A stretch of DNA of 30,358 nt from a virus. A program made the position numbers and the translations under genes. The DNA is taken from the IMG/VR virus record IMGVR_UViG_3300037847_005766, positions 1 to 30,358 of that record; one strand, written 5' to 3'. Of this stretch, positions 1-30,358 are shown piece by piece; positions within the stretch are counted from its first letter, which is position 1; the number at the start of each line of letters is the position of its first letter. The notes beneath the pieces were generated by a model, which ran no database searches, was not told the origin of the DNA, and worked only from the letters and a program-made list of their open reading frames with translations.

Positions 1-98
1 TGCGGCGCCTATTTTTGCGGCCGATATTGCATCATCTTGGATGTTGGCTGTCTGTACGCAATTGCTCGATAGCTTTGCGTTTGAGATTCCGCCATCCT
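1..98. repeat. Terminal direct repeat, left copy
   Basis: These 98 bases are identical to 30260-30357. The tail-fibre frame is continuous when 30259 is joined to 1, so this is the overlap of a circular assembly or a short terminal redundancy, not a gene duplication. The final base of the window (30358, a) does not match base 99 (t), which looks like an assembly end effect. Confidence 0.95.
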
Positions 99-1263
99 TG
101 AGGCGTAGAGAATCGCTGTTGATCTCAATTGTCGCATCATCAACGTTTACAGATAGCGCAGATCCCGCACCACCTGCAAGACCGTCACCCGCAACACTTG
201 AGGCAAGCTTGCCTTCATCAACGGCATTTGCCGCAAGTTTGGCAAGAGTCACGGCACCTGAGTTTATTTTAACCGAGGTAACGGCATTGGACCCGATCGC
301 ACTAGCGTCCACGATTCCGGCCGCAAAGTATGCGCTTGAGTCAATAGATCCATCGGCGATGGCGTTAGAGGTTACGGAGTTTGCGCCCATTTGTGCGCTT
401 GTGATGGTTCCAACGCTCAAGCCACTTGCGGATGCTTGTAGCGTTGATCCGTTGAGTTTGACCTGTGCAGATCCAGAATTGAGTTCAAGGCCATTGCCCG
501 CTTTGATCTCAAGTTCTCCAGATGTGAATTGCAAACCGCTATTGGATGACAGGTCGATCGATATGGTCGATCCGCTCTTTTGTAGGCCGTCGCCCGTGTT
601 GATGGAAGAAAGTCCGGTAAACTGAGTGATTACGATTGCGGTTGTGCCAAGGTTGATATTGTCCGTTGTGACTGTAAATCCAGCATCCGCATGCGTTGCA
701 CCTTGTCGACAGAAGACCGCAGCTTGTTCTAATTTTTGGGCGGTGTTAGCGTCCTCTGAGCGAGACATCGCAGCGCCTGCGCTTGCAAAAACATAGATGC
801 CGTTTTGTGATGCTGTGCTTTGATCTTTGAGAAGTACACGATCATTTGCCGAAAGCGTTACACCATCGATTGCAGATGGAGCGCTTGAAATATCGACGTT
901 TGCGGTACTTGCGGCGATACAGCTTTCCTTCCAATGAATTCCTTGGGCTGTGGAGTCGACATAGGCCTTTGTGGCGGCGTGCGCATCGCTTGTCGGCGTG
1001 GCTACACTAACCGTACCTGAGGAGAAGTTAAAAGATCCGGTGAGGTCTATTTTTGCCGCAGTCACCACACCATTTGCAAGGTATGCGGAACTATCAATTG
1101 CGGAATCTGCGATCTTAGCTGATATTACGGAATCGTTAGCGAGAGCTGAAGAAACGACAACGCTAGATCCAAGGAGGTTGGAATTGTCGATGATTCCGGT
1201 ACTGAGTTGTGTTGAGGTAATCGAGGCCGATTTTATCTGACCGCCTCTAATTTGTATCGTCAT
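1..1263 (-). CDS. Tail fibre / receptor-binding protein (N-terminal 421 residues; continues at 30259-29996)
   Basis: The minus-strand frame starts at ATG 1263 behind GGAG, 9 nt upstream, and is open to base 1. Joined over the circle it continues from 30259 to a TAG at 29996, giving about 508 residues. The chain is low in complexity, with many repeats of the type ITSAKIADSAIDSSAY and SVTSNAIADGSIDSSA, typical of extended phage fibres. Around residues 105-218 lies a domain I recognise from many phage fibres (key runs AATKAYVD, DRVLLKDQSTASQNGIY, LGTTAIVITQF). The C-terminal ~85 residues form a tip domain with a VMVYINGL strand and end in GDSVHVVYFT. It should sit at the tail tip and bind the host. 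It is the last gene of a four-gene minus-strand operon, 6 nt after the previous stop. Fibre identity is inferred from repeats and domain pattern. Confidence 0.88.
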   Translation of the reverse strand, partial: MTIQIRGGQIKSASITSTQLSTGIIDNSNLLGSSVVVSSALANDSVISAKIADSAIDSSAYLANGVVTAAKIDLTGSFNFSSGTVSVATPTSDAHAATKAYVDSTAQGIHWKESCIAASTANVDISSAPSAIDGVTLSANDRVLLKDQSTASQNGIYVFASAGAAMSRSEDANTAQKLEQAAVFCRQGATHADAGFTVTTDNINLGTTAIVITQFTGLSSINTGDGLQKSGSTISIDLSSNSGLQFTSGELEIKAGNGLELNSGSAQVKLNGSTLQASASGLSVGTITSAQMGANSVTSNAIADGSIDSSAYFAAGIVDASAIGSNAVTSVKINSGAVTLAKLAANAVDEGKLASSVAGDGLAGGAGSALSVNVDDATIEINSDSLRLKDGGISNAKLSSNCVQTANIQDDAISAAKIGAA

Positions 1264-1269
1264 GGGTGT

Positions 1270-1560
1270 TTACTCCGATGATTGTGTTGTATAAACCGCC
1301 TCAAGTGTATCACCTGTGAGCGGCGGGGATGAAAACTCGAAATTACGATCGTCGATAATTGAGATCTGGCTAACACGTTCTTTGAGTCCGTTGAGATATA
1401 CGTTGAGCGATCCCGACGTAACATCCTTTGACGTTGTAAATCTCACGGTGACACCATTACATAACGTTGTAAAATCATCAATTTGCGTTACCTGTGCGGC
1501 ATCGGCGCCAACTTCTCGCCCCGTGCCCCCTTCATCATTGTACACATTTGCTATAGGCAT
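1270..1560 (-). CDS. Small tail-tip-like protein, paralogous to the tail-fibre C-terminus
   Basis: A 96-residue protein with ATG at 1560 preceded by AAGGGG. Residues ~30-93 contain VTVRFTTSKD, LNVYLNGLKE, a central IIDDRNFEF and the ending LTGDTLEAVYTTQ. The same order (a VYxNGL strand, a variable stretch, an F-rich strand, then GDxxxxVY) makes up the end of the neighbouring fibre protein, so I infer a stand-alone copy of the fibre tip domain, probably a small beta-sandwich. It lies 6 nt upstream of the fibre start in the same operon. It could be a second fibre subunit, a cap or a fibre chaperone; the sequence does not decide. Confidence 0.8.
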   Translation of the reverse strand: MPIANVYNDEGGTGREVGADAAQVTQIDDFTTLCNGVTVRFTTSKDVTSGSLNVYLNGLKERVSQISIIDDRNFEFSSPPLTGDTLEAVYTTQSSE

Positions 1561-1569
1561 GTCAACCCC

Positions 1570-1962
1570 TTAACATTCATAGGTAAGAGAGGCGCTTTGT
1601 ACGCTACATGTACCTGTATTGGTGCGTATATGCAGGTATAAAGTCTTGTCTTGTATGTCTCTCACGATCACATCAAGGCGATACGATGCGGCGCCAACCG
1701 TGTTGGTGGTGAGGCCTGTTTGTATGTCGGATCTTGTTTCGGTCATCAAGATGTTATCACCTGCGGCGTCTCTTGTGAGCGTTGCAAAAAGCTTGTCGGC
1801 GCTCGAAATATCGGACAATTGGACCTCTAACATGGAGGCTTTTACGTTGATTTGTGATGTTCCAAACTTGTCATACTGCAAGGCAACGGCCTTGCCTGTG
1901 TTGTAATTTGTTGTGATACCCGTCGCACCCGACGCACTGAGCATTTGATCGTATTCGGCCAT
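1570..1962 (-). CDS. Hypothetical protein, probably tail-associated
   Basis: 130 residues from ATG 1962 (MAEYDQML...). A GTG at 1974 would add four residues. I prefer 1962 because the upstream exonuclease stop (TGA, 1966-1964) is one base before it (TGATATG), a reinitiation arrangement, and GTG 1974 has no Shine-Dalgarno. The protein looks beta-rich (ALQYDKFGTSQINVKASMLE, YRLDVIVRDIQDKTLYLHIR) with two cysteines near the C-terminus and no membrane segment. I do not recognise the family. Its place between the exonuclease and fibre genes suggests a structural or fibre-attachment role, by context only. Confidence 0.78.
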   Translation of the reverse strand: MAEYDQMLSASGATGITTNYNTGKAVALQYDKFGTSQINVKASMLEVQLSDISSADKLFATLTRDAAGDNILMTETRSDIQTGLTTNTVGAASYRLDVIVRDIQDKTLYLHIRTNTGTCSVQSASLTYEC

Positions 1963-1963
1963 A

Positions 1964-2563
1964 TCATTTATCACGTAAGGGGTTAAGATATAGGCCTATC
2001 TTAGCACGATACAACAGCATACGCACCTTGAGCGCATTACGTACGCTCAAAGGGTAACACAGGCGGAATAGTTGCACGCACATAAGCACATCGTCAAGGG
2101 CCTCATGTGTTTGTGGAGGCCATCCGAAGATCTTGGCGATACTGCTCATGCTCATCGATGAGAACCCATACGGCATAAGGGCAGCACTCGCCAAGGCGAT
2201 GGTGTCGATTCCACGGCGCAAGATCCTCCTTTGTGGTGCATGATCTTGCAAAAGCTTGAGAATAAACCCACGATCAAAAGGCCAATTGTGTGCAACCGGA
2301 ATACATGAGTCCATAAAATCTGCGATTGCAAACGCTGCCCTTTTGGGGTCAAGCGCTCCACATTTGGCCCATTGATCAGGCGTGTACCCGTTGATCTTCA
2401 AGGATTTGGGATCAGCCCCTCCTATGTTTTGCGGCCAAATATGGATGTGTATGCGGGCGACCTCCTCAAGATCCTTGTTGAGTTTGATACCCGCAAAGCT
2501 GATCATTTCATGGCCTCGATAGGGGTACAGCCCCGTTGTTTCGGTGTCCAATACTACAAACAT
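1964..2563 (-). CDS. DnaQ-like DEDDh 3'-5' exonuclease
   Basis: 199 residues with all three exonuclease motifs. ExoI is LDTETTG (D6, E8), ExoII is AHNWPFDRGF (D97), and ExoIII is HEALDD (H153-x4-D158), so it is of the DEDDh type. A conserved-looking ID120 lies between motifs II and III. The family removes nucleotides from 3' ends of DNA or RNA, either as proofreading subunits or as free nucleases. There is no polymerase gene in the genome, so it would act with a host enzyme, in DNA repair or recombination, or on host nucleic acid. The start ATG 2563 has AGGAGG upstream. It is the first gene of an otherwise tail-related operon, which is unusual. The RBS lies inside a possible hairpin. Confidence 0.92.
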   Translation of the reverse strand: MFVVLDTETTGLYPYRGHEMISFAGIKLNKDLEEVARIHIHIWPQNIGGADPKSLKINGYTPDQWAKCGALDPKRAAFAIADFMDSCIPVAHNWPFDRGFILKLLQDHAPQRRILRRGIDTIALASAALMPYGFSSMSMSSIAKIFGWPPQTHEALDDVLMCVQLFRLCYPLSVRNALKVRMLLYRAKIGLYLNPLRDK

Positions 2564-2597
2564 AAAAACCTCCTCATGTAGATATATAGAGGTTTTT
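2564..2597 (-). promoter_or_regulatory. Inverted repeat enclosing the exonuclease RBS
   Basis: The bases at 2564-2572 (AAAAACCTC) and 2589-2597 (GAGGTTTTT) are perfect 9-bp complements separated by 16 nt. In the minus-strand transcript the second arm carries the AGG of the Shine-Dalgarno directly before the exonuclease start, so folding could mask it. The stem has only three or four G/C pairs, so the effect could be modest or temperature-sensitive. Confidence 0.5.
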
Positions 2598-2610
2598 GAA
2601 GAAATATCAA
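2583..2610 (-). promoter_or_regulatory. Putative promoter for the minus-strand tail operon
   Basis: On the minus strand, TTGATA (2610-2605) and TATATA (2588-2583) are separated by 16 nt, close to sigma70 consensus. It lies 20 nt upstream of the exonuclease start in the divergent intergenic region. The -10 overlaps the inverted repeat, so a start here would shorten the leader and might remove the hairpin's 5' arm. Confidence 0.45.
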
Positions 2611-2618
2611 AATAATGT

Positions 2619-2648
2619 TTGACACATTATAAGTGAATGAAGTATAGA
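2619..2648 (+). promoter_or_regulatory. Promoter P1, with 18-bp box
   Basis: TTGACA (2619-2624), an 18-nt spacer, then TATAGA (2643-2648). The spacer holds CACATTATAAGTGAATGA (2623-2640), identical to 29181-29198 in promoter P5. It drives the 2680 gene and is divergent from the minus-strand operon. The upstream TCAAAATAAT is also shared with P2 and P5. Confidence 0.75.
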
Positions 2649-2679
2649 TATTGTACACCAAACAACAAAAGGAAAAACA

Positions 2680-3627
2680 ATGGCTACTTCATACCACGCA
2701 AAAATCATAACAAAGACAACAAAGCAAGCTTACTCTCTAGAGGAGGCTGTAAAAAACAGCTTTGGTGTTATCCATAGCGAAAGAAGTGTACAGATCCATA
2801 GCGTCGATCTTGAATCTAGCGACTCATCATCTCTATTGATCGAATCTATTCAATCGTTGGCCCTAGATGTTATCAAAACAATCGAATCCATAGAGATAGA
2901 GAAGTACCAAGGAAAATACGAAGATACATGCAAATGGAGAGGCACAATTGTATTTGCCTTTGTTGATGGTGAGTTTGTTGAGGCAAGAAAGCATCATTCT
3001 ATACCCGCCCTCAAGAGACACATCAAGATCATCGAGCAGATCAACGAAATCATAGCAGCAAAGAAAGCCGCCAAAAAAGAACAAACAGTATCGCGGCACG
3101 ACATACATAAGGACTTCAACCCCGCAACCAACACCGATCACGCAAGAGCCTCAAAGGTCATGCTTGAGGAGTTGAGAGCAGACCTTCGAGAGGTTGAGCT
3201 TGACATGTTTGCTTCAAAGCCTGCAATCTTGGATATGTATGAGGATAACGTTAAAAAATTCGACGGCACCGATTGCAAGATCGCACAAGAATACGCAGAG
3301 ATGATCCGCTCTCTCATTGAGAAGAATCGCCCACAAGAGGAGGCACAAGAAGAAACAAAGCACTTTTATGATTTTGTCGGCTACATGCTCAGCGAAGGAA
3401 ATGCCGATACATCTCAGGACATACGGGACACGATTAACGATCTCATTATTGAATACGTAGACGAATGCAAAAATAGCGGATGCGATCTACCTGTATCCTT
3501 TGGTGATGATGTTGATCGCTGGCATGTAGCCAACATTATACAATCACACCTGGATGTAGAGGTTCGATACTACCAAGAGAGGTTGCAAAAGATACAAAAG
3601 GCTTTGCATGTGCTCAAAGAAATATAA
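2680..3627 (+). CDS. Hypothetical protein, 315 aa, charged, single-gene unit
   Basis: 315 residues, rich in E, D, K and I, mostly helical by appearance, with no signal or membrane segment. The segment RGTIVFAFVDGEFVEARKHH (~90-110) looks like a short beta element. Lys-rich stretches follow at ~130-140 (IIAAKKAAKKEQ), then long amphipathic helices to the C-terminus. I do not recognise a family. The ATG at 2680 is preceded by AAAAGGAAAAACA. The gene has its own promoter (P1) and terminator (3645-3669), so it is a moron-like single-gene cassette. An early role against the host is plausible from position and promoter, but that is inference. Confidence 0.85.
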   Translation: MATSYHAKIITKTTKQAYSLEEAVKNSFGVIHSERSVQIHSVDLESSDSSSLLIESIQSLALDVIKTIESIEIEKYQGKYEDTCKWRGTIVFAFVDGEFVEARKHHSIPALKRHIKIIEQINEIIAAKKAAKKEQTVSRHDIHKDFNPATNTDHARASKVMLEELRADLREVELDMFASKPAILDMYEDNVKKFDGTDCKIAQEYAEMIRSLIEKNRPQEEAQEETKHFYDFVGYMLSEGNADTSQDIRDTINDLIIEYVDECKNSGCDLPVSFGDDVDRWHVANIIQSHLDVEVRYYQERLQKIQKALHVLKEI

Positions 3628-3644
3628 GACCACAACAAACCCAC

Positions 3645-3669
3645 AAGGCCGCATCATACGGCCTTTTTT
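3645..3669 (+). terminator. Rho-independent terminator after the 2680 gene
   Basis: Stem AAGGCCG/CGGCCTT with a 7-nt loop followed by TTTTTT. Together with upstream sequence, 26 bp (3630-3655) are identical to 29887-29912, the terminator region of the other accessory unit. Confidence 0.9.
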
Positions 3670-3687
3670 ATTTTCTCAAAATAATGT

Positions 3688-3716
3688 TTGCAATCTCATT
3701 CTCATTCGCATACAAT
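3688..3716 (+). promoter_or_regulatory. Promoter P2 of the replication unit
   Basis: TTGCAA (3688-3693), a 17-nt spacer and TACAAT (3711-3716). The region TCATTCGCATACAATGAA (3702-3719) overlaps the -10 and matches the reverse complement of the P1/P5 box at 13 of 18 positions, and promoter P4 at 16 of 18. The leader ends in ACAAGGAGCAACAATG. Confidence 0.75.
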
Positions 3717-3741
3717 GAAGAGGTAACAACAAGGAGCAACA

Positions 3742-4803
3742 ATGCAATTTACACCAATAACCCACACCGACATCCAAACGATGAGCGAGATGCCCAAGGC
3801 CTCGATCCTCGTTTGGCTCAAGCTTCGCATCTATGCCGGCCAAAACGGCAAGGCATATCCAACAAGATCAAAGATCGCCGAAGATCTTGGCTTGTCGATT
3901 CCATCCGTAAATCGTGCTTTTCAAGACCTCGAAAAGAGAAGCATGATCACAAAGATCAACAATCACGGGGTGATCAAAAATGCACAGTACATGATCAAAA
4001 ATGATCAGTCACTAATCAGAAATGATCACTCGAACAGATCAGAAATGATCAGTGGCACTGATCAAAAACGATCAGTGGATGTGATCAAAAATGATCAACA
4101 GAATAAAGAAAGTAATAAAGAAAGTAATAAAGAAAATAATATTGCTTGTAGTAAAGACAATACTTCTTCTTTTGCTTTTGAGAGGGCGGCAACAAGTGCC
4201 GCACAGGTTGAGGCACTGGATGGCAGTGATGAGCGGGATCTTTGGTTGGCAGAGCTTTGGGCAAAACATGCAACCACACAGGGATGGATCTCTTCTGATA
4301 TCCCCAAAGATTTTGCCATGATCAAAGAAGGTCTTGAAGTCATACAGATCGCAAAGGTTGTGCGCAAGCTAGATGCGTATATTACCCGTGAGCAATGCAA
4401 CGGCATGTACCAAGGGAAAGGATGGGCACGTAAGATCCGTGATCGATGGTGTGCGAAGGAATCCAAAAGCGTGAGCAAATACGATCGTAAAAAAATGAGT
4501 GAATCCACAATCATGATCGGGCAAGAGAAGCAACAAGCCGAGAAAGAAGCACAAGAACACCAAGAGCAGATCAAAAGGGCGGCGGCGGTGTCAAAGGCTA
4601 CCAAGAGCAAGGCGGCGGCGTTGTGGGCTGATTTTGTGGCTCGATTCGACAACTACGAAGAGCGTGCCAATGCGGTCTTTGAGTGGAGGCGATCCGGTGG
4701 ACTTACCGATGAGGTACGTAAGGAGATAAAGAGCGATCCCGATCTCTTTGATTTTGATATGCTTTGTGATGTTCCTGTGTATCCTATGAGAGGTGAGGCA
4801 TGA
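3742..4803 (+). CDS. Replication initiator-like winged-helix protein carrying the putative origin
   Basis: 353 residues. The N-terminus (~10-75) has a helix-turn-helix of the HTH_36/phage replisome-organiser type: ILVWLKLRIYAGQNGKAYPT, then RSKIAEDLGLSIPSVNRAFQ and DLEKRSMI, with the recognition helix at SIPSVNRAF. Residues ~77-135 are a hydrophilic linker made of DNA-level iterons (IKNDQSL, IRNDHSN) and NKES repeats. The C-terminal half is helical and charged (~140-350). Initiators of this plan bind iterons and recruit the host helicase or its loader. Linker-encoded iterons are known from lambda O. It is first in a unit of three genes (ATGA overlap with the next). Strong AAGGAG precedes ATG 3742. 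Function is inferred from HTH, repeats and position; no helicase gene is visible. Confidence 0.8.
   Translation: MQFTPITHTDIQTMSEMPKASILVWLKLRIYAGQNGKAYPTRSKIAEDLGLSIPSVNRAFQDLEKRSMITKINNHGVIKNAQYMIKNDQSLIRNDHSNRSEMISGTDQKRSVDVIKNDQQNKESNKESNKENNIACSKDNTSSFAFERAATSAAQVEALDGSDERDLWLAELWAKHATTQGWISSDIPKDFAMIKEGLEVIQIAKVVRKLDAYITREQCNGMYQGKGWARKIRDRWCAKESKSVSKYDRKKMSESTIMIGQEKQQAEKEAQEHQEQIKRAAAVSKATKSKAAALWADFVARFDNYEERANAVFEWRRSGGLTDEVRKEIKSDPDLFDFDMLCDVPVYPMRGEA
3971..4104 (+). repeat. Iteron array, six copies of 21/23 bp (putative replication origin)
   Basis: Units begin at 3971, 3992, 4013, 4036, 4059 and 4082. Each is built as a TGATCA-like half-site, AAAA(T/C) linker and a second TGATCA half-site 10 bp on, often followed by GTGG. 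The second half-site of the first unit is degenerate (TGCACA). Nine TGATCA palindromes occur within 3944-4097. Spacing changes from 21 to 23 bp, so the reading frame shifts between units while the DNA motif is kept. That indicates selection on DNA, not on protein. Confidence 0.85.
4102..4137 (+). repeat. Three tandem 12-bp AT-rich repeats (putative DNA unwinding element)
   Basis: The unit AATAAAGAAAGT occurs at 4102, 4114 and 4126 (the last ending AAAT), directly downstream of the iterons, and the AT-rich stretch continues to about 4180. The order iterons then purine-biased AT-rich repeats resembles lambda ori and plasmid iteron origins. It encodes NKESNKESNKEN in the linker of the initiator. 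Confidence 0.75.
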
Positions 4804-5126
4804 GAGGCGAATATATCGTAGGCGACAAAGCCTTTGCAAAAACCGAGTTTTGTCGTGTTGCGTTGTTGGGTGAGATTACCCGTATTGATGGCAACATGTG
4901 TTCTCTCAAGATGTGCGGATATGATCCCAAACGGCGGTCCTCAATAATACCGCATACCATCACAACACGGCTCGATCTGCTTGATCCTCATGCAGATGTT
5001 ATTAAGAGATGGGAGAGCAAGGCGATGGATTTCGAGATCACAAAAACGAGGGTTGAGATATCAAAGCTTGCGGATAAACTCAAGGAGGCAATGAGACATG
5101 ACAAAGAAATCATATGGAAGCCCTAA
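4800..5126 (+). CDS. Hypothetical protein, 108 aa, in the replication unit
   Basis: 108 residues starting at ATG 4800, overlapping the initiator stop by four bases, so translation is coupled. The N-terminal half looks like a small beta-barrel (YIVGDKAFAK, VALLGEITRIDGNMCSLKMC) and the C-terminal ~35 residues form a charged helix (DFEITKTRVEISKLADKLKE). Family not recognised. Position after the initiator suggests a replication accessory factor, without direct evidence. Confidence 0.82.
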   Translation: MRGEYIVGDKAFAKTEFCRVALLGEITRIDGNMCSLKMCGYDPKRRSSIIPHTITTRLDLLDPHADVIKRWESKAMDFEITKTRVEISKLADKLKEAMRHDKEIIWKP

Positions 5127-5298
5127 GGATCGGATGATGAAAAAGACGACACAACAAGGGGATACACGTATTAGGATCACGCTTACAAAAGAGCAGTACG
5201 CACAGGCGGAGCGCATTGCAAAGCGCCATGCCATGCACGCCGATGATGTGATACAAAGGTATGTTTTGCGATGTATTGCAGACCTCTCGCATCCGTGA
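5098..5298 (+). CDS. Small ribbon-helix-helix-like DNA-binding protein
   Basis: 66 residues. ATG 5098 has AAGGAGG 9 nt upstream inside the preceding gene, which it overlaps by 29 nt. A later ATG at 5134 with AAGGA is possible. Residues ~22-62 fit a ribbon-helix-helix: a strand TRIRITLTKEQ, then helices YAQAERIAKRHAM and ADDVIQRYVLRCIADL. Such proteins are usually dimeric repressors. Just downstream is a 27-bp dyad (5308-5334) that could be its operator. The RHH call rests on pattern only. Confidence 0.72.
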   Translation: MTKKSYGSPKDRMMKKTTQQGDTRIRITLTKEQYAQAERIAKRHAMHADDVIQRYVLRCIADLSHP

Positions 5299-5307
5299 TA
5301 TTGTTAG

Positions 5308-5334
5308 GGATGTAAATACACTGTATTTGCATCC
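5308..5334. promoter_or_regulatory. 27-bp dyad, candidate operator
   Basis: Two 13-base arms, GGATGTAAATACA and TGTATTTGCATCC, flank a central C with one mismatch. It lies 10 nt after the stop of the RHH-like gene and 60 nt upstream of promoter P3's -35. There is no T-run, so it is more likely a protein site than a terminator, although it could fold in RNA. Confidence 0.5.
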
Positions 5335-5346
5335 TTGTTGTTTGTT

Positions 5347-5380
5347 GAGGGCGGTGCTTTTGTGTCGCCCTCACTTTTTT
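5347..5380 (+). terminator. Rho-independent terminator of the replication unit
   Basis: Stem GAGGGCG/CGCCCTC with a 12-nt loop, then AC and TTTTTT. It ends the 3742-5298 transcription unit just before promoter P3. Confidence 0.9.
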
Positions 5381-5393
5381 CTCAAAAGAATAC

Positions 5394-5422
5394 TTGACTA
5401 TCATATAATGACACTATAAGAT
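5394..5422 (+). promoter_or_regulatory. Promoter P3 of the regulatory/packaging unit
   Basis: TTGACT (5394-5399), a 17-nt spacer and TAAGAT (5417-5422); TATAAG at 5415 is a 15-nt alternative. The preceding TCTCAAAAGAATA resembles the P2 upstream block. A sequence CACTATAAG within it is only weakly like the shared 18-bp box. Leader ends in AACAAAGGAGCAAAACAATG. Confidence 0.65.
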
Positions 5423-5448
5423 AAAGTGTACAACAAAGGAGCAAAACA

Positions 5449-5685
5449 ATGGAAAACACATGGATACATATCGTCGTAGAAATTGACGGCATGATGATCA
5501 CGGACTCTATACGAGTTGCGAATGCGGCCGATCTTGCAGATCATATTGCACGGCACGTCAATAACGGAGGCGATATCATCGCCATCACCACAAGTGAAGA
5601 GTGGAATGCGCAAAAGGCGCCCGATCTTAGTTCGGACGATCTTGACGCATGGGCGCAAGAACTTGAGGCGGAGATATCAGAATAA
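5449..5685 (+). CDS. Hypothetical acidic protein, 78 aa
   Basis: 78 residues, first gene after P3, with AAAGGAG upstream of ATG 5449. The N-terminus looks like an alpha-beta fold (WIHIVVEIDGMMITDSIRV, DLADHIARHV, DIIAITTSEEW) and the C-terminal 25 residues are strongly acidic (SSDDLDAWAQELEAEISE). The overall acidic charge is seen in some DNA-mimic inhibitors, but there is no specific evidence for that. It overlaps the next gene by one base. Family not recognised. Confidence 0.8.
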   Translation: MENTWIHIVVEIDGMMITDSIRVANAADLADHIARHVNNGGDIIAITTSEEWNAQKAPDLSSDDLDAWAQELEAEISE

Positions 5686-5930
5686 TGAGCAAAGAGAGAA
5701 GAAGCATGATGCACCCACAACGCAAAAGCGATCGGTTTGGTGGGTTTGAGATCAAGCGCATCACATGCGGATGGAGTGATGCAGAATATAAAACAACCCT
5801 ATATTTGAGGCTCAACGGGCGAGGTGTGGCACGCATCTGCGATTGCGATGGGTATCACTACAAAAAGACGTGTTATCACCTCACAGCGCTTGAGGAATGG
5901 GCACGAAAGAGCAAGGAGCAAGGCGAATGA
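5685..5930 (+). CDS. SWIM-type zinc-binding miniprotein
   Basis: 81 residues. The segment ICDCDGYHYKKTCYHLTALE (~49-68) has the SWIM zinc pattern CxC-x8-CxH (CDC...CYH) followed by a helix. Before it a beta hairpin is plausible (YKTTLYLRLNGRGVARI). SWIM fingers bind DNA or proteins and are known from recombination partners such as the Shu complex, MULE transposases and SNF2 enzymes; in those proteins they are part of larger chains, so a stand-alone copy is unusual. Start ATG 5685 shares one base with the upstream stop, and the end overlaps the next gene by four bases. The zinc call comes from motif spacing alone. Confidence 0.8.
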   Translation: MSKERRSMMHPQRKSDRFGGFEIKRITCGWSDAEYKTTLYLRLNGRGVARICDCDGYHYKKTCYHLTALEEWARKSKEQGE

Positions 5931-6106
5931 ACAATACTAACAATATATCTTTGGGATCATGGGTGCATCATAGGTATCACGGCCGATGCAAGTTGGTTTC
6001 CTACTACTTTTGCAGTCGTACAAATGACACCATCTATGTTCTTTATGATGAGCAGGCATGTGAATGGTTAGTGCGTAAGCAAGATTGGGATGTTGAGATA
6101 CGGTAA
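5927..6106 (+). CDS. Small hypothetical protein, 59 aa
   Basis: 59 residues from ATG 5927, which overlaps the preceding TGA (ATGA); AAGGAGCAAGGCG lies upstream. The sequence MNNTNNISLGSWVHHRYHGR continues into a short beta-rich region (CKLVSYYFCS, TIYVLYDEQACEWLVRKQDWD) reminiscent of an SH3-like mini-barrel. Three cysteines and three histidines might bind a metal, but no clean motif is seen. Family not recognised. Confidence 0.75.
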   Translation: MNNTNNISLGSWVHHRYHGRCKLVSYYFCSRTNDTIYVLYDEQACEWLVRKQDWDVEIR

Positions 6107-6122
6107 CAAAGGAGTAAGGGAA

Positions 6123-6524
6123 ATGAAAGACGTGTACTTAGAGAGAAGAGATCAAGAGATCAAGAAGCTAAAAGATGATTATTGGCGAGCAAGGAAGGGC
6201 GATGGTGAGGCCATTCTTTTTGATATGCTCGTAAAGATTGACGATAAGACCACATACATTGCAGAACATCCCGAAAGAGCAAAGAATCATTACAGCAAGA
6301 ATCGTGATGCGGCGTTTGTAAAGTCTGTGCGCACATCGTTGGGGTTAACGCAAGAGGTGTTCGGGCATCGTTTGGGCGTTACCGCTACAACTGTAAACAG
6401 ATGGGAAAACGGCAAGATGCCGCTATCTGATGAGAAAAGGACTTTCATTGAGGGTGTGGCAAGGTGTGCGAGAGATACCCCATCATGGCAAAAGGACGTT
6501 ATGAGTCTTTTGAGAGGTGTGTAA
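6123..6524 (+). CDS. XRE-family helix-turn-helix regulator
   Basis: 133 residues from ATG 6123 with AAAGGAGTAAGG upstream; an in-frame TTG at 6090 would add 11 residues but has no good RBS. Residues ~65-105 form an XRE/Cro-type HTH: FVKSVRTSLGLTQEVFGHRL then GVTATTVNRWENGKMPLSDE, the classic LTQxxFxxxLGVxxxTVxRWExG signature. The N-terminal 55 residues are charged and helical (ERRDQEIKKLKDDYWRARKG). It is a likely transcription regulator. No cleavage domain of the lambda CI type is present. The shared 18-bp promoter box is a candidate target, by inference. Confidence 0.88.
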   Translation: MKDVYLERRDQEIKKLKDDYWRARKGDGEAILFDMLVKIDDKTTYIAEHPERAKNHYSKNRDAAFVKSVRTSLGLTQEVFGHRLGVTATTVNRWENGKMPLSDEKRTFIEGVARCARDTPSWQKDVMSLLRGV

Positions 6525-6709
6525 TGAGTTACTCACAAGAAAACAATGAGATACTCAAGGCGGGCGGGCGGCCTACACAGGGTAAGAACTCGCCAAGAAT
6601 TACAACCGTCATGCCTGAGTGGATGCTTGAAAAACTCAACAAGTACGCCAAAGAGCGCAAGATCTCACGGGGCGAGGCCATCCGCCAAATCCTCAACGGG
6701 GTGCTTTGA
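6524..6709 (+). CDS. Ribbon-helix-helix protein (Arc/CopG-like)
   Basis: 61 residues. ATG 6524 overlaps the XRE stop by one base (TAATG) with GAGAGG upstream. The C-terminal half matches the RHH plan: strand SPRITTVMPEWM, helix LEKLNKYAKERKI, turn SRGEAIRQIL. The N-terminal ~25 residues (SQENNEILKAGGRPTQGKNS) are flexible and basic. It probably binds DNA as a dimer and may work with the adjacent XRE protein. Start choice discards 20 upstream residues that lie inside the XRE gene. Confidence 0.82.
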   Translation: MSYSQENNEILKAGGRPTQGKNSPRITTVMPEWMLEKLNKYAKERKISRGEAIRQILNGVL

Positions 6710-7134
6710 TGGGTCAGCCTCTCAAACTCCTCAACGAACAGATCGTTGCCCGTATTATGGAAGCAACGGCAAAAGGGCATACAAGAGAAATGGTGGCGTA
6801 TTATGCAGGCCTTGATCCGTCTACGTTGTACAGATGGATCAACTTAGGGCGTGAGGGAAAACAGCCGTACCAGTCTTTTGTGCGTAAACTCGAAAAGGCA
6901 CGGGCTGAGGGATCCCTTGGTTTGTTGGAAACCATAAAACAAGCCAGCCGTGATCAGTGGCAGGCGGCGGCGTGGCTTCTCGAACGGTGTCATGGATTCC
7001 ATAAAGACGGTCCACCACCTGTGCAAATTACGATTGACACGGAAAGCATGGATGTGCGTGCGTTGGTGCAAGAGTACAAAAAGGAAATCCTGCCCATCAT
7101 CGAAGCACCTGAGATCGATCTTGATGAGGAATGA
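6709..7134 (+). CDS. terS: Terminase small subunit (likely)
   Basis: 141 residues from ATG 6709, overlapping the preceding TGA. Residues ~10-45 form an HTH (LNEQIVARIMEATAKGHTRE, MVAYYAGLDPSTLYRWINLG), followed by a helical region with GKQPYQSFVRKLEKARAEGS and DQWQAAAWLLERCHGFHKDG. This order of HTH, F..a...A.AE, then WqAAaWlLER is typical of phage small terminases that recognise DNA and assemble as a ring. The C-terminus is acidic and could contact the large subunit. It is separated from the large subunit by three genes; the 8127 gene is a second HTH candidate. Confidence 0.75.
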   Translation: MGQPLKLLNEQIVARIMEATAKGHTREMVAYYAGLDPSTLYRWINLGREGKQPYQSFVRKLEKARAEGSLGLLETIKQASRDQWQAAAWLLERCHGFHKDGPPPVQITIDTESMDVRALVQEYKKEILPIIEAPEIDLDEE

Positions 7135-7135
7135 T

Positions 7136-7408
7136 ATGAGCGTCTTTGATACCATGCATATACAAGGGCGTGAAATACACCCCAAGAGCATCTTTGATCG
7201 GTGCGTATTCATGAAGCAGGGCCGTGATCCTGTGTATTGTTATGCACGTCTTGTGCATGTTATGGCGCAAGAGTTTGATAAGGGCAATCCAAACGCATAC
7301 TATATTCAAGCAATACATAATCTCTGTTCAATATTTGGTATTGTAGGAACACAAGAACACCAACACAAACCCATCATTAGAATGAAAAGACAAGGAGCAA
7401 AGCAATGA
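7136..7408 (+). CDS. Hypothetical protein, 90 aa
   Basis: 90 residues from ATG 7136, one base after the small terminase stop. It looks helical with several aromatic residues (DPVYCYARLVHVMAQEFDKG, NAYYIQAIHNLCSIFGIVGT) and a basic end (HKPIIRMKRQGAKQ). Three cysteines, no recognised motif. It lies within the packaging block and overlaps the next gene by four bases, so it is probably co-translated. Family not recognised. Confidence 0.75.
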   Translation: MSVFDTMHIQGREIHPKSIFDRCVFMKQGRDPVYCYARLVHVMAQEFDKGNPNAYYIQAIHNLCSIFGIVGTQEHQHKPIIRMKRQGAKQ

Positions 7409-8130
7409 TGAATGAAAAAATACAGGCCGATCTAGAGGAAAGGGGCAAAGCATCCCTTTCTGTGGATAGAAAGATTTTGGGCTATCTTGAGGCCGAACCG
7501 AATCAGGTGCATACACTGAGAACTATATGCAACGCCAAGAACGGAGCACATAATGGTACTTTTTGGACGGCGGCGTATTCTTTGGCCGCAAGAGGTAAGA
7601 TCGGGTATGCGGATCGAAAGTATCACGTATTTGGGGGTGATCTGGCATCGTTAACCAAAAAGGTGCGGTGTGTGGTGTGGCATCGTGATCACGTTCCTCA
7701 AGGGTACAGTATTCGACCCCAGTGGGCCGCATACCAAGCCAGTACAACACAGCCCTCACTATTTGGGGATAACATAACATCTCTCAATAGCGAAGAACTT
7801 GATCGGCTTATCGAGCGGGCGCAAGAGGTCCGCTTTGAGAGGCTTCTTGAGGGTCGTTATCGTGGAGCGGTTGATCATATGGTTGAACCTATCAAGAAGA
7901 TCCTTAAAAAGGCGGGCGTGGCTGATCCTGTGGCGCTTGTACATGGCGATGATACGTGCACATTTTTGACGCTCACGGCTACAAACGCAATGCCCTTACA
8001 GGTCACATACGCAACCAAAGCAGGCAACGAAATTGCACAAACGCAAGAGTTATCGCATATTACGATACACGGAGCACCCGCAGTGTGGACAATATTCGAG
8101 GCGTACAAAAGAGCGAGAGGCGATCAATGA
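7405..8130 (+). CDS. Hypothetical protein, 241 aa, between the terminase genes
   Basis: 241 residues; ATG 7405 (or 7408) has AAGGAGCAAAGCA upstream. The N-terminus (~20-75) looks like a winged helix (DRKILGYLEAEPNQVHTLRT, NGTFWTAAYSLAARGKIGYA, then a wing YADRKYHVFG). The middle is charged and helical (SLNSEELDRLIERAQEVRFE), and the C-terminus is beta-rich (VALVHGDDTCTFLTLTATNA). I do not recognise the family. A DNA-binding or packaging-associated role fits the context, but this is inference. Confidence 0.8.
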   Translation: MMNEKIQADLEERGKASLSVDRKILGYLEAEPNQVHTLRTICNAKNGAHNGTFWTAAYSLAARGKIGYADRKYHVFGGDLASLTKKVRCVVWHRDHVPQGYSIRPQWAAYQASTTQPSLFGDNITSLNSEELDRLIERAQEVRFERLLEGRYRGAVDHMVEPIKKILKKAGVADPVALVHGDDTCTFLTLTATNAMPLQVTYATKAGNEIAQTQELSHITIHGAPAVWTIFEAYKRARGDQ

Positions 8131-8468
8131 GACGGCAATTTCGTCGGGATCTCTTGATAACCGAGCCACCACCAAGGCCAAAGATCAAATGGAAGCGCAA
8201 AAAGAATCCAAATCTCACATGTGAGGCGCTTCGTTTGCTTATGCGTGGTTACATCTCCAAAGCAGGTGCAAAGAATGTGGACCGTCATGAGTGGGCAGAG
8301 TTTTGCGGGGTGCATGTTAAAACACTCAACAAATGGATCGCAGGTTATCCAATGCGAGAGGACCTTATTTATCGGGTTGCTCGATACCTTGCACCGTTGT
8401 TGGGGTCCACGAAAAAACAGATCGCCGAAGAGATTTGTGAGACGCTAAGCGCTTGGCGTGCGGCATGA
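8127..8468 (+). CDS. HTH protein directly upstream of the large terminase
   Basis: 113 residues. ATG 8127 and the stop both overlap neighbours by four bases (ATGA), so it is coupled to the large terminase gene. The N-terminal 35 residues are very basic (MRRQFRRDLL, KIKWKRKKNPN). Residues ~52-90 form a Cro/YdaS-like HTH (VDRHEWAEFCGVHVKTLNKW, IAGYPMREDLIYRVARYLA). It could be the DNA-recognition subunit of the terminase or a late regulator. I rate the 6709 protein as the better small-terminase match, but adjacency favours this one. Confidence 0.8.
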   Translation: MRRQFRRDLLITEPPPRPKIKWKRKKNPNLTCEALRLLMRGYISKAGAKNVDRHEWAEFCGVHVKTLNKWIAGYPMREDLIYRVARYLAPLLGSTKKQIAEEICETLSAWRAA

Positions 8469-9916
8469 GTCTACAGCGGGCACGGCGTCAACTCATCGAC
8501 ATCATGCGGGCCTATCCTTTGGCGTTGTCTCGTTTATGGGTCCCGCATTGTCACAGGTGGGATGGCTTTGGTGTAAAGAGTGAGCGTGCCCGTGGTTGTG
8601 GTCTTGAGATGCATATGATTGGCCTTGGCTCGTACCGTTGCGATCGCTGTGATATCGAGGAGCCAAGAACATCGCAACGAGAGGCGGCGATCCGGTTCAT
8701 GAATAGCGAAGAGGCGTATTTGTGTACAGGTGGAAACCGTGCAGGCAAAACGCAATTTGGTGCACAATTGGCGATCGCCATTGCCGCAGGTCGGGATGCT
8801 TGGTGGGTGCGTGAGTGGCTCAAGCTTAACGATCTGCCTGATGATCTTGTGCAACGTAAACCTCAAACTGTGTGGTATGTTGCGCTCTCTTATGGTGATG
8901 CCCTTGAGTATGGGCGGCCAAAGCTTGAGCAATATGCACCGCAGGGCACGAAGTATACAAGATGGAAAGCGCAGGATCGTGCATCGATGAAGCTACCAAA
9001 CGGCGGCCGTATTGTCTCTTTGAGTGATAGCGCAGGGCGTGAGGCTTTTCAAGGTGCATCGGTGAAATTTGTGTGGTGTGATGAGGAGCCGGATCGTGAG
9101 GTTTTTGAAGAGTGCATGCTTCGTATCGTGGACACCAAGGGCAAGATCTTGATCACGGCAACGCCCTTGAAGGGTCTATCGTTTATGTATGACTTCTTTG
9201 TGGATAACCCGCCTCAAGGCTTTGATCGATATGCGATATCAGGTCTTGATAATCCGTACATATCGAGCAACAAGCTAAGAAGGGCGGTTGCACACTTGAG
9301 CGAGGCAAGTCAGAACGCTCGTCTATTTGGTATGTTTACAAGTCAGAGCGGGCTTGTGTACAACGAGTTTGATCGGGCTGTGCATACATGCAAACCGTTT
9401 GCGATTCCAGATCATTGGCCCCGTGATATTGCGATCGACTTTGGGGTGCGTAACCCCTTTGTAGCGCTTTGGATTGCGCATGATGAGGATAAGGATGTGT
9501 TGTATGTCTATAGAGAGTATTTCAAGACCGAAAAAACCACGCTGGAAAACGGCCGCATGATCATCGCTTTGGGTGCAAAAGATCCCGATCTGCGGTGGAT
9601 TGTTGCGGATCCTGAGAGCAAGGATGGGCGTTTGCTTCTTGCCCGTGAATTGGGTTTGAATACGAAGCCAGCGCCGAAACACATGGGCGTTGTGCAAACC
9701 ATTAGCCTCGTAAAAGAGAGACTCAAACTTGATGTTGAGGGTAGACCTGCGCTTGTGGTGTTCAACTCATGCAAAGAACTCATAAAGGAGTTTCGAAAGT
9801 ACAAATGGAGCAAAGCCAAAGGCAAAGACAAGCCTGAGAAGATCCATGATCACGGAATGGATGCGTTGAGATATGAGTGTGCCTTTTTGTACCGTTACCG
9901 CAAACACAGGCAATAA
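8465..9916 (+). CDS. terL: Terminase large subunit (ATPase-nuclease)
   Basis: 483 residues from ATG 8465, overlapping the upstream TGA. Walker A is TGGNRAGKT (88-96), Walker B FVWCDEEP (202-209) with catalytic E, and the coupling motif ITATP (~230-234). The C-terminal RNase H-like nuclease shows IAIDFG (D325), VADPES (D382) and HGMDALRY (D466), the acidic triad for metal-dependent cleavage. An N-terminal Cys/His cluster (C29, C45, C59, C62) resembles a zinc ribbon, as in some terminases of this type. It pumps DNA into the prohead through the portal and cuts concatemers. Length is normal for the family. The in-frame TTG at 8453 is rejected in favour of the coupled ATG. Confidence 0.97.
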   Translation: MSLQRARRQLIDIMRAYPLALSRLWVPHCHRWDGFGVKSERARGCGLEMHMIGLGSYRCDRCDIEEPRTSQREAAIRFMNSEEAYLCTGGNRAGKTQFGAQLAIAIAAGRDAWWVREWLKLNDLPDDLVQRKPQTVWYVALSYGDALEYGRPKLEQYAPQGTKYTRWKAQDRASMKLPNGGRIVSLSDSAGREAFQGASVKFVWCDEEPDREVFEECMLRIVDTKGKILITATPLKGLSFMYDFFVDNPPQGFDRYAISGLDNPYISSNKLRRAVAHLSEASQNARLFGMFTSQSGLVYNEFDRAVHTCKPFAIPDHWPRDIAIDFGVRNPFVALWIAHDEDKDVLYVYREYFKTEKTTLENGRMIIALGAKDPDLRWIVADPESKDGRLLLARELGLNTKPAPKHMGVVQTISLVKERLKLDVEGRPALVVFNSCKELIKEFRKYKWSKAKGKDKPEKIHDHGMDALRYECAFLYRYRKHRQ

Positions 9917-9917
9917 C

Positions 9918-11519
9918 ATGAGTGATCTCTTTAATGTTGTAAGACCTGCTTTGTTGCTTCGCAAACCTCTTGAGAAGGGTTTGACCATTGCACAAAACGT
10001 GCTCAAACATGGCACGGGTGCGCTCAATATAGATGGTTGTCGTTTTGGGTATGGTGATCCGTGTTGGGTTGGTGGTGAGTATTCATATCGAAAAAATTAT
10101 CTTGATAAAGATGGCAATCAAGAAAAAGGCTCAGGTAAGTCAATGTTTTTGGGTGATTCTTATGCCATAAAAAGATCGCATAAACACCCCGAAGGCCGAT
10201 GGCCTGCAAACCTATATCAATGCAGTGGTGAAGATACACCCTCAAACACAATAAACAATAAAACAAGGATAGATATGACTGATCAAGATATGTGGCACGA
10301 TATGCCAACCGCAAAGATCATGCATGGCAATTGCATGGATCTCCTCAAAGAACTACCCGATTGCAGTATCGATGCAATTGTAACCGATCCACCGTACGGC
10401 ATGTCGCCCGATGGTATCGCCCGCACATGGGCTGATATCGAAGAGGGGCGCAAGATGAAGGGTTTTATGGGCAAGGAGTGGGATGCCGCTGTGCCTTGTC
10501 ACAACTTCTTTGCGGAGTGCTTTCGGGTCTTGAAGCATGGCGGGCACATGATAGCCTTTTCCTCAACACGCACGGTTTGTGCTTTGGGTATGGCCGCACA
10601 AAAAGGCGGGTTTCGAATCCGTGATATGATCCATTGGTGCTACTTCTCAGGATTCCCAAAGTCGCACGATATAAGCAAAGCGATTGATCGTGAGGCGGGT
10701 GCGGTGCGTGAGGTTGCACACCTTAAAGGCAAGAGCGGAAAAGATCGCATGTGTATGCAAGGAGACTTTGCAGGAGAGTATTTTGAAACAAAACCCGCAA
10801 CACAAGACGCACAAAAATGGGCGGGTTTTGGTACCGCCCTCAAGCCCGCTGTTGAGCCTGCTTTGTTACTTCGCAAGCCGCTTGAGAAGGGTTTGACCAT
10901 TGCACAAAACGTGTTGAAACATGGTACGGGTGCGCTCAATATAGATGGGTGTCGGTTTGGTTATGGTGATCCTTGTTGGGTAGGGTCTCAAGAGATTGTT
11001 AGCAATCATGGGAGAAGTGGTAAGAGTGTTGGCACATCATGGAATTTAGGAAAAGCTGAGCCAATGCAAACAGATGGTCAAAAAATAGGCCGATGGCCTG
11101 CAAACCTTTATCAATGCGCCAAAGCCTCACGATCTGAGCGTGAAGAGGGGCTTGAGCATCTCGAATCCAGAAGCGGTGCGGATACCGTCCACCGCAAAGA
11201 AGGATCGGCAGGTCTTGAGAATCCAAGAGCGGGCGCAGGTCGAACCGCAAACGAGGTGCGCAACATACATCCCACAGTCAAGCCGATCAAGCTAATGCGT
11301 TGGTGTTGTCGATTGATAGGCGGGCAAAAGGGATCTGTGATCCTCGATCCGTTTTGTGGAAGCGGCACAACGGGTGCGGCCGCCATCCTTGAGGGTTTTG
11401 ATTTTGTGGGTATGGAGATCACGCCCGAATACTTGCCGATTATCAACGGTAGACTACAATGGGCAAGAGAGGAATACAAAAGAGAGAACGCACAACTCAG
11501 CCTCTTTGGGGGTATGTAA
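9918..11519 (+). CDS. DNA methyltransferase (N6-adenine/N4-cytosine type) with duplicated internal segment
   Basis: 533 residues from ATG 9918. Catalytic motif TDPPYG is at ~156-161 and the AdoMet-binding DPFCGSGTTG at ~477-486, the order of the beta-type amino-methyltransferases. HPTVKP (~451) precedes the latter, as is usual. The conserved segment ending in CWVG occurs at residues ~314-356 in its normal place between the motifs and again at ~10-52 near the N-terminus. Both copies are followed, after unlike stretches, by GRWPANLYQC (93-102 and 391-400). An alternative start at ATG 10275 with AAGGA 5 nt upstream would give a normal 414-residue enzyme and leave the first copy outside it. It probably protects phage DNA from host restriction or modifies packaging sites; target sequence unknown. 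Confidence 0.93.
   Translation: MSDLFNVVRPALLLRKPLEKGLTIAQNVLKHGTGALNIDGCRFGYGDPCWVGGEYSYRKNYLDKDGNQEKGSGKSMFLGDSYAIKRSHKHPEGRWPANLYQCSGEDTPSNTINNKTRIDMTDQDMWHDMPTAKIMHGNCMDLLKELPDCSIDAIVTDPPYGMSPDGIARTWADIEEGRKMKGFMGKEWDAAVPCHNFFAECFRVLKHGGHMIAFSSTRTVCALGMAAQKGGFRIRDMIHWCYFSGFPKSHDISKAIDREAGAVREVAHLKGKSGKDRMCMQGDFAGEYFETKPATQDAQKWAGFGTALKPAVEPALLLRKPLEKGLTIAQNVLKHGTGALNIDGCRFGYGDPCWVGSQEIVSNHGRSGKSVGTSWNLGKAEPMQTDGQKIGRWPANLYQCAKASRSEREEGLEHLESRSGADTVHRKEGSAGLENPRAGAGRTANEVRNIHPTVKPIKLMRWCCRLIGGQKGSVILDPFCGSGTTGAAAILEGFDFVGMEITPEYLPIINGRLQWAREEYKRENAQLSLFGGM
9945..10073 (+). repeat. Duplicated methyltransferase segment, copy A
   Basis: It encodes 43 residues from PALLLRKPLEK to DPCWVG and matches 10857-10985. 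The proteins are identical while 11 codons (12 bases of 129) differ, all silently. A second short matched block (GRWPANLYQC) closes each copy, at about 10194-10223 and 11088-11117; the sequences between them are unrelated. Confidence 0.95.
10857..10985 (+). repeat. Duplicated methyltransferase segment, copy B
   Basis: The copy in the usual position between the catalytic and AdoMet motifs of the enzyme. It is paired with 9945-10073, 912 bp upstream in direct orientation, and could be a substrate for homologous recombination or gene conversion. Confidence 0.95.
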
Positions 11520-11830
11520 TGCGCAAGAAAGAGATAGATATGCAAAGCCTTGAAGGTCGAATACTTGGGGCGATCCGCAAGCTATCAAAAGGGATCGATA
11601 TACTGATTGAGTTGCAACTTGAGATCATTGCGCATCGCTCACGCTTGAGGAATCTTATTATGGCGTACAACTCAAAGCATGGGCAAGAGGGTTGCGACGA
11701 TCTTATCAGGGCGATTGTGATTGATGAGGCGTTACCAAACGAGGAGATCAAAGGGGCGTTCGATCTGACTGATATCGCATTTCGTGAGGCGCTGGAGCGT
11801 ATACAGCACCGAGACAACATGAGAAAATAA
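11519..11830 (+). CDS. Hypothetical protein, 103 aa
   Basis: 103 residues from ATG 11519, which overlaps the methyltransferase stop by one base (TAATG). It is helical by appearance (MQSLEGRILGAIRKLSKGID, ILIELQLEIIAHRSRLRNLI) with an amphipathic, perhaps coiled-coil N-terminal half. No cysteine-histidine motif beyond one cysteine, no membrane segment. Family not recognised. It ends the packaging block; the portal gene starts 34 nt later. Confidence 0.78.
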   Translation: MRKKEIDMQSLEGRILGAIRKLSKGIDILIELQLEIIAHRSRLRNLIMAYNSKHGQEGCDDLIRAIVIDEALPNEEIKGAFDLTDIAFREALERIQHRDNMRK

Positions 11831-11864
11831 AACATGCTATATTACGCAAGAGAGAGGTGATATA

Positions 11865-14800
11865 ATGAGCAAAGATCTACCCGCAAAGCCCTTGAGTTTT
11901 TGGCAACGCATCACAAAAGCATTTGCAAAGCCTGTGGAGAAACCCGAGAGACCTGCGCATGGTGCGGACTGGGCACGCTCTCAAGGTGCTGCAAATCCTT
12001 ACCCCGTCAAGTTGTCGATGAGCGCATTTGCATCACATGGTTATGTATATGCGGCCGTATCAAGGGCATCACAAGACCTTGCCGCATTGCCGATCAAGCT
12101 TATACGAGGAAAAGGCGAGAATAGCGAGATCATCGAAGAGCATCCTTTCTTAGATCTCATGGACCAGCCATCAACGTATAAAGATGGCTTCTCGTTTCGT
12201 GAGCAGTTGATTGTTGATCTTATGCTCTCAGGTGGGTGCTATGTGCTTCTTGCGGGTACAACCGATGTGCCCACGTCGCTCTTTCGTTTGCACCCTGAGC
12301 AAACCAAAATCATCACGGATCCGGTTGTAGGTATCAAGGGCTTTGAGTTTACCGATAGCGGCACAGCCGTTGAGTATCCCATAGATCGTGTCGTGTATGC
12401 CCAAAGCGCATCATGGGGCGCGGGTGTAGATTCCTTGTATGGGCTTGGCGGTGTCCAACCTTTACAGCGTGAGATCAGTGCGGATATAAGCGCACAAAAA
12501 CTTGCGGCCGATTCCTCGAAGAAAGGGCGTCCTGATATCCTCATATCGCCCGCAGATGAGGCGGATATTTGGGATTATGAGCAAAGACGTGCGATCCTTG
12601 ACGCATACAAAGGTATGAGTAGTGAAGGAGGCGCCATGGTGCTCAGTGGGCAGGTAAACGTGGAACCCCTGCAAATTTCTCCGAGGGACCTCGAGTTTCA
12701 AGCCGTGCGAGACTACACAAGGCAAGCCATTAGCGCTGTCTTTGGTGTGCCTCCTTCGGTATTGGGCGACAATAGCGCCAACTTTGCGGTGTCACGCCAA
12801 CAAGCCCAAAACTATTGGGAGGTGCAAACCAAAAGAGGCAAGAGGTTATCATTCTTGCTTACGCAGATCGCCAAACGCTTTGATTCTTCGTTTCGTGTTG
12901 AGGTGGATTATTCGGGTGTTGAGGCCTTGCAAGATATACGTAATGCACAGCTTGACCGTATCACAAAGCACATCCTCAACGGGATGGATGCGGGCGATGC
13001 GTACACCTATGAAGGTATGCAAGATGCACCCATTGTGCCTCTAGATGAGCGTGAATCACCCGCCGAAGATGTAGGCGATGAAGAAGGGCAAAACGTGCGG
13101 GCAATGGAGATGATTTTGCGCACCATCTCCAAAGACCAAAAGCAAGAGACGAACTATGGCCTCAAGAGCAACGCAAAAGAGGCGATGGATGCGCTACCTG
13201 AGGCAACGCAAAAGGGCTTAAAAAAAAAGGCCAAAGATCACAACGAGGATTACGGAGACAACCCAAAGAAGAGGCTAACGAATAGCAACTACTTGGCGGT
13301 GTCGTATTGGCGAGGTTTGGCCGCCTACGAATCTAACCCCGAAAGCGTGCGCCCATCGGTGTCCAGCGCCCAACAGTGGGGAATGGGGCGTGTCAACGGT
13401 TTATTGTATGCGCTTCGTACAGGCAAGTATCGAAGGCGGCCATATGATACGGACCTCTTGCCCGAAGAGCATCCGTTATCCAATGCCGAAGATGACAAGG
13501 AGCAAAAACACCTCATCTTTGGATACAAGGATCTTGAGCTTGCGCCAAAGGATGCCGCATGGGGCTTTACCAAAAGAGAGGCACGCAAGATTCTTGGCGA
13601 TGATCCCGATATGGAGCGATATGCACAGGCCTTCCTCTTTGTCAATCGAGGCGGCACAGATGATCCCGATGCCTATAAGCTACCGATCGCAAAGATGATC
13701 AACGGGGATCTCAAGGTGGTATTTCGGGGCGTGATTGCCGCAGGCTCATCGGTGCGAGGAGAACCTAAATTTGGAGCGGGTTTTTACAACCTGAGCGGAG
13801 CAACGCAAAAAGACAAAGAGCGTCTCTATGATGAAATCAAAGCCCTTTATGAGCGTTTTGGAGAGGCGGCACCGATCGCCCCGTGGGAAGAACCCGAAGA
13901 GAAAGCCGAGGAGATCACCAACTTCCCCACAAGAGGTGATGATCGTGCGGTGTCGTTATCGAATAGTCAATACAGGGTTTTTGATGCGGACTATGCCAAA
14001 GACCTCAAAGATAATTGGCCTTCGATATGGCGCAAAGGTGGAAACATTGAGGGAAACAACCAGTATAGACGTCTTGAGCCTATCGTAAACAGGCAAGACA
14101 AGACACCCAAAACGGATACTGAGGAGATGGCAATCCGCAAGCGTGAGGCATGGGCGGCACGTCACTTGCAAGATTTTCGCTTGGCGGGCACGGTTGCACA
14201 GATCAAATGGTTTGTTGTGGGCGAGAAAGGTCAAGCCTACATGAAAGAGCTTATCGAGGAGGAAAAGCGCAAGATTGAGGGCAAGAAGGATCGATCGATG
14301 CGTTGGCGTGCATGGATCCAAAAGACGCAAAAGCCCGCCGAGAAAGCGATACAACGGGCGGTGTATAGCTATCTCAGAGAAGCCCGCAAAAGGTATATGG
14401 GAAGAGCAAGAGAGTACATACAAACCCAAAGAGGATACACGCCACAGGAGCGCAAAGCCGTGATTGATTGGGCATTGCTTTTGGGTATGGTTGACGAGGT
14501 GCGTATCCTCCAAAAGAGGCTAGGGCGTCAATGGTTGAGCGTGTGGAGTTTGGCGGGTAACGATGCTCTTCTTGATGTGTATGAGAGTGCGGGGAAAACG
14601 CTACCTCTCGATCTTACTTTTGGATCACGTGAGGCGGCCGTCGAGGCTTCGGATTTTACAGCCATGAACATCGCACAAACCACCGCCAACAAAATGAAAG
14701 AGGTTATCGAAAAGGGTTTGTTAGAGGGTGATTCCATCGATGAGATTGCGGGCAACATTTCGCAACATACCGCCTTTGGAATCAAGCGATCACGCACCAT

Positions 14801-15074
14801 TGCCCGCACCGAATCCACAAAAGCGATCAACCTCGCAAGTGAGCAGGCGTATAACACCGCACAGGCGGATGGGATAAAGATCCGTAAAGAGTGGTTATCG
14901 TCACGTGATGATCTTGTGCGTGAGACACATCAGGAACTCGACGGTCAGATCGTGGGCGTCAATGAGATGTTCGTGGTTCCTTCCACAGGTGCGCAAGGCT
15001 CAAGCCCGTCCAACTTCGGCGATCCGTCCGAGGATATTAACTGCAGATGCACTGTATTGCCGATCGTCGAATGA
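11865..15074 (+). CDS. Composite portal protein with inserted domains and C-terminal MuF head-morphogenesis domain
   Basis: 1069 residues, AGAGGTGA before ATG 11865. Residues ~45-390 are an HK97-type portal (HGYVYAAVSRASQDLAALPI, VFGVPPSVLGDNS, NFAVSRQQAQNYWE). The last ~230 residues carry the Mu gpF signature (RTIARTESTKAINLASEQAY, LSSRDDLVRETHQELDGQIV, ending INCRCTVLPI). Between them lie about 420 residues with three modules I have seen in phage head proteins but cannot name: ~428-540 (YLAVSYWRGLAAYESNP, QWGMGRVNGLLYALRTG, TDLLPEEHP), ~587-680 (AFLFVNRG, AYKLPIAKMINGDLKVV) and ~696-810 (DNWPSIWRKGGNIEGNNQYR, AIRKREAWAARHLQDFRLAG). Portals are normally 400-500 residues. The portal forms the DNA channel; MuF proteins are minor head proteins, sometimes injected. 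Confidence 0.92.
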   Translation: MSKDLPAKPLSFWQRITKAFAKPVEKPERPAHGADWARSQGAANPYPVKLSMSAFASHGYVYAAVSRASQDLAALPIKLIRGKGENSEIIEEHPFLDLMDQPSTYKDGFSFREQLIVDLMLSGGCYVLLAGTTDVPTSLFRLHPEQTKIITDPVVGIKGFEFTDSGTAVEYPIDRVVYAQSASWGAGVDSLYGLGGVQPLQREISADISAQKLAADSSKKGRPDILISPADEADIWDYEQRRAILDAYKGMSSEGGAMVLSGQVNVEPLQISPRDLEFQAVRDYTRQAISAVFGVPPSVLGDNSANFAVSRQQAQNYWEVQTKRGKRLSFLLTQIAKRFDSSFRVEVDYSGVEALQDIRNAQLDRITKHILNGMDAGDAYTYEGMQDAPIVPLDERESPAEDVGDEEGQNVRAMEMILRTISKDQKQETNYGLKSNAKEAMDALPEATQKGLKKKAKDHNEDYGDNPKKRLTNSNYLAVSYWRGLAAYESNPESVRPSVSSAQQWGMGRVNGLLYALRTGKYRRRPYDTDLLPEEHPLSNAEDDKEQKHLIFGYKDLELAPKDAAWGFTKREARKILGDDPDMERYAQAFLFVNRGGTDDPDAYKLPIAKMINGDLKVVFRGVIAAGSSVRGEPKFGAGFYNLSGATQKDKERLYDEIKALYERFGEAAPIAPWEEPEEKAEEITNFPTRGDDRAVSLSNSQYRVFDADYAKDLKDNWPSIWRKGGNIEGNNQYRRLEPIVNRQDKTPKTDTEEMAIRKREAWAARHLQDFRLAGTVAQIKWFVVGEKGQAYMKELIEEEKRKIEGKKDRSMRWRAWIQKTQKPAEKAIQRAVYSYLREARKRYMGRAREYIQTQRGYTPQERKAVIDWALLLGMVDEVRILQKRLGRQWLSVWSLAGNDALLDVYESAGKTLPLDLTFGSREAAVEASDFTAMNIAQTTANKMKEVIEKGLLEGDSIDEIAGNISQHTAFGIKRSRTIARTESTKAINLASEQAYNTAQADGIKIRKEWLSSRDDLVRETHQELDGQIVGVNEMFVVPSTGAQGSSPSNFGDPSEDINCRCTVLPIVE

Positions 15075-15160
15075 TGCATATCCATGAATACGTTATGATG
15101 CTTTTGTGTATACTGTGCCTGTTGTTGTGGATCGTGTGGTTGTATGATGATTGGAGGTAA
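15071..15160 (+). CDS. 29-residue single-span membrane peptide
   Basis: A short frame from ATG 15071 (ATGA overlap with the portal stop) to TAA 15160, one base before the next start. The product begins MMHIHEYVMMLLCILCLLLW and ends IVWLYDDWR: a charged head, one hydrophobic span of ~18 residues, and an acidic/basic tail. It carries the next gene's GGAGG within its last codons, so it couples the two genes. Roles seen for such peptides include holin, antiholin or membrane anchor, but nothing specific is visible. It may only be a translational link. Confidence 0.55.
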   Translation: MMHIHEYVMMLLCILCLLLWIVWLYDDWR

Positions 15161-15161
15161 G

Positions 15162-15560
15162 ATGTTGGAGATAATAATTGCGGCCGTTGTGGGTCTTGGT
15201 GTGGGTGTCGGCGGTACGCTCTTCGCAAAGCGTGACAAGAAACCCGATCCGGTTGTGGTTGCGGTTGGCGGTGATGAGGTTGCACGTGGTCAAGTCGAGG
15301 TCCAAAAGCAACTCACAAACCTCGATCTTGTCAAAGAGATATGTGCACCTGATTACATCGTAAAACAAGAACAGGGCGATCTGTTGTGCCGTGAGTTATT
15401 TTGCCGCATGCAACAACGTGGAATCGACGCACAAACCTCGCAAAGCGATTGTAACGAGATCGCCAACATCGCCAACACAAAGAGCATACAGGCCGCATGC
15501 AAGGATCTTGAGGGAGACGCAAAAGAGGTGTGTACAGAATTATTTTTCAAAAGAAAATAA
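15162..15560 (+). CDS. Membrane-anchored cysteine-rich protein
   Basis: 132 residues from ATG 15162, four nt after GGAGG; in-frame ATGs at 15144 and 15147 lie inside the small upstream frame. Residues ~2-23 are a glycine-rich membrane anchor (EIIIAAVVGLGVGVGGTLFA), then a basic KRDKK, so the C-terminus may be outside the cytoplasm if uncleaved with reversed topology, or cytoplasmic by the positive-inside rule. The rest has six cysteines (EICAPD, LLCREL, FCRM, SDCNE, ACKD, VCTE), an even number suited to disulfides. It could be a lysis accessory or virion membrane protein; family not recognised. Confidence 0.75.
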   Translation: MLEIIIAAVVGLGVGVGGTLFAKRDKKPDPVVVAVGGDEVARGQVEVQKQLTNLDLVKEICAPDYIVKQEQGDLLCRELFCRMQQRGIDAQTSQSDCNEIANIANTKSIQAACKDLEGDAKEVCTELFFKRK

Positions 15561-15568
15561 AAAAGTGC

Positions 15569-15596
15569 TTGCATTATTTTTTCATTCGCTTATAAT
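15569..15596 (+). promoter_or_regulatory. Promoter P4 of the small-gene cassette
   Basis: TTGCAT (15569-15574), a 16-nt spacer and TATAAT (15591-15596). The 18 bases at 15582-15599 (TCATTCGCTTATAATGAA) match the reverse complement of the P1/P5 box at 15 of 18 positions, here spanning the -10. It starts a unit that ends at the 16559 terminator. Confidence 0.85.
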
Positions 15597-15628
15597 GAAA
15601 GAGTAACAAACAACAACGGAGCAACAAA

Positions 15629-15829
15629 ATGACAACACAAGAAACAATCAAGCTTAACAAAGAAGTAACAAAGATTATTAGATTATTCGCAGATGACAAA
15701 AACAGTGGGTATGCGCTTTTATCAGCAAAGCAAGAAACAAAGTTAATCGTACGGATACAAGAGATCGAAAGAAAGCTTAATACAACAATTGTGATTGATG
15801 GAATCTACAACCACAATCAAGGATACTAA
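15629..15829 (+). CDS. Small hypothetical protein, 66 aa
   Basis: 66 residues, first gene after P4, with ACGGAGCAACAAA before ATG 15629. Mostly helical and lysine-rich (LNKEVTKIIRLFADDKNSGY, KLIVRIQEIERKLNTTIVID). No motif recognised. AT-rich codon use compared with the neighbouring structural genes fits a separately acquired accessory gene. Confidence 0.75.
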   Translation: MTTQETIKLNKEVTKIIRLFADDKNSGYALLSAKQETKLIVRIQEIERKLNTTIVIDGIYNHNQGY

Positions 15830-15847
15830 CCACACAACAAACAACCC

Positions 15848-15865
15848 GCCCGCCTTTGAGCGGGC
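15848..15865 (+). other. GC hairpin between small genes
   Basis: GCCCGC and GCGGGC flank a 6-nt loop, with no T-run after it. It sits between the 15629 and 15887 genes and may stabilise or partially attenuate the transcript, or be a degenerate terminator. Confidence 0.55.
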
Positions 15866-15886
15866 ACAACCCAACAAGGAGCAACA

Positions 15887-16099
15887 ATGTACACAACAAC
15901 AATTAAAATTACACGAGACATGATTGAGCAAATCGAGGATGGGAGCCTTAAAATCAAATGCGGGCAGTGGGTGCAATACACATGGCTGCGCAAAAAGTCT
16001 CGCTTTGTAGGCGTGACAAAAGCAGGATCTATTTGGGCGGTACATAACCGCTATGGAAAGTTTAACGCACAAGCGCAGTCGATCAAGAAATTCCAATAA
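15887..16099 (+). CDS. Small basic hypothetical protein, 70 aa
   Basis: 70 residues with AAGGAGCAACA before ATG 15887. Positively charged and beta-rich (KIKCGQWVQYTWLRKKSRFV, GVTKAGSIWAVHNRYGKFNA), compatible with a small OB- or SH3-like nucleic-acid binder, though no family is recognised. It is the second gene of the P4 cassette and has its own leader with the repeated CAACAAGGAGCAAC element. Confidence 0.75.
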   Translation: MYTTTIKITRDMIEQIEDGSLKIKCGQWVQYTWLRKKSRFVGVTKAGSIWAVHNRYGKFNAQAQSIKKFQ

Positions 16100-16122
16100 C
16101 ACCCCAACAAGGAGCAATAACA

Positions 16123-16287
16123 ATGAATCAAGAAGTAATAAGAGAAGTGATTATCATTACATACAAAAACGGCGTGCGGCATGTACTCGAAAAGACGCAG
16201 GCGACATACGATCTCATCGTATTCGAGTTTGAAAACATCGAAGAGGTTGAATATGCGGACTACATCGAAACAGGTGCGGCACAATGA
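16123..16287 (+). CDS. Very small acidic protein, 54 aa
   Basis: 54 residues from ATG 16123 with AAGGAGCAATAACA upstream to TGA 16287. The sequence begins MNQEVIREVIIITYKNGVRH and then alternates strand-like and acidic stretches (YDLIVFEFENIEEVEYADYI). It is too short for a 60-residue cutoff but has a proper RBS and an ATGA overlap with the next gene, so I regard it as real. Family not recognised. Confidence 0.75.
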   Translation: MNQEVIREVIIITYKNGVRHVLEKTQATYDLIVFEFENIEEVEYADYIETGAAQ

Positions 16288-16520
16288 GCGGGCTTGTATT
16301 CGTAGCGGTGCATATCGTCAAGCCCACCCTCTTTATCCTCATGATCCTCTCATGCCTCTCAGCGGCAATCTATCTCACTACAACCAACAAAGGAGCAAAA
16401 CACATGCGCAAAGTAGATGCACAACAAATACGTAAAATGATCAAAGTCTTCGGCCGTGCAAAGGTGCGGGCGATTCTCAAAGAAAAAGGTTTGACCTTCG
16501 AGGATCTCGGTATTAGATAA
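16284..16520 (+). CDS. Possible dual-start protein: membrane long form and soluble short form
   Basis: 78 residues from ATG 16284 (overlapping the upstream TGA). Residues ~4-32 are hydrophobic (LVFVAVHIVKPTLFILMILS and on), one or two membrane passes. An in-frame ATG at 16404 lies after AACAAAGGAGCAAAACAC, nearly the full leader used by other genes in this genome, and would give a 38-residue soluble protein (MRKVDAQQIRKMIKVFGRAK and on) with a helix-turn-helix-like AILKEKGLTFEDLG. Either two products arise from one frame, or two genes have been fused by loss of a stop. Last gene before the terminator. Confidence 0.75.
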   Translation: MSGLVFVAVHIVKPTLFILMILSCLSAAIYLTTTNKGAKHMRKVDAQQIRKMIKVFGRAKVRAILKEKGLTFEDLGIR

Positions 16521-16558
16521 ATCTTGCAAGTTCATTCTTGTCGATAGTTTGGATCTAA

Positions 16559-16598
16559 GACCGTTGTTGATTACCTGATATCAACAACGGTCTTTTTT
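16559..16598 (+). terminator. Strong rho-independent terminator
   Basis: Perfect 13-bp stem GACCGTTGTTGAT/ATCAACAACGGTC with an 8-nt loop, then TTTTTT. It ends the P4 cassette. Confidence 0.93.
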
Positions 16599-16617
16599 AT
16601 TGCGTGATCGCTATACG

Positions 16618-16646
16618 TTGCAAATTGTCCGCATTTGGTGTATATA
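16618..16646 (+). promoter_or_regulatory. Promoter of the head-tail operon
   Basis: TTGCAA (16618-16623), a 17-nt spacer and TATATA (16641-16646), 17 nt before the protease start. It lacks the 18-bp box found at four of the other promoters, so the structural genes may be controlled differently. Confidence 0.7.
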
Positions 16647-16663
16647 CACATTAGAGGTGATCT

Positions 16664-17434
16664 ATGTACATCAAAAACCTACAATGCGAGATCTTGCGTG
16701 ATTCGGGCAAAGATAAGCCTGTTGTGAGTTTTATTGCTTCCACAGCCAATGCCGATCGCTATGGTGATGTCATCAATCAACGAGGGTGGGATTTATCTAA
16801 GTACAGAAAAAATCCCGTGATTTTACTCAATCACAACGCAAACGCTCTACCGATAGCTCGTGGCGAGGTTGATGTTGTTGATGGGAAACTTATGGTTGAT
16901 GTTGAGTTTGATATGGACGATCCACAGGCTGCAGAAGTTGCACGCAAGACAAAGGCGGGCTTTCTCAACGCTGTGAGCGTGGGCTTCAATCCCATCGACG
17001 CAACACCCCGATCCATGTTGGAAAAGTCGCACCCCGCACACGGTCAAAGCGGGCAATACTTCGATAAGGCCGAACTCCTCGAAATCTCAATTGTGACGAT
17101 CCCCGCAAATGGCGAGGCCGTTGCCGCCAAAGGATATGATATGCAAAATCGTAATTTCAAGATCTCAAACCTCAAACACATCCTTGATGTGGAGATGCGT
17201 GACGATGTGGTTGTTGTGACCTACGCCCGCCACGACATGCCCGAAGATATGGAGCAAGACGCCATGAAAGATCCCGATGAGGAGATCGAGGAGGATCGTG
17301 GTCATTACGATGAGGATGAGGAATCCAAAGAAGATCGAGAGATGGACGATGATGAGGATGACAAAGACAAAGAAAAAGAAGACAAATTTTTAACCCCACA
17401 AGAGCGCGCCTTTCTCAATGCGCTTTTATCCTAA
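16664..17434 (+). CDS. Prohead (capsid maturation) protease, HK97 type
   Basis: 256 residues with AGAGGTGATCT before ATG 16664. The catalytic features of the caudoviral prohead serine protease fold are visible: H57 in VILLNHN, S105 in NAVSVGF, and an acidic third residue in the ELLEISIVTIPAN region (~E140). The start FIASTANADRYGDVI and GWDLSKYRKNPVILLNHNA are typical. The C-terminal ~60 residues are extremely acidic (DEEIEEDRGHYDEDEE, then DDDEDDKDKEKEDKF), perhaps a scaffold-like tail. It trims the delta domain of the capsid protein during assembly. The capsid gene follows after 12 nt. Confidence 0.95.
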   Translation: MYIKNLQCEILRDSGKDKPVVSFIASTANADRYGDVINQRGWDLSKYRKNPVILLNHNANALPIARGEVDVVDGKLMVDVEFDMDDPQAAEVARKTKAGFLNAVSVGFNPIDATPRSMLEKSHPAHGQSGQYFDKAELLEISIVTIPANGEAVAAKGYDMQNRNFKISNLKHILDVEMRDDVVVVTYARHDMPEDMEQDAMKDPDEEIEEDRGHYDEDEESKEDREMDDDEDDKDKEKEDKFLTPQERAFLNALLS

Positions 17435-17446
17435 CAGGAGTAACAC

Positions 17447-18922
17447 ATGAGTGATAAAACACTTGTAAACGAGGCAAAAGCGATCCTTGAGGGCATCAAG
17501 ACGCACCAAAAGACCTCCACAGAAAAGCTATCTCAATTTGAGAAGCAACTCAGCGATCTCAAACGTGCACAGCGTCTTTTGCAAGAAGCTAGTGTACAGC
17601 CACAGATCAAAGACGAACACCTTAACGCACCTGATTACATGCTCAAGAGCTTTGTTGATGAGAAAGGCGTTCGATGGCAAACCGCCCGCAAGAACGTACA
17701 GATCGCAGGGCGTGGTACGGTAGCCGTTGAAGAGAAAGGCCTTCTAGATTCCGATGAGCCTGTAAACCAATGGCATGCGGATCTCATCAAGATCAACAAA
17801 GAGCGCTCTCTTGCACGTCTCATCATGAGTACACCCAACACACCAAAGAGCGATCTCAAGTTGTGGAAGCACCTCCAAAAGGCACCCTCTTTCATGCGCC
17901 CTGCAATAAGCAAGGCGTTTAACGATTCCGCAGGTCAGGGGGCGGAATGGGTACCAGATCAATTTGCCGCAAACCTCTATTTTAACATCGAAGAGACAAG
18001 TCAATTGCCTCGTGTTGTTGCGGATAACCTCCAAAAGCAAAGCGTTGAGCGTAGCACCATCTTGATTCCTCGCATGGAAAAAGGTGGCCGTCCGTACCTT
18101 AAAGGCAAGGTTTCCACAGACTCACCCGCACAATACACCGCCTCAACCGTCACAACCTCACAAAAGAGCGTAACCGTGAGCGGCCTTGCAGGTCGTTACC
18201 TCATCGATGATGCGGCACAAGAAGACTCGGCGATCGCAGTTGTGCCCGCCCTTCAAAGACAGATATCGATGGATCTTGCCGATGCTATGGAAGATGCTTT
18301 GATCAATGGTGACGATAGCGCAACACATCAAGACGACATCGCAAATTGGAATATACGTGGAAGATGGGGCACAAGCCCCGCTCTTGGTGGAAGCGCCGAT
18401 CATAGACGTGCTTTTAAGGGCATGAGAAAGCAAGCTTTTGATCGCTCTTGTACTGCGGATCTATCTGGATTCACCTTTGCAAAGCTGTTGGGTCTCAAGG
18501 CGCAAATGGGTGAACTTGCCCTTCAAAACGTTGTTATCTTTGCATCTCCTGAGGCGGTTCTTGCGAATCTTTTGGTCCTCGATCAGGTTTTGACCATAGA
18601 CAAGTTCGGACCGCAAGCGAGTGTGAAAACAGGCCAGATCGCAAATATTGCGGGCATGCCTATTATCATGTCTCGGTTCCTTTCTGCGGATATGAATGAC
18701 CTAGGTAAGTATGACAATGCAACCAAAAACAAAACCGGACTACTTATGGCGCATGCTCCTTCATGGTACATCTTCGAGCGTAGAGGAATCCTTGTGGAAA
18801 CTGACCGCAAAATTGATGTCGGGGCCACTGAAATCGTCGCTACAATGAGATCCACTTTCGACACACTCGATCTTGATGCAACCAAAAACGTTGCGTTTGG
18901 TTTCAAAATGGCAATATCATAA
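17447..18922 (+). CDS. Major capsid protein, HK97 fold
   Basis: 491 residues, AACAGGAGTAACAC before ATG 17447. Residues ~1-50 form a charged coiled coil (ILEGIKTHQKTSTEKLSQFE), the expected scaffolding delta domain removed by the protease. The body shows HK97 capsid-like features (ERSTILIPRM, ALINGDDSATHQDD, ISMDLADAMEDALINGD and the C-terminal TFDTLDLDATKNVAFGFKMA). It builds the icosahedral shell. Place after the protease and before connectors confirms the call. The cleavage site cannot be fixed from sequence. Confidence 0.95.
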   Translation: MSDKTLVNEAKAILEGIKTHQKTSTEKLSQFEKQLSDLKRAQRLLQEASVQPQIKDEHLNAPDYMLKSFVDEKGVRWQTARKNVQIAGRGTVAVEEKGLLDSDEPVNQWHADLIKINKERSLARLIMSTPNTPKSDLKLWKHLQKAPSFMRPAISKAFNDSAGQGAEWVPDQFAANLYFNIEETSQLPRVVADNLQKQSVERSTILIPRMEKGGRPYLKGKVSTDSPAQYTASTVTTSQKSVTVSGLAGRYLIDDAAQEDSAIAVVPALQRQISMDLADAMEDALINGDDSATHQDDIANWNIRGRWGTSPALGGSADHRRAFKGMRKQAFDRSCTADLSGFTFAKLLGLKAQMGELALQNVVIFASPEAVLANLLVLDQVLTIDKFGPQASVKTGQIANIAGMPIIMSRFLSADMNDLGKYDNATKNKTGLLMAHAPSWYIFERRGILVETDRKIDVGATEIVATMRSTFDTLDLDATKNVAFGFKMAIS

Positions 18923-18932
18923 GGAGTAAATC

Positions 18933-19295
18933 ATGGAATATAGAATACATGTACCCGCAAAGCATGCGACAAACTTGACCACAACAACGGTTTTGCACTC
19001 AATCCCTTGCGATCGTAATGCAACCCTTAAGAAGGTCATGATCTCAAGCCGTGCAGGAATCACACACGATAGCACAAACTATTCTCAAATTGCAGTTAAG
19101 AACGGATCTACCACTCTTGCGGTACGTTTGTTTAATGCGGTATCTCTTGCCGCACTGACACCTGAAGAGTTAACCGTATCCGATGGCGACGTAACAGCCT
19201 CCACATGTCTTAAGGTCGAGTATGACTTTAGCGCATCCGGCTTGGCTGTAGATTGCGATCTTGTTTTGGTCTTTGAGACTGCGAGGCAGTTCTAA
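18933..19295 (+). CDS. Putative capsid decoration or head protein
   Basis: 120 residues, TAAGGAGTAAATC before ATG 18933. Almost wholly beta by appearance (TVLHSIPCDRNATLKKVMIS, LKVEYDFSASGLAVDCDLVL). It follows the capsid gene directly, where many phages encode a trimeric decoration protein. There is no motif that proves this, and a small connector is an alternative. Confidence 0.7.
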   Translation: MEYRIHVPAKHATNLTTTTVLHSIPCDRNATLKKVMISSRAGITHDSTNYSQIAVKNGSTTLAVRLFNAVSLAALTPEELTVSDGDVTASTCLKVEYDFSASGLAVDCDLVLVFETARQF

Positions 19296-19297
19296 TT

Positions 19298-19912
19298 ATG
19301 GCAATGGTTACGGTTTCCATATTGAAACAATATCTTCCTGAGATCACGGGCGATGCCGCCAATACTGATCTTGAGGCGTTATTGGATCGTGTGGAATCCG
19401 CAACCGCCCGGTATATGGGATGGGGTAAGGCTGATAACCTTGCCTCACCTCGTATGTTGTCTGCAACATACACCTTTTTCCTCGATGCGCCTACGCTCGA
19501 GAATCCTGATGTTTTGCAATTACCTATGAGGCCTGTACAAAGCATCACATCAATACACAGCGACATCGATCGCCAATACGGATCGGATACGTTGATCGAT
19601 GCGTCAACATACAGCCTTGATAAATACTTAGGGCAAGTGATACTCAATCCTGTAACCGCAACCGATTACTTTGATCGTGGGTATCGTGCGATCAAGGTGA
19701 TATGTGAGGCGGGTTTTGCAGGTGGCGAAATGCCCGCAGATCTTGAACACGGGATCTGTGTGTGGGCGTCTCAACTACACCGCAACAAAGCAACACAGGG
19801 AAAAGACAGCATCACACAAAGAGCGGCCACGATATCAATCTCCCCAAAGAATATGCCCCCTGAGGTAAAGGAGATCCTTGCGCCATTTCGAGAACCTCGG
19901 CAAATCTTTTGA
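19298..19912 (+). CDS. Head-tail connector (gp6-like)
   Basis: 204 residues, ATG 19298 two bases after the previous stop. The layout is that of head-tail adaptor proteins: helical start (VSILKQYLPEITGDAANTDL), RVESATARYMGW, then LPMRPVQSITSIHSD, YSLDKYLGQVILNP and a helical end with MPADLEHGICVWASQLHRNK. It forms a ring under the portal. The call follows family pattern and the gene order capsid-connector-gp10-like-terminator. Confidence 0.85.
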   Translation: MAMVTVSILKQYLPEITGDAANTDLEALLDRVESATARYMGWGKADNLASPRMLSATYTFFLDAPTLENPDVLQLPMRPVQSITSIHSDIDRQYGSDTLIDASTYSLDKYLGQVILNPVTATDYFDRGYRAIKVICEAGFAGGEMPADLEHGICVWASQLHRNKATQGKDSITQRAATISISPKNMPPEVKEILAPFREPRQIF

Positions 19913-19921
19913 GGTGACACG

Positions 19922-20317
19922 ATGCCAAAGCAGATCTCTCTTGCACAATTTCAAACCCGCATGAGAAAGGCCGATCAACGAATTGTAAAAACGCTTTTCA
20001 TCAAACTTCGTGCCCTATCGCTCAAGGCTGAGGCCGAAGCAAAGCGCAACGCAACCGACTATCCTCGTGTACGTACAGGGCGCTTACGTTCATCGATCAC
20101 GGGGCTTGTGGACACCAAAAACGCACGGCCTCGCATGCTTCTTGTCGCAGGTGGAAACACAAAAGGGGCGCCTGTGAACTATGCAAAGTTTGTAGAGTTT
20201 GGTACAAAACGCATGAGGCCTCGGTTTTTTATGGGTAGGGCTATGCAAAAGATCGAGCGTGATCAAGTCCTTGATGAGTTGCGCAACCTCCTCAATCTTG
20301 CGCTTGTGGAGAGGTAA
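19922..20317 (+). CDS. HK97 gp10-like head-tail joining protein
   Basis: 131 residues, GAGGTGACACG before ATG 19922. The family signature is clear: KAEAEAKRNATDYPRVRTGR then LRSSITGL, YAKFVEFGTKRMRPRFFMGR near the C-terminus. Members stop or join the tail tube at the neck. Overlaps the next gene by one base. Confidence 0.9.
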   Translation: MPKQISLAQFQTRMRKADQRIVKTLFIKLRALSLKAEAEAKRNATDYPRVRTGRLRSSITGLVDTKNARPRMLLVAGGNTKGAPVNYAKFVEFGTKRMRPRFFMGRAMQKIERDQVLDELRNLLNLALVER

Positions 20318-20766
20318 TGGCATCACGTACAAGGCAAATTATCGAAAAGATAAAGGCGCTCGTTGCGGTTGACTATACCGCAAAAGAGAGCGGTCTTGAT
20401 ATGCGCAACAAGGTGCAGATGGGTGCAATTATCGATCCGCCTTACGTGCCCTTTGGGTGTGTGTCTTTTGTGCAAGCTACAAGCGAATACGGCCAATCAT
20501 TAGGGCGCTACCGAATCACGAACACCTTCGAGGTGTATGCATTTGTGGCGGGCCTTAATGTAGAAGAGCGCACCGTAAAGGCGATGGATCTTGTTGAGGA
20601 TATGGCTGAGGCTCTTTGTGCAGATCGTCAAATCGGTCTATCTTCGATCGTTGATGATATAAAATGTGCCTTTGTTGCCGAAGATGGAGATCGCTACGGG
20701 ATCGAGGGCTTGGGGATCGGTTATATTGAGGTGCAAGTGTACTCTCAAAGCGACACAGGGATCTAG
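20317..20766 (+). CDS. Tail terminator/completion protein
   Basis: 149 residues; ATG 20317 overlaps the prior TAA, with GGAGAGG upstream. The chain alternates helices and strands (RQIIEKIKALVAVDYTAKES, RYRITNTFEVYAFVAGLNVE, LGIGYIEVQVYSQ) like gpU/gp17-type terminators that cap the tail tube. Function comes from fold impression and position; no diagnostic motif. Confidence 0.75.
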   Translation: MASRTRQIIEKIKALVAVDYTAKESGLDMRNKVQMGAIIDPPYVPFGCVSFVQATSEYGQSLGRYRITNTFEVYAFVAGLNVEERTVKAMDLVEDMAEALCADRQIGLSSIVDDIKCAFVAEDGDRYGIEGLGIGYIEVQVYSQSDTGI

Positions 20767-20769
20767 ATT

Positions 20770-21537
20770 ATGACATGGTATGACACAGGATTTAAGCAAC
20801 GGCAAGCGGTGGCGATCGATGCTACAACCACATCCGATGCAACCACGGCCGCAAGGGATACCGAGTTTGGTATCCCATCGGATTGGGATCTTTTTTGGGA
20901 TAATATACGATCGGATTTCTTCGATGTGGTTGTAGCTGATCCAAACGGCAATCTGTTGAATTTCTCACGCAAGGCGGGCGCAAATTATGCGAATCGTGTC
21001 CTTGTTCTTGAGGTTGACGGGTACGCCACAAAAGGCCAAAGCGTTGTGCAAATATACGTGTACTTTCAAAACCCCACACAAAGCAGCGATCTATCTGTGT
21101 CGACCACGATGACAAATATACTCAACGGATCGATCGAGTTATCAAGGCCCACGGCGCTTACGGTCACACAGCCCTTGTTAAGACCACCAACAGACGTGCC
21201 GCAAACCGCATTTGTAAAGGCCTCGACGGACGAGATCGACGTGTATTTTTCTGTGGCCTCCATATTGGGGGCGAGAGCAGCAAAATACAACAACCGCCTA
21301 CTCTATGAGGGTATAAACTACATCAACGTGTTTGCTCTCAACTCAGCGGGCGCAAACGATACGGGGCGATATGACGAATCACAAACAAGGTTTGTGGGTG
21401 AGTATGTGCGGGTACGTGCAAAAGGCGGATCAAGTGGAAGCGATTACGCTCTTGTGTGTCGTATCGTCACAACCGAAACACAACAAATTGATATAAGATG
21501 TTTAATACAGGTACGCGATCAGCTACCATCTAGCTAA
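20770..21537 (+). CDS. DUF2341-like beta protein in the tail module
   Basis: 255 residues from ATG 20770. The first ~115 residues read like a DUF2341-type beta domain: FKQRQAVAIDATTTSDATTA, SDWDLFWDNIRSDFFDVVVA, DPNGNLLNFSRKAG, then LVLEVDGY and IYVYFQNP. The rest (~120-255) is also beta-rich. Such domains often bind carbohydrate or decorate surfaces. Its position between tail terminator and tail tube suggests a virion component, possibly tail-surface decoration. Confidence 0.75.
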   Translation: MTWYDTGFKQRQAVAIDATTTSDATTAARDTEFGIPSDWDLFWDNIRSDFFDVVVADPNGNLLNFSRKAGANYANRVLVLEVDGYATKGQSVVQIYVYFQNPTQSSDLSVSTTMTNILNGSIELSRPTALTVTQPLLRPPTDVPQTAFVKASTDEIDVYFSVASILGARAAKYNNRLLYEGINYINVFALNSAGANDTGRYDESQTRFVGEYVRVRAKGGSSGSDYALVCRIVTTETQQIDIRCLIQVRDQLPSS

Positions 21538-21548
21538 CAGGAGAAATC

Positions 21549-22508
21549 ATGGCTTTGGAATTTGGCCGATCGGCCTTTATCAAGTACGCAAAAGAGTCCA
21601 CCTACGGGACTGCAGTCACCACCACAGTATCGAACCGTGTTACATCGGTGTCGTTATCGAGAAGCCAAGAGAGGGAGCGCACAACGCATCTCTCACAAGG
21701 TGACGCAGGATTTGCAACGAACACCTTTGACGGTTTCGAACAGGCGGGCGGATCGGTTGAGATGCCTTTGTTTTACCAAGGAAACGGCCTGCTTATTGAG
21801 GTTGCGTGTGGTGCATCGGTATCCGTATCGGGATCCGGTCCATACACAAGCGTGTTCGAACCTCGCAACACCTCAACAAACCCCACACTTGATTCTCTCA
21901 CGATAGACTTTCAACGGGGTACAGGATCAAAAGAGACGTTTGAGGGCTGTATGGTTTCCACGATATCGTTTTCATGTGAGGCAGGTGGCGAGGCTTCGAT
22001 AAGTGTAGAGTTCCTTGCGGAAACAGCACAAACCAGAGCCTCGGGCATCACGCCCACATTTGGATCGGGTGCGCAGGTATTCCACCACCAAGTAACAGCC
22101 GCAGGACTTGACTTTAATAGTGTAAACTACAAGGTGCGATCTTTTGAGTTTAGTATCGATAACAAGCTTGAGCGGGTCAACAACCTAGGATCAAAACTCA
22201 CAGGTCAACCCCAAATCAGTGATGTACGTGAGGTGATGATTACCGCAACGCTTGACCTAGAGGATAACAACCTATACAATGCGCAACTTGATGGTACACA
22301 ATCGGATGTATCTCTCAAGTTTCAAAGCGGTACGGATGAAATACAATTCTTGTTACGGAATGCAAAAATCGTAGATTACTCGGATGATGTGACTTCATTC
22401 GGCCGTATTGAGCGAACCGTAACGTTTATGGGTTTGGGTGTATCCGGTGGCGACAAGCCATTTAAGATCACCCTCATTAATGGCGATTCCACAGGGATCG
22501 GTAACTAA
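21549..22508 (+). CDS. Major tail tube protein
   Basis: 319 residues with ACAGGAGAAATC before ATG 21549. The start EFGRSAFIKYAKESTYGTAV and blocks TVSNRVTSVSLSRSQERERT, AGFATNTFDGFEQAGGSVEM, TFEGCMVSTISFSCEAGGEA and VREVMITATLDLEDN fit the phage tail tube family of siphoviruses, which stacks as hexamers to form the tube. Length and position before the chaperone and tape measure genes agree. Confidence 0.88.
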   Translation: MALEFGRSAFIKYAKESTYGTAVTTTVSNRVTSVSLSRSQERERTTHLSQGDAGFATNTFDGFEQAGGSVEMPLFYQGNGLLIEVACGASVSVSGSGPYTSVFEPRNTSTNPTLDSLTIDFQRGTGSKETFEGCMVSTISFSCEAGGEASISVEFLAETAQTRASGITPTFGSGAQVFHHQVTAAGLDFNSVNYKVRSFEFSIDNKLERVNNLGSKLTGQPQISDVREVMITATLDLEDNNLYNAQLDGTQSDVSLKFQSGTDEIQFLLRNAKIVDYSDDVTSFGRIERTVTFMGLGVSGGDKPFKITLINGDSTGIGN

Positions 22509-22634
22509 CAATTTTTTAATGTAGATCGTGCATGAGTATAGCCAAAACAAAGAAAAAGCCAAAAATCGCAATTTCTGATCGATTTGCCTAGCAAACGCAT
22601 GAACAAACAAAACCACAACAAAAGAGGTGTAACG

Positions 22635-23150
22635 ATGGATAAAAATATCCTTGAGGAGATCGTTGCATCCGCATCTTTTGAGATCGATGCCTTTGACGGC
22701 CTGATCAAAATAGAGGGGCGGATCTTGTCTCCATCCGAAGTCGAGGCCGCAGGTCTTGCAAGTGCGCTCATTGCGGGTGCAATATTTAAGGGCAAAAGCC
22801 AAAAGCAGATCGAGGAAACGCAAAGAATCGCCGAAAAGGTTGAGCGGGGCGAGATGGACAATATCGAAGAACTCTTGCAATTGACCTCTTCGATATCTCC
22901 TGAGCAAATGGAGCGCCTTGCAGAGCGTGAGGATCGGTTGCTCATAAAGTGCGTGCGTAGATGCTCAAAAGACAACGGGAAAACATGGGAGCCTTTGCAC
23001 CTTGTGAGTGTTGTTGATCAGCAAAACGCAAAGCAAAACCGCCTTTGGGTGGGTATGATAAAAAGCGAAGACCGCAAAGCCATCCTTGATCGTGCCATGA
23101 GCGGGCACAAGGAGGCAAGCGAAAAGCTTAAATCCTTTCGCAAAAGATGA
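22635..23150 (+). CDS. Tail assembly chaperone, first frame
   Basis: 171 residues from ATG 22635 with AAAAGAGGTGTAACG upstream; a 17-residue upstream extension is rejected. A helical, acidic N-terminal region (DKNILEEIVASASFEIDAFD) and ISPEQMERLAEREDRLL lead into a conserved-looking KCVRRCSKDNGKTWEPLHL. Two-frame chaperones between tail tube and tape measure prevent early polymerisation and usually employ frameshifting. Here the second frame is +1 relative to this one. Confidence 0.75.
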   Translation: MDKNILEEIVASASFEIDAFDGLIKIEGRILSPSEVEAAGLASALIAGAIFKGKSQKQIEETQRIAEKVERGEMDNIEELLQLTSSISPEQMERLAEREDRLLIKCVRRCSKDNGKTWEPLHLVSVVDQQNAKQNRLWVGMIKSEDRKAILDRAMSGHKEASEKLKSFRKR

Positions 23151-23163
23151 GGAGATCGTGCAC

Positions 23164-23361
23164 ATGTATGACATAATAGGCCGCACATATGGTATGTTGC
23201 CCTCTGAGGTTGCAAAACTATCATGGGCGGATCTTCTTGTGTGTGTGCAATGCGTGCGGGCAAGAGGGGACCGTATCAAGCGTATACTCAAAAAGGGCAA
23301 GCGCAAAAAGGATATGGTATTTCCCAACATCTCAATTATTGACCTTGCGGATATATTATGA
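23164..23361 (+). CDS. Tail assembly chaperone, second frame
   Basis: 65 residues from ATG 23164, with GAGGAG at 23149-23154, an acceptable 9-nt spacing; GTG 23158 is an alternative with too short spacing. The text MYDIIGRTYGMLPSEVAKLS then WADLLVCVQCVRARG is typical of the short second chaperone frame. The C-terminus is basic (KRILKKGKRKKDMV). The frame is open upstream into the first chaperone gene, so a +1 or -2 shift product is possible. Overlaps the tape measure start by four bases. Confidence 0.75.
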   Translation: MYDIIGRTYGMLPSEVAKLSWADLLVCVQCVRARGDRIKRILKKGKRKKDMVFPNISIIDLADIL

Positions 23362-25718
23362 GCACAACTGTAGAATACATTCTTGACGTACAAACACAAA
23401 AGGCGCAAACCGGCCTCAAGAGAACCGAGCAACAAACCAAAAAGACCACAGCCGCAATCAAGGATGGCCGAAAGGCCATGCGGGGTATGTCGGGAACCTT
23501 TCAAGCGGTGGGCGAAATATCAAACCTTGTAAACCCACAGCTTGCAGGGTTGGCGGATGCTGCAATCGGCACCTCTTCCGCATTTCGTGCATTAGGACGC
23601 TCTCTTGCAAGTGGGAATATGATCATTATTGGGCTAACTGGTGTACTCATAGCGGGTATTGCAGCCTATACCGCATACACATCAAGCGTAAGGGCAAACG
23701 AAGCATCGATCAAAAAGCTAAACGAGACGCTTGAGAAGAACACCGCAGAGATTGAGAAGAATCAACAAGTCTTTGCAAATGCAGAAAACGCAATCTTGAG
23801 CAGCGCAGGCGGGATCAACGAATTGCGTCTCAAGTATGCAGAGCTTTCGGGCGAGATAAACAAGGGCGAGGCGTTAGAGGCGAGGCAGTTCTTTGCGGCG
23901 GAGCAGGGTGCACAAAAGCTACGGGATGAGCTTGAAAAGCAAATACAAACAAGAGAGAAGGATCTTGAGTTAGCAAAATCAAGCGCAAAGGCAATACAGG
24001 AAAGGATCAACCATCTAAGTGATGCAAACAGGTTGATAAAGTTTGGCGGCGGCGCAACAGAAGAAGCATTAAAAGAATACGAAAAGCAAGATCGGGTGAT
24101 ATCTCAAATATCAAAACTAGAGCGAGAACTTTTATCTCTTCGAACCGATGGCGTCGAGAGAATCGAGGCTCAAAGTAGAGAGTTTTCAGACTTACAGGAT
24201 AAGATTGCAAAATTACTCAAAAAGCAACAACAAAGAGAAGAGGCGATCAAGCGTGCCAAAGAACGCCAAACGCAACTACAAAAACTTCTTAACGATCTCC
24301 AAAACCAAAGCGCTACACTTGCCGCAAAGGTGCGAGATAGCGAGATCGCACGAATGGCACCGCTTGCACAAGTCAACGCACAATACCAAAAAGAGATCGA
24401 CGGCCTCAACGCAATAGAGGCGGGCATCATAAAGCAATTCGAAGAGGCTGAGCGTGTCGCAAAATCCAAAAGAGATCAGGCGCTTCTCACGGATATACAA
24501 AAGGCCAAAACCGAGGCGCTTGCGCAGGTAGAGGCGGCACGGGGACAAGCCGAAGAGAACAGGGCGCAAAGGCTCGGTAAGATATATGGAAGCAATACAA
24601 AGACGCAAATCAAGGGCTTGGCTAACATAGGTAAAGCATTCGCCCAAACGCTCGATAAGCAATTGCAGGCACAAAATCAGGTTGGCAAAATCATCGATCA
24701 GGCCAATAGCGATCAACTCACGGCCTTGGATAAAATCAACCAAGCCGAGCAAGAGCGCCTCAACACCTTGCGGGAAATCGCAAAACAGCAAGGTATAAAC
24801 ACAAAAGAGGCGCAAAGGGCTGTACAGGCAAGATCGGAGCGAGAGCGTGCGAGAATCAGACAACAACAAGCGGCGGGCGCTGTGGGTGCTGTTGAAACGG
24901 TTATACGGGCGTCTATTGATCCGAATACGCTAATATCGGCAATTGGATCCGCCTTTGGCCCCTTGGGTAGCGCCATCGCAGGAGTCGCAACAACCATAGC
25001 CGATCTCGGTAGGGTCGATCCAGAGCAGGCCAAAGCATTGGCCGAAGAGTTGGGCGTAACGCAACAAAAGGCGGCGGAGATTTTGCGAGAACAAAGGGTT
25101 CAGGAGATAAAAGAGAACTTTAAAGCCACATTTCAAGGTATCGTTAAGGGTTTGCAGGTCATCGTACCTTTGATCTTTGAGTTGTTGCCGCCTGTGATAT
25201 TTGAGGCGGCGGGACGTATCGTCTTAGCAATTCTTCAACTGCCCGCACAGCTTGGGGCCGCAATTATCAACGGCATAGGCGATTTATTCAAGGCTGTATT
25301 GGGTTTCTTTCAAGATCCTGTTGGGGCGATAAGTGACGGCATTGGCAAGATTTTAAGTGATTTTGTAACCGCCATTATCGGTCCTGTTTTGGCGCTTGTG
25401 GGTGTCGATGTCTCTTCATTCATGAGCGGCGGCCGAATGACAAGCGCCCAAGGTGGTATCAGGTTTACTGGAGCCTCAAGAGGCCTCGCAATGCTCCACG
25501 AGGGGGAAGCAGTCATTCCGAGAAGCGGCCAAATATCCTCAAGCGTGGCAAGAGATGCACAAAATATAATGCAAGCGCAAGGCGGGGGCGGTGGTGTTAC
25601 GGTTGTGATCAACAGCGCCATCACAGAAAGATCGGCCGTTGATGCCCTTGTGCGCAAAATAGAGGAGCGATTTAGCGCCTTTGGGCAATCCACAAGCCCG
25701 CTCTTTGGAGGTCGATAA
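23358..25718 (+). CDS. Tape measure protein
   Basis: 786 residues from ATG 23358. A hydrophobic span lies at ~88-112 (NMIIIGLTGVLIAGIAAYTA), then long coiled-coil helices (~115-480; e.g. KKLNETLEKNTAEIEKNQQV, LLKKQQQREEAIKRAKERQT), then hydrophobic helices at ~590-700 and a glycine-rich end with SSFMSGGRMTSAQGGIRFTG and LHEGEAVIPR. This composition is standard for tape measures, which set tail length and later help DNA entry. By the usual ~1.5 angstrom per residue rule, a tail near 115-120 nm would follow. Confidence 0.95.
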   Translation: MSTTVEYILDVQTQKAQTGLKRTEQQTKKTTAAIKDGRKAMRGMSGTFQAVGEISNLVNPQLAGLADAAIGTSSAFRALGRSLASGNMIIIGLTGVLIAGIAAYTAYTSSVRANEASIKKLNETLEKNTAEIEKNQQVFANAENAILSSAGGINELRLKYAELSGEINKGEALEARQFFAAEQGAQKLRDELEKQIQTREKDLELAKSSAKAIQERINHLSDANRLIKFGGGATEEALKEYEKQDRVISQISKLERELLSLRTDGVERIEAQSREFSDLQDKIAKLLKKQQQREEAIKRAKERQTQLQKLLNDLQNQSATLAAKVRDSEIARMAPLAQVNAQYQKEIDGLNAIEAGIIKQFEEAERVAKSKRDQALLTDIQKAKTEALAQVEAARGQAEENRAQRLGKIYGSNTKTQIKGLANIGKAFAQTLDKQLQAQNQVGKIIDQANSDQLTALDKINQAEQERLNTLREIAKQQGINTKEAQRAVQARSERERARIRQQQAAGAVGAVETVIRASIDPNTLISAIGSAFGPLGSAIAGVATTIADLGRVDPEQAKALAEELGVTQQKAAEILREQRVQEIKENFKATFQGIVKGLQVIVPLIFELLPPVIFEAAGRIVLAILQLPAQLGAAIINGIGDLFKAVLGFFQDPVGAISDGIGKILSDFVTAIIGPVLALVGVDVSSFMSGGRMTSAQGGIRFTGASRGLAMLHEGEAVIPRSGQISSSVARDAQNIMQAQGGGGGVTVVINSAITERSAVDALVRKIEERFSAFGQSTSPLFGGR

Positions 25719-25719
25719 C

Positions 25720-26598
25720 ATGGGCAATGCAAAATTCTTTTACTATCCGCAACCCGATGGGCGTCACCTCGTGGAGATCGATATGGGTGAGGCTTTGGGC
25801 GAGCTTCAAAGCGTATTTGCACATGATGCCGTTGATGCTATTACGCAATCGGGCGGCATATATCGATCCGTGTCACGTGGTGCGGAGTTTGTGACCATAC
25901 AACGGGACCGCATGCAACTAGGTGAGGATCTTGCCGTGCAATTTCGTGCACTACAAAACCACCTCGATAGAGGTTATGCATGCATGTTTACTGCAGATCA
26001 CGCAAAAGCGTGGGCAGCTTCTTGCATTCCATCACCCACAGCGGGTGATTTTACGATCAATGTAGGTGATGCGGTGTTTTCCAGTATCACGGGCACGGTT
26101 GTTGGTGGCTCGTCCCTTGTGCCTGTGGCGGGCGATTATGTTGCTATTGATACCGATAGCCCGCCTTTGGTGCATGAGGTGGGAGAAGTACAAAGCGCAT
26201 CGCTTACAATGGCCTCAGGTGGCTCGATCACGTTTCAAAATCGTGTATGCTTTGATTATGCGGGGCGCATGGCGTTTGCCCGTTACTATCGCTTTTGGCC
26301 TGTTCTCAAGCGCCCACAGGAGGATATCGGCACACCCATGATCACAAACGAGGGTGGGCGTCTGTTCTCGCTTTCGGTGCGTCTTGTGGTGGATTATGAG
26401 GCCATGTTTGCGTTTTACAATGGCGAGGGTGAAACCGTACCGCTTGCCGAAGCCTCACCCGCATCAGGTGACCTAAGCAACAATGAAGGATCCTTCACGC
26501 TTGATACAGGATACAAGGCTTTTGATCCACGGCCACAAGCCAAAGAGGTGAGCATCAATACAAGCGTACTCAACGCAATACGACGAGGGCGATCGTAA
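25720..26598 (+). CDS. Distal tail protein (putative)
   Basis: 292 residues from ATG 25720, one base after the tape measure stop. N-terminal beta region (AKFFYYPQPDGRHLVEIDMG) then EFVTIQRDRMQLGEDLAVQF, and a central variable beta domain (DFTINVGDAVFSSITGTVVG). FARYYRFWPVLKRPQ and LFSLSVRLVVDYEAMFAFYN follow. Genes here generally encode the distal tail ring that links tube and hub. No decisive motif, so the call rests on order and size. Confidence 0.7.
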   Translation: MGNAKFFYYPQPDGRHLVEIDMGEALGELQSVFAHDAVDAITQSGGIYRSVSRGAEFVTIQRDRMQLGEDLAVQFRALQNHLDRGYACMFTADHAKAWAASCIPSPTAGDFTINVGDAVFSSITGTVVGGSSLVPVAGDYVAIDTDSPPLVHEVGEVQSASLTMASGGSITFQNRVCFDYAGRMAFARYYRFWPVLKRPQEDIGTPMITNEGGRLFSLSVRLVVDYEAMFAFYNGEGETVPLAEASPASGDLSNNEGSFTLDTGYKAFDPRPQAKEVSINTSVLNAIRRGRS

Positions 26599-28139
26599 TG
26601 GCATGGAGCACCGATTTTATTGCAGCGTTGAGCGCTCCCTCTATCACGCCGATATACATTCTTGAGGTTGTGCGTGTGCCTCAAGGTGTGGGCGCTCCTG
26701 CGTTTATCTATTCGGATAGAGGTGATTTACAGATCGGCCGTGGTGGTGTTGACATACAGGGCACGAGTGTGATCCCGCAAAGGTGGTCGGTGTCTTTTGG
26801 TGGTTTTGCGCTTGAACTTGTGGGTGATATACGGCCGTTTCGTAATAGCCTCATACGAGGGGCTTTGTGTGTGCTTCGTGTATCGATCGCAGGTCTTGCC
26901 GATGAGCGGATCGCCATTGGGCAACTCGACCAAATCGAGGGCGTTCGTGGTGTATATCGGGCATCTTTTAAGGACTACCTGAGCGCATCACAATCAAGAT
27001 TTGATACTCGAAAGGTGGGCACACAATACCGATCACAATGGTTCTATGGTACCGCAACAAAAACAACCGTTTCTCATGTGTGGAATCCTTTCCAAACGTC
27101 ATTACAGGTTGTTAGCACGGATGACTTTACAAAGTCAACGGGGATCGATGGTGTCTTGTATTGTGTACCGTCAAGCGGTAGTGCACCCTTTTTCATGCAC
27201 TGGAGTGCAAAGGATGACGCAACGGATATTTTTACCGTGTCCGGCCGGGCTGATCATCCCTCAACCGCAAGCGAGAGTCTTTTACATGTTGGGTCAGAGG
27301 TCTACAATGCGGCACGTGTTGTGGGTGCTCCCTTTTCGATATTTGCACAACTGATCACCTCAACGGGTACAGGTACAAACGGCCCAAATGATCGACTACC
27401 TGAGAGTTATGGAAACGGCGCACCCTTACATCATTCGTTTTTCGATGTGGCAGATGCGCAGAATACATCAAGCTACATCTTGCCCTCAAGTGGTACGTTT
27501 TATCAGTGGGATTTTGTATTTAACGAGCCTTTGAGCGGCGGGCTTCGTGCGGTGATGGATATAGCGGGCAACGTTGGGCAATGGCCTGTGATGCGTCAAA
27601 ACTCATTTTCTTGGCGTGGATGTTGTGATCCCACAGGCCAAAGCGGAAACAAGCCGCCGACAAGTGCACACATTTACGATGATGACATTATATCAATCGA
27701 TGGCGTGCAGTTCTTTGATCCTACGCTAAGCGCTCCATTTCTCCAAACGTCGATCACGTATGACGTAAGCAACACAACAAAAAGCGTTGTAAGCAATACG
27801 GATGGCGATTACTTGCCGATGAATACCGAAATAGAGAGGCAATTTGGTACAAGGTATTCCACAGGCGGATCAAATATGGCATCGATGGCAAGCGGGGATC
27901 TTGACCGGATGCAGATATGGGATCTTTTCCATTGGACCAAAGTTTCTTTGCGTGTGAGGTTGCGGTTTGCGGTGCTTTGTGCGGGCGACGTGGTCCAACT
28001 TACAAGCGCATTCATACAAGATATCAGCACACAAGTTGGTGACACCTACAACGGGCGCAATGGGATGGTGTTAGAAGTGGGGTACAATATCACATCAAGA
28101 TCGTGTATATTGGTGATAGGTTTTCCGCCTGAGGTGTAA
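26598..28139 (+). CDS. Tail tip / baseplate hub protein (putative)
   Basis: 513 residues, ATG 26598 overlapping the previous TAA. The N-terminus (ITPIYILEVVRVP, LQIGRGGVDIQGTSVIPQRW, SVSFGGFALELVGDIRPFRN) resembles phage tail-tip hub-related domains that form rings, followed by a long beta-rich body and a C-terminal VRLRFAVLCAGDVVQLTSAF segment like those in tail proteins that close the tip. It should lie at the distal tail. No peptidase motif is seen. Confidence 0.7.
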   Translation: MAWSTDFIAALSAPSITPIYILEVVRVPQGVGAPAFIYSDRGDLQIGRGGVDIQGTSVIPQRWSVSFGGFALELVGDIRPFRNSLIRGALCVLRVSIAGLADERIAIGQLDQIEGVRGVYRASFKDYLSASQSRFDTRKVGTQYRSQWFYGTATKTTVSHVWNPFQTSLQVVSTDDFTKSTGIDGVLYCVPSSGSAPFFMHWSAKDDATDIFTVSGRADHPSTASESLLHVGSEVYNAARVVGAPFSIFAQLITSTGTGTNGPNDRLPESYGNGAPLHHSFFDVADAQNTSSYILPSSGTFYQWDFVFNEPLSGGLRAVMDIAGNVGQWPVMRQNSFSWRGCCDPTGQSGNKPPTSAHIYDDDIISIDGVQFFDPTLSAPFLQTSITYDVSNTTKSVVSNTDGDYLPMNTEIERQFGTRYSTGGSNMASMASGDLDRMQIWDLFHWTKVSLRVRLRFAVLCAGDVVQLTSAFIQDISTQVGDTYNGRNGMVLEVGYNITSRSCILVIGFPPEV

Positions 28140-28142
28140 AAG

Positions 28143-28733
28143 ATGAAATATGAGATCTGGCATGCAAAGCCCCCGATTTTGCAACGCTTAATCACACGTG
28201 GCTATAAGGTTTTTGAGGGTGAGGATCATGATCTCAACCTCATCGGTATTCGCTCAAAGAATCGCACGGCGGGATCGTTTGACGATCTCTTTGTGTGTGT
28301 ATATCGTGAGGATGGCGTGTGGATACAAGAGACGTATCAAGCGACATGCGATCCAAGCGCAGAGCAACACGAAGATCCAACAAACAAAAAGGGTGTGGCG
28401 ATACTCAAGGCCGGCCAATATCGGGGCGTGTGGAAGCTTGATAAACATGCGGGCAAATACCTCGCCCTATGTCAACGGGGCGCAATGGTTACCGTCTACA
28501 GAGACAACACAGGCGATACCACAAGCGACCATATCAACGAGGATACAGGATGGTTCGGAATAAATGGGCATCGTGCTCATGAGACAAAGCTTGTTGATTC
28601 AACAAAGTACTATAGCGCCGGATGTCAGGTGCTCAGACATCCCGCAGATTTTGCACGCCTCATGGCCTTATGCAAGATGCAAGCGGCAAGGTGGGGCGAC
28701 TCCTTCACATATACACTACTCGAGGAGGAATAA
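28143..28733 (+). CDS. Putative endolysin with YkuD-like His/Ser-x-Gly-Cys motif
   Basis: 196 residues; GAGGTG lies in the end of the previous gene before ATG 28143. I recognise a phage family with NLIGIRSKN, SFDDLFVCVYREDGVW, KGVAILKAGQYRGVWKLDKH, then GWFGINGHRAH (~H142) and YSAGCQVLRHP (Cys ~160). The H...SxGC arrangement is like the active site of L,D-transpeptidase (YkuD) enzymes, which act on peptidoglycan cross-links. Directly upstream of the holin, so it most probably cuts or modifies host peptidoglycan at lysis. It overlaps the holin gene by one base. The enzyme mechanism is inference. Confidence 0.75.
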   Translation: MKYEIWHAKPPILQRLITRGYKVFEGEDHDLNLIGIRSKNRTAGSFDDLFVCVYREDGVWIQETYQATCDPSAEQHEDPTNKKGVAILKAGQYRGVWKLDKHAGKYLALCQRGAMVTVYRDNTGDTTSDHINEDTGWFGINGHRAHETKLVDSTKYYSAGCQVLRHPADFARLMALCKMQAARWGDSFTYTLLEEE

Positions 28734-29089
28734 TGCCCACCGAGATGGTTACACAGTTATGGATGGATCTTGCAACAAATGCGCCTTTTGTTGGGTTTCT
28801 CTTGTATCAGTATTGGGATCAACGCAAAACCAACAAAGAGCAGCGTGACGAGATGCGAGAAATCAGACTTGAAGCAAAAGAGCAAGAGAAAGAGATCCGC
28901 AATCGATTCGAAAAGGTAATTAAAGATCTCAACAAGGACCGTGATCAACTTGTCGACGGGTTTTCATCTCGTATTGATAGCCTTGAACGTGGACAACGCA
29001 AGTTATTTACAATCCTCGAGCCTCTCAAAGAGCAAATACAAGAGATGAGGCTCAAAGAAAAAGTAAAACAAGAGATCGGTGCGGTATAA
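28733..29089 (+). CDS. Holin, BhlA/UviB-like
   Basis: 118 residues from ATG 28733 with GAGGAGGAATA upstream. One membrane span near residues 12-27 (LATNAPFVGFLLYQYW) is followed by a long, highly charged coiled coil (NKEQRDEMREIRLEAKEQEK and on). This plan, a single N-terminal span plus a charged helical tail, is that of the BhlA/UviB holin-like group, though those are usually ~70-90 residues. It probably makes membrane lesions to release the lysin. Confidence 0.75.
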   Translation: MPTEMVTQLWMDLATNAPFVGFLLYQYWDQRKTNKEQRDEMREIRLEAKEQEKEIRNRFEKVIKDLNKDRDQLVDGFSSRIDSLERGQRKLFTILEPLKEQIQEMRLKEKVKQEIGAV

Positions 29090-29097
29090 TGATATTG

Positions 29098-29166
29098 TTG
29101 CCTCGTCGTGAGGCAACACGGGAAAAGTCGCAACAAGGTGCCTCATAAGGCATCTTTTGTTTTTTT
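29098..29166 (+). terminator. Late operon terminator with two hairpins
   Basis: First hairpin TTGCCTC/GAGGCAA (29098-29116). Second hairpin TGCCT/AGGCA with flanking G-C and A-T pairs at 29135-29156, followed by TTTTGTTTTTTT. They end the head-tail-lysis transcript after the holin. Confidence 0.85.
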
Positions 29167-29177
29167 CAAAATAATAC

Positions 29178-29206
29178 TTGCACATTATAAGTGAATGACA
29201 TATAAT
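29178..29206 (+). promoter_or_regulatory. Promoter P5 of the distal accessory cassette
   Basis: TTGCAC (29178-29183), a 17-nt spacer and TATAAT (29201-29206). The spacer contains CACATTATAAGTGAATGA (29181-29198), identical to P1, and both share the upstream TCAAAATAAT. Confidence 0.88.
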
Positions 29207-29238
29207 AAAAACACCAACCAACCAACAAGGAAAAGACA

Positions 29239-29451
29239 ATGAAGAAGCTTTGCAGCGTAACACTTTTTTATACAGACAACACAATTACAGTACAGATGAT
29301 GCTCGATACCAATAGCCCTGATATCGAGAATGTTATCTACGATACTTTCGGAGATATAGCAGGCAAAGATCTATATGACTATGAAGTAGTCGATATAAAA
29401 AAACTTGAGGATATGAGGAAAGAATCCAATAGATCAAAAGGGGGTGCATAA
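29239..29451 (+). CDS. Small hypothetical acidic protein, 70 aa
   Basis: 70 residues, first gene after P5, AAGGAAAAGACA before ATG 29239. Apparent beta-alpha-beta fold (KKLCSVTLFYTDNTITVQMM, then DIENVIYDTFGDIAGKDLYD), with a charged tail (EDMRKESNRSKGGA). Family not recognised. Stop overlaps the next ATG by one base (TAATG), so they are coupled. Confidence 0.78.
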   Translation: MKKLCSVTLFYTDNTITVQMMLDTNSPDIENVIYDTFGDIAGKDLYDYEVVDIKKLEDMRKESNRSKGGA

Positions 29452-29858
29452 TGAATAGAGATCAAGTAAGAATAAACAAGAGGGAAAACATTGTTTATTA
29501 TGCCCCACAGATCTATTGTCAAAAAGTTCGCTCATTTCAACTGACATATCAATACGATCCTGAGCTAGCTTATCGTATAAATTTGGTTTGCAAACAGGTC
29601 AAAGAAGGCCAGATCTCGCACTGGCAATTCATAACCCATTGTATCAACAAAGAGATCCCGATCTTCGTAAAAACAAAATGTTGGGGGGAGTTTTGGGAAA
29701 ATGAACCCCTGTTCATTTTTGCGGGACTCGATGATCTGCTCAAAGATAAAACACAGGTGATCGTGTATTCATATCGACACGAATATTGTTACACAACCCC
29801 TGTGGGGCTACTTGATGTCGATGTTGATCAAGACTACCGAGCATTGATAACATCGTAA
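29451..29858 (+). CDS. Hypothetical protein, 135 aa
   Basis: 135 residues with AAAGGGGGTGCATA before ATG 29451. Aromatic-rich with WQFITHCINKEIPIFVKTKC, WGEFWENEPLFIFAG and YSYRHEYCYTTPVGLLDVDV. No motif or membrane segment recognised. Second and last gene of the P5 cassette, which ends in a copy of the 3645 terminator. Host-takeover or superinfection functions would be typical of such cassettes, but no evidence points to one. Confidence 0.78.
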   Translation: MNRDQVRINKRENIVYYAPQIYCQKVRSFQLTYQYDPELAYRINLVCKQVKEGQISHWQFITHCINKEIPIFVKTKCWGEFWENEPLFIFAGLDDLLKDKTQVIVYSYRHEYCYTTPVGLLDVDVDQDYRALITS

Positions 29859-29901
29859 TAATAATATGCAAAAGCATATAAACAACCCACAACAAACCCA
29901 C

Positions 29902-29925
29902 AAGGCCGCATCGTGCGGCCTTTCT
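29902..29925 (+). terminator. Rho-independent terminator of the P5 cassette
   Basis: Perfect 9-bp stem AAGGCCGCA/TGCGGCCTT with a 3-nt loop, followed by a TTTCTT tract. It shares 26 identical bases (29887-29912) with the terminator region at 3630-3655. Confidence 0.88.
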
Positions 29926-29933
29926 TGTGCAAT

Positions 29934-29958
29934 AAAAAAGCCCGCAGTAGATGCGGGC
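29934..29958 (-). terminator. Terminator of the minus-strand tail operon
   Basis: GCCCGCA/TGCGGGC (29940-29958) with a short loop; read on the minus strand it is followed by TTTTTT (29939-29934). It faces the plus-strand terminator at 29902, so the two convergent units are insulated from each other. Confidence 0.88.
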
Positions 29959-29995
29959 ACAAAACCGAGGAGATGTTTTGTTTTTGTGGATAGAC

Positions 29996-30358
29996 CTAGG
30001 TGAAATAAACCACGTGAACGGAATCGCCGTTGCTAAGGTTTCCGCCAAAACTCAAACGACACACACCGCCCGCACCGCCGGAAACGGCAACCGTATACTC
30101 GGATCCGTTACCCGCAGATCCGCCAATAGCGGTCATGTTGAGAGCGGCCAAACCATTGATATATACCATTACGCTATTCGCAAATCCTGCATCGAGTGTA
30201 CGGGCAAGATCAAGTGTTGAGGTGGAAGATCCTGATATCTGGAATCCTTCTTGAAAAAATGCGGCGCCTATTTTTGCGGCCGATATTGCATCATCTTGGA
30301 TGTTGGCTGTCTGTACGCAATTGCTCGATAGCTTTGCGTTTGAGATTCCGCCATCCTA
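29996..30358 (-). CDS. Tail fibre, C-terminal part (continues from base 1; 30260-30358 redundant)
   Basis: C-terminal 87 residues and TAG stop (29996) of the fibre that starts at 1263. The non-redundant part is 29996-30259; the rest repeats bases 1-98. It encodes the tip domain: FFQEGFQISG, LDLARTLDAG, VMVYINGLAALNMTAIGG, then GVCRLSFGGN and GDSVHVVYFT. The domain has a close relative in the 96-residue neighbour. A strong terminator follows on the minus strand. Confidence 0.9.
30260..30357. repeat. Terminal direct repeat, right copy
   Basis: Identical to bases 1-98. The length near a common assembler k-mer size makes an assembly overlap of a circularly mapping genome the simplest reading; a true 98-bp terminal repeat is less likely but not excluded. 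Confidence 0.95.

Follow-up and report, generated by a model that had tools for sequence, protein, structure and literature searches.

The O gene of phage lambda carries four to six imperfect inverted-repeat iterons in its middle, followed directly by an AT-rich tract, and the O protein is described as working by iteron binding, opening of the AT tract and recruitment of the helicase (PMC7466680). The same scheme of binding, AT-tract opening and helicase recruitment is described for gp38 of phage SPP1, whose oriL, in gene 38, has direct repeats and an AT-rich unwinding element within the gene for the origin-binding protein (PMC6316719).

The DNA analysed here (the window, 30,358 nucleotides from a virus) contains an initiator gene with six iterons and an AT-rich tract inside it, which, judged from the sequence, are very probably the replication origin of the phage. 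As in oriLambda and other lambdoid origins, the iterons lie in the middle of the initiator gene and the AT-rich tract follows directly, and the repeat detector used here peaks within O as well. The differences from lambda are that the window initiator is only remotely similar (O-like PHROG matches to its N-terminal part), that the iterons, of 16-20 bp, have unrelated letters, that no P-like loader was recognised, and that the phages are uncultured. SPP1 likewise has repeats and an AT-rich element within the initiator gene, but it has a second array, oriR, elsewhere, whereas the window has one array only, and it has a separate loader (gp39) and helicase (gp40), neither of which was recognised among the window proteins scanned. 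A further likeness is to gp53 of Acinetobacter phage AB1 (Obolenskvirus), a distant winged-helix initiator (30% over 86 aa) whose gene contains repeated GAACCC-N6-GGGWC dyads at an offset of about 324. AB1 differs in the letters of its iterons and in having its own DnaB-like helicase gene, which follows gp53. In this cultured phage (L073), the dyads CCCAAATTTGGG and CCCAATATTGGG are seen around 1740-1830, after the winged helix of gp53. The lambda/SPP1 kind of intragenic phage origin is already known; what is described here is almost certainly its presence across an unstudied family of uncultured phages.

The genome and its initiator gene

The window looks like a phage genome that is complete or nearly so. 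The 99 bases at either end (1-99 and 30260-30358) are identical at 98 positions, which implies a circle of 30,259 bp; the record is classed as linear despite this terminal direct overlap. Near-identical end overlaps are present in 4 of 10 related records, with partial overlaps in two more. The features discussed are listed in Table 1. The PF01555 methylase, found in 12 of the 15 related records, has a large insert between its motifs, and its closest solved structures are DpnA and CcrMI, matched over short stretches only. Among the tetramers, CGCG is nearly absent from the window (observed/expected 0.03) and CCGG strongly depleted (0.27). CGCG is also missing from record G008 (which holds locus L031), the sole apparently complete related record in which no PF01555 methylase was detected; GATC is not enriched there (zero-order observed/expected 1.09). 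In L033, L034, L036 and L037, which are distant relatives by their terminase, GATC hardly occurs.

Table 1. Coordinates of features in the window
Feature	Position	Strand	Remarks
Weak sigma-70-like promoter candidate	3687..3716	+	Upstream of initiator gene; count of such sites not above shuffles
Replication initiator gene, 353 aa	3742..4803	+	HTH_36 2.6e-8; PHROG replication-initiation and DnaD-like families
Initiator domains (AF2 model)			Winged helix aa 8-85; disordered linker aa 89-161; helical C-terminal domain aa 164-343
Iteron 1, TGATCAAAAATGCACA	3971..3986	+	Second half-site degenerate; overlaps wing-coding DNA
Iteron 2, TGATCAAAAATGATCA	3992..4007	+	Perfect
Iteron 3, TAATCAGAAATGATCA	4013..4028	+
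Iteron 4, AGATCAGAAATGATCA	4036..4051	+	Different reading phase
Iteron 5, TGATCAAAAACGATCA	4059..4074	+	Third reading phase
Iteron 6, TGATCAAAAATGATCA	4082..4097	+	Perfect
Putative DNA unwinding element, AT- and purine-rich	4102..4147	+	AATAAAGAAAGT x 3.3, then AATAATATT; TRF period 12, score 73
Next gene	4800-5126		No family match
N6/N4-type DNA methylase (PF01555)	10338-11516		Directly after terminase
1069-aa ORF	11865-15074		Downstream of terminase and methylase genes; possibly portal fused to head-morphogenesis-like region

A ribosome site, AAGGAG, can be read directly in the sequence at about 3731, upstream of the initiator gene. The AlphaFold2 model of the initiator has a mean pLDDT of 70.5, with a confident winged helix and a linker near 25-32. 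Most of this predicted disordered linker is encoded by the array and the AT tract, with the first, degenerate unit overlapping the wing-coding DNA. Among solved structures there are matches, all weak, to the winged helix only; for the C-terminal domain none was convincing.

All 15 initiators compared below match HTH_36 and the PHROG 'replication initiation (O-like)' family. In the window initiator the O-like profiles match the N-terminal part only (about aa 14-149, E about 3e-5 to 1e-3), there is no full-length homology to O, no P-type loader was recognised downstream, and the protein is not placed in the lambda O family proper. Nor is it assigned to the DnaD-like family: DnaD_N gave an E value of 0.035 and 14.7 bits, against a cut-off of 27, and the match to PHROG 186 ('DnaD-like helicase loader', 1.2e-9) is confined to aa 17-142. 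Among the proteins scanned, none encoded downstream of the initiator was recognised as a helicase loader or a helicase.

The iteron array and the AT-rich tract

The array consists of six 16-bp units of the form TGATCA-N4-TGATCA (consensus TGATCARAAATGATCA) at 3971-4097. Each unit is a dyad in which the GATC centres of the two half-sites are 10 bp apart, and successive units are spaced by 21, 21, 23, 23 and 23 bp. The phases of the units in the coding sequence are 1, 1, 1, 0, 2 and 1, so that all three phases are used and four of the six units share one. The coordinates, spacings and encoded peptides of the six units in the preliminary description are exact. Its statement that one half-site of each unit is degenerate holds for four units; in those at 3992 and 4082 both half-sites are perfect. 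A possible weak seventh unit, with GATCs 9 bp apart, is found at 3944 in wing-coding DNA, and is left out of the count of six.

The array is the strongest tandem array of the window, with a TRF score of 121. The next best, at 73, is the AT-rich 12-mer array at 4102-4141, and the best elsewhere in the window is 45. When the whole window was searched with TGATCARAAATGATCA, allowing up to three mismatches, there were six matches, exactly the six units, compared with 1.07 expected, and this count was reached in none of 100 dinucleotide shuffles of the window. Synonymous shuffles that preserve the protein reached the core count in 2 of 5000 cases and the TGATCA count in 6 of 5000. A TGATCA tandem like that of the window was looked for in viral contigs, and none was found.

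Directly 3' of iteron 6 lies the AT-richest 45-mer of the initiator coding sequence, at 84% AT, and the AT-richest 45-mer of the gene is in the same position relative to the array in 14 of the 15 initiators. The 12-mers are in frame (NKES), and from the window alone they might also be taken for a protein repeat. The AT-rich tract is nevertheless likely to belong to the origin element, the most direct evidence for this being the synonymous constraint found in a sister clade (see below).

Conservation of the array and alternative explanations

A direct search for close relatives of the window initiator and its two neighbours found none, and identity to the initiator is about 44% at most among its relatives. 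Starting from the large terminase, 35 related loci were reached, of which 12 have an initiator homologue, and an alignment search added two more. The resulting 14 relatives are initiators from uncultured phages of about 30 kb, making 15 with the window. A gene of Methylophilales phage MEP301 was rejected as a relative, having a weak winged-helix match and no detectable array. In a search of GTDB genomes for the host, the only match was a 23% terminase match on a Flavobacteriales MAG contig.

An array is present in all 15 initiators, at a coding-sequence offset of about 230-390, just after the winged helix, with 21-23 bp spacing and shifting phases. When each of the 15 loci was searched over 4-5 kb for self-matches at lags of 18-26 bp, the strongest was always inside the initiator gene, at offset 250-371. 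It exceeds all 200 base shuffles in 13 of them; in L013 and L031, 2 and 3 of 200 shuffles were as high. As a positive control, the O gene of lambda (DNA from a public record) gave its self-match peak within the gene at offset 379, where the known origin lies. The top TRF array of the whole locus is inside the initiator gene in 12 of the 15. It had been suggested that the same half-site array be sought in related initiator genes, and its layout is present in 14 of 14 relatives, with different letters. A relative that kept the initiator and lost the repeats would have counted against the origin, and there is none among the 15.

The units of the sister clade are GGATCA-N4-TGATCC (or GGATCATTTCTAAGCC). 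Those of L017, L028 and L031 are ATATCA-N4-TGATAT, those of L019 and L048 are dyads of the GATCTCA/TATCGCA-N4 type, those of L049 are ATACCA-N4-GGATAT, and those of L022 are GAGGAAAAAGTGATCCTC. As read from these genes, the site letters have been replaced several times, with no change in the architecture.

Synonymous divergence was compared along six sister-clade genes, which have GGATCA-type units rather than the TGATCA units of the window. Per comparable codon it amounts to 0.35 for the N-terminal and 0.36 for the C-terminal part of the gene, and drops roughly eightfold in the array and the AT-rich tract, to 0.046 in the former and 0.027 in the latter (codons 121-140). Amino-acid divergence in the same genes is not lowered over the array (0.175, against 0.16 in the N part and 0.27 in the C part). 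None of 20,000 random codon sets was as low as the array, and no 37-codon window outside it was as low. A dip at the same place, with small counts, is also seen in two pairs that are further apart, L019/L048 and L028/L017. Since only synonymous divergence falls over the array and AT tract, the DNA is under selection, and the earlier claim that the DNA motif rather than the peptide is conserved, for which this is the most direct evidence, stands for this closest set of relatives.

Four features of a lambda-type origin are found together: an initiator with an N-terminal DNA-binding domain, four to six dyad iterons that repeat about every two turns and are placed between the DNA-binding part and the C-terminal part, an AT-rich tract directly 3' of them, and conservation at the DNA level that is independent of the peptide. 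An iteron plus unwinding-element origin within the initiator gene, in the order known from lambda ori, had been proposed from the window, and the proposal is strengthened by its recurrence, with the array in 15 of 15 genes and the AT tract 3' of it in 14. The GC-skew check suggested at the same time is consistent with an origin but uninformative. In 11 of 11 records the skew to the immediate right of the array exceeds that to its immediate left, but in most of them a change of gene direction lies close by, and this confounds skew as an origin marker.

The array might instead be an operator through which the initiator regulates its own gene, by repression or timing, with replication starting elsewhere. 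Winged-helix proteins are often autoregulators, and a fold search with the initiator returned mostly winged helices of the MarR, ArsR and TubR types. An operator is usually at the promoter, however, whereas this array lies over 225 bp inside the gene. It is almost always followed by the AT-rich tract, with synonymous constraint in the set tested, and the protein families matched are replication initiators. We consider this explanation unlikely, and autoregulation can in any case coexist with an origin.

The array could also be a methylation-linked cluster of GATC sites, either under SeqA/Dam-like control or simply a product of GATC enrichment throughout the genome, which we judge to be very unlikely. 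It is true that the array, with 10 GATC in 140 bp, is the densest place in the window (72/kb inside 3944-4110 compared with 11.6/kb outside), that GATC is about threefold over-represented genome-wide (363 observed, 116 expected) and that the phage has a DNA methylase. In the window and most relatives (the window and records G001-G010 being compared), no palindromic tetramer is more over-represented than GATC (observed/expected 1.9-4.0); these statistics are first-order, since a maximum-order Markov model masks the enrichment, the counts of GAT and ATC being themselves inflated. Because the over-representation extends over the window genome and nearly all relatives, GATC density alone is weak evidence. 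GATC alone is not special in this genome, and what counts as signal is the dyad and its regular recurrence, which go beyond mere GATC density; relatives of the ATATCA, ATACCA and GAGGA classes keep an array without a GATC core. The suggestion that replication would be sensitive to Dam-type methylation does not hold as a family feature, given the genome-wide enrichment, the GATC-free cores of several relatives and a methylase of the PF01555 type.

A tandem repeat that arose at the protein level or by slippage, in which the linker grew by duplication and the likeness of the DNA reflects recent common descent, would fit the predicted disorder of the linker and the in-frame 12-mers (NKES repeats), but it is the least credible of the alternatives, as the spacing of the units shifts the frame in both the window and its relatives, constraint acts on synonymous sites and not on amino acids, and variable columns are rarer in the cores than in the spacers (9/80 vs 8/23, p=0.02).

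With the array and AT tract read as an origin, the winged-helix N-terminal domain of the initiator would bind each 16-bp dyad, whose half-sites are one helical turn apart. The repeat of 21-23 bp is about two turns, which would place the bound copies on one face of the DNA in a compact nucleoprotein complex. This complex may then strain the adjoining AT-rich 12-mers until they open; the host replicative helicase would be brought there by the C-terminal domain, directly or via a loader, and replication would start at this site. The array would be tolerated within the gene because the flexible linker that it encodes can read as almost any peptide.

Site letters and the winged helix

Six site classes are seen, namely TGATCA, GGATCA, ATATCA, GATCTCA, ATACCA and GAGGA. 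Among 11 representative genes, array similarity follows winged-helix identity (r 0.80; partial r 0.76 given the C domain; 0 of 5000 Mantel permutations), whereas its partial correlation with C-domain identity, with the winged helix accounted for, is 0.01. Arrays were compared ungapped; gapped DNA identity was dropped, its null being high. The helix PSVNRAF pairs with TGATCA, and P[ST]VRR[AS]F pairs with ATATCA in the three phages that have that helix. Since the array and the winged helix adjoin, simple linkage is a partial alternative and could account for some of this coinheritance.

The most telling natural experiment is given by L019, L048 and L049. L019 and L048 have winged helices that are 88% identical and arrays that are 76% identical, with C domains at 31%. 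L019 and L049, in contrast, share 75% in the C domain and 54% in the array, which is of a different class. It looks as though initiators had exchanged C-terminal domains, whether their winged helices and iterons agree or differ, much as if the origin served as the joint for recombination.

Tentatively, we suggest that the genes hold self-labelled specificity pairs, in which the recognition helix and all the iterons of an array may have switched together several times, dragging the coding frame along; this could well prove wrong. If the pairing is true, genes of this kind mined from metagenomes could reveal a recognition code for the winged-helix family with no need of a binding assay.

An origin, its initiator and its set of binding sites are predicted here with confidence from sequence alone, in a phage family for which no cultured relative was found. 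The lambda-style layout persists although the site letters have changed repeatedly. With protein and target in one gene, the initiator family is a ready-made set for specificity change, and it would be suited to studying how initiators and origins change specificity jointly, including the domain swaps at the origin seen in L019, L048 and L049.
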